Shown here: positions 1 to 64,000 of the stretch, piece after piece | Layout: every line of letters begins with the position of its first letter | Position numbering within the stretch: position 1 is the stretch's first letter | DNA from: Methanosarcina sp. MSH10X1 | GTDB lineage: Archaea; Halobacteriota; Methanosarcinia; Methanosarcinales; Methanosarcinaceae | Direction of reading: 5' to 3' | Assembly (NCBI RefSeq): GCF_004099695.1 | Contig: NZ_SCHL01000006.1 | Coordinates: 1-64,000, forward strand | Length of the DNA: 64,000 bases | Position numbers and translations under genes: made by a program | Notes under the pieces: generated by a model | Database searches by the model: none | Told to the model about the DNA's origin: nothing | Seen by the model: the letters and a program-made list of their open reading frames with translations, nothing else

Positions 1-77
1 ATACTTGTTGTGTTTGCGCACCATAAATTGCCGGTAGCGCTCGATACTTACATTTTTTCCTTTCATATGCCGCTTTT
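1..77 (+). repeat. 77-bp exact copy of acyltransferase 5' coding sequence (22127-22203)
   Basis: Bases 1-77 are identical, in the same orientation, to 22127-22203 inside the second acyltransferase gene. Identity stops sharply at 78 (A here, C at 22204). The segment supplies the last few codons of the rrp4 frame on the other strand. Either a short duplicated fragment lies next to rrp4, or this is an assembly-graph overlap at a contig end; 77 is a commonly used assembly k-mer length. I favour the artefact but cannot decide from the window. Confidence 0.9.
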
Positions 78-767
78 AAAAAACTTGGCGGGCTTTGGTT
101 CTTTCTGCCTGCTCCGCTCATTTTTCAAAAAGTTATAGATCCTGTCTGTCAATCCGGAACGCTGGGCTTCGGCTTCGATCTTACGGAGAGCCTTGCTTAA
201 AAGCTCCACATCATCGTCCTTTCCGTCGATCCATATTCTGCCATTCTGGCCAACAAAAATGCTGCAGTTTGTTTCTTTCTTCAGCATTGAGATCATGGAA
301 CCGCCGTGTCCTATCACACGTGGGACTTTAACAGGCTCAATTTCGACAATATGGCCTGTTTTAAGTTTATGGAAGTTCGAATCCCTGAGGGCAAGCTCGA
401 CTTTCATGGAACTGTCTACATCCTTTACTCTAAGAATTATAGAGTCGCCTATGTCCATAACTTCGGACATCTCACGGGATTCTATTCTTCTGGGATATTC
501 GGATACATGGAACAGGCCGTCATAAGGAGAGGCAATGTCCATTATCCAGTTGGATGGCGTAACCACAATAACGACCCCGATCACCACATCATTTACGGAA
601 GGAATATAGGCTCCCGCAAGAGGGATCACTCCAACTTTATCCTCTTTGAGATTTTCAATACCACAAAACAAAGAATAGATCTTGTCGTTCTTGACATAAG
701 TCCCGTATCCGGCTTTTCTCGAATTCTCGGATAGCAGGTCACCAGGGATCACTATTTTTTTATCCAT
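63..767 (-). CDS. rrp4: Exosome RNA-binding cap subunit Rrp4 (3' end suspect)
   Basis: Rrp4 forms the S1/KH cap that binds RNA on the archaeal exosome ring (Rrp41/Rrp42) and feeds 3'-5' degradation or tailing. The start MDKKIVIPGDLLSE is the typical N-terminal exosome domain. An S1 domain follows (about 60-135), then a KH domain with VPRVIGHGGSMISMLKKE (about 148-165). It lies 11 bp downstream of sdo1 and two genes downstream of psmA, the usual archaeal order; rrp41 and rrp42 would be expected next, beyond the window edge. The last five codons and the stop fall inside the 77-bp segment shared with the acyltransferase. The 234-residue length is shorter than the roughly 260 I remember for the genus, so the true C-terminus is probably missing. 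Confidence 0.93.
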   Translation of the reverse strand: MDKKIVIPGDLLSENSRKAGYGTYVKNDKIYSLFCGIENLKEDKVGVIPLAGAYIPSVNDVVIGVVIVVTPSNWIMDIASPYDGLFHVSEYPRRIESREMSEVMDIGDSIILRVKDVDSSMKVELALRDSNFHKLKTGHIVEIEPVKVPRVIGHGGSMISMLKKETNCSIFVGQNGRIWIDGKDDDVELLSKALRKIEAEAQRSGLTDRIYNFLKNERSRQKEPKPAKFFKSGI

Positions 768-778
768 CCAACATCCTC

Positions 779-1471
779 TTATAAAAGTTTAGTTTGAGCC
801 TCTCCCTTTGTAAGATGATTTATAAGAGCGTAAAAATCAGTCTGGACTCCTGCAGGAATTCTTACCACCGCAATCCAGGAGCCGTCACGCTGCCATTCTT
901 CTTTCGTAATGCTTCCGATCTTGGAAATATCTCCGTATGCTTTGGGAGCATACTCGGGAGGGATTTTTACAGCAATACTGATCTCTTCAAAGCGTATAGG
1001 TATAAGCGGGCGAATGGCTTTCATTGTAATATTGACCAGCTGATCCACGCTTTTTAAGGGGTCTATATGCACCTTTGCCTCTTCCATAGCCTTCTCGATC
1101 CTTGCGGGAGGATGCGGTGCTTTTGTCTGGGGGTTTATTGCATTTCTGGAAATGGTATAGATAACTTTTCTCTTTTTTTCCTCAAGCATGCGTTTTCTCT
1201 GTTCAGCAGTGAGCTGGAGCTCTCCGCTTTTCAGAATCACGGCAGCAATCTTGAAGGGATCCGTTGTCTCAAAAGCATTGACAATATCGGACTCTGCTGC
1301 TCGGTCCCCTCGGTTTGCATCCTCGAAGATAGTTTCAACCGCCAGAACATCTTCAAGGCTTATGTCTTCTCCTCGCTTGTAGGCCAGAGCCCCTTCGGGC
1401 TCGACCAGGACTTCGAAGTGTTTGCTGCCTCTCTTGAGCCGTGCAGTCACTGCCTCGTCCAGGGACACCAT
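779..1471 (-). CDS. sdo1: Ribosome maturation protein SDO1/SBDS homologue
   Basis: This is the archaeal homologue of the Shwachman-Bodian-Diamond syndrome protein, which in eukaryotes releases the anti-association factor eIF6 from new large subunits with EF-2-like GTPases. The 230-residue length matches the three-domain family. The N-terminal FYSH domain starts [21 protein letters not shown]. The middle helical domain includes [19 protein letters not shown] (about 106-124), and the C-terminal ferredoxin-like domain ends near [17 protein letters not shown]. It sits between psmA and rrp4 on the same strand with short gaps, so it is probably co-transcribed with protein and RNA turnover genes. 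Confidence 0.95.
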
Positions 1472-1549
1472 TTTCGAATACCTTCTCCAAAACGTTATTT
1501 GAGAATCCGAAGATTCTCTGAGTACTCACTCTCAAATCTTATATAGATT

Positions 1550-2299
1550 TTATTCTTTGTTCTCAGTTCCCCTGTGTTTCGCGAGGATCTGCTGAACATA
1601 ATTCTCAACTTCTTCAGGAACTAATTTCCTGAATTTCTTATCCTGAAGCGACACAACACCGACTTCAAGGGTAGACGAATCAAACTTGCCTTCGGCAGCT
1701 CTGTAGAGGGCATCCATTCCGAGAAGGATAGCCGCATTAATATTCATGTCTTCCCTGTATTCCGCTTCAAAAACCTCAACGACCGCATTTCTGCCTGCTC
1801 CGATAGCCGTCGCCTTGTATTCAAGGAGAGCGCCGCTCGGGTCAGTCTCAAAGAGCCTGGGCAGGTTGTCGTCCACGCCTGCGATCAGAAGTGCAGTCCC
1901 GTATGGGCGAACTCCGCCGTACTGAGTGTAAGTTTGCTTGTGGTCGCAGATCTTCTTGGAGATAACCTCCACACCTATGAGTTCGTCATAAGAAACCCTG
2001 TTAACCTGCGCTTCCACACGGGCCCTGTCAACAAGGGAGCGGGCATCCGCCACAAGCCCTGAAGTTGCGGCTCCTATATGGTCGTCAATCTGGAATATTT
2101 TCTCGATCGACTCGGCTTCCACAAGCCTGCTTGTTATTCGCTTGTCAACCAGCAGCACTACCCCGTCAGCTGCCTTGATTCCCACGGCTGTTGTTCCCCT
2201 TTTGACCGCTTCGCGGGCATACTCTACCTGAAAAAGTCTTCCATCAGGGCTGAAAACCGTGATTGCCCTGTCATAGCCCATTTGTGGTGCCATCTGCAT
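1550..2299 (-). CDS. psmA: 20S proteasome alpha subunit
   Basis: PsmA forms the outer heptameric rings of the 20S proteasome and gates entry to the proteolytic chamber. The N-terminus contains [20 protein letters not shown], the signature of alpha subunits that forms the gating helix H0. The 249-residue length is normal. The ATG at 2299 follows a GGGAG-like site (about 2308-2313, minus strand), and an AT-rich TATA element lies at 2324-2332. It is separated from rnp2 by about 880 bp, so psmA-sdo1-rrp4 probably have their own promoter. The catalytic beta subunit gene is not in this window. Confidence 0.97.
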
Positions 2300-2323
2300 A
2301 TTCCGTATCTCCCTTAATTTCGA

Positions 2324-2332
2324 TTATATATT
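2324..2332 (-). promoter_or_regulatory. TATA element of psmA-sdo1-rrp4
   Basis: On the minus strand the sequence reads AATATATAA, about 25 bp upstream of the psmA ATG. It is the best TATA-like element in the gap next to the gene. The expected start would lie very close to the start codon, so the transcript may have a very short leader. Other AT-rich elements near 3000-3012 could drive a longer transcript. Confidence 0.5.
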
Positions 2333-2384
2333 GTTTCCATCTTCCCGGCAGAAAACCGGTCTTTCTTCCTTTAAGGATCTCTGT

Positions 2385-2456
2385 CCGCAGGCTCGTCAGC
2401 TAAATCACCGCCTTCCCCAAAAAGGCTTTGGTCAGTGATCATAAACTGCTGCGCGG
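2385..2456. ncRNA. Candidate structured RNA in the psmA/rnp2 gap
   Basis: Three nested pairings are visible: CCGCAG (2385-2390) with CTGCGCGG (2449-2456, one bulged C), ATCAC (2404-2408) with GTGAT (2435-2439), and GCCTT (2410-2414) with AAGGC (2422-2426). The nesting suggests a folded RNA of about 72 nt. I recognise no family, and the strand is not determined. It could also be part of a long untranslated leader of psmA. Confidence 0.3.
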
Positions 2457-2469
2457 ATATCCCGAAAAT

Positions 2470-2586
2470 TCAGGACTGAAAGTCCCCGACCCAGCATTCA
2501 GGTAAGGAAACCGACTTTTGATTTCCTATAACGTATTTCTTCCTTATTAGAGTTTTTAACCTTTTATTCGAAACTTTCAGTCCTGA
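2470..2586. repeat. Long-range 14-bp inverted repeat in the psmA/rnp2 gap
   Basis: TCAGGACTGAAAGT at 2470-2483 is perfectly complementary to ACTTTCAGTCCTGA at 2573-2586. Pairing resumes after a small offset, with CCCGAAAAT (2461-2469) facing a TTTTCGGG segment ending at 2600. The remainder of 2300-3181 shows no gene. A further 9-bp inverted pair (CTCAGGGCT 3052-3060, AGCCCTGAG 3126-3134) lies just downstream of the rnp2 stop. Confidence 0.5.
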
Positions 2587-3181
2587 CAGATTTTTTCGGG
2601 CGAAACTCGCGGAAAATACCCCGATAACAGGAGTTCAAAGGCACTTTTACCCTGCAAAGTACGTTTCCAGGATCTGGATTCGCGCACTTGAAGAACCTTT
2701 TTAACAGTTTTTAAGGTCCCATTCCAATGTTAACTAAGTCCGCTAATAAAGTGTATTTACTCAGTTATAATGCTTGTGAAACCCGGAGGTTTTCGGCGCT
2801 TAAAGCCGTTTTTTTGAGATCTTTAAAGAAAGATTCGAATTTCCGCAGTTTCACCCTATCCGGGTTTCAATCTGCTTTCCGATTATACCTTCAATCATCC
2901 GGATTTAATTTCCGGACCGCCTGTTATTCTGTCAATCAATCCTGCCAATCGATATTATACCTGTTAAACTAATATACCTGTTAATATAGTCATTCATAAT
3001 AGTATATATTAGACAGCATCCTGACAGTTTGTTAAATAGCTTCCTGACGATCTCAGGGCTGGAACTTTTCAAGCCTAGCACAAAAGTCAGTAACTCCCAA
3101 AAAGCTGCTTAATCCGGCTTTCCTGAGCCCTGAGAATCTGACTTTCCAGGAAGTAAGTATTCCTGAACCCTGCCCTGCCTG

Positions 3182-3565
3182 TTATTCCTCAGCTGTTTCG
3201 GATTTCATGCTGATTTCGGGCTCAAAGACCGTCTGATTCTGAAGAAACTTCTCGGTTGCCCTTTTAACCGTACCCGAAGTTCCAAGTACGTGCAAAGTCG
3301 CCCTTTTTCCGCTGACCCGGGTGAGAGTAGCAAGGGAAGCCCTTGTTTCCTTTACTTTCGTGTGAGAGCACTGGATAATACCTTTCCAGTCTTCGAACCC
3401 GAGTACCTTGATATCACATTCACTTGCGGTGACATCTCCAAGCAGGGAAGAAGCCGCGTACATAACTTCTTTAACCAGGTCACTCCTGCCGACCGGTCCC
3501 TCGGAAATCAGTTCAAAAGCCAGATAGCGTTTTTTCGCCCGAAGCGAAGGAAGCAAGCGTTTCAA
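3182..3565 (-). CDS. rnp2: RNase P protein component Pop5 (Rnp2)
   Basis: Pop5 pairs with Rpp30 and activates the catalytic domain of archaeal RNase P RNA, which matures the 5' ends of tRNAs. The start MKRLLPSLRAKKRYLAFELIS is typical, and the 127-residue length fits this small RRM-like family. Its start overlaps the end of rnp3 by four bases, so the two are translationally coupled, matching the 1:1 complex their products form. An acidic tail (EPEISMKSETAEE) follows the fold. Confidence 0.93.
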   Translation of the reverse strand: MKRLLPSLRAKKRYLAFELISEGPVGRSDLVKEVMYAASSLLGDVTASECDIKVLGFEDWKGIIQCSHTKVKETRASLATLTRVSGKRATLHVLGTSGTVKRATEKFLQNQTVFEPEISMKSETAEE

Positions 3566-4273
3566 AAATAATCCCCCTCCTCAAGCACTTCGATGCCTTC
3601 CCTGACACGCCCCGGACCGGGACGGTTCCTCGAAATAATATTCTCGGGTGTCGTAGTCATGGCTTCAAGCGCTTCCTCTTCTTCAAGCCCGCAGACTTCA
3701 GCCAGAGCAAGCGCCTCCATAGGAGAGCGAAGGTCAAAACAGGACATCGCACCGCTTGAAAGGACAAGGGAAACATCGTATTTTCTGGCAAGGTCGAGAT
3801 TTGCCCTGAGATCCGACAACAGGCGAACGCGTCTGGGACCTCTTGTATGGAGAAGGGGCCTTAATGTCAGGCCGATTGCAACGTTATTTTCAGCTGCAGC
3901 TTTTGCAAGCACCTGGTTTAACCCGCTACTCTTATCAAAAGCCGGATGGTTCAGGATATCCACTCTCGGATTTTCCAGTGCAGCCCTGTTGACGTTTTCG
4001 GAACCTCCGTGCACTATAAGGACATCCACTGATTTCCGGAATTTTCCAATAAGTCCCTGAAGTTTCGAGGGGTTTTCCTCTACAAGCTCGATTCCCCTGA
4101 AAACCTCGAATTCATTACAGGAAGGTAGTACAGGCCGCGATTGAGGAAGTTTATCCGAATGGTTTGCAAGCGCAATCCCGCTATAGCCGAAATATCTGGC
4201 AAGGGCGGCAAGTTGCTCCGCAGTATCTTCCCCATCGGGAACCGCATGAACGCAAAAATCGTAAAATTTCGGT

Positions 4274-4281
<8 letters not shown>
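3562..4281 (-). CDS. rnp3: RNase P protein component Rpp30 (Rnp3)
   Basis: Rpp30 is the TIM-barrel-like partner of Pop5 in archaeal RNase P. The 239-residue protein begins KFYDFCVHAVPDGEDTAEQL, then shows GIALANHSD, a VLIVHGGSENVNRAALENPRVDIL-type segment and ALENPRVDILNHP (about 125-137), all family features. It overlaps the COG1325 gene upstream by eight bases and rnp2 downstream by four, so all are in one tight operon. Confidence 0.93.
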
Positions 4282-5319
<1,038 letters not shown>

Positions 5320-5326
5320 TCACTTA

Positions 5327-5392
5327 TGTTTCACGGTTCAGCCCTGCTTTGCAGGACCACATTCCAACGGGACCTAATCCCGAAATGAAACA
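5327..5392 (-). promoter_or_regulatory. Structured 66-nt 5' leader of rpl15e
   Basis: In transcript orientation, TGTTTCA and TGAAACA (5386-5392 and 5327-5333) close a 7-bp stem. It contains two hairpins: CGGGA/TCCCG (5368-5382, 5-nt loop) and GTCCTGC/GCAGGGC (5341-5357, 3-nt loop, one G-U). The layout is a three-way junction ending 22 nt before the TTG start. It could be a binding site for autogenous control by L15e. It is not a tRNA: there is no anticodon arm and no TTCRANY loop. Confidence 0.6.
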
Positions 5393-5413
5393 TGCGATAA
5401 ACTGAATCATTTG

Positions 5414-5422
5414 ATTTAAAGC
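5414..5422 (-). promoter_or_regulatory. TATA element of the rpl15e operon
   Basis: On the minus strand GCTTTAAAT lies about 25 bp before 5392, so the predicted 5' end of the transcript coincides with the first base of the leader stem. This agreement supports both calls. Confidence 0.55.
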
Positions 5423-5521
5423 TTTGCCCTTAGGTTATTTGAGCGCAAAGAATTTGCAAAAAAGAAAGAATAGAAAAGACTGGAAAAAGAGAAAAAGAAG
5501 GGCTATAAATTTATTAGGATT

Positions 5522-6115
5522 TTAGTTACTATAAATGTAACTAAGCTGTACAGTAAAGATATCTTCATTTTTTTCAAGCTCATTTTTTATCCTTATGGCG
5601 TCTTCCTCTGGAATCCAATGCGTCAGAGGTCCATTATCATAAAGAAAACGAATTTCGCACCAGGTAAACTTTTTCACCCCAATATCATATTTATTCAGTA
5701 TTGAAAGAAATTTTTTGTCCCAGGCTGCTTGTTCAGAGACCGTAAAAACATAATAATCTCCTTCTCTGATAACGTGAGCAGGAGAAGATACAATCCAATC
5801 TTTTTTCTCTTCCTTCATTGCTTTATTAATCTCGTCTCTTATATCCCAATTATCTTTGTCTACCATTATGTAATATATTTCTCCCGTAGTATTAGTATCA
5901 TATTCCATTCTGTAGTTTCTAGTCATGTTATAGTTTTGAAGAATGGCTTTTACTTCTGACTCAGAAACTCCATCTTTAAATTGAATAAGCAGACCACCTA
6001 CTTGTGAATCAGGGTATGGAGTTTGTGTATTAACTGCAGTTTCTGTAAATAGTCCAGCAGTTATTACGAGAATAGAAAGTAGCAAAAAAATGATTTCCTT
6101 GTTGATTTTGCTCAT
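5522..6115 (-). CDS. UPF0228 family exported protein
   Basis: I recognise this as the UPF0228 family (PF05727), small exported proteins of unknown function largely confined to Methanosarcina. The 197-residue protein has a short basic N-terminus and a hydrophobic segment ([16 protein letters not shown], about 8-23), a signal peptide or anchor. A mixed alpha/beta domain follows with [20 protein letters not shown] (about 40-59) and [20 protein letters not shown]. The ATG follows no strong ribosome site. It appears monocistronic. No function should be assigned. Confidence 0.8.
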
Positions 6116-6232
6116 AACAACACCTTAAGAAAGTGAAGATTTTTAGTCACTCACAATATGTGTAGAGCTTCGATACATCAAATTTCTATACTTCAGTGCC
6201 AGACTCAACAAGCAGCAGGTTATCAGTAGCTA

Positions 6233-7603
6233 TCAGGTTGTTTGGTCCAAGCCTGCATTACTTTTCTTGAGCTTCCATCCTCCATATAGGCAGGTCAAGC
6301 TCCCCAATAATCCAAAACCAGGAGTAGAGTTAGTTTTACTCGATTCGTTTTCACTTGAGCTATTACCATCATCAGATTCATAATTACTATTACTTGAATT
6401 ACTGAGTTCGACAGAGTTATTTTCTTCAGATGATAAGTTAGTTTCTTCAACTTCCATACTTTCAGTTAAATTGGAGGCTGCCCTTATGCTTTGATCAGCC
6501 TTGTTAAAATCTGTAAGAGGCCCAATGGCGACTCCAGCAGGACAGCTCATTGTATATTTTCCTGTATTTACAGTCGCTGTAACAGTATTTGTGGCTGTGT
6601 CAATTACAGAGACATTACCTTCGTTATCGGAGTAAACGGCAGAGTTTGCCACATATACTTTTTCTCCGTCAGGGGTGACTGCAACTCCAAAAGGAGTATA
6701 TCCTACAGGCACTGTAGCTATAACAGTATTTGCTGCGGCGTTAATTACAGAAACATTGTCACTTCGCCAATTTGTCACATATACTTTTGTACCATCAGGA
6801 CTGACTGCAGTATCACTGGGTCCGTCTCCTACGGGTATGGTAGCTGTAACAATGTCAGTTGCTGAGTTAATTACAGAAATATCGTTGCTGCCTGTATTAG
6901 TCACATATACCTTATTTCCATCAAGACTAACTGCAATATCATCAGGATGGTCTCCTACAGTCACAATAGCTGTAACTTTTTTTGTAGCCGCGTCAATTAC
7001 AGAAGTGGTGTTGTTTCGATTATTCGTAACATAGATCTTTTTTCCATCTGGTGTGAATGCAACTTTAGAAGAACTTATTCCCACATTAACAGGATCCATT
7101 ACAGTGTTTGTGGATGTGCCAATTACCGTGTTAATTACAGAGATAGTGGGACTGTCGCGAACAGTCACATAAACCCTTGATCCTTTAGGGTTAACTGCAA
7201 CTCCCAAAGGATAACCTCCTACATCCACTACAGCATCAACCGTATTTGTCGCTGTGTCAATTATAGAGACCGTGGTGCTGAATCCCGATATATCCGGCAC
7301 ATACACCTTTGTTCCTGCAGGGTTGACTGCAGCTTCTCCAGCCCAGCCTTCTATAGGCACCACAGCCGTAAGATTGTTAGTTGCCGTGTCAATTACAAAG
7401 ACGTCTCCATCAATTCCTATAGTCGTCACATATGCAAATGGAGCTGCACCTGCGACGCCTGCCAGTGTTAAAATCGCAAGTGCCGTTATTCCCAAGACTT
7501 TTGTAAGAATATTTCCACTGCGTGCTTTTTTAAGTTTTGCTACAGATGAGAGTGGAATTGAAAAGGTGGCATTAAGTATTGATGATATAATTTTAGATTT
7601 CAT
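6233..7603 (-). CDS. YVTN-repeat beta-propeller cell-surface protein
   Basis: The 456-residue protein has a hydrophobic signal (about 35-54, GITALAILTLAGVAGA). Seven or so repeats of about 42 residues follow, with the motif NxVxVIDxAT...VPVGxxPxxVAVxPDGxKVYVTN, the YVTN beta-propeller fold. A Ser/Asn/Glu-rich linker (about 385-425) leads to TPGFGLLGSLTCLYGGWKLKK, a PGF-type C-terminal sorting signal: motif, hydrophobic helix, basic end. Such proteins are exported and anchored in the archaeal envelope, often glycosylated in the linker. The ligand is unknown. The signal is preceded by about 30 extra residues, so the true start may lie further in. Confidence 0.88.
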   Translation of the reverse strand: MKSKIISSILNATFSIPLSSVAKLKKARSGNILTKVLGITALAILTLAGVAGAAPFAYVTTIGIDGDVFVIDTATNNLTAVVPIEGWAGEAAVNPAGTKVYVPDISGFSTTVSIIDTATNTVDAVVDVGGYPLGVAVNPKGSRVYVTVRDSPTISVINTVIGTSTNTVMDPVNVGISSSKVAFTPDGKKIYVTNNRNNTTSVIDAATKKVTAIVTVGDHPDDIAVSLDGNKVYVTNTGSNDISVINSATDIVTATIPVGDGPSDTAVSPDGTKVYVTNWRSDNVSVINAAANTVIATVPVGYTPFGVAVTPDGEKVYVANSAVYSDNEGNVSVIDTATNTVTATVNTGKYTMSCPAGVAIGPLTDFNKADQSIRAASNLTESMEVEETNLSSEENNSVELSNSSNSNYESDDGNSSSENESSKTNSTPGFGLLGSLTCLYGGWKLKKSNAGLDQTT

Positions 7604-7981
7604 CTTTTATCCCCGAACAGCTCTCTCCTTTCGTGCCAGTCCCGTTATTAAGAATGTCCTCTAAAACCAGAGTGTAACGAGATCATCTGATAAGTCTAAA
7701 CCAATAGTAACCATCTTAGACTACATCAGATATAAATTTAAATTGTATTACATAATATTTTATTGTTTGCATGAACACTTTTGCCTGTTTTTCAATTTTT
7801 TGGAGTTAATTTAGAGAGGCTTTCTATAAAACTCAAGCAAACATTTCTCATGGCAGTAAGGAAAGTAGCAAGGAGAATGATAAACTCTGGCGGAAGTTAA
7901 GATAATATCACACTTGCATAAACTCGAAGAATAAGAACAACCATTTATATACTGTTAACACGGTTTCCATTTCGGGTTAAT
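7604..7981. other. Divergent AT-rich spacer
   Basis: This 378-bp gap lies between the divergently transcribed YVTN protein and the first acyltransferase. It is strongly AT-rich and holds several TATA-like runs (for example ATTTATATAC near 7942-7951, about 35 bp before the acyltransferase ATG). I see no RNA gene or conserved ORF in it. Confidence 0.6.
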
Positions 7982-9148
7982 ATGAGGCTTCACTGGATTG
8001 ACGCTTTAAAAGGAATGGGGATCATGCTTGTGGTATTTGCACACCACAGCCTGCCTGTCGCGCTTGATACCTATATTTTCTCGTTTCACATGCCGCTTTT
8101 CTTTTTTATTTCCGGGTTTCTCTTCGATTTTGGAAAATATGCCGAATCAGGTGCAAACTTTTTAAAAGAAAGATTCAGGTCACTTATCGTGCCTTATTTC
8201 AGTTTCGCACTGCTTACCTGCCTGTTTTACTTCTTGCTTGACACGGGATTCCAGCCGGGAGTTACTAATATTGATTTCTTTGCAAATAGTGCATTTTACG
8301 GCGTTTATTCCATTCTCTATGCTCTTGGCCCGCTTGTTTCTTACAATCCGCCCCTCTGGTTCCTGACCTGCCTTTTCGTAACCGAACTTCTCTTTTACGG
8401 ATTTGCAAAAAAATATTACCCGGAACCGGGAAAACTTGTATTCGGGCTTATCGCAGCCGGAGTGATAGGATACCTTTATTCCATATATGTGCCTTTCAGG
8501 CTGCCCTGGAACGCGGATGTGGCTCTTTCGGCTGTGGTCTTCTACGGAGCCGGAAACCTGTTTAGAAAATTCGTGCAGCTCGAGGACACGGAATCGGGAG
8601 AGAAATTCATAATCGGTTCCGGCTCACGGGCAGATTCGATTGAGTTGCATTCAAAATTAAAAAGAGTTTTCTTCCGGGCCGATAAGTTTCTTCCGTGGAT
8701 CTTTATCCTCCTGAACTTATTATATTTAGGTTACTTTCTGAAATTTCCTACTACTGAGAAGGTCAATATGAATGTGCTGAAGTACGGGGATTTTTATTCA
8801 TATTATCTCCTGGCTTTCTCAGGAATCTTCGCCTTTGTTTATCTGTTCAGAAAAATAGGAAGCTCGAAAATCCTGGAATACTATGGGAGAAATAGCCTGA
8901 TTGTGCTTGCGCTCCATTTCCCGCTGAAGGATATCCTGACAAAACTGGCACTCCTGGGTTTCGGGGTAGAGCTTGAATATTTCTATAATAATATAACTTT
9001 TGCCCTGAGCTTAACTGTGCTGAATCTGCTCTGCCTGATACCTGTAATCTTCCTTATCAATAACCATTTTCCTTTCCTTGTGGGGAAAAAACGTTCTTCT
9101 GCCGGGTTTGAAGGTGCCAAAGTATATTTCAGGAAATTTGCAAATTAA
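7982..9148 (+). CDS. Membrane acyltransferase, acyltransferase-3 family (copy 1)
   Basis: This is a polytopic acyltransferase-3 (OafA/fucose-4-O-acetylase-like) protein of 388 residues. The family start is clear: RLHWIDALKGMGIMLVVFAHH contains the catalytic-region histidines, followed by SFHMPLFFFISGFLF. About ten hydrophobic segments run through the protein. Relatives move acetyl or other acyl groups from CoA donors to extracytoplasmic sugars, so a role in surface glycan modification is likely. It is closely similar throughout to the gene at 22085, with divergence concentrated in the cytoplasmic-looking loop at about 200-225. No glycan genes lie beside it, so the substrate is unknown. Confidence 0.88.
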   Translation: MRLHWIDALKGMGIMLVVFAHHSLPVALDTYIFSFHMPLFFFISGFLFDFGKYAESGANFLKERFRSLIVPYFSFALLTCLFYFLLDTGFQPGVTNIDFFANSAFYGVYSILYALGPLVSYNPPLWFLTCLFVTELLFYGFAKKYYPEPGKLVFGLIAAGVIGYLYSIYVPFRLPWNADVALSAVVFYGAGNLFRKFVQLEDTESGEKFIIGSGSRADSIELHSKLKRVFFRADKFLPWIFILLNLLYLGYFLKFPTTEKVNMNVLKYGDFYSYYLLAFSGIFAFVYLFRKIGSSKILEYYGRNSLIVLALHFPLKDILTKLALLGFGVELEYFYNNITFALSLTVLNLLCLIPVIFLINNHFPFLVGKKRSSAGFEGAKVYFRKFAN

Positions 9149-9276
9149 GAGAGTTTATTTTCGGGTCAATCAAGAAAATAATGATTTTTTTGTTGGAAAT
9201 ACGCTGGATTACTCGAAGTTCAAACATAACCAGAAATAATGACCACTTTTTAAGAAATAACTGTGTTGAAGCCAGT

Positions 9277-12200
9277 TTATGTTTTTATATCGTTAAACCA
9301 TATAGTGAATTCTGTTCCCTGATCGCTTTTAAGTTCAATACGGCTTTCTATCTGTTCAACAAGAAGACTTACAAGCTGGAGCCCGAGAGAATCGGTATTT
9401 TCAAGGTCAATTCCCTCAGGGACGCCTTTCCCGTTGTCTACCACTGTAAGCATGTAATCGAAACCATTTCTCTCCCTGCAGGATTTAACTTGACCGGAAA
9501 CGTCCCTTTGAGAAATGATTCCAGTTCTGCGAAGGTTTATCCGGATCTCGCCTTCCCTTCCAGCAGGAAAAGCATGCTTAAAAGCATTTGAAACAAGCTC
9601 GTTTACAATGATTCCAAGGGGGATTGCAGTGTCTAGGCCAAGATCTACCAGTTCAAGGTCAAGCTTTAAGCCAATATTCTTATTTCGAAGGCTGTATGAG
9701 CTAAACAGTTCTGCGGTCAGCTTCCGAAGGTAAGCTGAAAAATCAAGGGTATCAATTTTATCCCCTTTATACAGCTCTTCGTGAATAAGAGCCATTGAAA
9801 TTACGCGGCTCTGGCTCTCCATGAAAGCCTGGACAACTTCAGGAGTTTTGCAGGTCTCAAGCTGGGAGAAGGTTTCTGCCTGAAGGTCAAGCAGGGACGA
9901 AATCACCTGTAAATTATTCTTAATCCTGTGATGGATTTCCTTTATGCGGATTCTATCTATCTTTACCAGGGTCTCTTCGGCTTCTTTCCTCTCAGTAATA
10001 TCGTATATAGCGCCCTGGTACTTATCCGGAATTCCGTTCTTTCCGGGGATCTTCTGGTAAATCTCATGCACCCACTTTATCTTCCCATCTTTGTGAGTTA
10101 TCCGGAAATCAACTTCTCCAGAGGCTTTATATTGAGAATTCCTGACTCTCTCCTCTTCTTCATAAATACGGGGCAGGTCATCGGGATGAATTATATCCTT
10201 CCAGCGTCGTTTTGAGATAAACTCTTCTTCGTCATACCCTGTAATTTCTTTAACAGTCCCGTGCATAAAGACTGGAATGAAATTCTCATCTGCCTGAAAA
10301 GCAATTCCCTTAAAATTTTCTATAAATGAGCGATATCTTTCTTCACTTGATCTAAGGTTATCTTCAGCCCTTTTACGCTCAGTAATATCCTGAACTGTTC
10401 CCTTCATCAGGACAGGAGTATTTTTCTCATCAAAAACAGCTTCACCCTGCGCATGGACTATGCGCTCTTCTCCCTCAGCTAAGATAATTCTGAAATCAAT
10501 GTTATAGGACTCTCCACTTAACGCTCTTTTAATGGCGTTATTCACATAACCTCGATCATCCGGATGCACATAGTTTAAAAATGTACTGAAGGTTATTTCA
10601 AACTCCTGTGGCTCAAGTCCAAAGATACGATAAGCCTCATCAGACCAGTACACCTTATCAGTTGCCGTATCCCATTCCCAGTTTCCGAGATGTGCCATTC
10701 TCTGGGCTTCAGCAAGACGTTTTTCACTCTCTTCCAGCGATTTATAAGCCTTCTCAAGCTGCATTGTCCGTTGTTTAACTTTTTCTTCCAGATTGTCCAG
10801 AGTCTCCTTCAGTTTGGCTTCTGCCTCTTTCCGCCCTGTAATATCGGTCAGCATGCTCATAGAGCCTGTAAATTTGCCAGCTTTATCAAAGAGGGCTTTG
10901 GAACTTACAATTGCCCATAGGGGTGAGCCATCTTTACGTATGAATTTAAACTCGTATCTCTCATCGATACCCTGCCATCTTCTTTCAATATATCCTTTTA
11001 TTAGTGGCCTGCCTGCCTCATCGGCAAAGTCCCAGGCAAATTTGCCAATCATTTCATCCTGAGTATATCCAAGCATCTCAGCCATTCTTTTATTGACATA
11101 AATCGTCCTGGCTTCAGGATCACCAATCCATATACCTTCGGTAGCTGTTTCTACGATATTCCGGTATTTTTCCTCGCTTTCCTGAAGCTTTTTCTCCACG
11201 TTTTTGCGCTCGGTAATATCCTGGAGTAACGCGATAGCCCCCCAGGGTTTGCCATGATTCTCTTGCAGAGGGGTGGCACTGGCTAAAATAACAATCTGAG
11301 TGCCGTCATCGCGTGTAATAATAAGCTCGGTATCAGTGACCGTTTGTCCCTCAAGTGCAAGTGACAGTGGTAGCTCACCGGCTGGAACCGGAGTTCCATC
11401 GGGCAGTGTGACCTTATAACCTCCCGCTGGTCTGTGAGCATCACCCGTCATAGGACCGCCGAGAATACGTTGAGTATTGGCATTAGCCAGGAGGATTTTA
11501 CCATTAGCCTGCGCTACAATAATGCCTGCTGGAGCTGCGTCGATAACAGCCTGCAAGGTATTGCGTGACTGTTGCAGCGCCTCTTCAGCCTGCTTGCGTT
11601 CTGTGACATCACGAGTGTAAGAGAGTACACCGGTAATCTGTCCCGCAGCGTTGTAACGCGGCTCATAAATAGATTCGAACCAGCGTGTCTCACCGCCAGG
11701 GGATAGCTGCAAGAAAGCTTGCTCATGAGATCCGGTTTCGAGCACCCGCCGCTTTATCGACTCAAGCTGCTGTGCCTGGTCCGGTGGTAAAAGGTCGGCA
11801 TCGGTCTTGCCTATTACATCCGATGCGGATAATGGGGGCGCAGGGTTGTATATCCAGGTATAATGCAGATCACGGTCCTGCTCAAAAATGATATCCGGGG
11901 AGTTTGCAACTATAACCCGCAGCCGTGCCTCGTTCTCCCGGAGAGCCTCCTCAGCCTGCTTTCTTGCTGTTATATCCCTGAAGGTTGCTGCAATTTTCCC
12001 TCTTTCAGGATTGAATACATAGGTATCAAAATACTTTCCAGTTATCTGGCTAAAGATTTCAAAATGTGCTGGCCTGCCTGAGAGTGCCACTTCGCCGAGC
12101 TTTTTAATCATTGTAGGGCTAACATTGGGTACTACCTTAAGGATAGACTTGCCCAGCACCTCTTCTCTTTTAAAACCTGTACTGCGCTCATAAACAGGAT

Positions 12201-13326
12201 TTACCTCGAGGTAACGGTAGTCGTAGGGCTTACCGTCCTCATCAAAGATTACTTCTGCCAGTACGAAACCCTCGGTCATGTTTGTGAAGAGAGTACGGTA
12301 GCGTTCTTCACTTTTCCGCAAAGCATCTTCGGCTTTTCTGCGCTCGGAGATATCCCTGAAAATAAAAGCGAGCTTCCCCTTCTCAGGACTGAAAGCATAA
12401 ATATCAATATATTTATTCACTACCGGGCTAAAGATTTCAAAATGCATTGACCTGCCTGAGGACATCACTTCGCCGAATTTTTCAATTGTCGTGCGGGTGG
12501 TATTGGGGAATACTTCCAGCAGAGTCCGACCTAACAGATCTTCCTTCTTCATGCCTAAACTGAGTTCATAAGCAGGATTTATCTCAAGGTACCGGTAATC
12601 ATACGGCTTACCGTATTCATCAAAAATGACCTCTGTAAGGGCAAAACTCTCGGTCATGTTTGTGAAGAGTATACGGTAGTGTTCCTCAGTTTTCCGAAGA
12701 GCTTCCTCTGCCCGCCTGAGCTTCGTGAGATTTTTCCGCCAGGAGCTCTCTATTTGCTCCCACTTTCCTTCTTTTTTGATCAAAGTAAACTGATGGCTTG
12801 AAACAATCTCGACAATATTAGCAGCATTACAGGCTTGGGGAGAATAGGTGCACAGAGCTATGACTGGATACTTCTCCAGAACAGAGTCCATTTTTCTCTC
12901 GTAGTCAACGAGATTATTCAGGCTTTCTTTTTCCGGCAGGCAAATATCCTCAATCAATCTCAAGCCAGTATAACCACTGGCAAGGATCCTGTCAATTCGT
13001 TCGATAAGGTCATTTAATGTTTTCTGCGAATCGAAAATGTTCTCTCTTAAATACCACTCAGCACAGGAAAGAATTTCAATTTGCCCTTTCTTAAGATAAA
13101 TGTCAATATCAGGAAAAGCTATTTTCAAGAGCTGTTCTGCCTTTTCGGCTTCTATGAACTTTGGCATAACCCAGATGCAGAGTTCGTTATTCTCAAGCCC
13201 TGTCTTTAAATAAGGAACCAGTATATCCATCAAATCTTCTTCTGTCTGGTAGAACTGACAGAAATGTGTTCCCCATGTCACATTTCCGATAATGTCAATT
13301 CCGGAATTTCCAGTATCATTTTTCAT
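9277..13326 (-). CDS. MEDS/multi-PAS sensor histidine kinase (1349 aa)
   Basis: Domain order: an N-terminal MEDS/DcmR-type sensory domain (about 15-185, with GTHFCQFYQTEEDL); about seven PAS/PAC modules (210-1125), each ending in a DITxRKxAE linker; a coiled coil (about 845-880); a HisKA_2 dimerisation domain with HHRIKNNLQ (about 1129-1140); and a HATPase with N box NELVSNAFKHAF, DNGKGVPEG and SLGLQLV. There is no transmembrane segment, so it senses cytoplasmic signals and autophosphorylates on His. No response regulator lies nearby. PAS modules 3 and 4 (about 11215-11950) are Gln/Ala-rich and GC-richer than the rest, as if acquired separately. It is a close paralogue of the next kinase. Confidence 0.92.
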   Translation of the reverse strand: MKNDTGNSGIDIIGNVTWGTHFCQFYQTEEDLMDILVPYLKTGLENNELCIWVMPKFIEAEKAEQLLKIAFPDIDIYLKKGQIEILSCAEWYLRENIFDSQKTLNDLIERIDRILASGYTGLRLIEDICLPEKESLNNLVDYERKMDSVLEKYPVIALCTYSPQACNAANIVEIVSSHQFTLIKKEGKWEQIESSWRKNLTKLRRAEEALRKTEEHYRILFTNMTESFALTEVIFDEYGKPYDYRYLEINPAYELSLGMKKEDLLGRTLLEVFPNTTRTTIEKFGEVMSSGRSMHFEIFSPVVNKYIDIYAFSPEKGKLAFIFRDISERRKAEDALRKSEERYRTLFTNMTEGFVLAEVIFDEDGKPYDYRYLEVNPVYERSTGFKREEVLGKSILKVVPNVSPTMIKKLGEVALSGRPAHFEIFSQITGKYFDTYVFNPERGKIAATFRDITARKQAEEALRENEARLRVIVANSPDIIFEQDRDLHYTWIYNPAPPLSASDVIGKTDADLLPPDQAQQLESIKRRVLETGSHEQAFLQLSPGGETRWFESIYEPRYNAAGQITGVLSYTRDVTERKQAEEALQQSRNTLQAVIDAAPAGIIVAQANGKILLANANTQRILGGPMTGDAHRPAGGYKVTLPDGTPVPAGELPLSLALEGQTVTDTELIITRDDGTQIVILASATPLQENHGKPWGAIALLQDITERKNVEKKLQESEEKYRNIVETATEGIWIGDPEARTIYVNKRMAEMLGYTQDEMIGKFAWDFADEAGRPLIKGYIERRWQGIDERYEFKFIRKDGSPLWAIVSSKALFDKAGKFTGSMSMLTDITGRKEAEAKLKETLDNLEEKVKQRTMQLEKAYKSLEESEKRLAEAQRMAHLGNWEWDTATDKVYWSDEAYRIFGLEPQEFEITFSTFLNYVHPDDRGYVNNAIKRALSGESYNIDFRIILAEGEERIVHAQGEAVFDEKNTPVLMKGTVQDITERKRAEDNLRSSEERYRSFIENFKGIAFQADENFIPVFMHGTVKEITGYDEEEFISKRRWKDIIHPDDLPRIYEEEERVRNSQYKASGEVDFRITHKDGKIKWVHEIYQKIPGKNGIPDKYQGAIYDITERKEAEETLVKIDRIRIKEIHHRIKNNLQVISSLLDLQAETFSQLETCKTPEVVQAFMESQSRVISMALIHEELYKGDKIDTLDFSAYLRKLTAELFSSYSLRNKNIGLKLDLELVDLGLDTAIPLGIIVNELVSNAFKHAFPAGREGEIRINLRRTGIISQRDVSGQVKSCRERNGFDYMLTVVDNGKGVPEGIDLENTDSLGLQLVSLLVEQIESRIELKSDQGTEFTIWFNDIKT

Positions 13327-14090
13327 CTACTTCTCTCCGACTCAAAGAATAAATTCAAAAATTTGTCAACCGAGTTTAGCTCTATTTATTGCCGTACTTT
13401 CTCGGATTGTGATACCGATCCGAACACTCCCACAGGTTTCCAGGAATCTTACAGCAACATTCACTCACCGTGATGAAAGCACTCCCAGTGTTTCTTCTTC
13501 CTTCAGACCAGTGATACGCAACATAAATCAGGTTAATTCCAGTAAGCAGTCATTTGTTTAAAGCGATAAATTCGTTTAAAGCAGTCATTTGTTTAAAGCG
13601 ATAAATTCGTTTAAAGCAGTAATTTGATTAAAGCAGTAATTTGTTTAAAGCAGTAATTTGTTTAAAGCAGTAATTTGTTTAAAGCAGTAATTTGTTTAAG
13701 ATTGATTCATTAGTTTAAGAGCAATTGATTCATTCGTTAAGAGCCGTTAATTTATTTATTTGCGGATCTGTTAACCTGTTATGAAAACAGAAAACCTGTA
13801 TTAATAAAAAGTCCTGGCTTTTTAATTTAGCTAAAATTGTGAACTTATTTAACTGGTATTTCTTGTTACCGGGCTTATCACAGGTGTTTTTACGAGTATT
13901 TATTATATTTAAGTTCTATATAATAAGCTCTTTGACAAAGAGATGGATATATTTTCAAATAGACGGTATTTTTTAAGAAAAAACATAAACGCGGAAAGGA
14001 TAGATAAACACCCTATAATGTAAACGGTATTAAGTTATCGATTTATTAAAAACTCGACCGGGTTGACACTCTGAAAGTAAAGTGGCTGGA
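13327..14090. other. Inter-kinase spacer
   Basis: The 764-bp spacer between the two kinase genes contains a 17-bp tandem array (13546-13700) and otherwise AT-rich DNA with TATA-like runs, for example near 13915. The kinase at 9277-13326 must be transcribed from its left part. No gene is supported here. Confidence 0.6.
13546..13700 (+). repeat. 17-bp tandem repeat array, about 9 units
   Basis: The unit TTTAAAGCAGTAATTTG is repeated about nine times; early units vary (18-bp TTTAAAGCGATAAATTCG alternates with the 17-bp form) and the last five are nearly perfect. There are no spacers between units. It lies upstream of the first kinase gene. Confidence 0.9.
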
Positions 14091-17000
14091 TCATACTTCG
14101 ATATCGTTGAACCATATAGTGAATTTTGTTCCGTGATCCCTTTTAAGCTTTATACAGCCATCGATCTGTTCAACAAGAATGTTTACGAGCTGAAGTCCGA
14201 GAGAGTCCGTATTTTTGAAGTTTATTTCTTCGGGGATTCCTTTTCCGTTATCCGAGACTTCAAGTATGTAATCGAAGTTATCTTTTTCCGTACACTCTCT
14301 ATTCCGGTCCGGAATCTCCTTTCCAGCAGCCAAAGCCTTGGTTCTGCTCAGGTTTATCCTTATCCCGTCATTCCTGCTGTCAGGAAAAGCATGCTTGAAA
14401 GAGTTTGAAACCAGCTCGTTTATAATAATTCCAAGAGGTATTGCGGTATCCATGCCAAGATAAACCTGTTCGAGATCAAGCTTCAAACTGATATCCTTAT
14501 TTCGAGGTTTATACGAGCTGAAGAGGTCTTCGGTTAGCTTTCGAAGGTAAGCTGCAAAGCCAAGGGTATCGATTTTATCGCCTTTATACAGCTCTTCGTG
14601 AATAAGAGCCATAGAAATTACGCGGTTCTGGCTTTCCATAAAAGCCTCAACAACTTCGGGGGTCTTGCAGGTCTCAAGCTGAGAGAAGGTTTCTGCCTGA
14701 AGGTCAAGCAGGGACGAAATTACCTGCAGATTATTCTTAATCCTGTGATGAATTTCCTTTATGCGGATTTTTTCCAGCTTTGCCAGGGCTTCTTCAGTTT
14801 GCTTGCGATCCGTAATATCCTGGACTATTCCCTTTATCCGAACAGGAGTATTATTCTCGTCAAAAATAACCTGGGACTGCATATGTACGGTACGTTCCTC
14901 CCCATCACTCGAGATAATTCTGTAATCAATGCTGTAAGGCTCTCCATTCATAGCTCTGTTAGCAGCACTCTTAACATAATCCCGATCATCCGGATGTATG
15001 TAGTTTAAAAACTCCTGATAAGTCGGATACGGTTCCTTACGGTCACGTCCGAAAATGCGGTACAGCTCATCAGACCAGTATGAGTCTTCAGTTGCAATAC
15101 CCCATTCCCAGTGTCCTATATGAGCCATTTTTTGAGCTTCAGCAAGACGTTTTTCACTCTCTTTTAAGGATGTATAGGCTTTCTCAAGTTCTGCTGTACG
15201 CGCTTCAACTAATTTTTCCAGATTGTCACATGCCTTTTCTAACCTGGATTCCGCTTCTTTTCTTCCTGTGATGTCGGTGAGCATGCCCATAGAGCCTGTG
15301 AATTTGCCGGCTTTATCGAAAAGGGACTTGGAACTTATAATTGTCCAAAAGGGTGAACCATCCTTACGTATGAATTTGAACTCATAGCTCTCATCAATAC
15401 CCTGCCGCTTCTTTTCAAAATATTTCCTGACAACTGGCTTATCTTCATCATCAGCGAAATCCCACGCAAATTTTCCAATTATCTCATCCTGAGTATATCC
15501 AAGCATCTCAGCCAGGCTCTTATTGACGTAAACCGCCCTGGCTTCAGCATCAGCCATCCAGATGCCTTCACTGGCGGTTTCCACGAGATTCCTGTATTTC
15601 TCCTCGCTCTCCTGCAACTCATTCTCCATCCGTTTGCGCTCAGTGATGTCTCTAAGAATCAGAGCTAATTTTCCTTTCTCAGGGCTGAACACATAAATAT
15701 CCAGATACTTATGCGCTATCTGGCTAAAGATTTCAAAATGAGCTGACCTGCCTGAAAGTGACACTTCGCGGTATTTCTCCATCGCTATCGGGCTCACATC
15801 GGGGAACACTTCCAGTATAGTCCTGCCTAGCAGTTGTTCGTTCTTTATACCTAAATTGAGCTCAAAAGAAGGATTTATTTCAAGATAACGATAATCATAT
15901 GGTTCACCATCTCTGTCATAAATTACTTCCAAAAAGCCGAAGCCATCGGTCATGTTTGTAAAAAGCATGCGGTAACGTTCCTCACTCTTCAGGAGGGCTT
16001 CTTCGGCTTGCTTTCGACCGGTAATATTCAGGAAGATAGCAGCAAACCTGCCTGGTCGGACCTGGTATGCCGATACTTCGTAATGGCGCCCCTGCACATC
16101 GGCATAATATGTAAAGTGAGCAGGCTTGCCAGTAAGGGCTACGGCGCCGTAGGTTTGAACCCAGAACGGATCCAGTCCGGGATACATTCCAAGCGCAGTA
16201 CTGCCGATGAACTTTTCCAGCGGGACCCCTGTCTGGGCTTCAATAGCCTGGTTTGCCTCGACAATAAGGTAATCGACAGGCTTACCCGTCTCGTCAGTGA
16301 TGATATCGGCTATGAAAAAAGCTTCCTGCATGGCTTCAAAGAGCCTGCGGTCTTTCTCCCTGGTTTCCTGAAGTGATTGCTCAGTTCTCCCACAATCGGT
16401 AAGATTTTCCTGCCCTGTACTTTCGATCTGCTCCCATTTTCCTTCCCTCTTGATCAAGGCAAACCTGTGGCTTGCAACGATATCCAGCACCTCGGCTGCA
16501 CTATATATTGCAAGGGAATAAGTGCACAGGGCTGTCGCCGGAGACCTGCGTATAGCAGTGTCCACTTTTTTCTCATAGTCAATGAAGTCACTCCAGCTCC
16601 CTTTTCCCGGCAGGCAAATGTCCTCAAGCAGTCTCAACCCATTATAACCACTTGCAAGGGACCGGTCAATTCTCTCAGCCAGATCTTTCAGGGCTCTCTG
16701 CGAATCAAAGACGCCGTCTTTCACGTACCAGCTGGCGCAGGAAATAAGCTCGAGCTGTCCTTTCCGCAGAAGAGTGTCAATATCGGGAAAATCGACTCTA
16801 AGGGCTTCCTGTGCATCTGCGGCTTCAAGAGACCACGGAGTGATCCAGATGCAAATCTCGTTATTCTCCAGACCTGCTCTCAAATACGGAATAACTATGT
16901 CCATGAGATCTTCTTTTGCCAGGTAGAACTGGCAAAAATGGGCTCTTCCTGGCACATTTCCGATAATGTAGATCCCCGAATTTCCAGCATCGCTTTTCAT
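14091..17000 (-). CDS. MEDS/multi-PAS sensor histidine kinase (969 aa)
   Basis: This shorter paralogue of the preceding kinase has a MEDS domain (about 15-185), four PAS/PAC modules (about 216-326, 333-453, 460-578 and 622-733), a coiled coil near 580-615, HisKA_2 with HHRIKNNLQVISSLLDLQAE (about 748-768) and a C-terminal HATPase (NELVSNSFKHAF, DNGKGIPEE, SLGLQLV). Its HisKA_2 region is almost identical to that of the neighbour even at DNA level, so duplication or gene conversion was recent. The first PAS module is unlike those of the neighbour. It is cytoplasmic, with no partner regulator nearby. The two kinases may form heterodimers or share a phosphorylation target. Confidence 0.92.
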   Translation of the reverse strand: MKSDAGNSGIYIIGNVPGRAHFCQFYLAKEDLMDIVIPYLRAGLENNEICIWITPWSLEAADAQEALRVDFPDIDTLLRKGQLELISCASWYVKDGVFDSQRALKDLAERIDRSLASGYNGLRLLEDICLPGKGSWSDFIDYEKKVDTAIRRSPATALCTYSLAIYSAAEVLDIVASHRFALIKREGKWEQIESTGQENLTDCGRTEQSLQETREKDRRLFEAMQEAFFIADIITDETGKPVDYLIVEANQAIEAQTGVPLEKFIGSTALGMYPGLDPFWVQTYGAVALTGKPAHFTYYADVQGRHYEVSAYQVRPGRFAAIFLNITGRKQAEEALLKSEERYRMLFTNMTDGFGFLEVIYDRDGEPYDYRYLEINPSFELNLGIKNEQLLGRTILEVFPDVSPIAMEKYREVSLSGRSAHFEIFSQIAHKYLDIYVFSPEKGKLALILRDITERKRMENELQESEEKYRNLVETASEGIWMADAEARAVYVNKSLAEMLGYTQDEIIGKFAWDFADDEDKPVVRKYFEKKRQGIDESYEFKFIRKDGSPFWTIISSKSLFDKAGKFTGSMGMLTDITGRKEAESRLEKACDNLEKLVEARTAELEKAYTSLKESEKRLAEAQKMAHIGHWEWGIATEDSYWSDELYRIFGRDRKEPYPTYQEFLNYIHPDDRDYVKSAANRAMNGEPYSIDYRIISSDGEERTVHMQSQVIFDENNTPVRIKGIVQDITDRKQTEEALAKLEKIRIKEIHHRIKNNLQVISSLLDLQAETFSQLETCKTPEVVEAFMESQNRVISMALIHEELYKGDKIDTLGFAAYLRKLTEDLFSSYKPRNKDISLKLDLEQVYLGMDTAIPLGIIINELVSNSFKHAFPDSRNDGIRINLSRTKALAAGKEIPDRNRECTEKDNFDYILEVSDNGKGIPEEINFKNTDSLGLQLVNILVEQIDGCIKLKRDHGTKFTIWFNDIEV

Positions 17001-17785
17001 CGATTTCTCTCCACTTTAAGAGATAAAGTCAAAAATGCGTGATCCAGAATGCAAAGTCTATGTATTGCACTGTTATAACTGCAATCCGTTCCGGCTCACT
17101 CCTTACAGATCCTACAGATCCCTCCAAAATTTTTCAGCAATACTGAATCGCCTTGAGGAAAACATATCCCGAACCCCTCTTCCGCCATCCGGTAATCTTC
17201 GGCAGAGCAATGGTTCACCCGAGGGAATTAGTTTGTTGTTTTATAGAGCAGATTTATAGAGCGTCACTTTATTACTTAACTGAAACATTAAAAACCTGAT
17301 TTTCTGCATTAGTGAAAATTAAAGGTTTAATTTGGTCAATAAGATTTTGTAATGCCAGCCAATACAATGAAAACGCTTTAGGAACGCTTATGAATGATAT
17401 TATACACTTACACTTATTTATAATAATTTGCTCTGATAAAAAAAACTGTGAATTAAATTTTTCGCATACTGAGAGACTCTCTTTATCATATCCGGGATGG
17501 AATATCAGGCTGCTTCACTCATACGGAATGATAAAAACCTTAAATAAACTTAAAAAATCTTATACATGGCTAAAAATATTAAACAGTTTTTTAAAAGCTT
17601 ACGTCTTTTAATTCAACGCCTGTATGCCAAAAATTGGGAATTTTGATCCAGAAGAATCGGAGAGAGTGTAAAAGCCGGATAATTGCCAGAACTGGAAAAT
17701 GCAAGCTCGAACAAATTAAAAGTAGATTTAAATCTAGTTGGAAAAAGTATTAAAAAGTAAATCAAGAGAATAGAATTTGTTACCA

Positions 17786-17906
17786 GTCAGTTAAAATCAG
17801 TTAGTTAAAATCAGTCAGTTAAAATCAGTCAGTTAAAATCAGTCAGTTAAAATCAGTCAGTTAAAATCAGTCAGTTAAAATCAGTCAGTTAAAATCAGTC
17901 AGTTAA
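17786..17906 (+). repeat. 14-bp tandem repeat array, 8-9 units
   Basis: The unit AGTTAAAATCAGTC is repeated more than eight times, the central units perfectly. No intervening spacers. Confidence 0.92.
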
Positions 17907-18248
17907 GAAGAACCCGGAGGCGTTGAATCCGATTACTGCATCCCCCAATACAGTTCTCCGAAGTTATGCTCCCCCAAGCATTCAGTTCGAAGAAAGTTCG
18001 GCAGCCTCCAGAAGGTTCTTCTATATGGTAGATCTCGTTTACCCCTTCTCCTGTTTCCCACTCCAGAGTATACTAATGAACTAAATTATTTTAAATTAAT
18101 TATATCAAAAATTGTATGCGAAGAAAAAAAATATTAACATGAAAATTTTCAATACAAACATAAAATTCAATTATATACACACTATTCTATACTGTTTACT
18201 TATGCTGTTGTATACATTTATCCAGAACTCACAACTTCCTTTATAATG

Positions 18249-18305
18249 TTTAATTTACTTTAGATTTAATTTACTTTAGATTTAATTTACTTTAGATTTA
18301 ATTTC
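18249..18305 (+). repeat. 16-bp tandem repeat, about 3.5 units
   Basis: The unit TTTAATTTACTTTAGA is repeated perfectly three times, with a partial fourth copy. Confidence 0.9.
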
Positions 18306-18571
18306 CATTATAATTTGTAGTTTACAACGTGTAGTTTACTTCATAAAAGCAGATATTTTATGACATATAATTTGTTTAAAAGAGATAATAATGTTTTTTA
18401 CTTATTGTTATATGATTTTAAAGTGAAAAGTCCATAGTCAGGAAAAGCATGAAAGAATGAAACACAGGAATTACATGCATGGTTTTTCCCGATTTTCCGG
18501 ATTGCAGGCAATGGCGATTTTTTTGATTGAGAAGTTCCCTGTTATCAGCACTTATCAAAGGTTGCTCATCC

Positions 18572-19267
18572 TTATTTCCGCATGGTTACCAGATAAAGCT
18601 TCCTCGGAAGTTCGCCTTCTTCAAACTCTTCTACTTCGAGACTTTCGTATTCATCTGCTAGGTGCCTGACAATTTCTTCGCTGAAGAAATGTACTATAAA
18701 ACCGCCTACAATCTCATACATATCCTCTCCCCTGTGCGTACCTGTCCCGCACTGGGCATCCCTGGTGCTTCTCGCAGTATAAATATTAAGCCCGCCCGGC
18801 TTGAGCACCCTTTTAACCTCATGGCTGAGAAATTCGAGTTCGTCTGTTGTTAGTGCCATGCAGTAGAGCATATGAGAGTAGCAGGCATCAAAAGTGTCGT
18901 TCTCGAAGGGAAGAGGTTTGCGGACATCATGCTTCAGAGGAACTATAGAATCCGAGAGACCTGTACTTTGAAGTTTTTCTTTCAGGGCTTTTAGCCCGCT
19001 TTCGGTGTAATCAAGTGCATGTACATGAAAGCCTTTACTGGCAAAAAAGCAGGTATCTCTTCCCTGGCCGCTCCCAAGTTCAAGGATTTTCCTTTTTCCT
19101 TCTTTTTCAAAAATAGCAGCTGCCTTTCGCGCTGGATAACTTGGCTCATCCCCAAACCTGGAGCAGGCTTTCTCAAATACAACCTCCCAGTGAGGTTGCT
19201 GCCTGTTAATAACATCTTTTTCCATACTGGCTTCGGCCGCAGTAACATCAATAGCTTCTCTTTCCAT
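18572..19267 (-). CDS. Class I SAM-dependent methyltransferase
   Basis: This 231-residue protein has a Rossmann methyltransferase fold. Motif I is KILELGSGQGRDTCFFASKG (about 55-74), followed by the acidic residue in HVHALDYTE. The post-I region DTFDACYSHMLYCMAL and the motif III-like EVKRVLKPGGLNIYTARST are also present. It fits the Methyltransf_11/25 group, whose substrates range from small molecules to metalloids. The conserved features do not identify a substrate. It is monocistronic and divergent from the DUF2207 gene. Confidence 0.85.
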   Translation of the reverse strand: MEREAIDVTAAEASMEKDVINRQQPHWEVVFEKACSRFGDEPSYPARKAAAIFEKEGKRKILELGSGQGRDTCFFASKGFHVHALDYTESGLKALKEKLQSTGLSDSIVPLKHDVRKPLPFENDTFDACYSHMLYCMALTTDELEFLSHEVKRVLKPGGLNIYTARSTRDAQCGTGTHRGEDMYEIVGGFIVHFFSEEIVRHLADEYESLEVEEFEEGELPRKLYLVTMRK

Positions 19268-19490
19268 CTGGTTTGCTTCCTTATGAGTATTATTGTTTAA
19301 TTATTGTTTAATTAATGCTTCTTTTTTATAAAACAGTTAAGCAGGATCTATCGGATTCAAAAATATTCCAAAAATGCTTTTAAAATATTTCAGAATTTTT
19401 TTATAAATATCTAAAAAATACCTGCACCAACCTGAACTTTACAAAAAACAGTCATCTGCGGCCCTGTTAATACCCAAGTATTAAGAAGAT

Positions 19491-19513
19491 TCCGGATAAT
19501 ATAATTATCCGGA
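19491..19513. promoter_or_regulatory. 10-bp-arm perfect palindrome upstream of the DUF2207 gene
   Basis: TCCGGATAAT (19491-19500) and ATTATCCGGA (19504-19513) are perfect inverted arms around ATA. An AT-rich element (AGATAATATAG, about 19513-19523) follows at once, so the palindrome sits just where a regulator would meet the basal promoter of the gene starting at 19595. It could alternatively be a terminator-like hairpin for the other strand. Confidence 0.45.
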
Positions 19514-19594
19514 AGATAATATAGGGTTGGGGGAAATTCATTGGGGCTTTCAGATGCTTCCTGTGGAGCTGCCAGAGAGGCAAAATCCAGGGCC

Positions 19595-21382
19595 ATGCTG
19601 TTTAAAACAGTTATTATTTTGCTGCTTGCGCTCTGCATGGTATCTCCAGCCAGTGCAAAATATTCACTGGAAGAAGCTGAGACACATATAACGGTTAATA
19701 CCAGCGGGATTGTCCACGTTGAAGAGTCGGTATCATATGCATTTGATGGAAAGTATATCGATGTTCACAGAGAGCTGAAAGCACCACCTGGGGAATTTAT
19801 CGAGAACGTTGAAGCGCATTTTTCCGATAAAGAGTGTGAACTCCTGATTGAACCGATTCCGGATGGGTACAGGTTAACAGGCGAGCTTCCGGATCCTACC
19901 CCTGAAAAGTTGACTTTTTATATTTCTTATGATTGCTACGGCGCAGTCAAAGTTCACAGGGATGTTTCTGAATTTAGCTATAAGCTGTGGGGTGGGGAAT
20001 GGGAGAAACCTTTGAAGGAATTTAAAGGAAGTGTTATGCTTCCGGTGAAAAACGAGAGTGAGATCAGGTACTGGACTCATCCGGTTGGCTATACACAGGA
20101 AGTGAATTTAAGAAATGATGTCATTACGGTAAGCGCAGGCGAGATCCCTTCCACCCAGTGGTATGAAATCCGGGCGGTTTTCCCGAGAATTGCATCCCCC
20201 AACCCCCGCCTTGTCCAGGTGGATAATGCCGTGGGGCTCGAAGAAATACTGGCTATTGAAAGTGAATATCAAAAGAAAGGTCTGGTTCTGGAAGATATAT
20301 ATAGCGCGACAATTTTATTTGCACTCCTTGTCCTGGCATTTCCTCTGTTTATATACTATCTCTATGGAAGAGAACCAAAAATCGATTACAGAACAATATC
20401 TGAAAGGGAGATGCCTGCCTATTCCAAACCCGCCGTTATAAATGCCGTTATGAAAGGGAATATGGGTATTCCTACAATAGATGGATTTACTGCAACCATT
20501 ATGGATCTTACTAACCGCGGCTACATCTCATTCCGGAACTTAAAACCCGAAGAGAAAGACTCGTTATATAATCAGGAGCCCGGATCCAGAGACTTTATGG
20601 TAGAAATTCCTGATAATGAAAAAGACCTTCAAAAAAGAGGAAGCCCCTCCGAACTGGAAGATTTTGAAGAAGATACGCTCTCGCTGTTAAAGGCTCATGC
20701 TTCCGAAGGAAAAATCTCCTGGAAAAAACTTGAAAAGGAGCTTCAAAGCGGATCGGATTTCTATAAGTTCTTAATTACCTGGAGCAAAAAAGTTCATGCA
20801 TACATAATGTTTGATAAATTCTTCCAATCCACGGGGAACGTATACATGTACTGGTTTGCTCGATCAGTTTTAATCGCAGCAATTGTTTATTATATTTTAA
20901 TCTCCGGGTTTTTCCCGTCAAAAGCTTTTCCCCTGACATCAAAAATTTATGTATTGACGGCTTCGATCGGGATCTATGGATTCGTTATGACAAAATACTC
21001 AAACGCCTTCCTAACAGTATTTGGACGATGGACTCCCGAGGGAAGCCTTTACTACAAACGCTGGGACAATTTCAAAAAATATATTACAGACCTTTCTGCT
21101 CTCAAAGAACATCCTGCTGAATCAGTAGAGACCTGGGACTCCTATCTTGTATATGCTGTCTCTCTCGGAGTCGCAAAGGAAATGCTTCAAAATATATCTC
21201 AGATTGTTCCGCCGGAGCAGCTAGAAAGGAGTCGCTTCCATCCCATAAGTGACAATTATAATCAATCCGGCTGTGATATGGAGAATACCTGCTCATCATC
21301 CCGTCCTGAAGATAAGGATCATGCCGATCATAGGGACAGTATAGGCGGCAGCTCAGGGGTAGTCGAAAGCAGTACCGAATGA
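19595..21382 (+). CDS. DUF2207 family membrane protein
   Basis: I place the start at ATG 19595, giving a clean signal peptide (MLFKTVIILLLALCMVSPAS). An upstream TTG at 19541 would add 18 residues. An extracytoplasmic DUF2207 beta-rich domain follows (about 20-215, with SVSYAFDGKYIDVHRELK near the start). Next come a transmembrane helix (about 240-262, ATILFALLVLAFPLFIYYLYG), a cytoplasmic helical domain, two or more further hydrophobic segments (about 425-475) and a C-terminal tail. The usual Gly/Ser-rich end of the family is reduced to GGSSG. Its function is unknown. The gene is followed by an array of hairpins. Confidence 0.85.
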   Translation: MLFKTVIILLLALCMVSPASAKYSLEEAETHITVNTSGIVHVEESVSYAFDGKYIDVHRELKAPPGEFIENVEAHFSDKECELLIEPIPDGYRLTGELPDPTPEKLTFYISYDCYGAVKVHRDVSEFSYKLWGGEWEKPLKEFKGSVMLPVKNESEIRYWTHPVGYTQEVNLRNDVITVSAGEIPSTQWYEIRAVFPRIASPNPRLVQVDNAVGLEEILAIESEYQKKGLVLEDIYSATILFALLVLAFPLFIYYLYGREPKIDYRTISEREMPAYSKPAVINAVMKGNMGIPTIDGFTATIMDLTNRGYISFRNLKPEEKDSLYNQEPGSRDFMVEIPDNEKDLQKRGSPSELEDFEEDTLSLLKAHASEGKISWKKLEKELQSGSDFYKFLITWSKKVHAYIMFDKFFQSTGNVYMYWFARSVLIAAIVYYILISGFFPSKAFPLTSKIYVLTASIGIYGFVMTKYSNAFLTVFGRWTPEGSLYYKRWDNFKKYITDLSALKEHPAESVETWDSYLVYAVSLGVAKEMLQNISQIVPPEQLERSRFHPISDNYNQSGCDMENTCSSSRPEDKDHADHRDSIGGSSGVVESSTE

Positions 21383-21558
21383 AAAATAGAATATAGAATA
21401 AGGAGACAGAATCCTATCCTGCAGCAATAAAAAAGCCTGAAAAACTGAAAAAAATAACGTTGAACCTGAACTGTTGGCCCGAAACCGTTGACCTGCAAGC
21501 GTGGCGTCGCTTGAGCCCGCCCCGGTTACACCGGTTTCGATAAATCAGAGTTTTCGAT

Positions 21559-21796
21559 AAAACTTTTTTTGAAAAAGTTTTCACTCAAGCCTTTTTTGAA
21601 AAGGCTTGCGGTCAAGGATTTTTTTGAAAAAGTTTTCGCTCAAGCCTTTTTGTAAAAGGCTTGCGTTGCGCCGGTTTATCACGCCGTTACATTGTTTTCG
21701 ATAAAGCATGAGTTTTTGATCAAACTTTTTTTGAAAAAGTTTGCGATAAAACCTTTTCTCAAAAGGTTTTCGCTCAAGCCTTTTCTCAAAAGGCTT
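21559..21796. repeat. Array of seven short hairpins with covarying arms
   Basis: Perfect inverted repeats with 3-nt loops lie at 21559-21581, 21587-21607, 21642-21662, 21722-21742, 21748-21770 and 21776-21796, with an imperfect one near 21615-21636. The arms change between copies (AAAACTTTTT, AAGCCTTTT, AAACTTTTT, AAAACCTTTT) yet stay complementary, and the linkers are short GC-rich words such as GCGGT and CGCTC. They are not classic terminators, because no T tract follows. Confidence 0.85.
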
Positions 21797-21891
21797 GCGG
21801 TCAAGTAATTTTTCAAAACATTTGCGACGACGCCCCTGATTCTTGCCCATAAATAAGCCCTTTTGAAATCAGCTTAACTTCTTTATTATAA

Positions 21892-22027
21892 TTAGCCCTC
21901 TTGAGCGAAGCGAAAAGGGCTCCGTCCTCCCGAGACGGAAATCGGGCGAGACAGAAATCGGGCGAGACAGAAATCGGGCGAGACGGAAATCGGGCGAGAC
22001 AGAAATCAGGCGAGAAGGAAATCGGGG
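21892..22027 (+). repeat. Dispersed palindromic element with 16-bp expansion (copy E1)
   Basis: The element opens with an imperfect hairpin (GCCCTCTT...AAAAGGGC, about 21894-21920), then CCTCCCGAGACGG. The downstream CGAGACxGAAATCGGG word is then repeated exactly six times with a 16-bp period (21931-22026). Two related copies lie at 32447 and 32842. It ends 58 bp before the acyltransferase ATG. Confidence 0.85.
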
Positions 22028-22084
22028 CGCAATTTTGCCGGTGCAAAAGATTATTATATAACACTGTTTATTTTTTAAGGTGAG

Positions 22085-23236
22085 ATGAGATTTCACTGGA
22101 TAGATGCTTTAAAAGGAATCGGGATTATACTTGTTGTGTTTGCGCACCATAAATTGCCGGTAGCGCTCGATACTTACATTTTTTCCTTTCATATGCCGCT
22201 TTTCTTCTTTATTTCCGGGTTCCTGTTTGACTTCTGGAAACATACAGCATCAGCCGCAAGTTTTGTAAAGAAAAGATTCAGGTCCCTTATCGTACCTTAC
22301 TTCGGCTTTGCCCTGCTTACCTGTTTATTTTATTTATTACTGGATATCGGGTACCAGCCAGGAGTCACGAACATCGACTTTTTCAAAGCCAGTCCTGCTG
22401 AAAACATTCATTCCATAGTCTATGCACTGGGACCCCTGATCTCTTACAATCCGCCCCTCTGGTTTCTGACCTGCCTTTTTGTAACCGAGCTTCTTTTTTA
22501 CGGGTTTGCGAAGAAATATTACGCTGAGCCGGGAAAGCTTATGTTCTGGCTCACAGCTGTCGGAGTAATAGGATACCTTTATTCGGTTTATGTGCCTTTC
22601 AGGCTGCCCTGGAACGCTGACGTGGCTCTCACTGCCGTAGTCTTTTACGGGGCAGGAAATTTATTCAGGAAATTCATAGAACCGGAAGCATGGAAGGCTG
22701 GAGAGAAGCCTCGGGATAATCCGGATTACCAGCCTGGCTTGAAGTTCAGGAGAAGTCTCCTCCGGGTCTGGAAGTTTCTTCCCGGAATTCTTACTCTTGT
22801 AAACCTGCTATACTTCGGATACCTTCTGCACTTTCCCACGCCAGAAGAGATGAATATGAATGTGCTGAAATATGGAAACTTTTTTTCCTACTACCTTCTG
22901 GCATTCTCAGGAATCTTTACCTTTGTTTACCTTTTCAAGAACGTCAGGAGTTCAAAGGTACTGGAATATTATGGAAGAAATAGCCTGATTGTGCTAGCGC
23001 TTCACTTCCCTGTAAAAGATATCCTTACAAAACTCATAGTCCTGGTTTTCATGATTGATGTTGAGACTTACTATTATAACGCTGGCTTCGCTCTGGGCTT
23101 AACGGTACTGAATTTGTTCTGCATGATACCTGTAATCTTCCTTATCAACACCTATTTCCCTTATTTACTGGGAATAAAGAGACCTTCTGAAAGCTCAGAA
23201 AGCCTCAGGACTCGTTTAAAAAAGTTCATAAACTGA
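22085..23236 (+). CDS. Membrane acyltransferase, acyltransferase-3 family (copy 2)
   Basis: A 383-residue acyltransferase-3 protein, closely similar to the gene at 7982, with the same N-terminal motif (RFHWIDALKGIGIILVVFAHH), SFHMPLFFFISGFLF and about ten hydrophobic segments. The ATG at 22085 has a good ribosome site (GGTGA, four bases upstream). The likely role is acylation of an extracytoplasmic glycan. The least conserved stretch between the copies is the loop at about 197-222, so they may differ in regulation more than in chemistry. Bases 22127-22203 are exactly repeated at the left edge of the window. Confidence 0.88.
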   Translation: MRFHWIDALKGIGIILVVFAHHKLPVALDTYIFSFHMPLFFFISGFLFDFWKHTASAASFVKKRFRSLIVPYFGFALLTCLFYLLLDIGYQPGVTNIDFFKASPAENIHSIVYALGPLISYNPPLWFLTCLFVTELLFYGFAKKYYAEPGKLMFWLTAVGVIGYLYSVYVPFRLPWNADVALTAVVFYGAGNLFRKFIEPEAWKAGEKPRDNPDYQPGLKFRRSLLRVWKFLPGILTLVNLLYFGYLLHFPTPEEMNMNVLKYGNFFSYYLLAFSGIFTFVYLFKNVRSSKVLEYYGRNSLIVLALHFPVKDILTKLIVLVFMIDVETYYYNAGFALGLTVLNLFCMIPVIFLINTYFPYLLGIKRPSESSESLRTRLKKFIN

Positions 23237-23431
23237 AATGGCAGAATTATCCAGGCTATCCCTATCTATACTAAAAATGCACTATCCATTGCGCTTTCGG
23301 ACTATTTTCCAATACCTTTTCGATTACACTTTCCTAAAAATAAAATACACAGTCGCCGAAAAAGCTGAAAAAATAGGAAGAGAAAAAAGCAAAATACTAT
23401 AAAAATAACATTCCCCGGATAAAATAAGACG

Positions 23432-26182
23432 GTGCCGAAAAAAATGGACATTTCCCGCTTTCTAGACCAGATTCAAACCTCCAGCCGCTATGAAAACCAG
23501 ATCGTTCATAATGAAAGAATCCCTGCGAGGGAGGCTAGGTACGCATCCCTGCAAATAACGCCGAAGGTAAAAGCAGCCCTTTCAGGCATAGGGATTGAGG
23601 AGCTGTATACGCATCAGGCCGAAGCCATAGAAAAAATCCGGGAAGGGAAAGACTTAGTACTCTGTACGACCACAGCAAGCGGAAAGTCCCTTACTTACAT
23701 GATTCCTGTTTTTGAAACTATTCTCAACGAGCCTGAAACAACTACCCTTTATATCTCTCCTTTAAATGCGCTAGTAAACGACCAGTTAAAGTCCTTTCTG
23801 GAATTCGAGGGGGCGCTGAAGTCCGGGGCAGGCATAGCCCGTTATACAGGTGCCCTCTCAGAAGCCCAGAAAAGGAAGGTGAGAGAAGGGCAGACAAATG
23901 TGGTTTTAACCAACCCTGAAATGATTCACATGAGTTTTCTTTCCTGGCATCATCTATGGAGGCGCTTTTTCTCAAACCTCAGGTTCATAGTGGTTGATGA
24001 AAGCCATTACTATCGGGGGGTTATAGGCAGCAATATGGCGAACCTGCTCAGGCGGCTTTTACGCGTAGCTGAGCATTATGGGGCATCCCCGCAGTTTATC
24101 TGCTGTTCTGCAACCATAGGAAACCCTGATGACCATACGGAAACCCTTATCGGAAGGAAAGCCGCAGTGGTTGAGAATAATGGCTCTGTCCAGGGAAGCC
24201 AGCAATTCGTTTTCTGGAACCCGCCGCTTTATCTGAATAATAAAGGTAGCACACTCAGGAGAAGCAGTTTTTCCGAGGCTTCTTCACTTTTTACAAAGGC
24301 TGTGCAGGCAGGATTTCAGACTCTGGCCTTTACCCGGTCAAGACAGGGAGTTGAGAGGATGTATAAAAACTGTCGGGAGCTTTTAAGGAACCGCGATCTC
24401 TCCCCTGCGATTTGTTCGTACAGGAGTGGTTACTTTGACAGGGAAAGGGAAGAAATCGAAAAAAAAATGAATTCAGGGGAACTTCGGGGGGTTATCTCCA
24501 CAAATGCACTCGAACTGGGGATTGATATAGGAGGACTTGACGCCTGTATTCTGGACGGCTACCCCGGAACCGTAATGAGCGCAAGGCAGCAGGCAGGCAG
24601 GGCGGGCAGGAGCGGAAATGAAAGCCTTGTTGTACTTGTAGCAGGCACAAATGCCCTTGACCAGTATTATATGAGAAACCCTGCTGACTTTTTTGCAAGA
24701 AGCAGTGAAAACGCCGTGCTAAACCCCAGAAACCCGTATATCCTTGCAGGGCATCTGCTCTGTGCAGCAAAAGAATTTCCCCTGCGTGCATCGGATGAGA
24801 GATATTTCGGGAAAGGATATCCAAGAGTTGTGGAACTTCTGGAAGCCGAGGGACTGCTTGCAGGCGACGACCTGAAGTATTCGACGGATCCGTTCCCGTA
24901 CAAACACGTTTCTCTCCGGGGAATCGATAATAATACTTATTCCTTACTTGCTTTTGAGGGGGAAAAACGCTTCCCCATAGAAAAAGACATTGAAGAAACC
25001 CTTGCCTTCAGGGAGTGCCACCCCGGAGCGGTTTATATGCACAGGGGAGAACCCTATTACATAAACAGGATCGACCATGAGAAGAAGGAGATACATGCCG
25101 TAAAGACGCATGATACCTATCATACGAAACCCATGATCGACTCCTCGGTATTTGTGCAGGAAACCTATGCAGTAAAGCCGCTGCTGCACGCACCGGAGGT
25201 AGAAGTCGGGCTTGGGGAAGTCGAGGTAACGGACAGGGTTATTGGGTACAGGAAGATACAGACCCAGAGCAATGATATAATGAGCGCCCATTCCCTTGAA
25301 ATGCCTCCTGTCAGCCTTCAGACAATGGCTCTCTGGCTCAAGCTTCCGGACAGGCTGCAGGAGCTGGTAGGGGAGCATAAACTGGATTTCGCAGGCGGGA
25401 TACATGCTGTTGAGCACGCGATGATTTCCATGTACCCTCTTCACCTGCTTGTGGACAGGAGCGACGTAGGCGGGGTTTCCACGCCGTCCCATCCTGACCT
25501 GGGAGGCAAAAGCGGAATCTTCATCTATGACGGGCACAGAGGCGGAGTGGGGTATGCCGAAAAAGGTTACGACCTTATAGAAGATGTGCTTGAAGGCACC
25601 TTAAAAGCAATCGAGAGCTGCCCCTGTGAGAGCGGCTGCCCGAGCTGTATCCAGTCCCCGAAGTGCGGGAATAATAACGAGCCTCTGGACAAACATGCTG
25701 CGATCATGCTCCTTCATGAAATTCTCGGAAAAGCTCCCTATATTCCCCCTGAGAGAAAAGAGAAACACCTTTCCGAAGTCCGGGCTTCCGGACCGGCTCC
25801 CGAAAAAAGGAGTACAGACGATGCCCTGAGCCGGGTAAGGCGCCAGCTCAGGCGGGAAACCATAAAACAGGAATCGCCTGCAGGGCAGGATAAGAAAGAA
25901 AAAACCTTCATTGCTACGGATGAGAAGGGAGGAATGATAGGAGTAATTTCTGCCCCTGCCCCCGAAAAGGCTGCTGCAAAGACCTTTCACCAGAAATTCA
26001 GGGGAAAGAAGGAACCCACAAGGGAAAAACCCCTTGAGATCCATATAAAAGACCTTGGTGCAGGCAATAATTATAACTTCCGGCTCTGGATTGAGATTTC
26101 AGAAAATAAAGAGAATGAAGCCGTTAACGGAGAAAATGGAAACAGGGTTGTGAAGAAACTGGTTATCAGGAAAGTTATCTGA
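23432..26182 (+). CDS. DEAH-box ATP-dependent helicase, YprA/Hrq1-like, with C-terminal DUF1998
   Basis: A superfamily 2 helicase of 916 residues. Visible motifs are the Q-motif-like YTHQAEAIEKI (about 60), Walker A TTASGKSLTY (about 76), a DEAH-type VDESHYY (about 188), SATIG (about 226), and motif VI QQAGRAGRSG (about 388). The C-terminal DUF1998 region has the four-cysteine zinc cluster CPCESGCPSCIQSPKC (about 730-745). Relatives unwind 3'-tailed DNA in repair of crosslinks and alkylation. A charged tail of about 150 residues beyond DUF1998 is lineage-specific. The start is GTG 23432 or ATG 23444. The gene is alone in its orientation block. Confidence 0.9.
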   Translation: MPKKMDISRFLDQIQTSSRYENQIVHNERIPAREARYASLQITPKVKAALSGIGIEELYTHQAEAIEKIREGKDLVLCTTTASGKSLTYMIPVFETILNEPETTTLYISPLNALVNDQLKSFLEFEGALKSGAGIARYTGALSEAQKRKVREGQTNVVLTNPEMIHMSFLSWHHLWRRFFSNLRFIVVDESHYYRGVIGSNMANLLRRLLRVAEHYGASPQFICCSATIGNPDDHTETLIGRKAAVVENNGSVQGSQQFVFWNPPLYLNNKGSTLRRSSFSEASSLFTKAVQAGFQTLAFTRSRQGVERMYKNCRELLRNRDLSPAICSYRSGYFDREREEIEKKMNSGELRGVISTNALELGIDIGGLDACILDGYPGTVMSARQQAGRAGRSGNESLVVLVAGTNALDQYYMRNPADFFARSSENAVLNPRNPYILAGHLLCAAKEFPLRASDERYFGKGYPRVVELLEAEGLLAGDDLKYSTDPFPYKHVSLRGIDNNTYSLLAFEGEKRFPIEKDIEETLAFRECHPGAVYMHRGEPYYINRIDHEKKEIHAVKTHDTYHTKPMIDSSVFVQETYAVKPLLHAPEVEVGLGEVEVTDRVIGYRKIQTQSNDIMSAHSLEMPPVSLQTMALWLKLPDRLQELVGEHKLDFAGGIHAVEHAMISMYPLHLLVDRSDVGGVSTPSHPDLGGKSGIFIYDGHRGGVGYAEKGYDLIEDVLEGTLKAIESCPCESGCPSCIQSPKCGNNNEPLDKHAAIMLLHEILGKAPYIPPERKEKHLSEVRASGPAPEKRSTDDALSRVRRQLRRETIKQESPAGQDKKEKTFIATDEKGGMIGVISAPAPEKAAAKTFHQKFRGKKEPTREKPLEIHIKDLGAGNNYNFRLWIEISENKENEAVNGENGNRVVKKLVIRKVI

Positions 26183-26341
26183 AAAATATGCGCCTAGTAA
26201 CGTTCTCAGATTGTCAGAAAGGCTAAGGATGCGTTTTACCAGAGAGATCCGTTTTTCAGGCTTGGTCAACTGATTTCCATTTGCCCTGTGGCTCTGGCTC
26301 TTGACTACTTTTTTAATTTTCACTGATTTTTCATAAGATAT

Positions 26342-29236
26342 TCATTTACCTTCATAGACCGTGACATACCCGGACATAATCCTGGTATTGCTACCGTTTT
26401 CATTTGTCACTGTAAGGCTTACATCGTAATTTCCCGGCTCAGTAAATGTATGCGTCGCATTTAAAGCGTGTTTTGAATTGATGCCGTCTCCAAAGTCCCA
26501 GTGCCAGAAATTCGGTGCACCTGTACTGCTGTCAGTAAATAATACTATTAAGGGTGCATTTCCCGAGGTTACATTCGCAGAGAAGTCAGCTACAGGTGTT
26601 TTTAGTGAAGGGTCTATTACCGAAACCGTACACATGTAAATATCCTCGTTTGTCTGGAAAAGACCATTGACTGTGTATCCATTACGTGAATCCACCCAAA
26701 CCACCCTGTCACTATAAATTACAGGATCTGACTGCCCTGATTTATTTGAGGTGATCGGAGTTTCCGCGTGAGTGGAGAGGTCGTACATATAAATGTCAGG
26801 GTTACCCCATCCATTTCTGTTGCGGTCATCCGTCCATACTATTCTGTCCCCATAGATAGAAGGACTTGATTTAATTGATTCACAGGTGGTGATTCTGGTC
26901 TCCTTAGCTGTAGAGAGATTGTACATATAAATATGGCTGCCATTCAAGTAAACCAGCCTGTCACCGTGAATTTTTGGATTCGATGCGAATCCGCTGGTGG
27001 TAATTTGAGTTTCTGTAGAGGTAGAGAGATTATACATGTAGATGTCATTTTTACTCGAAGTTTTATTTCCGTTGCGCCAATCATGCCATACTATCTTATC
27101 ATCATAGATAACTGGATCATCCTGATTGGATTCGTTTGTGGTTATCCGCGTTTCCCTGCCTGTGGAGAGATTGTACATATAAATATCTCCGTTTTCATTG
27201 CGAGTATCCGTCCAGACTATCCTGTCCCCGTAAATATCAGGATCGTACACATTTATACTGTTTATGATCGGGGTTTCTTTAGAGGTAGAAAGATTATATA
27301 CGTGTATACCGGAACTTTCCACTCTTCCGTTGTTATTACGATATTCCTTCCAGACGATTCTATCACCATAGATTGCAGGCCATGTTTCATAATCATAGTA
27401 TGAAATATTGGCAGGGATTTGAGTCTCCCTGGAAGTAGAGAGATCGTAAATGTAAATATTGTAATGCCCCCATCCACTGCGATCATCAAAAAATACTATT
27501 TTATCCCCATAAATAACAGGTTTCGTCTGATTTGACTTGTTTGTGGTAATCTGAGCCTCCGTGAGAGTGTACTGAGGCCTATCGGATGCTGTTACAGGAT
27601 ATAACTTCGAGGAAGTGCCGTTTGCATTGTTTACTGTCAGATTGACAGTATAGGTACCGGATACAGGGTATACGTGAACCGGTGTTTTATCGGTAGAGTC
27701 AATGATTCCATCATTCTCGAAGTCCCATACCGTAGATATTGCATTCCGGGAAAGGTCTGTAAACAGGATAGAAAGAGGTACATAACCATTACTTACATTA
27801 GTACTGAAGTCAGCAACAGGAAATACTGGCTGCCGGTCTCCGGGCATAGAAACGAGAGGAAGATAATCAATATCATATGCACTGGCTGTATGGATCAGGT
27901 CCCCGATTCCATCCGTATTCCAGTCGTTGCAGTTTTGGGAAAATCCGGTCCCGTCAGGTTTTGCCCAGAAATTTCCTCCCAGGTAAGAACCGCCTGCAAT
28001 GTTAATGCCTGAGGTTTTTGCGGTGTTCAAAGAAACTGAATTTTTTCCGGCGCTGATGTTTATTGCCTTTGCAATACAATAATCGCCCGTATAGTTGCCT
28101 GTATCGTTGAAGAAGTTGACTGTATTATTGAACATGTTATTGTAGAAGTGATTAGTTCCATGATATGGCATCTCACCGATATTATCCTTAAACTGGTTTA
28201 TATATAATCCAAATTGCGCATTTAGCTCCACTCTGTTATTAGCTACCAGATTTTCGTAAGAATCACCTTTGAGTGATATTCCTATATTGTTGTTTGAAAT
28301 CGTATTATTTAAGATTGAATTCTCTCCCGCCTGGTCCATTGTAGAGCCGTCCACCAGTATCCCAATATTGTTCTTTGAAATTGTATTATTTGAAAATAAG
28401 TTGCCTCCTGAGTTCCAAACAGAAATTCCTTTATCGTTATGTATCAGGGTATTATTGTAAACTATGTTATTCCCCGTTAACCGGGTTAGACAGATGCCCT
28501 CACTACAATTTACAATTGTGTTATTTTTTATCTCGGAAGAAGCTTCAAAGAGGACAATTCCATAACCATCATCTATCCCATTTGAAATATAGTTGCCGAG
28601 AATTTTGCAATCACCACTGGAGCTAGCTGACGATATGCCTCCCTTCAGAAGAGTATTATTAAGCAAAACACAGTTATATGGTCCGTGAGAAACACCAATA
28701 CCTCCGCTAACAATTAGATTATCGGAAACTGTAAAACTAGAATCTTCCTCAGGCCCTGAAATGTAGATACCTGAATTTAAGATTACGTTTTTCTCAATAG
28801 TGGAATTGTAACACTCTTCAGCCCCAATGCCCGATTCCATAATATTACTTTTAACAGTGCAGTTCTCAATTTTATCATGCCAGATGCCATTTTCAGGGCC
28901 CTGTAAATTTAAATATTCCAGTACTTTAAACCCTCTTAAGGTAATATTATTCGCGCTTACGTTAAAATCCCGAACAGCAGTATCCTCAGGATTTTCAGAT
29001 TCAGAAAGGATGCTTATGTTCTCTTTTATTATATCCACACTTTCATTATAGAAGCCCGGATAAACGAGAATGAGATCACCTGAAGAGGAATTGTTTACTG
29101 CCTCCTGAATCAATGTGAAGTCTGTACCTGAACCATTGCCACCTACAGTAATCTCCCTGGCGGATGCAGGACTATAAACCGAAAACATAAGAAAAACAGC
29201 AACCTCTAGAAGAATAGTCAATTTATTTATGCACAA
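26342..29236 (-). CDS. Surface protein: beta-helix, PKD, beta-propeller, PKD
   Basis: The 964-residue protein has a signal peptide (LLEVAVFLMFSVYSPASA, about 8-25). A NosD-type right-handed parallel beta-helix follows (about 30-400; repeated NNTISxNNIGI words). Then come a PKD domain (about 470-545, with VWDFENDGIIDS), a six- or seven-bladed propeller whose repeats read DIYMYNLSTxxETxIT...GDRIVWxDxRN (about 555-865), and a second PKD domain (about 880-960, WHWDFGDG). It lacks a PGF tail or C-terminal helix, so it may be secreted or held non-covalently. Many Asn-X-Ser/Thr sequons suggest glycosylation. Such mosaic proteins are typical Methanosarcina envelope components; the ligand is unknown. 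Confidence 0.88.
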   Translation of the reverse strand: MCINKLTILLEVAVFLMFSVYSPASAREITVGGNGSGTDFTLIQEAVNNSSSGDLILVYPGFYNESVDIIKENISILSESENPEDTAVRDFNVSANNITLRGFKVLEYLNLQGPENGIWHDKIENCTVKSNIMESGIGAEECYNSTIEKNVILNSGIYISGPEEDSSFTVSDNLIVSGGIGVSHGPYNCVLLNNTLLKGGISSASSSGDCKILGNYISNGIDDGYGIVLFEASSEIKNNTIVNCSEGICLTRLTGNNIVYNNTLIHNDKGISVWNSGGNLFSNNTISKNNIGILVDGSTMDQAGENSILNNTISNNNIGISLKGDSYENLVANNRVELNAQFGLYINQFKDNIGEMPYHGTNHFYNNMFNNTVNFFNDTGNYTGDYCIAKAINISAGKNSVSLNTAKTSGINIAGGSYLGGNFWAKPDGTGFSQNCNDWNTDGIGDLIHTASAYDIDYLPLVSMPGDRQPVFPVADFSTNVSNGYVPLSILFTDLSRNAISTVWDFENDGIIDSTDKTPVHVYPVSGTYTVNLTVNNANGTSSKLYPVTASDRPQYTLTEAQITTNKSNQTKPVIYGDKIVFFDDRSGWGHYNIYIYDLSTSRETQIPANISYYDYETWPAIYGDRIVWKEYRNNNGRVESSGIHVYNLSTSKETPIINSINVYDPDIYGDRIVWTDTRNENGDIYMYNLSTGRETRITTNESNQDDPVIYDDKIVWHDWRNGNKTSSKNDIYMYNLSTSTETQITTSGFASNPKIHGDRLVYLNGSHIYMYNLSTAKETRITTCESIKSSPSIYGDRIVWTDDRNRNGWGNPDIYMYDLSTHAETPITSNKSGQSDPVIYSDRVVWVDSRNGYTVNGLFQTNEDIYMCTVSVIDPSLKTPVADFSANVTSGNAPLIVLFTDSSTGAPNFWHWDFGDGINSKHALNATHTFTEPGNYDVSLTVTNENGSNTRIMSGYVTVYEGK

Positions 29237-29991
29237 CTGTACTTCCCCCTTTGACCAGAAATACCGAACGAATAATACCGAACGAATAATACCGAACGAA
29301 TAATACCGAACGAATAATACCGAACGAATAAGATTTTAGAAGATCTCAGACCCTTACAAAGATGCATAATTTAAGGGCTAACAGAATTTCTTTTCGGCGC
29401 TATATAATTATGATCACTTCCTCAGTAAAAATGAAGCATGTAAGAGGATTATCTGCAATTTAAAAATCATTAATTCATGGATTCCCTTTTTAATGTGTTT
29501 TCGGCCTTAAACTCTTTAGCAGAGTATTCGATCCAGATAACAGGTGTTTCAAGTCATATTTCAAGTAAAATGGAAGTTTTTTATACTGACAGTTTCATAC
29601 CTGATTATGTTATGGGGAATTGTTAGATGGGAATAACATTTGCAAAAATTGACTCTATCAAAGGCTTCTGTTAATCTTTTATAGCTTGCATCTTTCTGTT
29701 TCCTTTGATTTGACGCATCTATACAGATAGAGAAAGAATTTAAAGCGAGGTTGACAATCTGAGCGGATTTGCAGCATTGAAATAGCGCAAAAAACATTTT
29801 AGAAGCGAATTATTATTTTTCTGGAATTCGGGGATTTATAGAGGGGATTTTGAACAGATTTTATTTTAAAAATTATTCACTGCTTTCAGGAGTTCCAACT
29901 CCTGAAACTGGAAATTTCTGTTTTCGAAGATTTACGAAAATGGAAATCTCAGGTTGTTTGAATGATACAGGAATTATAAAGGGTGCTACGC
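29237..29991. other. Intergenic region with tandem repeat
   Basis: About 750 bp between divergent genes. It holds a 14-bp tandem array next to the surface protein start and otherwise AT-rich DNA. I find no ORF with support and no RNA gene. The FAD oxidoreductase promoter should lie within the last 150 bp. Confidence 0.6.
29261..29330 (+). repeat. 14-bp tandem repeat, five perfect units
   Basis: ATACCGAACGAATA occurs five times head to tail without change. It lies about 25-95 bp upstream of the surface-protein start at 29236, where its promoter would be expected. Confidence 0.95.
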
Positions 29992-31449
29992 ATGGATAAT
30001 GGAAATAAAATTTCGGGGAGAGGGGAGAAAGATCAGGATTATGATGTAATAATCATAGGGGCAGGGCCTGCCGGAATGTTTGCAGCTTACGAGCTTGCGG
30101 AATTCGAGCCTTTGAGAATTCTTATTGTGGATATGGGCAGGGACATAGATGAACGCTTTTGCCCAATGAAAACCCAGACCTACTGTATGCACTGCACGCC
30201 CTGCGATATTATGTGCGGTGTAGGGGGTTGCGGGACTTTTTCAGACGGGACCTTAAACCTGCGGCCTGATGTAGGAGGAGACCTGGCAGCCCTTACAGGA
30301 GACCAGACCGAAGCCTGGCAGCTTGTAGATCGAGTGGATAAGGTTTTTTTGGAGTTTGGGGCACCGCAGGGAGCTCTGATGACCGAAGGCCCGGAAATTG
30401 AGGAACTAAAACGCAGGGCTGCCTCGGTGGGAGCCCGTTTTATCGAGATAAAGCAGCGGCATATCGGTTCGGATAATGCCCCTGCAGTAATAGCGCGCTT
30501 CAAACAGAACCTTGTTAACAGAGGAGTGGACTTCCTGCTTGAAACCGAGGTAAAGGACCTGCTGATCGAGAATGGAGCCTGCAAAGGGATTATACTTTCC
30601 GACGGACAGGAAATGCGGGCAAGCTACGTGCTCTTATCACCCGGAAGGCGGGGCTGCAACTGGGTCTCAGACATGATTGACAAACACGGAATTGAAGCCC
30701 GGTACGGCGGGATCGATATCGGGGTGAGGGTAGAAGTCCCTGCAATCGTTATGGACCCTGTAACGAGGATTAACCGCGACCCGAAATTCCACATCCAGAG
30801 CCGCCGTTATGATGATTTTGTCAGGACATTCTGCACAAATATGCGTGGGTTTGTCGTAAAAGAGGAATATGATGGTTTTATCGCCACCAACGGGCATTCC
30901 CTGGCAAATACGGAGTCAGATAACACCAATTTCGCCTTCCTTGTCCGGATAGAGCTTACCGAACCCATTGAAAATACCACAAAATATGCCCGTTCGATCG
31001 CAAAACTCGCAACCACTATCGGGGGGGGAAAACCGGTCCTCCAGCGCATGGGCGACCTTAGAAGAGGCAGGCGCACAACAAAAGAACGCCTTGCAAAAAA
31101 CCTTGTTGTAAATACGCTCAAGGATGTAACCCCCGGAGATATCTCAATGGCTCTTCCGCACAGGATAGTCATGGACATAATCGAAGGCCTTGAAACCTTA
31201 AATGAGATCATTCCGGGCGTCACCTCGGACTCGACCCTGCTCTATGCCCCTGAAGTCAAGTTTTATGCAATGCACCTGAATGTCGACAGGCAGATGGAAA
31301 CCAGCATCAAGAACCTCTTTGCAGCCGGGGACGGCGCCGGGCTTTCAAGGGACATAGTCAATGCGGCTGCTACGGGAATTCTGGCAGCCGAAGGAATAAT
31401 GAAAATGGTCAAAGGAGAGGGAAGAACAGAAAAAGGGTCAAAAGGATGA
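29992..31449 (+). CDS. FAD-dependent oxidoreductase, COG2509 family
   Basis: A flavoprotein of about 485 residues with a dinucleotide-binding start, DVIIIGAGPAGMFAAYELAE, and a C-terminal second FAD contact, NLFAAGDGAGLSRDIVNAAATG. COG2509 proteins are uncharacterised dehydrogenases related to fumarate-reductase-like and thiazole-type flavoproteins. A cysteine-rich stretch, CMHCTPCDIMCGVGGCG (about 62-78), is a feature of the family and could bind metal or a cluster. I prefer ATG 29992, because GGGTG lies seven bases upstream, over GTG 29983. The coding end carries a short AT/GA-rich repeat (GGAAAAAGGGTCAAAA) that continues past the stop. Confidence 0.85.
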   Translation: MDNGNKISGRGEKDQDYDVIIIGAGPAGMFAAYELAEFEPLRILIVDMGRDIDERFCPMKTQTYCMHCTPCDIMCGVGGCGTFSDGTLNLRPDVGGDLAALTGDQTEAWQLVDRVDKVFLEFGAPQGALMTEGPEIEELKRRAASVGARFIEIKQRHIGSDNAPAVIARFKQNLVNRGVDFLLETEVKDLLIENGACKGIILSDGQEMRASYVLLSPGRRGCNWVSDMIDKHGIEARYGGIDIGVRVEVPAIVMDPVTRINRDPKFHIQSRRYDDFVRTFCTNMRGFVVKEEYDGFIATNGHSLANTESDNTNFAFLVRIELTEPIENTTKYARSIAKLATTIGGGKPVLQRMGDLRRGRRTTKERLAKNLVVNTLKDVTPGDISMALPHRIVMDIIEGLETLNEIIPGVTSDSTLLYAPEVKFYAMHLNVDRQMETSIKNLFAAGDGAGLSRDIVNAAATGILAAEGIMKMVKGEGRTEKGSKG

Positions 31450-31885
31450 ACAAAAACGGAAAAAGGGTCAAAACGGAAACAAAAACAAAAATGGTCAAGA
31501 GATAATCAAAAACGGAAAAAATAGAGAAAAGTGGAGAGAGAATTTTTAATGGAAGATTGCGTTCCCACCTTAATCCTGGATTTGCTGAAAGACATTTAAA
31601 ATGCCCAGTTTCTTAGTCTGAAAAGAGGTTTGGAATAGAATTCAGGAATGAATTGGTTTTCAATCCTATTTTGCTTGTATGCCGCAGATCTTTGTGGAGT
31701 AGATGCTGTTTGTGGAGTTATGTTTCAATAGATGGGAACGCAGGTTATACAATACACTCATTGTATTTAATATTTTTAAGATATAATGTTACTTTATTGG
31801 TATAATTGTTAGTGAACGTAACAAGTTTTAGTTCATTGGTTTAACGGTTATACTACCGGTATAATGGGATTTATGGGCTGGTCAA

Positions 31886-32146
31886 ATGAAAGGGATCGTT
31901 GAAAATCTTGAATCGGCGCTGGAGCAGTTCAGCGGCATCTATCAGGAGCTGGAAAGAGAGGTGTAAATACCCCTCCAGCTCATGAGTTTGTGTAATGAAC
32001 TCGAATCAAAACTCAGAAAAGAGCGGGAAGATAGTCAGAAACTTATGGAAGCGGTTGTTAAGGGTTTGTTAGAAGGTGCAGTTGCCGAAAAAACAGAATT
32101 GGAGAAGCCGATTCCATTGCAGGCGGCGGTTGTTAAAATGAAATAA
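31886..32146 (+). pseudogene. Remnant of a type I restriction specificity subunit (HsdS C-terminus)
   Basis: One reading frame runs from ATG 31886 to TAA 32144-32146, interrupted by TAA at 31964-31966. After the stop it reads LMSLCNELESKLRKERED, then SQKLMEAVVKGLLEG. This closely matches the C-terminal helix of HsdS proteins (LMALCDELE...SEKLMEAAV pattern). The part before the stop (MKGIVENLESALEQF, 26 codons) could be the adjoining linker or an unrelated short peptide. No target-recognition domain, hsdM or hsdR is nearby, so this is a decayed piece of a lost restriction system. A TATA-like run precedes it. Confidence 0.6.
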
Positions 32147-32446
32147 ACTAACTTTTCTTTCAATTTTCAGCCAAATATCAAGAGCTGAGTCAAAGAGCTG
32201 CCGTCTAAAAATAAAAGTACTGTAGTAAAAGACCCCAAGAGCTCTATTCGCCGTCTATAACCTGTTTTTCACCGAGCGCAAGCTCGGGCCAGTCTGAAAT
32301 GAATAAAAGCAAAATAGAGGATTTTTGGTAAAAAGCTCAGTAAATACTCCTTCTTTTAGTAGGATAAATAACCAGTCTTTTTCTTTGTTTTCTATTATGG
32401 TAAAGCCACATGTCCAAAAACATAAAGCTACGATTCTTTACCAAAA

Positions 32447-32503
32447 TTAGCCCTCTTGAGCGAAGCGAAAAGGGCACCGTCCTCCCGAGACGGGACTCGG
32501 GCC
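32447..32503 (+). repeat. Dispersed palindromic element (copy E2, unexpanded)
   Basis: It has the same opening as copy E1 (TTAGCCCTCTTGAGCGAAGC, with GCCCTCTT facing AAAAGGGC), followed by CCCGAGACGGGACTCGGG, a second hairpin with CCCGAG/CTCGGG arms. Here the second hairpin is present once, so this copy looks like the ancestral form. Confidence 0.8.
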
Positions 32504-32644
32504 GCACTGCGTGCGTACAAGCTCCGTTTAAGATGCTTAATGACGTTGCTCCGGCTCAAACAAATTCCTGATCTATAGAAACTACCGCCCAAAAAATAAA
32601 AATAAAATTATTAATCTGCGCCAAAAATAACTGTCAATCTAAAA

Positions 32645-32654
32645 TTTTATATAC
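32645..32654 (+). promoter_or_regulatory. TATA element of tRNA-Cys
   Basis: TTTTATATAC lies 30-39 bp upstream of the mature tRNA 5' end, the usual distance for archaeal tRNA promoters. An imperfect palindrome (CTGTAT/ATACAG, 32663-32680) follows, between the TATA element and the tRNA. Confidence 0.6.
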
Positions 32655-32683
32655 CTCATACACTGTATTAGAATATACAGACT

Positions 32684-32754
32684 GCCAAGGTGGCGGAGCG
32701 GTCACGCAATCGCCAGCAGAGCGATTCAGTCCTGGTTCAAATCCGGACCTTGGC
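32684..32754 (+). tRNA. tRNA-Cys (GCA), atypical: A33 and irregular T stem
   Basis: The 71-nt cloverleaf has acceptor GCCAAGG/CCTTGGC, D stem GCG/CGC, anticodon stem ATCGC/GCGAT and T loop TTCAAAT. The anticodon loop CAGCAGA gives anticodon GCA with G37. The base after the acceptor is T, the U73 expected for tRNA-Cys; CCA is not encoded. Two oddities: position 33 is A instead of the near-universal U, and the T stem pairs only as TCC(T)GG/CCGGA, with a bulged T (or a C-A mismatch plus a G-U). It may still be used, but could be a decaying copy. A second, regular tRNA-Cys lies at 51655-51725. Confidence 0.85.
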
Positions 32755-32841
32755 TTCTTATAATTTTTAAGAAATTCACCTTCCTTCAGAGTAACCTTTA
32801 ATTTTTTACTTTTTCAGTTTATTGTACAACTGTTTTATCTT

Positions 32842-32975
32842 TTAGTCCTCTTGAGTGAGCGAAGCGAGCGAAAAGGACCTCGTGCTCCCGAAGCGAAACT
32901 CGGGAAGCGAAACTCGGGAAGCGAAACTCGGGAAGCGAAACTCGGGAAGCGAAACTCGGGAAGCGAAACTCGGGT
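32842..32975 (+). repeat. Dispersed palindromic element with 14-bp expansion (copy E3)
   Basis: It opens TTAGTCCTCTTGAGTGAGCG and has compensating AAAAGGAC in the facing arm. It then reads CTCCCGAAGCGAAACTCGGG, with the CGGGAAGCGAAACT unit repeated six times at 14-bp period (32887-32970). It lies about 85 bp upstream of the zinc-ribbon gene. Confidence 0.85.
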
Positions 32976-33058
32976 AGAAAAACATTTATTATGCCCTGAG
33001 ATATATAAAAAGTAGTAATAAATAACAGTTAATCCAACAAGAACAGGCCGCTGATCTA

Positions 33059-33796
33059 TTGGCAAAAGATAAACGCATAAAGTTTCCATCAGGCTCGTAT
33101 CAGGCTGTTTATGATGGCATCAGTTACAGAATAGATCCTGAAAACGACATCGTGGAGATGAGCCAGAGGCTAAATCCCAGATATAGTCCTGAGAGCAGGG
33201 AGGAAGCCGTTAGTCTGGCAAATAAGCTTGGACCGGAAAGGATTCGAAAGAGAGCCAGGCTATTCTCAAAACTCCTCATTCTTTCAATCTTATTATTCCT
33301 GTTTTTGATGGCTTTCCCTGTACTTTTCTCTGCACAATTCGAAGGTTTTCTATCATGGGGGAAGTTTTTAACAATTGTGTCAGAAGTCGTTTTCCTTTAT
33401 ATGTTTGGTTATTACAGAGGCGTAGTGAGCTATTTTACGGATTCATACTGTGAGAAATGCGGGAAGCATTTCGTTTTTGAGGAATATCAGGCTCCCCTCG
33501 TAAAAGAAGAGAGCAAAATCGATGCTTACACAAAAACCTTAACACAGTACTGGCATTGCAAAAACTGTGGTCATAAAGACATAAAAATAGAATTTCAACC
33601 TGTAGATCACCATCGTGAGAAAAAACAGGACAATTTGAAAGACACCTGCGAAGAATGCGGGAAAGAGCATTCAATAGAAGAATACAGGAACATTGACGTC
33701 ATTAATCGCGCTCTCAGAAAGAAGATCAGGTATTTCAAATGCCGAAACTGCGGTTACCATGAGATCAGACTAAACAAAAGCTTTAAAATCGTTTAA
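33059..33796 (+). CDS. Membrane protein with two zinc ribbons, unknown function
   Basis: I do not recognise the family. The 245-residue protein has a soluble N-terminal part (about 1-75) and two adjacent hydrophobic segments (LLILSILLFLFLMAFPVLF, about 71-89, and a second near 103-122). Its cytoplasmic C-terminal half carries CEKCGK...HCKNCGH (about 132-185) and CEECGK...CRNCGY (about 199-237), two four-cysteine zinc ribbons. The start is TTG at 33059 without a strong ribosome site; no ATG lies near it in frame, so it is uncertain. It directly follows repeat copy E3 and tRNA-Cys. Confidence 0.7.
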   Translation: MAKDKRIKFPSGSYQAVYDGISYRIDPENDIVEMSQRLNPRYSPESREEAVSLANKLGPERIRKRARLFSKLLILSILLFLFLMAFPVLFSAQFEGFLSWGKFLTIVSEVVFLYMFGYYRGVVSYFTDSYCEKCGKHFVFEEYQAPLVKEESKIDAYTKTLTQYWHCKNCGHKDIKIEFQPVDHHREKKQDNLKDTCEECGKEHSIEEYRNIDVINRALRKKIRYFKCRNCGYHEIRLNKSFKIV

Positions 33797-33937
33797 TTTC
33801 GAGCTCTTTAAAGCCCGTTCAGTGCTTTGGGACAGTAACAGAAAAACAATACGTCGTTCTAAAAGTTATTATCGGCAAGGGCTGCTGCAAAAAAATAAAA
33901 CGCGAGCCGCAAAGCCCCTGCCTGAGGCTGTCTGATT

Positions 33938-35566
33938 TCAAGCCTGCTTCAGAAGAACTTTCATATCCTCTTCGACGGTTGTACTGGGCCTGAGATTGAA
34001 GTTTTCAACCAGCACTTTAACCACATTAGGTGAAAGGAAAGCCGGAAGTGTCGGACCGAGGGTAATATTCTTTACGCCGAGACTCAGAAGGGCGAGCAGA
34101 ACAAGCACGGCTTTTTGCTCATACCAGGCTATATTATAAGAGATAGGCAGGTCGTTTATGTCCTTAACCCCGAAAGCCTCCGCAAGCTTCTGGGCAATTA
34201 CCACAAGCGAGTAAGAGTCGTTGCACTGCCCGGCATCGATTACTCTCGGAATTCCTCCGATATCGCCAAGATCAAGTTTATTATAGCGGTACTTGGCGCA
34301 ACCTGCAGTAAGAATGACGGTATCTTCAGGCAGGGCTTTTGCGAAATCCGTATAATAAGCTCTTTCCTTATGCCTGCCGTCGCAGCCTGCCATAACCATG
34401 AACCTGCTTATTTTCCCGGCTTTTACGGCATCAACAATTTTATCCGCAACCGAGAGAGCTGCCTCATGTGCAAAGCCTGCGGTTATAGTCCCGCTTTCGA
34501 TGGGTTCGGGAGGCTTGCTCATTCTTGCTTGCTCTATGAGAGGGGCAAAATCCTTCGTGCCGTCATCTTTTTCGTAGATGTGGGTAAGTCCTTCAAACCC
34601 AACAATGCCTGTGGTATAAATCCGGTTTTTATACGACTCCCTTGGAGGAATTATGCAGTTTGTAGTCATGAGGATAGGACCATTAAATTTCTCGAATTCC
34701 TCATTCTGTTTCCACCAGGCATTCCCGTAATTGCCTGCGAAGTTATCACATTTTTTGAAGGCAGGATAGGTGTTTGCGGGCAGCATCTCCCCATGCGTAT
34801 AAACGTCAATTCCCGTGCCCTTGGTCTGCTCAAGAAGCTGTTCCAGATCCTGCAGATCGTGCCCACTGATCAGGATTCCGGGCCTATCCCTTACCCCGAT
34901 GTTAATATCAGTCGGTTCGGGGTTTCCGTAGGTTTCGGTATTTGCTTTATCGAGAAGGGCGAGCACGGATACGCCTTTTTGCCCGCATTCGAGTACCAGG
35001 CCGAGCAGAGCTTCCAGACCCAGGCTGTCGTCAGTGGTAGAAACCAGCCCTTTTTCTATAAATTTATAGATTCCCTCATCCCTGTATCCGAGGATGTAGG
35101 CATGGTGAGCATAAGCTGCCATTCCTTTCAAGCCGTAGGTAAGAAGTTCCCGGAGAGACCTGATATCCTCGTCCTGAGTGGAATGAACCGCAACGTCAAG
35201 ACTTTCTATATTTTCCGGAGTAACTGTAGCCACGGCAGGCAGGTCCTTTTCAGCAGCGAGACTTTCGGCTGGCAGTTTTTCCTTGATCTCGTCTCTAAGC
35301 TTAAAGCCTTTGTTTAGAAGAGACTCAATTTCCTGCCTGTCAAAATTGGTATTTGTAAGGGTTGCAAAGAAGCTGTCAAGTACAAACCTGTCGGTTGCTT
35401 CTTCATTAAGGCCTGCAGCCCTTGCTTTCAGGTTATAGAATGAAATACTCTTGAGTACATAGAGCAGCCTGTCCTGAAGGTCCGCAACTTCCCCTTTCTT
35501 GCCGCAAACCCCATTTTTCGTACAGCCTTTTACATTAAGCGCTTCCTGGCATTGGTTACAGAACAT
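33938..35566 (-). CDS. hcp: Hybrid cluster protein (hydroxylamine reductase)
   Basis: Hcp carries a cubane [4Fe-4S] cluster and a hybrid Fe-S-O cluster. It reduces hydroxylamine in vitro and nitric oxide to nitrous oxide in bacteria, protecting against nitrosative stress. The N-terminal cluster motif is C3-x2-C6-x8-C15-x5-C21. Later hybrid-cluster ligand motifs are visible: [24 protein letters not shown] and [10 protein letters not shown]. The 542-residue length is normal. It is monocistronic, and AT-rich direct repeats lie upstream (35647-35719). It is expected in the cytoplasm of strict anaerobes. Confidence 0.95.
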
Positions 35567-36024
35567 TTATACACCTCAGAACTGTTTATAACGAGATTCC
35601 TGCAATTTTTCCATAAGTTAAAACTGTTTTCAAACTTTTTAGATATCTAATATATAGTATCATTTTGATATCGATATATTTAGTATACCCTATATTAGAC
35701 AACACCAACTAATATATAGGAAACAGTTTCGAAGAGGGTACCGGAGAATACTGCTCCCATTTACGAAAACATTCACTGGTTGCTAATTTCAGAATAAGTA
35801 TCTTTATGTCAACCTATTGTAAACGGAAATCTTTATCTTTGAGTAAACGTTATTCTCCGATGTCAGTTTGCATATATTTAATGGTTAACAATAAAGAGAT
35901 TTACCCGCTATCTGTTAGAAAATAACATTAGTAATAATTCTCAATCAAATTAACTAATTAATTCAATATTGGGTTCAGCAGCAAATTTTCAGGACTAAGC
36001 TGTAAACAGTGAGGATTCAATTTC
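35567..36024. promoter_or_regulatory. Divergent hcp/PEP carboxylase promoter region with repeats
   Basis: CTAATATATAG occurs at 35647-35657 and 35709-35719 (direct repeat), with a partly inverted copy, CTATATTAG, at 35690-35698. These AT-rich words overlap possible TATA boxes for hcp. They may be binding sites for a redox or nitrosative-stress regulator, or simply promoter DNA. Nothing else is recognisable in the 458-bp gap. Confidence 0.35.
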
Positions 36025-37605
36025 ATGAGCAGAAAAATCGTTTTTCCAAAGGTAATGTGCACCCAGCACCCGGATTCGGCGTCGAAATATATCTCGACGC
36101 AGGAAGAACCGGCAGAAGCAATAGAGGCTGCAACGGTTTTCGGCTGTGACGAATATATGCCGGATTACGAGGGGAAAGCCACACCTTACCACCAGAACGT
36201 CCAGATCGTATCAAAATTCGTAGAAGAAACGGACCTTGTTCCCGGAAAAGATTTTTTCATCACTCCCAGGGCTCCGAGTGCAGTTCAGGAAAACCGGTTC
36301 AGGCAGCTCATGGTTATGATGTCGATTGCCGAGGCTAATTACAATGCCCTTGAATATTCGGATGTCCAGGCAATCAATGAGTTCGTGCATCCCATGACAG
36401 GCAGCGTCAGGGAAATTATTGAAGCCCAGCAGCATATGGTAGATGTGAGTGAACTTGCAAAAAAGGAATTCAGGTTCTCGATGGAAGTCCCGCGCATAAT
36501 TCCGCTTATCGAAGACGCTCCTGCGCTGCTGCATGCAAAGGAACTTGCCGAAAGCACGATCCAGGCCTAGAAAGAACGTTTTGGGGCAATTCCGGACAGG
36601 CTCAGGATATTTCTGGGCAAATCCGATTCTGCTCTCTCATTCGGGCATGTTGCGAGTACACTTTCCTGCAAATACGCAATAAACGAACTTTCCGAGCTGA
36701 ACCTCGAACTTGACACCAAAACCGGAATTATCTTCGGAGCAGGGACTCTGCCTTTCAGGGGACACCTTGACCTGAAAAACGCAGAGAATTTTTTCAGAGA
36801 ATACCGGGGAGTCGGAACCATTACTCTCCAGTCCGCGCTCAGGTACAGCCATGAAAAAGGGGACGCTGAAGCCCTGGTAAAGCTTGCAAAGGATAGGTTG
36901 CCGGAGACCCCTGAGCTCCTTTCCGCCGAAGAAAAAGAAGAGATCGTAAACTTCATCGGGATCTTCGGGGCGGAGTACAGCCGGACGCTCAGGCAACTGG
37001 CTCCGATGATAAAACGGGTAGCTGACCTTCTCCCCCAGCAGCGGGACCGTCTTATGCATAAAGGGACAGGAGGCTATTCAAGAAACGCTCCTGACATTTC
37101 GGGCCTGGTCAAACTCTGCCGTACCGATATCGGAAAGGATCTGGAGGACTGCATGCCTGCCGAAAACCTGAACCTGCCCAGGGCGATAAAGTTCACGGGC
37201 GCACTTTACTCCATTGGCCTGCCTCCGGAATTCATAGGTACAGGCCGCGCCCTTAAAGAAGCGAGGGAAAAACTTGGAGAAGCCGCCTGCGAAAATCTGC
37301 TCACCAAATACTTCCCTTCCCTTGCAGGTGACCTGAGTTTTGCATCCGGATACCTGGACCTCAATGTAGCTTCCCGTTTCCTGTCCGAAGCATGCCTGAA
37401 AGAAATCCGCAGAGATCTTGAGATCGTGCGTGAGACCTTTGACCTTGAAAACAGGCCCGAACCCTCGTACCGCATCCTGCTGGAGATGATGCAGCCTGAC
37501 CTCCTTCAGGCAGGAGGTGCAGGGACTTGCATGGATGAAGAAGTATCCCAGCTTGTATGTTCGACCCTCACCAAAATGGGAAAAATAAGAAAGGCGCTGG
37601 GTTAA
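36025..37605 (+). CDS. ppcA: Archaeal-type phosphoenolpyruvate carboxylase with in-frame TAG
   Basis: PpcA carboxylates PEP to oxaloacetate, feeding the partial TCA pathway and glutamate/aspartate synthesis in methanogens. The N-terminal half (36025-36567, 181 codons) starts MSRKIVFPKVMCTQHPDSASK. TAG follows at 36568-36570, and the same frame stays open for 344 codons to TAA at 37603-37605. The second half has family features (KSDSALSFGHVASTLSCKYA, ITLQSALRYSHEK, KGTGGYSRNAPD). The total of 526 residues is the normal family length, and no frameshift is needed. The TAG may be read as pyrrolysine, be a real nonsense mutation, or be a sequencing error. No other confident gene in the window contains or ends with TAG. 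Confidence 0.88.
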
Positions 37606-37684
37606 GTTATTCCACTCTACGGTCGTTTTCGGTCGGCTGGTACCTTTCCCCTAAACCGGAAAGAAAGAGGGGCTGAACTCCTGA

Positions 37685-40219
37685 TTAAACCCCCTTAAAA
37701 TAGTGCCCTGTCGTATATTCAACTCCTCTTGCAGGTTTTAGCCTTGTTTCTTTTCCTGCAAGAGCTTCTTTGTATGCCTTTATAATATCCTTGATCTCGG
37801 TTTCTGTGTTGAAAGAAAGGTCGAGCCGGAGCACATCTACGCCGTACCCTTTCAGGTTTCCCGCATACTTCAGCATATCAAGCACTTTTGAGTTATAAAT
37901 AAGGGTGCGGGTTCCCAGGCGCTTTACCGGAAATTCCGAGCCTCCCTGGTCAACAAGAAGTACTTCGCTGTTCTTTCTTACCATCCTTCGGTCAATAAGG
38001 GGCTTCAAAAGGTCATTTTCCGTAATAAGCATAAGTTCTCTGCCGTAAACGGAAATTTCGGTCTGTCCTGAGCCTTTACAGGTTTGAAGTGCCTCAGAGA
38101 TATTTTTTATCTCGCTAAGGTTGAGTTCGCTCGAAAGAGTTACCCGGTACGCCCCTGCCTGGTAGAGCGTACTGGCTGTGAAAGCGTTGAAAATATTGAA
38201 CTCCTTTCCTGCGGCAAAGGGTATGGAAAGCTCTTTTGCAAGTTGTGCAGCCCCGAGTTCGGAACAGGTTATCCCGAAGCCTGCGGCTTTTATTTTTTCC
38301 AGCAGGGGCCCGAGTTCATCCAGTTCACGGTCATGGTTTATCAGGGGAACCCGGAAGACGAGCTCGACTCTTTCGGCTTTCAAATCCTCAAGTTTTTCCG
38401 CATTCTCAGGCGCGCTCAACACTTCAAATTGTGAAATCGGGACGTATACTATATCCGCACCGGCAAATGCGGCTGCACAGACGGAAGAGCTTTCATTTAC
38501 ATCAACGCTCAGGAGAGGATGCTTTGAAAGGGTATTTCTTTCCCGGGTCAAATTCCTGTTGTTCTCAGAATCACACAGGTAATTCAAATCTGCCAGGTTC
38601 GGGTGCTTTTGCCCCTTCTTATTTGCACTGAGGATTTTCTCCAGCAAAAGGTCTGCGGCTTTTCTCCTTGTATTCTTCAGTACGCCGACCGGGATGAAGA
38701 TATTTTCATCAGCTTCAATCTTGATGGATGCGGCTTCAAAAGGAGTGTCCCCAAGGCTTTCCATTGCCTTTCTTATCTGCTCGGCCGTTGTTGGGGCTTT
38801 TTCGGCTTCCTGAATAACGTAATCGTCCGCGAATTCCGCGATGGGAGCCTTCTCTCCGGCCTCCCTGAACTTTCCGTTCTCTCCCGCAATCTCAACCGTA
38901 AACCGCTCCCCCTTCTTGGCCCTTGCTTCCAGGCTCACAGGAAGGGTTTTCAATTTTACTTTCTGGAGGGTATCGAGTAGCTGCGTATCTGTTGTGAGAT
39001 AGAGTTCGTCGCCTTTCTGCACTGCTCTTCCGGTTTTGGAGCTGATCTCAAGCCCTGCTTTTTCACCCTTTTTTGCACTTTTTACGTGCTCGCCTGAAAT
39101 CGTGATTATGCCTGTAACTGCCGAGCCAAGCATCCTTTCCCGCGTGAAAATGCTTATGCCGTCTTTTACCCGGATATCTTCGTTCAGGCGGACTGTAAGT
39201 TTTGTGTTCCCTTTCGAACGGGAAATATCAAGGACTTTTCCAAGGAATGCCCCGTAGTTCGAACTATACCTGGGATGGGATACGCCCTTCTCTCCAAGTA
39301 CGAAACCTCGCGTAAAGCCCCTGTAAAAGAGTTTTGCTAGCTCGGCTTCCCTTGATACGAGTTCCTCTTTTGTCGGATTCTCGCCTGGCTTGCAGATGCC
39401 TTCGACTGCGGCTTTATAGGCGGCAGCACTCGCGGTAACATACTCGGGCTTTTTCATCCGCCCTTCGATTTTAAGGCTTACTACCCCTGTTTTTACGATT
39501 TCCTCAAGCCCTGTGAGTGTGGAAAGTTCGGCACAGCTTATGGGATAACTGCCTCCTGTATGCTTTTCGTCAATATCCTTGCCGTCTACCACAAACCTGT
39601 ACCTGCGCCGGCAGGGCTGGGCACAGGCTCCCCGGTTTGCACTCCTGTCGTGGAGAAAACTGCTGAAAAGGCATTTGCCCGAATAGGAGTAGCAAAGGGC
39701 TCCGTGGACGAAAACCTCAATTTCCGCCTTCGAGTGGTCCACAATATCCTTTACCTCGGCTGTAGTAAGTTCCCTTGAGACTATAACCCTTTTTGCTCCA
39801 AGCCCTGCTACAAAAAAGACTCCTCCTTTATTGTGGACCGTCAGCTGGGTGCTTCCGTGAAGTTCCAGATCCGGATAGGTTTCCTTTAAAAGCTTGAGAA
39901 GCCCCAGATCCTGCAGGATAATTGCATCGATTCCGGCTGCATATGCACGATCTACGATCTCAAGCGCGTGCTGCAGCTCTTTTTGCTTGATGGGAATGTT
40001 GAGAGCCAGGTAAACAAGCACCCCATGTGAATGGGCAAGTTTCACGGCTTCATCAAGGTCTTCGAGAGTGAAATTCTTTGCACCCTGGCGGGCATTGAAT
40101 TCCCCTACCCCGAGATAGACAGCATCAGCTCCTCCTCGAATTGCGGCAAGCAAGGCATCTTCATCACCAGCGGGAGCCAGGATTTCCGGAGAAGTACAGG
40201 TAAAATTTTTGGCAGGCAT
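37685..40219 (-). CDS. Peptidase U32 family protein with DUF3656
   Basis: An 844-residue protein of the U32 family, best known for YegQ/UbiU/RlhA-type proteins that take part in tRNA or rRNA hydroxylation or quinone hydroxylation; true protease activity is doubtful for many. The U32 signature is EVFVHGALCYSYSGKC (about 170-185), with further cysteines (RGACAQPCRRRY, about 197-208) likely to hold an Fe-S cluster. The N-terminus shows EILAPAGDEDALLAAIRGGADAVY-type TIM-barrel sequence. A DUF3656-like region occupies about 380-560, followed by a second barrel-like region. RNA modification is the more likely role. Confidence 0.87.
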   Translation of the reverse strand: MPAKNFTCTSPEILAPAGDEDALLAAIRGGADAVYLGVGEFNARQGAKNFTLEDLDEAVKLAHSHGVLVYLALNIPIKQKELQHALEIVDRAYAAGIDAIILQDLGLLKLLKETYPDLELHGSTQLTVHNKGGVFFVAGLGAKRVIVSRELTTAEVKDIVDHSKAEIEVFVHGALCYSYSGKCLFSSFLHDRSANRGACAQPCRRRYRFVVDGKDIDEKHTGGSYPISCAELSTLTGLEEIVKTGVVSLKIEGRMKKPEYVTASAAAYKAAVEGICKPGENPTKEELVSREAELAKLFYRGFTRGFVLGEKGVSHPRYSSNYGAFLGKVLDISRSKGNTKLTVRLNEDIRVKDGISIFTRERMLGSAVTGIITISGEHVKSAKKGEKAGLEISSKTGRAVQKGDELYLTTDTQLLDTLQKVKLKTLPVSLEARAKKGERFTVEIAGENGKFREAGEKAPIAEFADDYVIQEAEKAPTTAEQIRKAMESLGDTPFEAASIKIEADENIFIPVGVLKNTRRKAADLLLEKILSANKKGQKHPNLADLNYLCDSENNRNLTRERNTLSKHPLLSVDVNESSSVCAAAFAGADIVYVPISQFEVLSAPENAEKLEDLKAERVELVFRVPLINHDRELDELGPLLEKIKAAGFGITCSELGAAQLAKELSIPFAAGKEFNIFNAFTASTLYQAGAYRVTLSSELNLSEIKNISEALQTCKGSGQTEISVYGRELMLITENDLLKPLIDRRMVRKNSEVLLVDQGGSEFPVKRLGTRTLIYNSKVLDMLKYAGNLKGYGVDVLRLDLSFNTETEIKDIIKAYKEALAGKETRLKPARGVEYTTGHYFKGV

Positions 40220-40950
40220 TTTGATCAGGCTGTTCTTTTCGATAACTGCAAGTTTCTGTAAATATAAAGAGGGGGTTTTGCAAATGCTTTAAATTAAAAG
40301 CTTGGCAGTATGCAGGTGAGATTTACATAATAAATATACGTATTAGATTAAATAATAACTATAAGTAATAACACAGGTGGTAAGTTCAAGTAATAACACA
40401 TGTGGTAAGTTCAGTTTAAAACGTAAAGGTGCTTCTCGCATAAAAAATGGGTGGTAAGCGGGATCTTTTCCGATCTCTAAGAGCTTTTTATTCAGGAGAT
40501 TTTGATTACGGTTGAATCTCTATTTTTGAATTACGGGATTCCTGGATATCGAGTGGAGATGTTGTGGAAATAAGAACCAGTCAGGTTATTTAAACGATTT
40601 CTGAAATCTCAGATTAAATAACCCGCTAAAACAAAAAAGAGTGACAATGTATATATACATATAAATAATTCTTACTACATAAAATTAGCTGTCAACATAG
40701 AACTATCTGAGCACGGACTTTGCCCTCTTTGTTGCAGAGCTGTACAGGATTCTTGATTTCGTTTGAATCCTTTTCTACGCTCTAATAAACGATGAAGCTT
40801 CTTAAAACGAATAAGTGCTGCAGAGATGCAGCATAAAGCAATCCTAGATTATATGCAGGTACCGGTCCGGCACAGGCAGGCTGATTAATTCTGCAACAGG
40901 GCAACAATAATTGAATTTGCATATTTCTGAAGCTTCGTCCAGGACGAGAC
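40220..40950. other. Intergenic region, direct repeat and small hairpin
   Basis: About 730 bp with a 25-bp direct repeat in tandem (40363-40412), where the second copy differs by one base (CAGGTGG to CATGTGG), and a hairpin GCTGCA/TGCAGC (40817-40832). The rest is AT-rich with TATA-like runs (40648-40660). No gene is supported. Confidence 0.6.
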
Positions 40951-41190
40951 ATGACCTCATTTAAGTTGCTTGAGAGGTTTGAGTTTTATTACCTCGTTCC
41001 CTCAAGGATATACAAAGTTATAAGAAGAAAATACCAATCTCCAAACAGGAATAACACCACTTACCCCTATAATACCTGCCTCTACTTAAACAGGTTTTTC
41101 CACCTGGCAAGGGCAAAAAGAGTTCCGGAGCTTCAAAACCAGGCTTCCGAAAAAACGGCTTTGCAGCTTATGGAGGGTCTGGAATGGTAA
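40951..41190 (+). CDS. Possible small upstream ORF overlapping the MATE gene
   Basis: This 79-codon frame ends inside the start of the MATE gene (the bases ATGGTAA contain both), an arrangement that can couple translation. The product (MTSFKLLERFEFYYLVPSRI at the start) is basic and tyrosine-rich and resembles nothing I know. There is no clear ribosome site. It may be spurious, in which case the region is the leader of the MATE gene. Confidence 0.25.
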   Translation: MTSFKLLERFEFYYLVPSRIYKVIRRKYQSPNRNNTTYPYNTCLYLNRFFHLARAKRVPELQNQASEKTALQLMEGLEW

Positions 41191-42656
41191 GTGACGAAGA
41201 AATGAGGTCCGGGAATATAGTAAATCTCTTCTTGAAATTTGCCTTCCCGACCGTTGTGGGAGTTATCATTGCCGGAATCCAGGGGGTAATTGACGGATTC
41301 TTTATAGGAAATGCTATCGGGAGCCAGGGGCTTGCAGCAGTCACGCTTGCCTATCCGGCTTATATGGCTATAATCGCCATTGGTGTAATTATCGGGATAG
41401 GGGCATCCAGTCTTACGGCTCTGCAACTAGGGAAGGGGAATCTCAGCGGAGCCCTGGATATAGTGCATAATGCTTTTTCCCTGTGCCTTCTTACAGGAGC
41501 AGTCCTTACCCTGGTGGGGCTGATCTTTTGTGAAACCTCGATAAGTATCCTCGGAGCCAGCGGGACTGCCCTGGATTTTGCCCGCGAGTATCTCAGAATT
41601 ATCTTCGCTGGCTCAATCTTCGTGATTCTTACCATTGCGCTTGATCCACTGGTCAGGAATGACGGAAAGCCCAGGCTCTGTATGAATATTATGATTGCAG
41701 GAGTACTTGTAAATCTTGTGCTTGACTACCTTTTTATCATGCGTATGGGTATGGGAATGGCAGGTGCCGCCTCTGCGACAATTATCTCATTTGCTCTCCC
41801 GGCAGTGCTGCTAATGCATTACCTTTTTGGAAGCCAGGCAAAGCTGAAACTCCGGCTTAAAGCCATGAGATTTAAACTCGGAACCCTGATCCGGATTCTC
41901 AGAGCCGGGCTTCCTTCCTTCGTGATGCAGATCTCACTGGCTTTTGTGCTCTTTGTGCACAATTATATGCTGCTCAGGTACGGCTCCGAGCTTGCGGTCT
42001 CAGCTTACGGCATTATAGGATATGTTTTCTCAATTTTTTACATGCTTTTCGAAGGAATAGCCCTCGGAGTGCAGCCGATAATAGGCTTCAATTACGGTGC
42101 TGGTTACTACGAAAGGGTTTCAAAAACCCTGAAACTGACAATGCTTTCATGCATTCTCACAGGAATTTTCGGATTTGCGCTGGTCTATTTCTTTCCGGAG
42201 AGGGTGGTGCAAATCTTCAGCCAGGACGATACCGAACTCATGAAAGTTACGCTGCGGGGAATGGAGTTTTTCATGTTCTCATTGCTCGTTGAAGGCACCG
42301 TACTTCTTACAGCCATCTACTACCAGTCAATAAACAGGGTAAGGGCAGCACTCTTCATATATCTGGGAAAGATTTTTGTTTTCCTCCTTCCCCTGCTCTT
42401 TATCCTGCCGGTTTTCTTCGGCCTGGACGGAGTCTGGTCTGCCTCTCCGGCTACGGAATACATAATGATAGTTGTGGCTCTGATTATGCTTTCGAAGGAA
42501 TTCAGGTTTCTCAGGCAGAATGCAAAAGCTGAAAATAAACCTCCGGCAGGTGCGAAAAAGGCACTGCCAGGAGTCAGACAGAGCGAAAAAGCCGAGGTTG
42601 AGGAAAACTCCAGGTTTGTTACCTTCAGGCCTGCTGAAAAAAGGGAAATCTTGTGA
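41184..42656 (+). CDS. MATE-family multidrug/metabolite efflux transporter
   Basis: A 490-residue protein with about twelve hydrophobic segments in two repeats. The start contains NIVNLFLKFAFPTVVGVI, then GVIDGFFIGNAIGSQGLAAV, the typical first-helix region of MATE transporters. The second half has GIALGVQPIIGFNYGAGYYE. MATE proteins export organic cations or other compounds using Na+ or H+ gradients. A charged cytoplasmic tail of about 40 residues follows the last helix. Substrate cannot be told. Confidence 0.92.
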   Translation: MVSDEEMRSGNIVNLFLKFAFPTVVGVIIAGIQGVIDGFFIGNAIGSQGLAAVTLAYPAYMAIIAIGVIIGIGASSLTALQLGKGNLSGALDIVHNAFSLCLLTGAVLTLVGLIFCETSISILGASGTALDFAREYLRIIFAGSIFVILTIALDPLVRNDGKPRLCMNIMIAGVLVNLVLDYLFIMRMGMGMAGAASATIISFALPAVLLMHYLFGSQAKLKLRLKAMRFKLGTLIRILRAGLPSFVMQISLAFVLFVHNYMLLRYGSELAVSAYGIIGYVFSIFYMLFEGIALGVQPIIGFNYGAGYYERVSKTLKLTMLSCILTGIFGFALVYFFPERVVQIFSQDDTELMKVTLRGMEFFMFSLLVEGTVLLTAIYYQSINRVRAALFIYLGKIFVFLLPLLFILPVFFGLDGVWSASPATEYIMIVVALIMLSKEFRFLRQNAKAENKPPAGAKKALPGVRQSEKAEVEENSRFVTFRPAEKREIL

Positions 42657-42968
42657 GACTACCTCTTAAAAGCCCAGGCTTAAAGCTTTAAGAATTGCTT
42701 TATCGCCCGTTCATTCTTGTTTTTTAAACAAAATTTTCAAATTTACAGAGAGATGCTAGCTCATGTGCTGTTATTTACTTTTTTTCCAGATTCCTGGTTT
42801 TGAATGTGAACGCTCACAATTGATTGAGTCCAGCAGCCACCTATCCGCTTACAGAATTAATTACTATGGAAAGCACCGCCAGCTGAAGCATATTCTCTAG
42901 AGCATATATAGCGTGGAAAGAGCTGGAAACTCATATCTGCTCAGTAAATATTTTTTAGATCCAATAAT
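42657..42968. other. Convergent intergenic spacer
   Basis: A 312-bp spacer between the convergent MATE and sarcinarray genes. It contains a TCACAATTGA half-site (42814-42823) but no gene or clear terminator. Confidence 0.5.
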
Positions 42969-43589
42969 TTAGTGACGATAGAATCTGAAGAATACAAGCG
43001 CAAGCGCAACAATAGCAGTTACCAAACTGAAAGCTGGCGCAGATGCCGTCGGAGAAGATGAACTTTCTGAGGTTGACTGTTCTGGGGTGGGCTGATCTTC
43101 GGAGGCTGAAGCTTCGCCTTCATAGTATTCGTTAGAAATGTAGGGATATGCTATGGTAAACCCACTGTTAACTAAAATATCTCCTGTTTCAAAATCATTA
43201 ATTTGATAAACTAAATTAACAGGTATAGAACCGCCAGCCCAACTATCTGTTGGTTTAACTGTCCATTCGAAAGATTCAGAAGAATTTTTCTCCATTACTT
43301 TTGATCCATATCTATTCATTTTTTTAGTGTATCCTTCCAAAATTACAAAATCTCCATCACCAATTTCGCTTAACATCACTGATACCTCTGACTTTTGGTA
43401 AACGGTAAGATTTATGCTCACCTTGAACGGCTCTCCTATTTTTAGTGTCGGCTTTGCAGTTTCCGAACCGGGCAACAATTTCTCGTTATAATATACTTCC
43501 ATTTCTCCATATGGGCTGCTTGCAAGTGATACGTTTGAGAATATTATCACAAATGCAAAAGCACCTAAAAAAATACTTTTTGCTTTCAT
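42969..43589 (-). CDS. Sarcinarray family surface protein
   Basis: The 206-residue protein has a signal peptide (KAKSIFLGAFAFVIIFSNVSLAS), a beta-rich domain containing PYGEMEVYYNEKLLPG and PTLKIGEPFKVSINL, a Pro/Ser/Glu-rich linker (about 165-185), and a C-terminal APAFSLVTAIVALALVFF helix with a basic end, resembling a PGF-type sorting tail. This matches the sarcinarray family, which occurs in tandem groups in Methanosarcina. I start it at ATG 43589, because GGTGA lies five bases upstream, instead of the GTG at 43598. It follows the upstream frame by one base, so the two are co-translated. Confidence 0.8.
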   Translation of the reverse strand: MKAKSIFLGAFAFVIIFSNVSLASSPYGEMEVYYNEKLLPGSETAKPTLKIGEPFKVSINLTVYQKSEVSVMLSEIGDGDFVILEGYTKKMNRYGSKVMEKNSSESFEWTVKPTDSWAGGSIPVNLVYQINDFETGDILVNSGFTIAYPYISNEYYEGEASASEDQPTPEQSTSESSSSPTASAPAFSLVTAIVALALVFFRFYRH

Positions 43590-43590
43590 A

Positions 43591-43992
43591 TTATTCACCT
43601 AGCCTTGCTGATAATTCGTCAAATCCAACTGATTTCTCCGAATATCCTCCTTCTTTATCACCTACCCCTTTAGGCCCACTGCCGACAATGCTACTTGCGT
43701 ATCCATTTATTTGAAAGCGAATTCTTGAATTTTCACCCAACCAAATGCTGCTTCCATTCGGATTCTTTTTACAGGGGTGGCTTATATGCTCGTACATTCT
43801 AATATATTTCTGGCCTTTATGACCAAAATAAGGTTTAGGAATTACTTCATTATCGTTATCGATAATCGCAAAAATCTCATATTCTCCTTTCACTTCATAA
43901 GTCCATAGATTCACTGTGAAAATCCAGTGTGGAGGCAACAACGGCAGTCCAGATGGCACAGGTATCCTCAAAGAAAATAGAAAATTCGCCAA
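43591..43992 (-). CDS. Hypothetical protein, possibly broken first gene of the sarcinarray operon
   Basis: The 133-residue frame ends one base before the sarcinarray start codon, so it is probably translated. The C-terminal two thirds look protein-like (GEYEIFAIIDNDNEVIPKPY, then a Lys/Gly-rich stretch and SVGFDELSARLGE). The N-terminal part (MANFLFSLRIPVPSGLPLLP) does not. In another frame just upstream the sequence reads MAGKFGEFSIFFEDTCAIWT, which looks like the start of an unrelated segment, so a frameshift near 43900-43960 is possible. No signal peptide is visible, unusual beside a secreted partner. Confidence 0.45.
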   Translation of the reverse strand: MANFLFSLRIPVPSGLPLLPPHWIFTVNLWTYEVKGEYEIFAIIDNDNEVIPKPYFGHKGQKYIRMYEHISHPCKKNPNGSSIWLGENSRIRFQINGYASSIVGSGPKGVGDKEGGYSEKSVGFDELSARLGE

Positions 43993-44391
43993 ATTTCCCG
44001 GCCATCAGAATTTCCCCAAAACAAGATAAGTAAAAATCAACTGAAACCAAAAATTATTAGAGTTCCCACGATAAATACTTTACTTTGGAAAAGAAAAAAT
44101 CGATTAATATCAAGAATTCAAAAAGTAATCAAAAAAAGAATAAGCGTATTAAAGGAAAGTAGAAAGTAAAAAATAGTCAAAAATGAGTTAAAAATTTCAT
44201 GTGCGGCTGATGACCTATATCTATTTCTTATATGCAGTAAGACTCAACTCAATAGAGCGCCTAACTCAAAATATACATATTCCTTAAGTTGTTGTTTGGT
44301 TCAGGTAACAAGAGGTATATATCTTAAGAAAATAATTTTGTCTGTCAGAATAAGAAATAAAAGATATAAAAATTAAAAAGACGTAAATTTC
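43993..44391. other. Divergent promoter spacer
   Basis: A 399-bp AT-rich gap between the sarcinarray operon and the mprF-like gene. TATA-like runs occur near 44268-44280 and 44315-44322 on the plus strand. No RNA gene is seen. Confidence 0.5.
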
Positions 44392-47028
44392 ATGACAAAC
44401 AAAGGAAGTATGCGGGAAAAAGCCCTTAAAATAGAGAATCTTGCAGGCTGTCTTCTGCCAGTAGTTATATTTTCCCTGGCTTTGTGGACTCTGGATAAAC
44501 AGGTACGTCATTTGCACTCGATGTATATTGTCAAAAGTATTGCCAGCACTCCACTGAGCCATATAGAGCTCGCTTTTTTTCTAACTTGTTTGAGTTACAT
44601 CGCTTTAACAGGTTACGATTACCTGGCATTTCGCCATATCAACTATCCCATGCCTTATAAGCAGACTGCCCGGGCTTCTTTTATCAGCACGTCCATAAGT
44701 TATACTATTGGTTTCAATATCCTGACAGGAAGTTCCCTGCGATACAGGTTATATTCGAGAAACGGGCTGGGCTTACATGAGATATGGGAAATTATAATCT
44801 TTTGCATACTCACTTTCTGGATCGGCTTCTGCTTTGTCGGAGGACTGCTCTTTACATTCTATCCTGTCAAGCTGTCAGATTATGCGCCCGAAATCCCTGT
44901 CCCGCTAAACATTATTGGAATCTTGTTCTTGCTGTTTTTTGCGGTTTACTTCGTTTTATCGTTCAAAAAATGGAGTTTCAGGATAAAGGAGTACTCTATC
45001 AGGATCCCCGAACCCAAAATAGCTTTCTTGCAGCTTGCCTTATCCTCAGCAGATTACCTGCTTTCGGGAAGCATTGTCTATTTCCTTTTGCCTTCAAACC
45101 CGCAGCTTACTCTGCTTCATATACTTGTGTTCTTTGCGCTGGCGCAGGTTATAGGTTTGATAAGCACTGTACCGGGAGGGCTCGGAGTTTTTGAGACTCT
45201 GATGCTGTTTATGCTGGAACCGTATTTCAGCACAGTCGATATAATAAAACCGCTTCTTCTTTTCAGGACAATTTACTATTTCGTACCATTCCTGTTTGGG
45301 TTCCTGGCTCTTATATTACATGAGTATGAGGAGAGAGATGAATTCCTGGAAAAGGTCGGAAAAGCTACGTATTCCAGCCTGTCACAGGTAGTACCTCAGA
45401 TCTTTTCTATTCTGGTCTTTCTTGGAGGCGTTTCCCTCCTTTTTTCCGGAGCCCTCCCTTCAAATCCCAGGTATATCCATGACCTTACTTATATCGTTCC
45501 TCTTCCCCTTATCGAATTTTCCAGGTTTCTCGGAAGCATTATGGGAGTGCTGCTTCTACTCCTTGCAAATGGGCTCTGGAAAAGGATTGACGGGGCCTAC
45601 ATTCTCTCCCTTGTTGTGCTTTTGATGGGTGGGATTTTTGCCCTCCTGAAAGATTTTGATTATCATGAAGCTGCGGTGCTTTTTACCCTGTTCTTCTTTT
45701 TGCTTCCCTGCAGGAAGTATTTTTACAGAAAGTCCTCGCTTATGCACCAGTCATTCAGCAGGAAGAATATAATTGCTATAGCCCTGGTTATTGTAAGCTT
45801 CGTCTGGCTTGGATTTTTCTCATATCGGAATGTAGAATACTCAAACGATCTCTGGTGGCAGTTCGGGATTAATTCCCAGGCATCAAGCTTTTTAAGGGCA
45901 ACGGTTGGAGCTTTCTTCCTGCTGCTGGTTTTCGGGATGGCTAAAATGCTGAGCCCCTTTTCCAGGGATGTTCATATGCCAGGCAAAGAGGAAATGGAGC
46001 TTGCAAAAACAATTATTAACCAGAGCCAGGAAACCGCTGGAAACCTGGTATTTGCCGGAGACAAATATCTGCTTTTCGACGACGAAAAGCAGGCATTTTT
46101 GATGTATGGAGTCTCCGGAAAGACCTGGGTTGCAATGGGAGACATTGTTGGAACCAGCAGTCAGGCAAAAGAATTGATATGGGACTTTTATGAGATAAGT
46201 AAACTGCAACAGGGCAGGGCCGCTTTTTATGAGGTTAGCGAAAAGTATATTCCTGTATATCTTGACCTTGGCCTGACCCTGATAAAAATCGGGGAGGAAG
46301 CAAAAGTTCCCATTGAGGCTTTTACCCTCGAAGGAAGTGCAAGCAAAGATTTCCGCTATACAGTGCGGAACGTGGAAAAAAAGGGATACAGGTTTGAAAT
46401 TGTTTCCGGAGAAGCGGTTCTCGACCTTATGCCTGAACTCCGGCGGATTTCGGATGCCTGGCTGGAAATGAAAGCAGGAAAAGAAAAGCGATTCTCAGTT
46501 GGGTTTTTTGACGAGAAATACCTGAGCAACTTCCCGATTGCCCTTGTAAGGAACGAGTCCGAAATCGTTGCCTTTGCAAACGTATGGCCAGGCGCGGATA
46601 AAGAAGAAATCAGCGTTGACCTGATGCGCTACAGTCCCAATGCCCCGGACAGGACAATGGAATATCTTTTTGTCAAGCTTATGCTCTGGGGAAAAGAAAT
46701 GGGATACAGACGCTTTTCTCTGGGAATGGCTCCCCTCTCAGGGCTTGAAAACCGGCAGTTTGCCCCAATCTGGCATAAAATCGGATCTCTGATTTTTGTA
46801 CACGGCGAACACTTTTATAATTACAAAGGCTTGAGGGACTTTAAAGAGAAGTTTAATCCGGTCTGGAGCCCGAGATATATCGCTCTCCCGAAGGGGCTCA
46901 AACAGGGCCTTGTCCTGAAAGATATAGCAGCCCTGATCTCAGGAGGAATGAAAGGGATTTTCGCAAAGGAAAATAAAAGAGTTACAGGGCGTAGAGAGCA
47001 TCAGACTCCGGAAAAAGTGCCGGAATAA
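44392..47028 (+). CDS. MprF-like lipid aminoacyltransferase/flippase
   Basis: The 878-residue protein has the two-part MprF layout. An N-terminal polytopic region with about fourteen helices (about 15-520) includes the flippase signature GFNILTGSSLRYRLYSRNGL (about 105-124) and STVPGGLGVFETLML. A C-terminal soluble DUF2156/GNAT-like domain follows (about 540-845, with GDKYLLFDDEKQAFLMYGV and YRRFSLGMAPLSGL). Bacterial MprF moves Lys or Ala from aminoacyl-tRNA to phosphatidylglycerol and flips the product outward, lowering surface charge. In an archaeon the acceptor would be an ether lipid such as archaetidylglycerol; this is inference. The downstream gene is convergent, three bases away. Confidence 0.87.
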   Translation: MTNKGSMREKALKIENLAGCLLPVVIFSLALWTLDKQVRHLHSMYIVKSIASTPLSHIELAFFLTCLSYIALTGYDYLAFRHINYPMPYKQTARASFISTSISYTIGFNILTGSSLRYRLYSRNGLGLHEIWEIIIFCILTFWIGFCFVGGLLFTFYPVKLSDYAPEIPVPLNIIGILFLLFFAVYFVLSFKKWSFRIKEYSIRIPEPKIAFLQLALSSADYLLSGSIVYFLLPSNPQLTLLHILVFFALAQVIGLISTVPGGLGVFETLMLFMLEPYFSTVDIIKPLLLFRTIYYFVPFLFGFLALILHEYEERDEFLEKVGKATYSSLSQVVPQIFSILVFLGGVSLLFSGALPSNPRYIHDLTYIVPLPLIEFSRFLGSIMGVLLLLLANGLWKRIDGAYILSLVVLLMGGIFALLKDFDYHEAAVLFTLFFFLLPCRKYFYRKSSLMHQSFSRKNIIAIALVIVSFVWLGFFSYRNVEYSNDLWWQFGINSQASSFLRATVGAFFLLLVFGMAKMLSPFSRDVHMPGKEEMELAKTIINQSQETAGNLVFAGDKYLLFDDEKQAFLMYGVSGKTWVAMGDIVGTSSQAKELIWDFYEISKLQQGRAAFYEVSEKYIPVYLDLGLTLIKIGEEAKVPIEAFTLEGSASKDFRYTVRNVEKKGYRFEIVSGEAVLDLMPELRRISDAWLEMKAGKEKRFSVGFFDEKYLSNFPIALVRNESEIVAFANVWPGADKEEISVDLMRYSPNAPDRTMEYLFVKLMLWGKEMGYRRFSLGMAPLSGLENRQFAPIWHKIGSLIFVHGEHFYNYKGLRDFKEKFNPVWSPRYIALPKGLKQGLVLKDIAALISGGMKGIFAKENKRVTGRREHQTPEKVPE

Positions 47029-47031
47029 TTT

Positions 47032-47727
47032 TTAAACCATTTTCTCAAACTTATCCAGCACCAGAAACATGAATTCTTTTGTCCCTGCCAGATATTCTCG
47101 CTTCCCGAGCATTTCCTGTGTTTTCTGTACAAACGGCCCTTCCACAATCCCTTCTCCGAACCGCTCGATCAGAGACTGAATTCTTTCTTCATTCACCTCG
47201 GGGTGGAATTGAAGCGCTACAACCCTGCCGTTATAAGTAAACCCCTGGTTCTTGCAGCCCTCGCTTTCAAAAAGGAGAACAGCCCCTGGCGGCAGGTCAA
47301 AAGTCCGAGAATGCCAGTGAAAAACCATAATCTCATCCGGCAGCCCTTCAAGAAATTCCGGCTTATTCTCGCCGCCGGATGCCCTTACAGGAAACCAGCC
47401 CATCTCAATGTAACGGTTCTCATAAATCCGCGCCCCAAGGATGTCAGCAAGCAGTTGTGCGCCAAGACAGATTCCAAGTATCGGTTTTCCTGCTTCAATT
47501 GCCTGCTTGATAAACACTTTCTCATCTCTCAGCCATGGGTTTTCTTCATAATCGTAGATTCCCATAGGACCGCCCATGATGATAAGCAGGTCAAAAGAGT
47601 CAGGAACCGGCGGGCTTTTAGGTTCGTAAAAACGGGTTGACTCAAGCCTGTGGTCTTTAATTTTTGCATATTCTTCGATGGTGCCGAGGGTATTTATGGC
47701 TGAGTGCTGGAGAACCTGGATTTTCAT
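47032..47727 (-). CDS. Class I glutamine amidotransferase-like protein
   Basis: A 231-residue GATase1 domain of the stand-alone GMP-synthase-like group. The nucleophile elbow is GKPILGICLGAQLLA, with Cys87. The catalytic His-x-Glu is in VALQFHPEVNEE (about 170-180). The oxyanion region MGGPMGIYDY is present. Stand-alone members hydrolyse gamma-glutamyl bonds or serve unknown synthetases; no partner synthetase lies nearby. It ends three bases from the mprF-like gene on the other strand. Confidence 0.88.
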   Translation of the reverse strand: MKIQVLQHSAINTLGTIEEYAKIKDHRLESTRFYEPKSPPVPDSFDLLIIMGGPMGIYDYEENPWLRDEKVFIKQAIEAGKPILGICLGAQLLADILGARIYENRYIEMGWFPVRASGGENKPEFLEGLPDEIMVFHWHSRTFDLPPGAVLLFESEGCKNQGFTYNGRVVALQFHPEVNEERIQSLIERFGEGIVEGPFVQKTQEMLGKREYLAGTKEFMFLVLDKFEKMV

Positions 47728-48003
47728 GAGAGATAAGTTTGCAGTTTCGAAATTAAATATTTACATTTAAATTCCTCAGGTTCTAGATTTACTGCCAGAC
47801 AAAGAAGTATTTCCTGTGTTTTCGTTATTACAGTGTATCCGATCTTTACTCTTTTCTTCTAACCGAAGGCGACAATTCCACCAGCAGGATACGGAACAAA
47901 ATTTGTTTAATTTCTAACGCTGGTGGAGAGTTCCTATCCTCTTAGAAAAATCGGCAGGGTACCTGGCTGAAATAAACTTATATTTCAGGATGAAGTTATA
48001 AAG

Positions 48004-48303
48004 ATGATCATGATGAGATTTGATACTTTAATACGCAGTTTTACAATAGCCTGTTTAATATCACTTATAACAGTAATTATAGAGGCAGCTTATTACGGAT
48101 TGCAACCCGAGAACGCCTATTCCGTCAGCAACGCAGGATATTCTGTTACCAGTCCTTTTGTGAATAATCTCTCAGACTTAACCAGCCCTGTAAACCTGAT
48201 ACTACTCGCTATAATATTCTTCTCGGCTTTTGTGGTAGCTTTAAGCAAGATATCCAAAAATGAGAAATTATCTAAAAGAAACCCCATGAGAAGATATGGA
48301 TAA
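48004..48303 (+). CDS. Small membrane protein, unknown
   Basis: A 99-residue frame with two hydrophobic segments (TIACLISLITVIIEAAYYGL, about 13-32, and LILLAIIFFSAFVVAL, about 66-81), a polar loop, and a basic C-terminus (KISKNEKLSKRNPMRRYG). An AGGATGA element lies about nine bases before the ATG. The topology and composition support a real gene, but no family is recognised. Confidence 0.55.
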   Translation: MIMMRFDTLIRSFTIACLISLITVIIEAAYYGLQPENAYSVSNAGYSVTSPFVNNLSDLTSPVNLILLAIIFFSAFVVALSKISKNEKLSKRNPMRRYG

Positions 48304-48670
48304 TCCGGCAAGGACAGGGTCTGGGAACGCAGGCGAATCCGTCTTGCAAAATCGGATCTGAAAATCACTTTTTTCCGATTCTGGTTTTAAGTAATTATTA
48401 AAAAATCTTCTAAATGTAAAATAACTGATATTTTTATCTCATTTTTACAGATCCCTGAAGATGCATCTTTATTCAATTGAAGATAGCCGGTTCAAGTTGG
48501 ATATTTGTGCGGAACGATAACAACAGAGCTGTTATTGAGGACGCTGTGGGACAGTAAATGATTAAAAAATAGCTTATCCTCAATTAAAGCGAACTTAAAA
48601 AAAGTATAGGGCTGAAGAGAAGAACTTTGCCATCAGCCCGGTTTCTGAAAGTTAAAGGAATTTTCCCGAA
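48304..48670. other. Spacer without visible features
   Basis: This 367-bp AT-rich gap between the small membrane protein and metX (convergent) shows no gene and no strong terminator hairpin. Confidence 0.5.
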
Positions 48671-50218
48671 TTAACCGAACCTTCCGATAAGTGCACTTAT
48701 GCTTTCACTCGTAACCATACCTATGATCCGGCTTTCTGAATCAATGACCGGAAGCGCGGAAATTGAGTAATCTTCCATTATTGAGGAGGCAGCCTCGATT
48801 TTTTCGCCCGAATATACGTATTTCACGTCACGGGTAATTATCTCTTCCAGTTCCGTGATTTTGCAGGCGACAGCTTTTGTAATATCCCAGGAGGTAACTA
48901 TGCCTTCAAGCTTTCCGTCTTCGGATACGACAGGCAGATGGTTTACTTTCTTTTTTACCATGAGCATTGAGGCGTTTTCCAGGGTTTCATCCCTTGAAAC
49001 GGAATAGAAATTAGGATTCATGATATCGCTTACAAGGATCTGTGAGAGAAAGCCCCTTATAAGGTAGTTGAGCTGCCCTTCCTCAAGCAGGAAAGCATCA
49101 TGCCCGTACTGGGATCGGATTTCCTCGTATTTGGCATCAACTCCATTTGCAGTAAGCGCAGAAACAATTTCCTGGGACTGGTAGGGAGGATAGAGCCAGT
49201 CTGAGGTTATGGAAATCACGAGATATTTCGCCGTAACTCCGGAAAGCCCTTCTATAAGAGATCCGTTCTTTGAAAGATCGAAGAAATCCACGGCTTTTGT
49301 AATATAAAGATAGGAATTGGCATCAAAGCGCTTTGTAAAGGTATCCCCCTGGTAATTCAGGTAGCTCTCCACCTGAAAATTCGAGAAGCTGTCAGGAAAG
49401 GGGTCTGAAGAAATATCTGACAGATCCGGGCCTGCTTCGTCCTGCTGGGCTCTTCCGAACTTCTTCTGCATAGAGGCATCACTCAGGTATGTGATATGGC
49501 CTATCATTCGGGCAAGTGCAAGGCCCTGTGCAGGGATTTCCTTTCCGTAGTAATTTCCCCCGTTCCATTTCGGGTCATCGGTTATGGCTTTTCGGCCTAT
49601 TGCCCCGAATGCGATCTGCTGAGGGGTTGTGGATGCGGTTGTTGCTATTGCAATTGCCTTTTTTACCATTTCAGGGTAGCTGACTGTCCACTGGAGCACC
49701 TGCATTCCGCCCATCGAGCCACCTGCAACTGCAAAAAGCTGTTTTACCCCAAGCTGCTCGACAAGCTTTTTCTGGGCATTTACCATGTCTGCTATGGTGA
49801 GTACGGGAAAGGAAATTCCATAAGGCTTTCCGGTTTCAGGGTTAACGGAAGAAGGGCCTGTAGAGCCCTTGCAGCCCCCGATTATGTTTGAACAGATAAT
49901 GCAGTATCTTTCCGTATCAAAAGCCTTATTCGGGCCGATTACAATATTCCACCAGCCAGGCTTTCTATCGCCTGCATGAAACCCGGCAGCATGGGCGTCT
50001 CCGGTAAGGGCGTGACAGACCAGGATAACGTTGCTTTTATCGGCATTCATTTTCCCATACATCTCGTACTCTATCCTTACAGGAGAGAGGGTCTTTCCAT
50101 TCTCGAACCTGAAAATTCCGGGAATTTCGTAGTTCATTGAACGAACTATCCCCAGGTTCTGGCCTTTTTTTCCCGAAAAAAAGTTTTTAAAAGAAGCAAT
50201 CCGGGTAGAGATCTCCAT
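48671..50218 (-). CDS. metX: Homoserine O-acetyltransferase with C-terminal CBS pair
   Basis: MetX acetylates homoserine with acetyl-CoA, the activation step for direct sulfhydrylation to homocysteine. The alpha/beta-hydrolase domain (about 25-375) has the nucleophile elbow AGGSMGGMQVLQW and the late catalytic His in SQYGHDAFLLEE. Two CBS motifs follow (about 390-515), with VNHLPVVSEDGKLEGIVTSW and ISALPVIDSESRIIGMVTSE. CBS pairs bind adenosyl compounds, so feedback by S-adenosylmethionine or ATP is plausible. It starts two bases after the metY stop, so metY-metX form an operon. Confidence 0.93.
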   Translation of the reverse strand: MEISTRIASFKNFFSGKKGQNLGIVRSMNYEIPGIFRFENGKTLSPVRIEYEMYGKMNADKSNVILVCHALTGDAHAAGFHAGDRKPGWWNIVIGPNKAFDTERYCIICSNIIGGCKGSTGPSSVNPETGKPYGISFPVLTIADMVNAQKKLVEQLGVKQLFAVAGGSMGGMQVLQWTVSYPEMVKKAIAIATTASTTPQQIAFGAIGRKAITDDPKWNGGNYYGKEIPAQGLALARMIGHITYLSDASMQKKFGRAQQDEAGPDLSDISSDPFPDSFSNFQVESYLNYQGDTFTKRFDANSYLYITKAVDFFDLSKNGSLIEGLSGVTAKYLVISITSDWLYPPYQSQEIVSALTANGVDAKYEEIRSQYGHDAFLLEEGQLNYLIRGFLSQILVSDIMNPNFYSVSRDETLENASMLMVKKKVNHLPVVSEDGKLEGIVTSWDITKAVACKITELEEIITRDVKYVYSGEKIEAASSIMEDYSISALPVIDSESRIIGMVTSESISALIGRFG

Positions 50219-50220
50219 GC

Positions 50221-51612
<1,392 letters not shown>

Positions 51613-51654
51613 TCAGGCGTCTCTGGATTCGACTTCGTTTCAACCTTTTTGAAA

Positions 51655-51725
51655 GTCAGGAGTGAGAATCGAACTCACATAATTCCGGGTTGCAGCCGGA
51701 AGCATAACCACTCTGCCATCCTGAC
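51655..51725 (-). tRNA. tRNA-Cys (GCA), regular, A37
   Basis: The 71-nt cloverleaf is fully paired: acceptor GTCAGGA/TCCTGAC, D stem GCA/TGC, anticodon stem TCCGG/CCGGA with loop CTGCAAC (U33, anticodon GCA, A37), and T stem GTGAG/CTCAC with TTCGATT. The next base is T (U73), as expected for Cys, and CCA is not encoded. It differs strongly from the tRNA-Cys at 32684, notably A37 against G37. It lies in the same orientation as metY, just downstream of a tandem TCACAATTGTGA-type operator. Confidence 0.97.
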
Positions 51726-51748
51726 GATGAGTATCTTTTTGTATATGT

Positions 51749-51784
51749 TCACAATTGTGATTACAACATCAAAATCGTGATGTT
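51749..51784 (-). promoter_or_regulatory. Tandem palindromic operator at the tRNA-Cys/metY promoter
   Basis: A perfect TCACAATTGTGA lies at 51749-51760. A weaker relative, ATCAAAATCGTGAT (51768-51781), which matches 10 of 14 positions of TTCACAATTGTGAA, has its centre 20 bp away. A TATA-like TTTTATATAT (minus strand, about 51786-51795) lies just upstream, placing the sites near the predicted transcription start, where a bound protein would block initiation. Confidence 0.75.
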
Positions 51785-51928
51785 AATATATAAAATTATC
51801 TGTAACAAAAAAGAAAAAGGGAAAACACGAATTTGAGAATTGAAAGAAACCTTTCGTGAAGAAAGGTTTCTTGAAAAAGGAAAGTAGAATTGAAATGCAG
51901 GGAAAAAACCATAACCCGTTCCTTCAGT

Positions 51929-52843
51929 TCAATTTCCGTTAATCTCAAGCATCCGGTCCAGAGTTTTTCTGGCTTTAACCCTTATCTGCTCCGGAACATG
52001 GATTTCAAATTCGTTATTTCGGAGGCTGTTCAGGACAGCTTCGAGGGTGATTTTCTTCATGTTATAACAGAAAGCCTTCCCGGATGCAGGATAGAATTTT
52101 TTATCAGGGTATTTTCTTTTCAGGCTTCGAATAATTTCTTTCTCGGTTCCGATGATGAACTCCGTGGAACCTGAACTTCCCGCCTCTTTTATAATTCCTG
52201 ACGTACTGAGAATCCGGTCCGCAAAGCCCAGGACTTCAGGCCTGCATTCGGGATGCGCGAGAAATTCGGCATCAGGATGCAGTTCTTTCAATTCCTGTAT
52301 ATCTTCGCCGCTGATGTTCTCGTGAACATGGCAAAATCCGGGCCAGAGATGGATCTTCTTATCGGTATGAAGAGATACAAAAGCTCCCAGGTTTTTATCC
52401 GGAATAAAAAGAATCTCCCGGCTTTCAATTGAGTTCACCACGTTTATCGCATTTGCCGATGTGCAGCAGATATCGGATTCGGCTTTTACGGCTGCCGAGC
52501 TGTTTACATAGCACACGACTGCAGCATCGGGATGTTTCTTTTTTGCATCCCTCAGAGACTCCGCAGTGACCATATCCGCCATAGGGCAGCCTGCATCGGG
52601 TACGGGTAATAGCACTGTTTTTTCAGGGGAAATTATCGATGCCGATTCTGCCATAAAGTGAACGCCTGCAAAAACTATGACATCGGCTTTTGAATTAACT
52701 GCGGCTTTGCATAGGGAAAGGGAGTCTCCTACAAAGTCCGCAACTTCCTGAACTTCGCTCCTGGTATAAAAGTGGGAAAGGATTACGGCATTTCTTTCGG
52801 CTTTAAGTTTCTTTATTTCTTCTATAATTAACTGGTTTTCCAT
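51929..52843 (-). CDS. nadA: Quinolinate synthase A
   Basis: NadA condenses iminoaspartate with dihydroxyacetone phosphate to quinolinate for NAD synthesis, using a [4Fe-4S] cluster bound by three cysteines. The 304-residue protein shows VILSHFYTRSEVQEVADFVG, AVVCYVNSSAAVKA (first Cys), the second Cys in the WPGFCHVHE/HPECRPEVLGFAD region, and GSSGSTEFIIGTE; a C-terminal KAFCYNMKKITLEAVL supplies the third. It lies downstream of iscU and iscS on the same strand, a natural pairing because the cluster must be built by them. No nadB-like or nadC gene is in the window. Confidence 0.94.
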   Translation of the reverse strand: MENQLIIEEIKKLKAERNAVILSHFYTRSEVQEVADFVGDSLSLCKAAVNSKADVIVFAGVHFMAESASIISPEKTVLLPVPDAGCPMADMVTAESLRDAKKKHPDAAVVCYVNSSAAVKAESDICCTSANAINVVNSIESREILFIPDKNLGAFVSLHTDKKIHLWPGFCHVHENISGEDIQELKELHPDAEFLAHPECRPEVLGFADRILSTSGIIKEAGSSGSTEFIIGTEKEIIRSLKRKYPDKKFYPASGKAFCYNMKKITLEAVLNSLRNNEFEIHVPEQIRVKARKTLDRMLEINGN

Positions 52844-52932
52844 AATAATCTCGTTTTGAAAGATAGTGTTATTTTGATCTCATTTGGCAAATAAACTCTT
52901 TTCAAGCCCATTTTAGCCGGAATAACGCGGAA

Positions 52933-53328
52933 TTATTCATCCTCTGTCCACGGTTCAAGCCCTTTTCTTCTGAGATAATCATTAATTGCCTCATGGATTG
53001 CCTCTTCAGCAAGCATTGAACAGTGCATTTTTATCGGGGGAAGACCGTCAAGTGCTTCTGTAACGGCTTTGTTTGAAAGCTTCCAGGCTTCTTCCAGAGT
53101 TTTTCCCTTAATAAGTTCGGTTGCCATACTGCTTGATGCGATTGCGGCTCCGCATCCGAAAGTCTGGAACTTGACATCCGCAATCCGGTTATCCTCAACT
53201 TTAAGGTAAATTTTCATTATATCTCCGCATTTTGCGTTTCCGACCTCTCCTACGCCGTCACTGTTCTTAATACTGCCCAGATTTCTCGGGTTCGAAAAAT
53301 GATCCATTACTTTAGGGCTGTACTCCAT
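52933..53328 (-). CDS. iscU: Fe-S cluster scaffold IscU
   Basis: IscU assembles [2Fe-2S] and [4Fe-4S] clusters from IscS-derived sulfur. The three ligand cysteines are visible in GNAKCGD, TFGCGAA and KMHCSMLAEEA; the aspartate after the first is conserved. I set the start at ATG 53328 (MEYSPKVMDHFSNPRNLG, 131 residues), because GGAGG lies seven bases upstream; a longer frame adds nine residues without support. It lies about 120 bp downstream of iscS and upstream of nadA, probably in one transcript controlled by the palindromic operator before iscS. Confidence 0.95.
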   Translation of the reverse strand: MEYSPKVMDHFSNPRNLGSIKNSDGVGEVGNAKCGDIMKIYLKVEDNRIADVKFQTFGCGAAIASSSMATELIKGKTLEEAWKLSNKAVTEALDGLPPIKMHCSMLAEEAIHEAINDYLRRKGLEPWTEDE

Positions 53329-53449
53329 AAACTGTCCTCCAATGCTATTTTTCAATTCAATTTAATTCTTTCAATTATCGGATTTTCCAGGGATATTGAA
53401 ACTTCTTAAAACGAGCTAAGCTCTTTTTTGAATCGCAAACTACTGCCTC

Positions 53450-54634
53450 TTAAGTAGTCCTGTACTCCTCTGGGGTCAGTGGGGACATGTTTCGGAGCTT
53501 CTGCACGATCTCAGGCACTACCTCAAGTACCCTGTCCACATCTTTTTCGGAATTCATTCTTCCGAGGCTGAGCCTGAGTGAACCGTGAATGATCTCGTGC
53601 GGGACTCCGCAGGCTGTAAGCACATGCGAGGGTTCGAGAGAAGTTGAATTACATGCACTTCCGGTCGAGGCGAAAATTCCTTTTGCATTCAGTAGCAGCA
53701 GCAGCGATTCGCCCTCTATATACTCCAACGTGATATTTACGTTGTTTGCAAGCCTCTGTTTGGGATGCCCGTTAAGATGGGTTTTAGGGATTCTCAGGAG
53801 ACCTTTGATAAGGCGCTCTCTCAGTTCCAGAAGGGTTCTATTCAATTCCCCAATTTCGGCTGTTGCAAGCTCTATAGCTTTTCCAAGGCCCACAATGCCA
53901 GGGACATTCTCGGTGCCTGCCCTGCGCCTGCCTTCCTGAGCTCCTCCGTGCAGGAGAGGCTCTATTTTTACACCTTTTCGTACGTAGAGGGCTCCGCAAC
54001 CTTTTGGGCCTTCAAACTTGTGCCCTGAAAGGGAGAGAAGGTCAATATTCATTTTTTTGACATCGATTGGGACATGACCTATCGCCTGTACTGCATCCGT
54101 ATGGAAATATATCCGGTTCTCTTTCGCAATTTTTCCAATTTCCTCTACAGGCTGGATCGTCCCGATTTCGTTGTTCGCAAGCATTATGGAAATAAGGATG
54201 GTATCATCCCGAATAGCTTTCCGGACTTCTTCAGGAGACACCATTCCGTATTTATCTACAGGCAGGTATGTTACCTCAAAACCCTGCCCTTCCAGCCAGG
54301 CACAGGTATGCAGGACTGCGTGATGTTCGATAGAAGAGGTGATTATGTGTTTTCCTTTGTTCCGGTTTGCAAAGGCTATCCCCTTAATTGCCCAGTTATC
54401 GGATTCCGTGCCTCCGGATGTGAAATAGATTTCATTCTCTTCAGCCCCGAGTGCATAGGCAACCTTTCTCCTTGCCTCGTCTATTGAGTGTTTTGAGATT
54501 TTTCCTATTTCATAAATTGAGGAAGGGTTTCCGAAATTTCCAGTCATAAACGGGAGCATTTCTTCGACAACTTCCTTTCTTAAAGGAGTTGTAGCCGAGT
54601 TATCCATGTAAATAGCCCTGTCATTAACGGTCAC
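53450..54634 (-). CDS. iscS: Cysteine desulfurase IscS/NifS
   Basis: IscS removes sulfur from cysteine as a protein persulfide for Fe-S cluster and thio-cofactor synthesis. The 394-residue PLP enzyme begins AIYMDNSATTPLRKEVVEEM. It has the SSIEHHAVLHT motif, the PLP lysine in SLSGHKFEGPKGCG and the catalytic cysteine in ASTGSACNSTSLEPSHVL. The start is GTG 54634 with AGGTG five bases upstream. Two palindromic operators lie 10 and 29 bp before it. Many methanogens lack this enzyme, so its presence with cysK-cysE is a bacterial-style cysteine economy. Confidence 0.95.
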   Translation of the reverse strand: MTVNDRAIYMDNSATTPLRKEVVEEMLPFMTGNFGNPSSIYEIGKISKHSIDEARRKVAYALGAEENEIYFTSGGTESDNWAIKGIAFANRNKGKHIITSSIEHHAVLHTCAWLEGQGFEVTYLPVDKYGMVSPEEVRKAIRDDTILISIMLANNEIGTIQPVEEIGKIAKENRIYFHTDAVQAIGHVPIDVKKMNIDLLSLSGHKFEGPKGCGALYVRKGVKIEPLLHGGAQEGRRRAGTENVPGIVGLGKAIELATAEIGELNRTLLELRERLIKGLLRIPKTHLNGHPKQRLANNVNITLEYIEGESLLLLLNAKGIFASTGSACNSTSLEPSHVLTACGVPHEIIHGSLRLSLGRMNSEKDVDRVLEVVPEIVQKLRNMSPLTPEEYRTT

Positions 54635-54643
54635 ATATTCACC

Positions 54644-54675
54644 TTCACAATTGTGAATAATGATAACAATTGTGA
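54644..54675 (-). promoter_or_regulatory. Tandem palindromic operator at the iscS promoter
   Basis: TTCACAATTGTGAA (54644-54657) is a perfect 14-bp palindrome. TAACAATTGTGA (54664-54675) is a second copy with one degenerate base pair, its centre 19 bp away. A TATA-like ACTTAAATAG lies at about 54678-54687 on the minus strand, so both sites fall between the TATA element and the GTG start, a repressor geometry. Confidence 0.8.
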
Positions 54676-54868
54676 CTATTTAAGTTTTATCATTAGATTC
54701 GGGGAAAAAAATTAATCTACAGGAGAGATCCCGGTTGTCTTCTGAGATTCCGGAAGGTATTACAAATCGAGCCGATTCTCAAAATTTTCATCTCTTTTGC
54801 TGCCCTTCCGGACAATCATATTATTATTTTTTATACTGATAATAAATATATGTGCATAAGATGTATCT

Positions 54869-54884
54869 GTTCTCAATTGTAAAC
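54869..54884 (+). promoter_or_regulatory. Palindromic operator variant at the regulator promoter
   Basis: GTTCTCAATTGTAAAC differs from the perfect form GTTCACAATTGTGAAC at two positions. It lies about 25 bp after an AT-rich TATA-like element (54838-54851), over the predicted transcription start and 21 bp before the ATG. The weaker match fits autoregulation. Confidence 0.6.
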
Positions 54885-54904
54885 ATTAAAAAGTGATGGT
54901 AACT

Positions 54905-55309
54905 ATGGAAACTCCGTGTCAGAAGATTGTGTGGGATCTGGTCCCCGCAATAAGGGCCAGTCTTGCAATCGAACTCGTAAAAAAAGGACAGTCACAGGCA
55001 ACATCGGCAAAGCTGCTTGGGATTGCCCCGTCGGCAGTTTCCCAGTATATTTCGGGAAAAAGAGGATACAGAATCGAGTTTCAGGGTGAGACGAAGGAAT
55101 TGATCGAAAAACTTGCTCAGGACCTGATCGAAAATAAGGTTTCAGACTTTGTCGTAAGGATCTGTGAGATCTGCGTAAGCGCCCGGGGAATTGAAAAGAA
55201 ATGCAATAGCGGCTGCGGTTCGGAAGAGCAGGCCGATAATAAAAAAGTAGACGAATCTGAGAGCAAAGCGGAACGGATAGCGGCAGACAAAAAAGAATCT
55301 GAAGCTTGA
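54905..55309 (+). CDS. HTH transcriptional regulator with four-cysteine cluster
   Basis: The 134-residue protein belongs to the archaeal COG2522-like XRE/HTH family. After METPCQKIVWDLVPAIRASL comes the helix-turn-helix SQATSAKLLGIAPSAVSQYI (about 30-49) with SGKRG. The middle part ends in CEICVSARGIEKKC...GC, that is C-x2-C-x9-C-x3-C (about 87-105), suited to an Fe-S cluster or metal. A charged tail follows. I prefer ATG 54905 over GTG 54893 and ATG 54896, because METPC is the family start and GTGAT precedes it. It lies between iscS and cysK, and its promoter shares the palindrome with theirs. I infer that it is the regulator that binds these sites. Confidence 0.82.
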   Translation: METPCQKIVWDLVPAIRASLAIELVKKGQSQATSAKLLGIAPSAVSQYISGKRGYRIEFQGETKELIEKLAQDLIENKVSDFVVRICEICVSARGIEKKCNSGCGSEEQADNKKVDESESKAERIAADKKESEA

Positions 55310-55434
55310 AGCTTTCTTTTCTTGCTTTTATCGGTTTCCCTATTGTTTTTCCATATCCGGACATTAATCCTGTTCAGTTTTAAGTTCAGTTTTTCAATGA
55401 AGCAATTTTTCGACAACTATATTTAACATAAGAT

Positions 55435-55454
55435 AAATTCACAATTGTGAATTT
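55435..55454 (+). promoter_or_regulatory. 20-bp perfect palindromic operator at the cysK promoter
   Basis: AAATTCACAATTGTGAATTT is a perfect 20-bp palindrome, the strongest copy of the motif. A TATA-like CTATATTTAA (about 55417-55426) lies 25 bp upstream of its centre, so it covers the predicted start. A leader of about 220 nt then precedes cysK; a second TATA-like run (55588-55598) could give an independent start. Confidence 0.8.
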
Positions 55455-55676
55455 TCTGTAAATTGCCTGCATACTGCATTATATTTACAGCTCGAATTGC
55501 TGGATTTCAGGCAGATTGAGACCTCATATGATAGACTGTAATAAGGCCTGAAAAAGGTTTGAGTGAAAAAACATACATCACTGGCAGTTTATAATATAAC
55601 CAGAGGGAAATGAAAACGGTATGGAACCTGGCAGAAATAAGCTGCAGGATAAGGCAGGTAAGGAGACGGTAGAAGT

Positions 55677-56603
55677 ATGGGGCGAATATTTTCCGACATA
55701 ACCTGGACAATTGGCAATACGCCTCTTGTCAGGCTAAACCACATGACAGAGGGCTTGCATGCGGATGTGCTGGCTAAAATCGAATCTTTTAACCCTATGG
55801 GCAGTGTAAAAGACAGAATCGGGCTGGCAATGGTCGAGGAAGCCGAGCGTGAGGGAAAGATCAAAAAGGGCACGACCATTATTGAAGCAACCAGCGGCAA
55901 CACCGGTATTGCACTTGCAGGCGTCTGTGCTGCCCGCGGCTATAAGCTTATACTGGTTATGCCTGAGACAATGACCGTAGAACGGAGAAAACTGCTCAAA
56001 GCTCTGGGAGCAGAACTCGTCCTGACCCCTGGGGCAGAAGGCATGAAAGGGGCAGTCAATAAAGCCGCACAGATGGCAGGTGACGACCCTGCGCTTTACT
56101 TCATACCCCAGCAATTCCAGAACCCTGCAAACCCGGAGATTCACAGGCGGACAACCGCTGAAGAAATCTGGAGAGATACGGACGGTAAAGCCGATATCGT
56201 TGTAGCGGGCGTGGGGACAGGCGGAACTATCACAGGCATTGCCAGCGCAATCAAAAAACGGAAACCTGCTTTTAAGGCTATTGCAGTCGAACCTGCCGAG
56301 TCTCCCGTGCTAAGCGGCGGAAGCCCCGGCCCGCACAGGATTCAGGGGATCGGCGCAGGTTTTGTTCCTGATGTACTCCGGCTTGAACTGGTCGATGAGA
56401 TTATCAAAGTAACAGGAGAGGAGGCTGCTGCCACAGCCCGGCGCCTGGCAAAGGAAGAAGGCATCCTTGCAGGAATATCTTCAGGCGCTGCCATTTACGC
56501 TGCGTTGCAGGTTGCATCCAGAGAAGAGATGAGCGGAAAGACAATTGTTGTGATTTTGCCGGATACTGGAGAGCGTTATCTGAGCACGGACCTGTTTGAC
56601 TGA
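55677..56603 (+). CDS. cysK: Cysteine synthase (O-acetylserine sulfhydrylase)
   Basis: This PLP enzyme makes cysteine from O-acetylserine and sulfide. The 308-residue protein starts [20 protein letters not shown] and has the PLP lysine in [12 protein letters not shown], the substrate loop [13 protein letters not shown], the phosphate loop [12 protein letters not shown], and the late [12 protein letters not shown] and [11 protein letters not shown] motifs of type A synthases. It is 105 bp upstream of cysE, whose product binds it in the bacterial cysteine synthase complex. GGAGA precedes the ATG. Such a pathway is absent from many methanogens, which make cysteine on tRNA, and is probably acquired from bacteria. 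Confidence 0.95.
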
Positions 56604-56708
56604 TTTATCGGCAAGTGTATGAATGAATACAGGCAGTTGCCTGGCGCTTGACTTATCCATCTACAATGGCTGACCGATCGATTGAGAATTAACATGGGAA
56701 GATTGCTA

Positions 56709-57653
56709 ATGGGAATAAGGGAAGATATAAGGACCGTTTTTAAAAAAGACCCTGCAGCTAGGTCTACGCTTGAGGTAATCTGCTGTTATCCGGGCCTGCA
56801 TGCCATCTGGATACATCGGGTATCTCATTCCCTCTGGAACAAACACTTTTATTTTCTTGCCCGTTTACTCTCTCATGTCTCCAGAGCGTTAACAGGTATT
56901 GAAATCCATCCCGGAGCAAAGCTTGGAAGGCGAGTTTTTATAGACCACGGGTCCGGGGTTGTAATCGGAGAAACCGCTGAAGTCGGGGACGATGTCCTGA
57001 TATATATGGGGGTTGTGCTGGGCGGAACAGCCCTTGAAAGGACAAAGCGTCATCCTACTATTGAAAACGATGTGGTTATCGGTTCAGGTGCCGCCGTACT
57101 CGGCCCGATTACAGTTGGAAGAGGAGCTAAAATAGGCGCTGGTTCGGTCGTGATCCGGCCAGTCCCCGCCGGAGCTACGGTCGTGGGAGTGCCTGCGAGA
57201 ATTGCGGAGCCGCGTCCCCCTGTCTCTACAGGGCAACTGGACCATGATAAGCTGCCTGATCCCGGACTTATTGTGATAAGCCAGGTACTTGACCGGCTGA
57301 GCAGGTTAGAAGACCAGTTCAAGGCACATGAAGAGTCAATTTCCGGACAGGGGAAAACTATGGAGGAAGCAGCACTTAAGGACGAGCAAATTTATTCCCT
57401 GCTAAAAGACGTGATCGACCCCGGAGTAGGGATGGATATCGTAAAACTGGGACTGGTCAAGGAAGTAATAGTGGACGGGCCAAACGTCGATGTAAACCTT
57501 GTATTGACAACGAGCTCCTGCCCTATGATCGAGTACTTTAAGGAACAGGTCCGGCGAAAAGTCCTGAGTGCAGGCGGGATAGAAAAAGTTAATGTTAATA
57601 TCCTTGACGAGCCCTGGAGCTGGGATAGGCACAAAAAACAGGCAGTCCGTTAA
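56709..57653 (+). CDS. cysE: Serine O-acetyltransferase fused to a MIP18/DUF59 domain
   Basis: The N-terminal part (about 1-190) is an EpsC-type serine acetyltransferase: [34 protein letters not shown], then the left-handed beta-helix with [20 protein letters not shown] and [11 protein letters not shown]. After a linker a second domain (about 230-314) reads [20 protein letters not shown] and [20 protein letters not shown]. This is the MIP18/PaaD/SufT (DUF59) fold, with its conserved cysteine; such domains act in Fe-S cluster delivery. I start at ATG 56709 (MGIREDI); ATG 56694 and a start at 56682 are alternatives. It is downstream of cysK in one operon. The fusion suggests that acetylserine synthesis is tied to Fe-S status. 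Confidence 0.93.
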
Positions 57654-57967
57654 GATAAGCACATTTGAGATAAGCACATAATACTCTGGCAACTTAGTTA
57701 AAAGTTCAGAGTGTTTATTCAGCTCATTTTCTGAAAGTATCGGTAGATGTAAACAGCTGAACAGCCAGGTATAGACATTCTTACTTATATATAGAACGTT
57801 TTAAAGTTGATTTAGACAGGCTTTTTTCTACAAAATTTTTAAATTGCACCCTGATTTTGTAACTCCGGTTTAACAGATGCAATTAATGTTATAAACTTTT
57901 ATATAATGCAATGTATATATTACATCAGATTTAAGTTTAACAAACTAAACAGATAGTGGGGAATAAA
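57654..57967. promoter_or_regulatory. Promoter region of the Met-rich protein gene
   Basis: Just after cysE the word AGATAAGCACAT is repeated (about 57653 and 57670). ATGTATATATTACAT (57911-57925) is an imperfect palindrome with ATGTA/TACAT arms containing a TATA box, 43 bp before the ATG. No RNA gene is visible. Confidence 0.4.
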
Positions 57968-58639
57968 ATGATCAAATCTCGGATAGTAAAGTCAGCGTTG
58001 CTGCTGGTTTTCATAGGAATAATAGTAATTGCACTAATAGAACCTATCGCAGGACAGGCTGATCATGAAGAGAGTATGATGGACGATGATCATGACGAGG
58101 ACATGATGGACGATCATGATGAGGATCTAATGGACGAGCATCATGAAGACATTATGGGAAATCAAACTATGATGCAACATATGATGCACCATATGATGGG
58201 AAATCAAACAATGATACCCTATATAACGGGGAATCAAACAGTAACCCCGTGCATGATGGCAAATCAGACAATGATGATGCCTGTTATGATGGGAAACCAA
58301 ACAATGATGATGCCATTTATGATGATGCCTGTTACAATGGATAACCAAACAATGATGATGCCATTCATGATGATGCCTGTCATGAGGGGAAATCAAACTA
58401 TGATGCCCATGATGGGGAATCAAACAATGGCTATGCCTTTCATGATGGAAAACCAGACAATGGCTATGCCTTTCATGACGGCGAATCAAACCATGATGCC
58501 TGTTATGATAGGAAATCAGACAATGATGATGCCCCATATGGTGGGAAATCAAACCTTCAGATGGGACGGACAGCACTGGTGGGATGACCAGAACCACCGG
58601 CGCTGGGATGGCAACAGATGGTTGAATAATAGCCAGTGA
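57968..58639 (+). CDS. Secreted Met/His/Asp-rich repeat protein with NQT sequons
   Basis: I do not recognise a family. From ATG 57968 the protein (223 residues) has a signal peptide (SALLLVFIGIIVIALIEPIAG), an acidic His-rich stretch (DDDHDEDMMDDHDEDLMDEH), and then twelve short repeats of the form GNQTMMMPFM with Met clusters. The tail is Trp/Asp-rich (RWDGQHWWDDQNHRRWDGNR). Asn-Gln-Thr sequons occur twelve times, so it could be densely N-glycosylated outside the cell. Methionine and histidine clusters are typical of Cu(I) or Ag(I) binding in the envelope; that role is inference. A GTGGGG site precedes the ATG, and a terminator hairpin follows at 58761. Confidence 0.85.
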   Translation: MIKSRIVKSALLLVFIGIIVIALIEPIAGQADHEESMMDDDHDEDMMDDHDEDLMDEHHEDIMGNQTMMQHMMHHMMGNQTMIPYITGNQTVTPCMMANQTMMMPVMMGNQTMMMPFMMMPVTMDNQTMMMPFMMMPVMRGNQTMMPMMGNQTMAMPFMMENQTMAMPFMTANQTMMPVMIGNQTMMMPHMVGNQTFRWDGQHWWDDQNHRRWDGNRWLNNSQ

Positions 58640-59046
58640 TAGGATGGAAACACATGGAGAACCTGAAATGGTAATCTAATTGTTCTCTCGAACGTAATTA
58701 TTTGCGTATTGAGCATAAAAAATAATTTTCAAATCTTATAATCCCGGAGAATTTTAAAGAGCCTCAAGTTTTGAGGCTTTTTATCGTTTTTTCTGAGAAT
58801 CTTAAAAAGAGAACTACTTTTTAGAAGCTTATTTTTCCTGCACTCATTAATTCTTGAGCAAATTTTAAGCTGATTATAAAAATAAGAGTTCGATTCTCTC
58901 AATCTTGTCTTTAGTTACCATTTTTTGAGTGTCAATCGAACTTCTGACTGCTAAGAACTCCTGAAGTGCTCCTGAAGAACCCTGATTGACTAATAATAAG
59001 ATGGATTTATGTCAACTTTGCAACATTAGCCTTATCTTCTATATTG
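58640..59046. other. Convergent intergenic spacer
   Basis: A 407-bp gap between the Met-rich protein and the beta-helix protein. It contains the terminator hairpin at 58761-58777 and otherwise AT-rich DNA without a gene. Confidence 0.5.
58761..58785 (+). terminator. Hairpin with T tract downstream of the Met-rich gene
   Basis: GCCTCAA and TTGAGGC (58761-58777) form a stem with a 3-nt loop, followed by a run of T residues. It is placed about 120 bp after the stop of the Met-rich protein gene and is the clearest intrinsic-terminator-like structure in the window. Confidence 0.6.
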
Positions 59047-60519
59047 TCAGTATCTTCCTATGTTAGTACCGTTTTTATTATTACCGTTTTCGGCAGGGTA
59101 CCCTGAAGAGTCTGATGAAGAATATCCTGCACCAATGCAGGGAGAGTTCGATTTCAGGTGGTAATCGTGTTTACTCCGGTTTACAAAGAGAGGGGCTGTA
59201 TAGATGTCTGCAGTTGAAACTGCATTTTTATAAGTTCCGCCCGAATTGTTGTATAAACAGTTATTCTCCAGCACAATTGTATGCGTTTCAGGGAGATAAT
59301 TAATTACTGCATATCCTGTCCCATCAGGATCCTTCGTGCGCTTCTGGGTGGCAATGATTATGTTATTGCGGACAATGGTTTTATATCCTGTCCCCTGAGG
59401 CGAAAGATCAACTGAATGGTCTAAGTCTCCGGAAGAAGGATACATATTAATAATGGCTCCGTGATATATCCCATCGAATACATTATTTTCAACGAGGGTA
59501 TCAAAAAACCCACTTGTCACTATCCCTCCTACCCAATTAATGCTGGGGTTCGTACCGGTGTTGTAGAAGGTATTGTGGTGTATGCGGACATTCTGTGCCT
59601 CTTCCTTAGAATAAGAATCTCCGTAACCTATCAGCCACATTCCTGGCCCATAGGTATTATTGATAGTATTATTATACACCTCTATATCATTAACGATACC
59701 TGTCGTTTTTTCAACCAGAATTGCAGAGCCGCCTGCACTCCAGTGATAAAAAGAATCAATCGCATTATCATGGAATTTTACGTGGTTTGAGTTCATTACT
59801 CTAAGCCCGCCATTAGTTCTGCAGGTTATTTTGTTATTCCACGCTTTTATGTTCTGACTGTCGATGGCAAAAAGACCATCATGTCCTAATTTATACACTT
59901 TGTTATTGTAAAATATGATATTGGAGCTTCTCTCTACTTTTAGCCCATCTCCGTGCCCATCATGCATATACATCCCATGAACGTCTATATTTTCAGAATC
60001 AAGGAAATGGATCATATTGTAATATCCCTGCCCTCTCTTTTTATCTTTATTTCTGTCATGGTTTCCGTCAATTTGAAACCCTTTTACAGTGACTCTATTG
60101 ACTCCGTCACTGTCCGTCTGTGTTATCATGGGCTTGCCTACTGTCCAGTCTGCATTGTCATCGAGTTTAATTACAGCTGTTCGGTCCCCCTCAAGGACCG
60201 TATTGCTTCCGATAAAAATACTGTCAGAGATAACGTATGTAGTATTTCCTTTCAAATGAACAGTTGAAAACTCGGGATTTTTTGCAACATATGCAAGAGC
60301 TTTATTTATCTCTACCTGATCATCACTCCCGTCACAGGTGAAGTTTCCACTTCCATCAGCAGCTACATACACAGTTTTATTTGACGGCTTGGGAAAAAAA
60401 CTGGACTCTATAGTATGAAAAATGAGTATTCCCAGTGCAATTGAGAAAAAGAGAATTACAACGAAAATCCCTATTTTTTTCCTGTTCTGCTGTATGTATC
60501 TCAGATGTTTTTCGTTCAT
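59047..60519 (-). CDS. Membrane-anchored right-handed beta-helix protein
   Basis: A 490-residue protein with an N-terminal cytoplasmic basic tail and one transmembrane anchor (IGIFVVILFFSIALGILIF, about 17-35). A pectate-lyase-like parallel beta-helix follows (about 48-470): YVAADGSGNFTCDGSDDQVE at the start, then repeated words of the HxNxxxxxNxV type such as NNKVYKLGHDGLFAID. The extracellular part has many sequons. Relatives cleave or bind polysaccharides; candidate acidic residues (for example HDGHGDGLKVE near 185) could be catalytic, but that is not established. It is monocistronic. Confidence 0.85.
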   Translation of the reverse strand: MNEKHLRYIQQNRKKIGIFVVILFFSIALGILIFHTIESSFFPKPSNKTVYVAADGSGNFTCDGSDDQVEINKALAYVAKNPEFSTVHLKGNTTYVISDSIFIGSNTVLEGDRTAVIKLDDNADWTVGKPMITQTDSDGVNRVTVKGFQIDGNHDRNKDKKRGQGYYNMIHFLDSENIDVHGMYMHDGHGDGLKVERSSNIIFYNNKVYKLGHDGLFAIDSQNIKAWNNKITCRTNGGLRVMNSNHVKFHDNAIDSFYHWSAGGSAILVEKTTGIVNDIEVYNNTINNTYGPGMWLIGYGDSYSKEEAQNVRIHHNTFYNTGTNPSINWVGGIVTSGFFDTLVENNVFDGIYHGAIINMYPSSGDLDHSVDLSPQGTGYKTIVRNNIIIATQKRTKDPDGTGYAVINYLPETHTIVLENNCLYNNSGGTYKNAVSTADIYTAPLFVNRSKHDYHLKSNSPCIGAGYSSSDSSGYPAENGNNKNGTNIGRY

Positions 60520-61133
60520 TTTTATCCCCTGTTCAATTATAAACTTCCAATATTGAGGAAATCAGGAGGCGAGTAACTGAAAGTGTTCGGAAATGAGCAG
60601 TCTTCTGTGTTCTGAGGAAAATATAGAAGAGTTACTTTACTCATGATTTTCAACAATTTATCCCGACAACTGGTTAATAGCTGTCTTAGCAAACTGTACA
60701 TAGCAAAACTCCAGGATTACAACGAAAACACATGTTAATCTCAAGCATTTGAAATTTTTTAAAGACAATTGGGTTTTCTATTCATGCACCTGAGGGACTT
60801 TTATCAATAACCAGAATATAATGTTTAATTAATTTTATTAGTTTCTGTTGTTGCAGTCATAAAGCCTTTTAAATTTATGTTCACATATGTGACAGGTTTT
60901 TGACATATGGATAACTTTGTATTTATAATAAACTGATATAATTTATGTTTCATGTGCATTTTTAGAAAACTTATATACTGGGTCTGTAGTTTTCAGACAG
61001 CCTGTTAAACATTACAGGATGAGCATTCAGATTTCTGTGAATTAACTGCTCAATTGAAATGAATAGACGTTCTTTATTTAAAATGAAACAAAACGCAGAA
61101 AATTTAATAACGACATGAGTTGATGTACTGTTT
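60520..61133. other. Divergent promoter spacer with palindrome
   Basis: A 614-bp AT-rich gap between the beta-helix protein and the CDF transporter. TATA-like runs occur at about 60918-60932 and 60969-60977 on the plus strand. The palindrome TCACATATGTGA is at 60881-60892. No gene is seen. Confidence 0.5.
60881..60892. promoter_or_regulatory. Palindrome upstream of the CDF transporter
   Basis: TCACATATGTGA (extendable to GTTCACATATGTGAC) has the same outer half-sites as the cysteine-island operator but a CATATG centre. It is about 240 bp before the CDF start and 30-80 bp before the TATA-like runs. It may bind a metal-responsive regulator or be chance. Confidence 0.35.
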
Positions 61134-62003
61134 ATGGGGGATCGGGAAAAAAATGTGGGATTCGCTGCAGCTTTGAACATACTCTTCACAGTTATAGAAT
61201 TAATTGGAGGGCTCTTAACAAACAGCCTGGCTTTGCTGGCTGATGCTCTGCATGATTTCGCTGACAGTTTTGCATTGATAATAGCCTGGCTTGCAGAAAA
61301 GAAAGCAAAAAAGCCTTCAACGAGTAAAATGACTTTCGGGTATCGAAGGTTATCTCTTTTATCTGCGTTATTTGCTACTATTGTGCTTATAGCCGGATCA
61401 TTGTTCATACTATCGCAGGCTATACCGCGCCTGTTCAATCCGGAGCCCGTAAATGCTGAAGGAATGGTTTTAATTGCAATTCTCGGAATTCTCATAAACG
61501 GACTTGGATATTTCAGATTGAAGAAAGGGCTGAGCCAGAACGAAAGAATATTATCCTGGCATCTTCTGGAAGACATTCTGGGCTGGATATTCCTGCTCGT
61601 CGGGGCAGTAATTATAAAGTTCTGGAATGAGCCTGTTATTGACCCCATAATGACGATAGGATTCACTAGTTTTGTATTATGGGGGGTTTCCAGAAATGCA
61701 AAGGAGACATTTAATCTTCTTCTACAGGGTGTTCCGGCGTACATCGACATTGATAAGGTTAAGGAAGCTATCGTATCGGTTGAAGGAGTGAGAATGGTCC
61801 ATGATGTCCATATATGGTCTCTGGAAGGAGAAACCGATATTTTAACAGCTCATGTTGTTGTCGAAGATAAATATTTACAGAGACCGGATGATATAAAGCA
61901 TTATATCAAGAGCGAATTAGAAAAACATCATATCGAACACTCAACGCTTGAACTTGAAGGTGAAGGAGCCTGTTCTGGAACGGTATGTGTTCTGGATAAA
62001 TAA
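61134..62003 (+). CDS. Cation diffusion facilitator (Zn2+/Co2+/Cd2+-type efflux)
   Basis: A 289-residue CDF transporter with six transmembrane helices. The metal-site motif in helix II is LLADALHDFADSFAL (HD-x3-D), and in helix V SWHLLEDILGW (H-x3-D), the tetrahedral arrangement of zinc transporters. A cytoplasmic C-terminal domain follows (about 200-289, with HDVHIWSLEGETDILTAHVV), which binds metal and dimerises. The tail has two cysteines (EGACSGTVCVLDK). It probably exports excess zinc or related cations in exchange for protons. Confidence 0.93.
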   Translation: MGDREKNVGFAAALNILFTVIELIGGLLTNSLALLADALHDFADSFALIIAWLAEKKAKKPSTSKMTFGYRRLSLLSALFATIVLIAGSLFILSQAIPRLFNPEPVNAEGMVLIAILGILINGLGYFRLKKGLSQNERILSWHLLEDILGWIFLLVGAVIIKFWNEPVIDPIMTIGFTSFVLWGVSRNAKETFNLLLQGVPAYIDIDKVKEAIVSVEGVRMVHDVHIWSLEGETDILTAHVVVEDKYLQRPDDIKHYIKSELEKHHIEHSTLELEGEGACSGTVCVLDK

Positions 62004-62275
62004 AAATGAAAGCGTAAAGCCAGAATCTCACCTTTATAAACATAACTCCGAAGAGACACCAGTGTCTGGCTCCGCTTCCTTCTTAATAACACGAATCCTC
62101 CTTTTAATCGACCTTTAAAGAAATTAAATTCCCTTGATTTCCAGCAACTATTATCTTCACCTACCCATCCCTTTATGGATAGGTTTTAACTGCCTTTTTG
62201 AATTCCATAATGCTTTTCGTTAAGATTTTTCCTGGCGTACAGTTTCCCTGACATCATCTCTCACAATTGATAGCC

Positions 62276-62932
62276 TTAGTCAATCAATAGGATAGACATT
62301 GGTTCAGGCTGTCCTTTAATGGGGAATTCCAGGGGCATACCTGATTCTGCGGCTGTCTTCTTCATATTGATTCCGACTGCATGCTCCGGAATTCTTGCCA
62401 TGTTTGAGTGGAGGCAGATTCCCTTCTCCACATTGCATTTTTCACACAGCCTGCATGAACCGTTCACAAATGCGACTGCGAAGGTAAAACCTTCATTAAA
62501 GGCTGCCTTTTCAAGCTCCAGCATTGCGGACGCCATCTTCTTGCTGTAGTCAAAATAATCTGACCAGAATTTAGCAGCTTTTTCCCTTGTTTCTTCAGGC
62601 TCCGTCGGGTCAAGCCAGGTTTTGTACGGGGCTTTTGCGATTTCTTCATCTGCGACTGCAGGAGACCTGAACTTAACAAGCATTGCGTAACTATATTCTT
62701 TGAGGATCTCCCGAAACTCGTCAACCGTGGGAACGTGCGGAGGGCATGTCAGCTTTTTTCCGTACCCTATGCAACCCCTGCATTTTAAAACAACTCTTCT
62801 TTCTACAAAGACTTTGTAAGTAGGAATTATCTTTGCATCAATTGCTTCCAGTTCCAGGGCTTTTTTTGTAAGAAAGTCAAACTCTTGATGTTGTATGTCT
62901 CTTGATGACAAATTCATCCCTTCTAAAAACAT
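62276..62932 (-). CDS. DUF2284 cysteine-rich metal-binding protein
   Basis: A 218-residue protein of the DUF2284 family, annotated as predicted metal-binding, with unknown reaction. The first cluster is CRGCIGYGKKLTCPPHVPTV (about 51-70). The second is CRLCEKCNVEKGICLHSNMA (about 161-180), followed by a conserved HAVGIN region. The spacing suits one or two Fe-S clusters. It may be electron-transfer or corrinoid related; neighbours do not help. The ATG at 62932 is plausible, with an alternative ATG six codons in. Confidence 0.82.
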   Translation of the reverse strand: MFLEGMNLSSRDIQHQEFDFLTKKALELEAIDAKIIPTYKVFVERRVVLKCRGCIGYGKKLTCPPHVPTVDEFREILKEYSYAMLVKFRSPAVADEEIAKAPYKTWLDPTEPEETREKAAKFWSDYFDYSKKMASAMLELEKAAFNEGFTFAVAFVNGSCRLCEKCNVEKGICLHSNMARIPEHAVGINMKKTAAESGMPLEFPIKGQPEPMSILLID

Positions 62933-63263
62933 TATTTTGAGTAAAAACTATTAATTAGCCGTTATTGAATTAAAAGTAGGCACTGCGAGCACAGGTTACT
63001 ATTTAATAATACGTAAAGACACTATCAGTTTAATTTTTATTTGTTGAAGTGGAAGAATTAAACTTACCTTAGATAAAATTTTCCATTTTTTTGTAAAATA
63101 TGGACTTAGCGTCTGGCCAGAAAATATAATACTGCAATATATGATAATAACAGCTTTCAGGAATGGTGAAAAGTACATTGTTTGAGGAAATCGGGAAAAC
63201 CAGGCTACTGGAGCATTATAATAAAAAAGAGTTAGAGTGAGAGAGGCAAGCAACTGGTGGAGC
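62933..63263. other. Spacer without visible features
   Basis: A 331-bp AT-rich gap between thiE and the DUF2284 gene on the same strand. I see neither a gene nor a clear terminator. Confidence 0.5.
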
Positions 63264-63926
63264 TTATTCCCTTCTGGTTTTTCGGATCATATCAATGAAG
63301 TATCTGGTTTCCTTTCTTACATCGTCACTGCACACAACTGCAGAAATTGCAACCAGGCTGTCAGCTCCGTTTTGGATAACGCTCTGACAATTCTCTTTGT
63401 TTATTCCGCCAATTGCAACTACAGGAAGCTGAATTGCGGCTTTAAGTTCTCTTATTTTAAGCGGACCTATTCCTTCTCCAGCGTCTTTTTTTGTAGCCGT
63501 ATCGAAGATAGGACCAAGCCCTATATAGTCAGCTCCGGCTTTCTCCGCCCGGATTGCCTCTTCCCTGTTGTGGACGCTAAGGCCGATGATCTTGTTTTCT
63601 CCAAGAAGTCGCCTTGCCATTTCAATGGGCATGTCGTCCTGCCCGATATGGATTCCATCCGCATCAACAGCCAGAGCGACATCGATCCTGTCGTTTACCA
63701 GAAATATCGCTCTGCCGCTGCAGATCCTCTTGATTTCGGAGGCTTCTTCGACCATCGCTTTCGTGCTTCTGGCTTTTTCCCGGTACTGAACAATCCTGCA
63801 GCCTGACTCAACTGCCTCCCTGACATCGGATAAAGTCCCTTTCTTCGAGAGTCCGGAATCCGTTACGAGATAAAAATCGATTTCTTTTAAAAGGGACTTT
63901 ATCCGGTTGAAGTTTTTCTGGTTCAT
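63264..63926 (-). CDS. thiE: Thiamine-phosphate synthase
   Basis: ThiE joins HMP-pyrophosphate and hydroxyethylthiazole phosphate to thiamine phosphate. The TIM barrel of about 220 residues shows [32 protein letters not shown], the pyrophosphate-binding [37 protein letters not shown] and [12 protein letters not shown] start it at ATG 63926, with GGTGGA about ten bases upstream; a GTG at 63941 would add five residues. A partner gene, often thiM or thiD, is expected upstream, past the window edge. Confidence 0.93.
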
Positions 63927-64000
63927 AATGCTTAAATCCACCCAGCTTATAGTTTTTCAAAAAATGCTTTCTCAGAAATCCGTTTTCCTGGAACTTACAG

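What the first reader, a model, noticed from the sequence alone, without database searches (positions are those of the whole stretch)
36568..36570. In-frame TAG in PEP carboxylase: pyrrolysine, nonsense or error
Seen: the PEP carboxylase frame is open from 36025 to 37605 except for one TAG after codon 181. The two halves together give the normal family length of about 526 residues, with no frameshift. All other confident genes in the window that I checked end in TAA or TGA, none in TAG. Known: Methanosarcina decode TAG as pyrrolysine through PylT/PylS and use TAG rarely as a stop. Inference: the enzyme may be made by read-through with pyrrolysine in a central anabolic enzyme, far from methylamine metabolism, or be a fresh null mutation or base-call error.
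Basis: partly seen in the sequence, partly recalled or inferred. Interest (0 to 1): 0.87.

Follow-up and report, generated by a model that had tools for sequence, protein, structure and literature searches.

The report
Amber codon inside PEP carboxylase gene
A methane-producing archaeon carries a single TAG "stop" in the middle of an otherwise intact gene for a central metabolic enzyme, and because this organism can read TAG as the rare amino acid pyrrolysine and has other non-methylamine genes with long-conserved internal TAGs, the enzyme is probably still made in full.

Summary
In detail: ppcA (archaeal PEP carboxylase, window 36025-37605) is intact except for one in-frame TAG at codon 182 (36568-36570). 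The genome is a Methanosarcina species with a complete pylT-S-B-C-D cluster and an amber-containing mtmB. All 22 other intact Methanosarcina ppcA genes have TGG at this codon, so TGG became TAG in this lineage. The site is variable outside the genus (Tyr, Cys, Ser). The frame shows no other decay; pairwise dN/dS is about 0.1 on both sides of the TAG.

A survey of 66% of the genome found five otherwise intact frames in which a Pfam domain spans an internal stop. All five stops are TAG (5/9 TAG candidates against 0/35 TAA or TGA). Two of them, a second DNA ligase and a PAS/GAF histidine kinase, keep the TAG at the same codon in 10 and at least 8 species.

Best explanation: pyrrolysine read-through acquired by near-neutral substitution, as shown for Thg1 of M. 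acetivorans; a new member of a known kind. A recent null remains possible, because ppcA is lost in several relatives and pyruvate carboxylase is present. A base-call error is less likely but could not be checked. There is no protein evidence yet.

The parts
36025..37605 (+). ppcA, archaeal-type PEP carboxylase, 526 codons interrupted by one TAG
   Evidence: TIGR02751 and PF14010 end to end when read through; predicted fold matches 3odm, TM-score 0.86
36568..36570 (+). in-frame TAG, codon 182; TGG in all 22 other intact Methanosarcina ppcA genes
36025..36567 (+). frame before the TAG: 181 codons, the predicted product if UAG terminates
   Evidence: about a third of the family profile only
36571..37605 (+). 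frame after the TAG: 344 sense codons and TAA; holds conserved blocks such as GxGxLPFRG (238-246) and TGxxYSIGxPPExIGTG (391-407); first possible start codon at 36898
   Evidence: dN/dS 0.11-0.12

Best explanation
The TAG arose by a single G-to-A change from TGG in this Methanosarcina lineage and is decoded as pyrrolysine by tRNA-Pyl(CUA) and PylS, giving a full-length 526-residue PEP carboxylase with Pyl in place of Trp182, probably alongside some 181-residue termination product. The residue sits at a variable position near the end of a helix, so the replacement is tolerated and needs no special role for Pyl: a near-neutral acquisition, as in Thg1 of M. acetivorans. Shown here: the TAG, its one-base origin, the intact and constrained frame, the complete pyl cluster, and conserved TAGs in other non-methylamine genes of the genus. 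Inferred: actual read-through, its efficiency, and activity of the Pyl enzyme.
For: Intact tRNA-Pyl(CTA), PylS, PylB, PylC, PylD in the same genome and mtmB with its TAG. Codon 182 TGG in 22/22 other intact Methanosarcina ppcA; Tyr, Cys or Ser in other genera; Glu in the solved C. perfringens enzyme; helix 171-186 in the model. No frameshift and no change at any position invariant in the other 31 sequences; dN/dS 0.110 before and 0.120 after the TAG against the nearest relative. Survey of 2.36 Mb: Pfam domain spans the internal stop in 5/9 TAG candidates (mtmB, ppcA, DNA ligase, transglutaminase-like, PAS kinase) but 0/16 TAA and 0/19 TGA (Fisher p = 1.2e-4, 5.7e-4 without mtmB). DNA ligase paralog: TAG at codon 32 in 10 species, dN/dS 0.10-0.16 after it. 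PAS/GAF kinase: TAG in all 12 full-length orthologs, same codon in the 8 examined.
Against: No peptide, transcript or read data. The ppcA TAG is confined to this one species, unlike the kinase and ligase TAGs. ppcA is dispensable in the genus: 8 of 31 genomes lack it or hold remnants and pyruvate carboxylase is present. Own-branch dN/dS (0.15-0.20) is somewhat above the sister branch (0.08-0.10), though the intervals overlap. Leaving mtmB out, four TAG of four against the mutational expectation has p of only 0.014-0.03, and two of the four are shared ancestral codons.
Confidence: 0.68

Rival explanations
1. Recent null mutation: TGG to TAG knocked out ppcA, the 181-residue fragment is inactive, and oxaloacetate comes from pyruvate carboxylase; the gene has not yet had time to decay.
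For: ppcA is absent or decayed in 8 of 31 Methanosarcina genomes, four of them about 99% complete (G008, G010, G012, G024). Pyruvate carboxylase subunit B is intact here and in 29 of 31. A Methanolobus halotolerans ppcA has one TAA at codon 31 in an otherwise open frame. Own-branch dN/dS slightly raised.
Against: Across the genome sample the domain-spanning stops are all TAG, none TAA or TGA, whereas nonsense mutation would give all three. The gene shows no second lesion and no change at invariant sites. With tRNA-Pyl present, a UAG would be expected to be at least partly suppressed.
Confidence: 0.21
2. Sequencing or assembly error: the true codon is TGG.
For: The nearest alternative, TGG, is one base away and universal in the genus. 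The TAG is seen in one assembly only; no second strain was found in the collections searched.
Against: Errors would also create TAA and TGA, and none was found spanning a domain in 2.36 Mb. The long frames of the window are otherwise open and the assembly is 99.95% complete with 0.17% contamination.
Confidence: 0.08
3. Regulatory switch: full-length PEPC is made only when pyrrolysine is available, tying oxaloacetate supply to methylamine growth.
For: Decoding would depend on the pyl genes, which lie about 7 kb from an mtmB gene.
Against: The TAG is not conserved in any other species, pyruvate carboxylase gives a bypass, and no unusual RNA structure follows the TAG (z = -1.25).
Confidence: 0.03

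Closest known systems
Thg1 (tRNA-His guanylyltransferase) of Methanosarcina acetivorans with an in-frame amber codon (PMC2933860; Heinemann et al. 2009 cited there)
   Same: Non-methylamine enzyme; amber gained in one species only; intact frame; Pyl not essential for activity; explained by neutral evolution.
   Different: Pyl was physically observed in Thg1; for ppcA there is no protein evidence. PEPC is an anaplerotic carbon-metabolism enzyme.
Methylamine methyltransferases MtmB, MtbB, MttB
   Same: In-frame UAG read in a Methanosarcina genome with pylTSBCD; this genome's own mtmB has it.
   Different: There Pyl is catalytic and the UAG is conserved across the family; in ppcA it is species-specific and at a variable site.
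Predicted Pyl candidates of Theil Have et al. 2013 (PMC3639795), such as the sensory histidine kinase cluster 16
   Same: Internal UAG in an otherwise conserved frame; the kinase found here (G000:C4) may belong to that cluster (by annotation only, not tested by sequence).
   Different: The terms phosphoenolpyruvate and ligase do not occur in that paper's main text; its supplementary list was not read.
Archaeal-type PEP carboxylase of Clostridium perfringens (PDB 3odm)
   Same: Full-length homolog with the same fold.
   Different: No internal stop; Glu aligns with residue 182.

Membership tests
Archaeal PEP carboxylase (TIGR02751 / PF14010) | Full-length profile match above curated cut-off | tested here: met
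   556.4 bits against cut-off 146.05, profile 2-506/506, with the TAG read through; PF14010 396.8 bits
Archaeal PEP carboxylase (TIGR02751 / PF14010) | Enzyme activity | not testable with these tools
   Needs expression and assay
Pyrrolysine-containing protein | In-frame TAG within a conserved, constrained frame | tested here: met
Pyrrolysine-containing protein | Complete Pyl synthesis and decoding genes in the genome | tested here: met
   tRNA-Pyl, PylS, PylB, PylC, PylD all above curated cut-offs
Pyrrolysine-containing protein | Pyl residue observed in the protein | not testable with these tools
   Needs mass spectrometry
Pyrrolysine-containing protein | TAG conserved at the same codon in relatives (true of MtmB-type proteins, not of Thg1) | tested here: not met
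   TGG in all 22 other intact Methanosarcina ppcA; no other TAG in 112 family genomes
Pseudogene (null allele) | Further lesions or relaxed selection | tested here: inconclusive
   No further lesions; own-lineage dN/dS 0.15-0.20 against 0.08-0.10 in the sister, intervals overlapping

The most novel reading that the evidence does not exclude
Full-length PEP carboxylase is made only when pyrrolysine is available, so that an anaplerotic enzyme has come under the control of methylamine metabolism through a stop codon.
Probability: 0.05. Interest if true: 0.8.

Novelty: new member of a known kind. Interest (0 to 1): 0.5.

Why it matters
If read through, this is a further likely case, after Thg1, of pyrrolysine entering a non-methylamine enzyme by a one-base change, here in central carbon metabolism. 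It shows the sense/stop ambiguity of UAG in Methanosarcina acting on ordinary genes, which annotation pipelines would split or call pseudogenes. The genome-wide contrast (TAG only, no TAA or TGA) and the deeply conserved TAGs in a second DNA ligase and a histidine kinase name specific proteins in which the extent of UAG ambiguity can be tested.

Tried and rejected
Restart after the TAG: rejected, no start codon for 109 codons. A second intact ppcA elsewhere in the genome: none. A special downstream mRNA element: folding is not unusual (z = -1.25). Literature on PpcA in Methanosarcina: no paper held. Heinemann et al. 2009 is not held and is cited through PMC2933860 and PMC3639795. The first family tried, PF14821, was a wrong accession and says nothing.

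Full report
Observation. Window 36025-37605 encodes archaeal PEP carboxylase with exactly one internal stop, TAG at 36568-36570, codon 182. Read through, the product matches TIGR02751 and PF14010 end to end, and its predicted structure matches the solved archaeal-type enzyme 3odm. The gene is single copy. It lies between a divergent prismane-family gene (33938-35566, -) and a convergent U32 peptidase gene (37685-40219, -), so it shares an operon with neither. No start codon follows the TAG for 109 codons. None of 34 long ORFs in the window ends in TAG; in the genome sample TAG ends 37 of 1256 ORFs of at least 200 aa.

Organism and decoding machinery. The window belongs to a 3.56 Mb Methanosarcina genome whose ppcA groups with those of G006 and G029. 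tRNA-Pyl (anticodon CTA), PylS (409 aa), PylB, PylC and PylD are contiguous and intact on contig C22. An mtmB gene with its TAG lies about 7 kb away.

Origin of the TAG. In all 22 other intact Methanosarcina ppcA genes the codon is TGG; in other genera it is TAT/TAC, TGT/TGC or AGC. One G-to-A change in this lineage explains it. The position is near the end of a confidently predicted helix (171-186) and aligns with Glu in the C. perfringens enzyme. The site therefore tolerates different residues (inference).

State of the gene. There is no frameshift, and no departure at any position invariant in the other 31 sequences. Pairwise dN/dS against the nearest relative is 0.110 before and 0.120 after the TAG. 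A three-way estimate gives 0.15-0.20 on the own branch against 0.08-0.10 on the sister branch, with overlapping bootstrap intervals; the implied neutral fraction of the branch is 0.06-0.13, with intervals that include zero and reach about 0.3-0.5. An old null is unlikely; a recent one is not excluded.

Are ambers read through in this genome? I surveyed 2.36 Mb (66%) for internal stops with coding potential on both sides. Among 44 candidates without an early restart codon, a Pfam domain spans the stop in 5 of 9 TAG, 0 of 16 TAA and 0 of 19 TGA cases (Fisher p = 1.2e-4, or 5.7e-4 without mtmB). Mutational opportunity predicts TAG only 34-42% of the time; with mtmB left out, four TAG of four has probability 0.014-0.03 by that measure, a modest figure.

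Two of those four are old shared codons. The DNA ligase paralog (G000:C44) has TAG at codon 32 in 10 species, with dN/dS of 0.10-0.16 after it, while six other full-length orthologs have sense codons. The PAS/GAF histidine kinase (G000:C4) has a TAG in all 12 full-length orthologs, at the same codon in the 8 examined; two rows also list a TGA that my realignment did not show. The transglutaminase-like gene has TAG where relatives have AAG, AAA or AGG. Such conservation inside constrained frames is hard to explain unless UAG is decoded (inference).

Why a null remains possible. Eight of 31 Methanosarcina genomes have no ppcA or only remnants, although some of these genomes are incomplete. A pyruvate carboxylase subunit B type protein (TIGR01108) is strong in 29 of 31, including this one. 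A Methanolobus ppcA has a TAA at codon 31 in an otherwise open frame.

Comparison with the known. Thg1 gained an amber in M. acetivorans alone; [quoted passage not shown] the same review describes UAG serving both as stop and as sense codon in these organisms (PMC2933860). Theil Have et al. (PMC3639795) propose neutral acquisition for further genes and list a histidine kinase cluster in M. acetivorans and relatives. The ppcA case works like Thg1; membership among proven Pyl proteins is untested.

Verdict. Pyl read-through by near-neutral TGG-to-TAG change 0.68; recent null 0.21; error 0.08; regulatory switch 0.03.

Noticed in passing
L182-L191; G000:C44:93072-94817 (-): A second ATP-dependent DNA ligase has an in-frame TAG at codon 32 in 10 Methanosarcina species (sense codons in six others) with dN/dS of 0.10-0.16 after it; a TAG-free ligase paralog is also present (G000:C7:2604-4274). 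I found no report of it in the papers searched.
   Followed up: partly
L236-L243; G000:C4:66415-69333 (+): A PAS/GAF sensor histidine kinase of about 970 aa has an internal TAG in all 12 full-length orthologs, at the same codon in the 8 examined; perhaps cluster 16 of PMC3639795.
   Followed up: partly
L212; G000:C33:85197-85880 (+): A transglutaminase-like protein has an in-frame TAG in this species only, where relatives have AAG, AAA or AGG.
   Followed up: partly
L187 (G003 ligase): The DNA ligase paralog of genome G003 has two in-frame TAGs, codons 32 and 139.
   Followed up: no
L057 and L059 (Methanolobus halotolerans SY-01): ppcA with a TAA at codon 31 in an otherwise open frame, and a separate 58-codon ppcA fragment elsewhere in the genome.
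   Followed up: no
G000:C11:277710-279302 (+): Another PAS kinase frame with a TAG just before the recognised PAS domain; orthologs not examined.
   Followed up: no
window 58150-58600: A repetitive frame with DDACYDGKPNND-like units broken by a TAA at 58342, overlapping ORF 57956-58639; nature unknown.
   Followed up: no

Follow-up and report, generated by a model that had tools for sequence, protein, structure and literature searches.

The window, the whole stretch of 64,000 nucleotides analysed here, carries an A37 tRNA-Cys gene that lies behind an operator shared with sulfur genes and at the head of metY-metX. We conclude that tRNA-Cys, metY and metX probably form one repressible unit of a sulfur regulon, reduced from an operator-tRNA-Cys-SepCysS2-metY-metX operon. 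Sequence comparison points to this arrangement through the layout of the locus and how well it is conserved, through the SepCysS2 genes linked to it in relatives, and through the co-occurrence of regulator and operator. The preliminary description had placed the tRNA gene under a dedicated operator. Comparison among genomes bears this out, with a conserved operator common to the sulfur genes, and control of the tRNA-Cys gene by the sulfur-cluster operator appears well supported. Genes for tRNA are seldom regarded as members of metabolic regulons; a tRNA-Cys behind its own switch, at the head of a sulfur operon, suggests that its supply falls within cysteine metabolism, beyond a housekeeping part in translation.

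The tRNA-Cys genes of the window and its genome

ARAGORN found two tRNA-Cys genes in the window (Table 1). The number two had also been implied by the preliminary description; tRNA search and anticodon reading of the whole genome (3.56 Mb, 99.95% complete) gave four, comprising three G37 genes without an operator, one of them with A33, and a single A37 gene with an operator. The A37 gene has a cloverleaf with a GCA anticodon, U73 and the anticodon loop CUGCAAC, and its stems are paired at 7/7 (acceptor), 5/5 (anticodon) and 5/5 (T-stem) positions. It had been called the regular tRNA-Cys, which holds only against the A33 copy in the window, since a tandem pair of G37 genes on contig C53 (loop CUGCAGA) is more ordinary. 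In the A33 copy, A33 replaces the near-universal U33, and this copy is absent from the RF00005 matches of the whole-genome search. Close relatives of it are present in several genomes of the genus, and its sequence is identical to that of the M. mazei tRNACys which, according to the accessible part of the source, is charged by M. mazei CysRS (PMC4329189).

Operators, promoter and sulfur cluster

The perfect palindrome TCACAATTGTGA lies exactly 23 bp from the 5' end of the tRNA, and both this distance and the A37/U73 identity agree with the preliminary description. Most relatives hold an exact operator copy at the position of TCACGATTTTGA, which is degraded in the window itself, and the TATA box TTTATATA ends 6 bp ahead of this upstream operator. 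The usual archaeal TATA-to-start distance would put the transcription start near 51765, in the stretch that separates the operator copies, so that the exact copy would lie just inside the transcript. Operators placed between the TATA box and tRNA-Cys are fit for blocking initiation, and from this position we infer repression rather than activation.

Matches to TTCACAATTGTGA with at most two mismatches number 14 in the window against 2.23 expected, and none of 100 shuffles scored as high. The exact 12-mer occurs at three sites in the genome, all within the sulfur cluster (tRNA-metYX, iscSU-nadA and cysK-cysE). From base composition, 0.33 exact sites would be expected per genome. When one mismatch was allowed, 11 sites were found genome-wide versus 7 for the reversed pattern, so the looser sites elsewhere in the genome are mostly due to chance. 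Summed over 30 genomes of the genus, exact sites total 149 versus 15 for the reversed control. Among the 49 distinct tRNA genes of the window genome that were examined, one of which had just 2 bp of sequence upstream, the A37 tRNA-Cys gene alone has a site with at most one mismatch within 100 bp upstream; the three G37 tRNA-Cys genes have no operator upstream. The operators before iscS and cysK are placed, by eye, similarly to those of the main locus.

The metY start at 51564 leaves a gap of 89 bp to the tRNA, matching the earlier statement that metY-metX follow about 90 bp downstream on the same strand; the supposed lack of a terminator in this gap also held, the longest T run being 2. The metX start lies immediately past the metY stop. 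A separate metY promoter (AAATATAA, about 20 bp ahead of the start codon) was considered and rejected, since a ribosome-binding-like site follows it and the transcription start would land at or past the ATG. On the other side of the tRNA promoter, the inverted repeat at 51844-51872 may possibly mark the end of an iscSU-nadA transcript. The PF01883 domain on CysE ties serine acetylation to Fe-S assembly in a single chain.

Table 1. Features of the sulfur cluster and of the two tRNA-Cys genes in the window.
Feature	Position	Strand	Evidence
tRNA-Cys, A33 G37, no operator	32684..32755	+	ARAGORN
metX, homoserine O-acetyltransferase, two C-terminal CBS domains	48671..50218	-	NF001209 509 bits, cut-off 331; PF00571
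metY, O-acetylhomoserine sulfhydrylase	50221..51564	-	TIGR01326 643 bits, cut-off 495
tRNA-metY spacer, 89 bp, no T run over 2, GGAGGT ribosome-binding-like site	51565..51653	-	sequence
tRNA-Cys(gca), U33 A37 U73	51654..51725	-	ARAGORN; Rfam RF00005 60.6 bits; all stems paired
Downstream operator copy TCACAATTGTGA, a 12-bp perfect palindrome	51749..51760	.	site search; conserved in 14-locus genus alignment
Upstream operator copy TCACGATTTTGA, degraded, with 2 mismatches	51769..51780	.	site search, genus alignment
TATA box TTTATATA	51787..51794	-	promoter scoring, genus alignment
12-bp inverted repeat, between nadA and tRNA promoter	51844..51872	.	read in sequence
nadA, quinolinate synthase	51929..52843	-	NF006878 438 bits
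iscU/nifU scaffold	52933..53355	-	TIGR03419 229 bits
iscS/nifS cysteine desulfurase	53450..54634	-	TIGR03402 621 bits
Exact operator in front of iscS	54645..54656	.	site search
Second operator in front of iscS, 1 mismatch	54664..54675	.	site search
Operator-like TCTCAATTGTAA, in front of HTH regulator gene	54871..54882	.	site search
HTH regulator, 134 aa, proposed operator binder	54905..55309	+	orthologue, alignment, model; Pfam HTH_3 below cut-off only
Exact operator in front of cysK-cysE	55439..55450	.	site search
cysK, cysteine synthase	55677..56603	+	TIGR01139 474 bits
cysE, serine acetyltransferase, C-terminal FeS_assembly_P domain	56682..57653	+	TIGR01172 245 bits; PF01883

Conservation within Methanosarcina

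The tRNA was matched in 25 of the 30 genus genomes, and 22 have an ARAGORN-positive copy at the main locus. All 22 of these copies have an operator with at most one mismatch within 100 bp upstream, and 18 of the 22 have at least two sites at up to two mismatches. In an alignment of 14 of the 22 loci, the TATA box and the two operators stand out as conserved blocks amid variable spacers. A crude TATA score of at least 6.5 was reached by 26 of 42 distinct main-locus promoters versus 5% of random 30-mers; the TATA result is partial, as promoters of the second sulfur islands described below score low and have a TTTAAATA-like box farther away. The gene that follows tRNA-Cys is metY in 17 genomes, SepCysS2 in three and metX in two (G007 and G026). 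The spacer to this gene measures 30-242 bp, and its T runs do not exceed 4 in 21 of the 22 genomes. Since these spacers are short and T-poor, read-through from the tRNA into the next gene is likely, and co-transcription of tRNA-Cys with metY can be considered likely from sequence.

No operator accompanies the three further A37 tRNA-Cys copies (one each in G004, G027 and G012), and in strain KYL-1 (L054) an A37 and a G37 tRNA-Cys stand in tandem behind the same operators. Four genomes (G009, G015, G023 and G024) have no operator, no regulator orthologue and no A37 tRNA; the regulon appears to have been lost there as a whole. Further exact operators lie in front of other genes in relatives (L042:14052, L051:18158, L053:17312, L181:10107 and 14810, L194:6778 and 6807), where the regulon is larger than in the window genome.

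The state of the tRNA itself bears on a rather unlikely alternative, in which the operators serve metY-metX, while tRNA-Cys remains in the leader as a remnant of the operon that once included SepCysS2 and adds little to the cell. Degraded copies of the main-locus tRNA were seen in G010, G016 and G017 (both copies in the latter) and a mispaired one in G008, with operators and metY/metX staying in several of these genomes; the main-locus tRNA-Cys can therefore be dispensable. The operators-tRNA-metX order of G007 and G026 and the three G37 tRNA-Cys genes that remain in the window genome are also in keeping with a leftover. Pairing argues against it: 98.9% of the tRNA stem cells are paired, one pair switches between G-C and A-U and is thus compensated, and the acceptor, anticodon and T stems are fully paired in 19 of 22 genomes, the exceptions being G008 (acceptor 5/7), G025 (acceptor 6/7) and G029 (T-stem 4/5).

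SepCysS2 linkage in relatives

Three Methanosarcina loci (L046, L053 and L054) have the order operators-tRNA-Cys-SepCysS2-metY-metX, with a gap of 34-35 bp after the tRNA. Their SepCysS2 proteins pass the SepCysS cut-off and measure 455-459 aa, versus 386-390 aa for standard SepCysS. Together with L055, which has operators-tRNA(G37)-SepCysS2 and is probably the same genome as L236, these loci place a SepCysS gene next to tRNA-Cys. The window genome encodes SepRS, CysRS and standard SepCysS. SepCysS2 is absent from the window and from its whole genome, and the neighbours of the window tRNA-Cys are the sulfur-metabolism genes metY and metX, not SepCysS.

The arrangement extends to other genera of the family. 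Exact or near-exact operators precede tRNA-Cys(G37)-SepCysS2-metY in L245, L246, L249, L251, L252, L257 and L259; in L258 the operators lie farther upstream, and L244 has tRNA-SepCysS2-metY in a locus that ends at the contig end. SepCysS2 with operators was seen in L237, L239-L243 and L250, where the tRNA was not found, and SepCysS2-metY stands without tRNA or operator in L260 and L261 of another genus. In L266, of that same genus, a tRNA-Cys(G37) lies behind two near-operators, beside the regulator and without SepCysS2, which speaks against the tRNA being a mere leftover. The loci in which SepCysS2 and tRNA-Cys occur apart also count against the reduced-operon model.

The SepCysS2 sequences of L054, L046 and L053 group with that of L236 as sister, with support of 100/100 for the four. 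The simplest reading of the sequences is that an ancestral unit lost SepCysS2 repeatedly, with gain as a conceivable alternative. Such loss would need several events, because in the tree the metY genes linked to SepCysS2 are interspersed with unlinked ones. From their N-terminal extension and editing-domain neighbour, the SepCysS2 proteins of relatives would fall in clade VII. That neighbour is a tRNA-Thr_ED (PF08915) protein encoded downstream of the SepCysS2 operon (L054:506-1054, L055:3139-3636), possibly a deacylase of mischarged or Cys-charged tRNA-Cys. Near the window tRNA, region 47701-48690 has just two ORFs, which encode 99 and 83 aa.

Second sulfur islands (L180, L182, L184, L185, L190, L191 and L192) carry tRNA-Cys genes, SepCysS2 and then metY2, with identities of 68-71% for SepCysS2 and 64-68% for metY2; L189 has tRNA-Cys then SepCysS2, and metY was not seen there. 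Several of the tRNA-Cys genes in these islands start 8-9 bp past an exact operator, and L180 (5327-9398) alone contains five such genes, of which four have an operator 8-9 bp upstream. That relatives carry additional tRNA-Cys genes with individual operators again argues against a leftover in the leader. A GNAT gene lies beside operator-linked tRNA-Cys in L180 (5650-6645), L184 (6177-7211), L190 (8423-9418) and L198 (1854-2618), an assignment made with Acetyltransf_6 (PF13480) for the L180 copy and by similar N-termini for the others. GNAT folds include aminoacyl-tRNA-dependent ligases, and it is conceivable that the GNAT protein is a user of Cys-tRNA.

HTH regulator and proposed mechanism

The HTH regulator shows no family above cut-off and only weak Pfam HTH matches below it. 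An IscR/Rrf2-type Fe-S regulator was considered and set aside, as no Rrf2 domain was detected among these sub-cut-off matches. The predicted model has five helices, with good confidence over approximately residues 11-90 and a loose tail, and the fold search returned no match at E of at most 0.001; no solved relative was found at E<0.1. In an alignment of 12 sequences (L212 left out), the recognition region APSAVSQY is nearly unchanged, Cys5, Cys87 and Cys90 are invariant and Cys100 is near-invariant. We presume that the protein belongs to COG2522, for which the literature searches found no paper.

Regulator and operator co-occur across genomes. Among the 30 genus genomes, the orthologue is missing in G009, G015, G020, G023 and G024 and the exact operator in G009, G015, G023 and G024, so that the regulator is absent from 4/4 operator-less genomes and present in 25/26 others (Fisher 1.8e-4, phylogeny ignored). 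The exception is G020, a 75% complete genome with operators and tRNA in which the regulator was not found. Across the order, the regulator occurs in 85 of 185 genomes, namely in 41 of 44 with SepCysS2 (rows of at least 58% identity) versus 44 of 141 others, phylogeny again being ignored. Homologues of 49-57% identity lie beside operators and SepCysS2 in other genera and are adjacent in L257, L258 and L259. These sequence data suggest that the HTH protein binds the operator. The copy TCTCAATTGTAA in front of its own gene may provide autoregulation, and the cysteines and target genes allow the guess that it senses Fe-S or thiols.

In the mechanism that we propose, the HTH protein would bind the paired palindromes, which separate the TATA box from the tRNA and span the transcription start, and would block initiation as long as the status of sulfur, cysteine or Fe-S is favourable. 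Its release would yield one transcript from near 51765, from which RNase P and tRNase Z would excise tRNA-Cys and leave the metY-metX message. From the older operon, tRNA-Cys would have been made along with the enzyme that turns tRNA-bound phosphoserine into cysteine; the window genome would then have lost SepCysS2 and kept the tRNA, which may still feed the pool used by SepRS/SepCysS and CysRS.

A bolder scheme, which we consider speculative and unlikely, gives tRNA-Cys the part of a carrier in metabolism: a repressor with four cysteines that senses sulfur or Fe-S would raise, on demand, a dedicated pool on which cysteine is made, and the window A37 gene would be a surviving carrier outside the supply for translation. 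In relatives, the multiplied tRNA-Cys genes with their own operators beside SepCysS2 would serve such a pool; the editing-domain protein could free the cysteine and the GNAT protein could pass it on.

Position 37 and the choice of enzyme

The preliminary description took A37 as the mark of the CysRS substrate, so that the window tRNA would be a CysRS-specific isoacceptor tuned by cysteine supply. This is doubtful and we give it little credence. The gene is the sole A37 tRNA-Cys of its genome, and the accessible parts of two papers state that SepRS of some archaea uses m1G37 (PMC5424206, PMC8762117) and that a preference among isoacceptors is attributed to M. mazei (PMC8762117), all of which would suit a CysRS-specific species. 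A37 as a mark of CysRS use was nevertheless rejected as the leading reading, since A37 tRNAs adjoin SepCysS2 as well as metY, lying directly, 12-35 bp, upstream of the second SepCysS in L046, L053, L180, L182, L184, L185 and L190. Directly before the SepCysS2 of the second islands stands an A37 tRNA in L180, L182, L184, L185 and L190 and a G37 tRNA in L189, L191 and L192; with both bases in this place, position 37 does not sort tRNA-Cys by enzyme partner. The accessible text of the charging studies points the same way: SepRS from M. maripaludis charged tRNAs with either base, A37 or G37, in vitro (PMC5424206), m1G37 is reported as helpful to both SepRS and CysRS (PMC8762117), and CysRS charges G37 tRNA (PMC4329189). 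The tandem of A37 and G37 genes behind shared operators in L054 is likewise at odds with A37 as such a mark.

A role in cis, by which folding, cutting or charging of the leader tRNA-Cys would set metY-metX expression as a built-in cysteine gauge, is highly improbable. In its favour, the place between operator and first gene is fixed in 22/22 genomes; against it stand the range of spacer lengths, the persistence of degraded tRNA copies and an Rfam search of 51500-51930 with no family other than tRNA above its own cut-off.

Comparison with known systems

For some SepCysS genes, linkage to tRNA-Cys has been published before: as the accessible part of the paper has it, those of clade VII are linked to tRNA-Cys and a small number of genes of sulfur metabolism, and a gene for a tRNA-Thr editing domain is often present as well (Mukai et al., 2017; PMC5424206). 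The same arrangement, with PF08915, is found in L054 and L055, whereas the window is without SepCysS2. That part of the account mentions neither an operator pair nor this TATA arrangement nor an HTH regulator. The window cluster also has iscS-iscU homologues in common with the M. acetivorans IscS2/IscU2 locus, whose deletion, according to the accessible text, affected sulfur metabolism and persulfide level (PMC7585200); that text describes no operator, regulator or tRNA, and the word tRNA is absent from its main text.

In the accessible portion of the literature searched, from which subscription journals largely fall outside, we found no report of the operator, of the regulator or of a tRNA kept under the operator after loss of SepCysS2. 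The same operator stands in the same place before tRNA-Cys across the genus and in related genera, near enzymes that make cysteine on tRNA.

Synthesis of cysteine on tRNA by SepRS/SepCysS alongside CysRS in Methanosarcina was reportedly described by Hauenstein and Perona in 2008. Both routes are present in the window genome; the published work, as cited by later papers, concerns charging, whereas the window tRNA gene appears to be controlled at transcription. A defined regulator, site and gene set raise the question, in a tractable methanogen, of whether cells with two routes shift tRNA supply with sulfur status. The bacterial T-box, which controls cysteine genes, likewise ties tRNA-Cys to cysteine genes. 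In the T-box, however, the tRNA is a trans ligand of the leader, whereas in the window it is a product of the operon.
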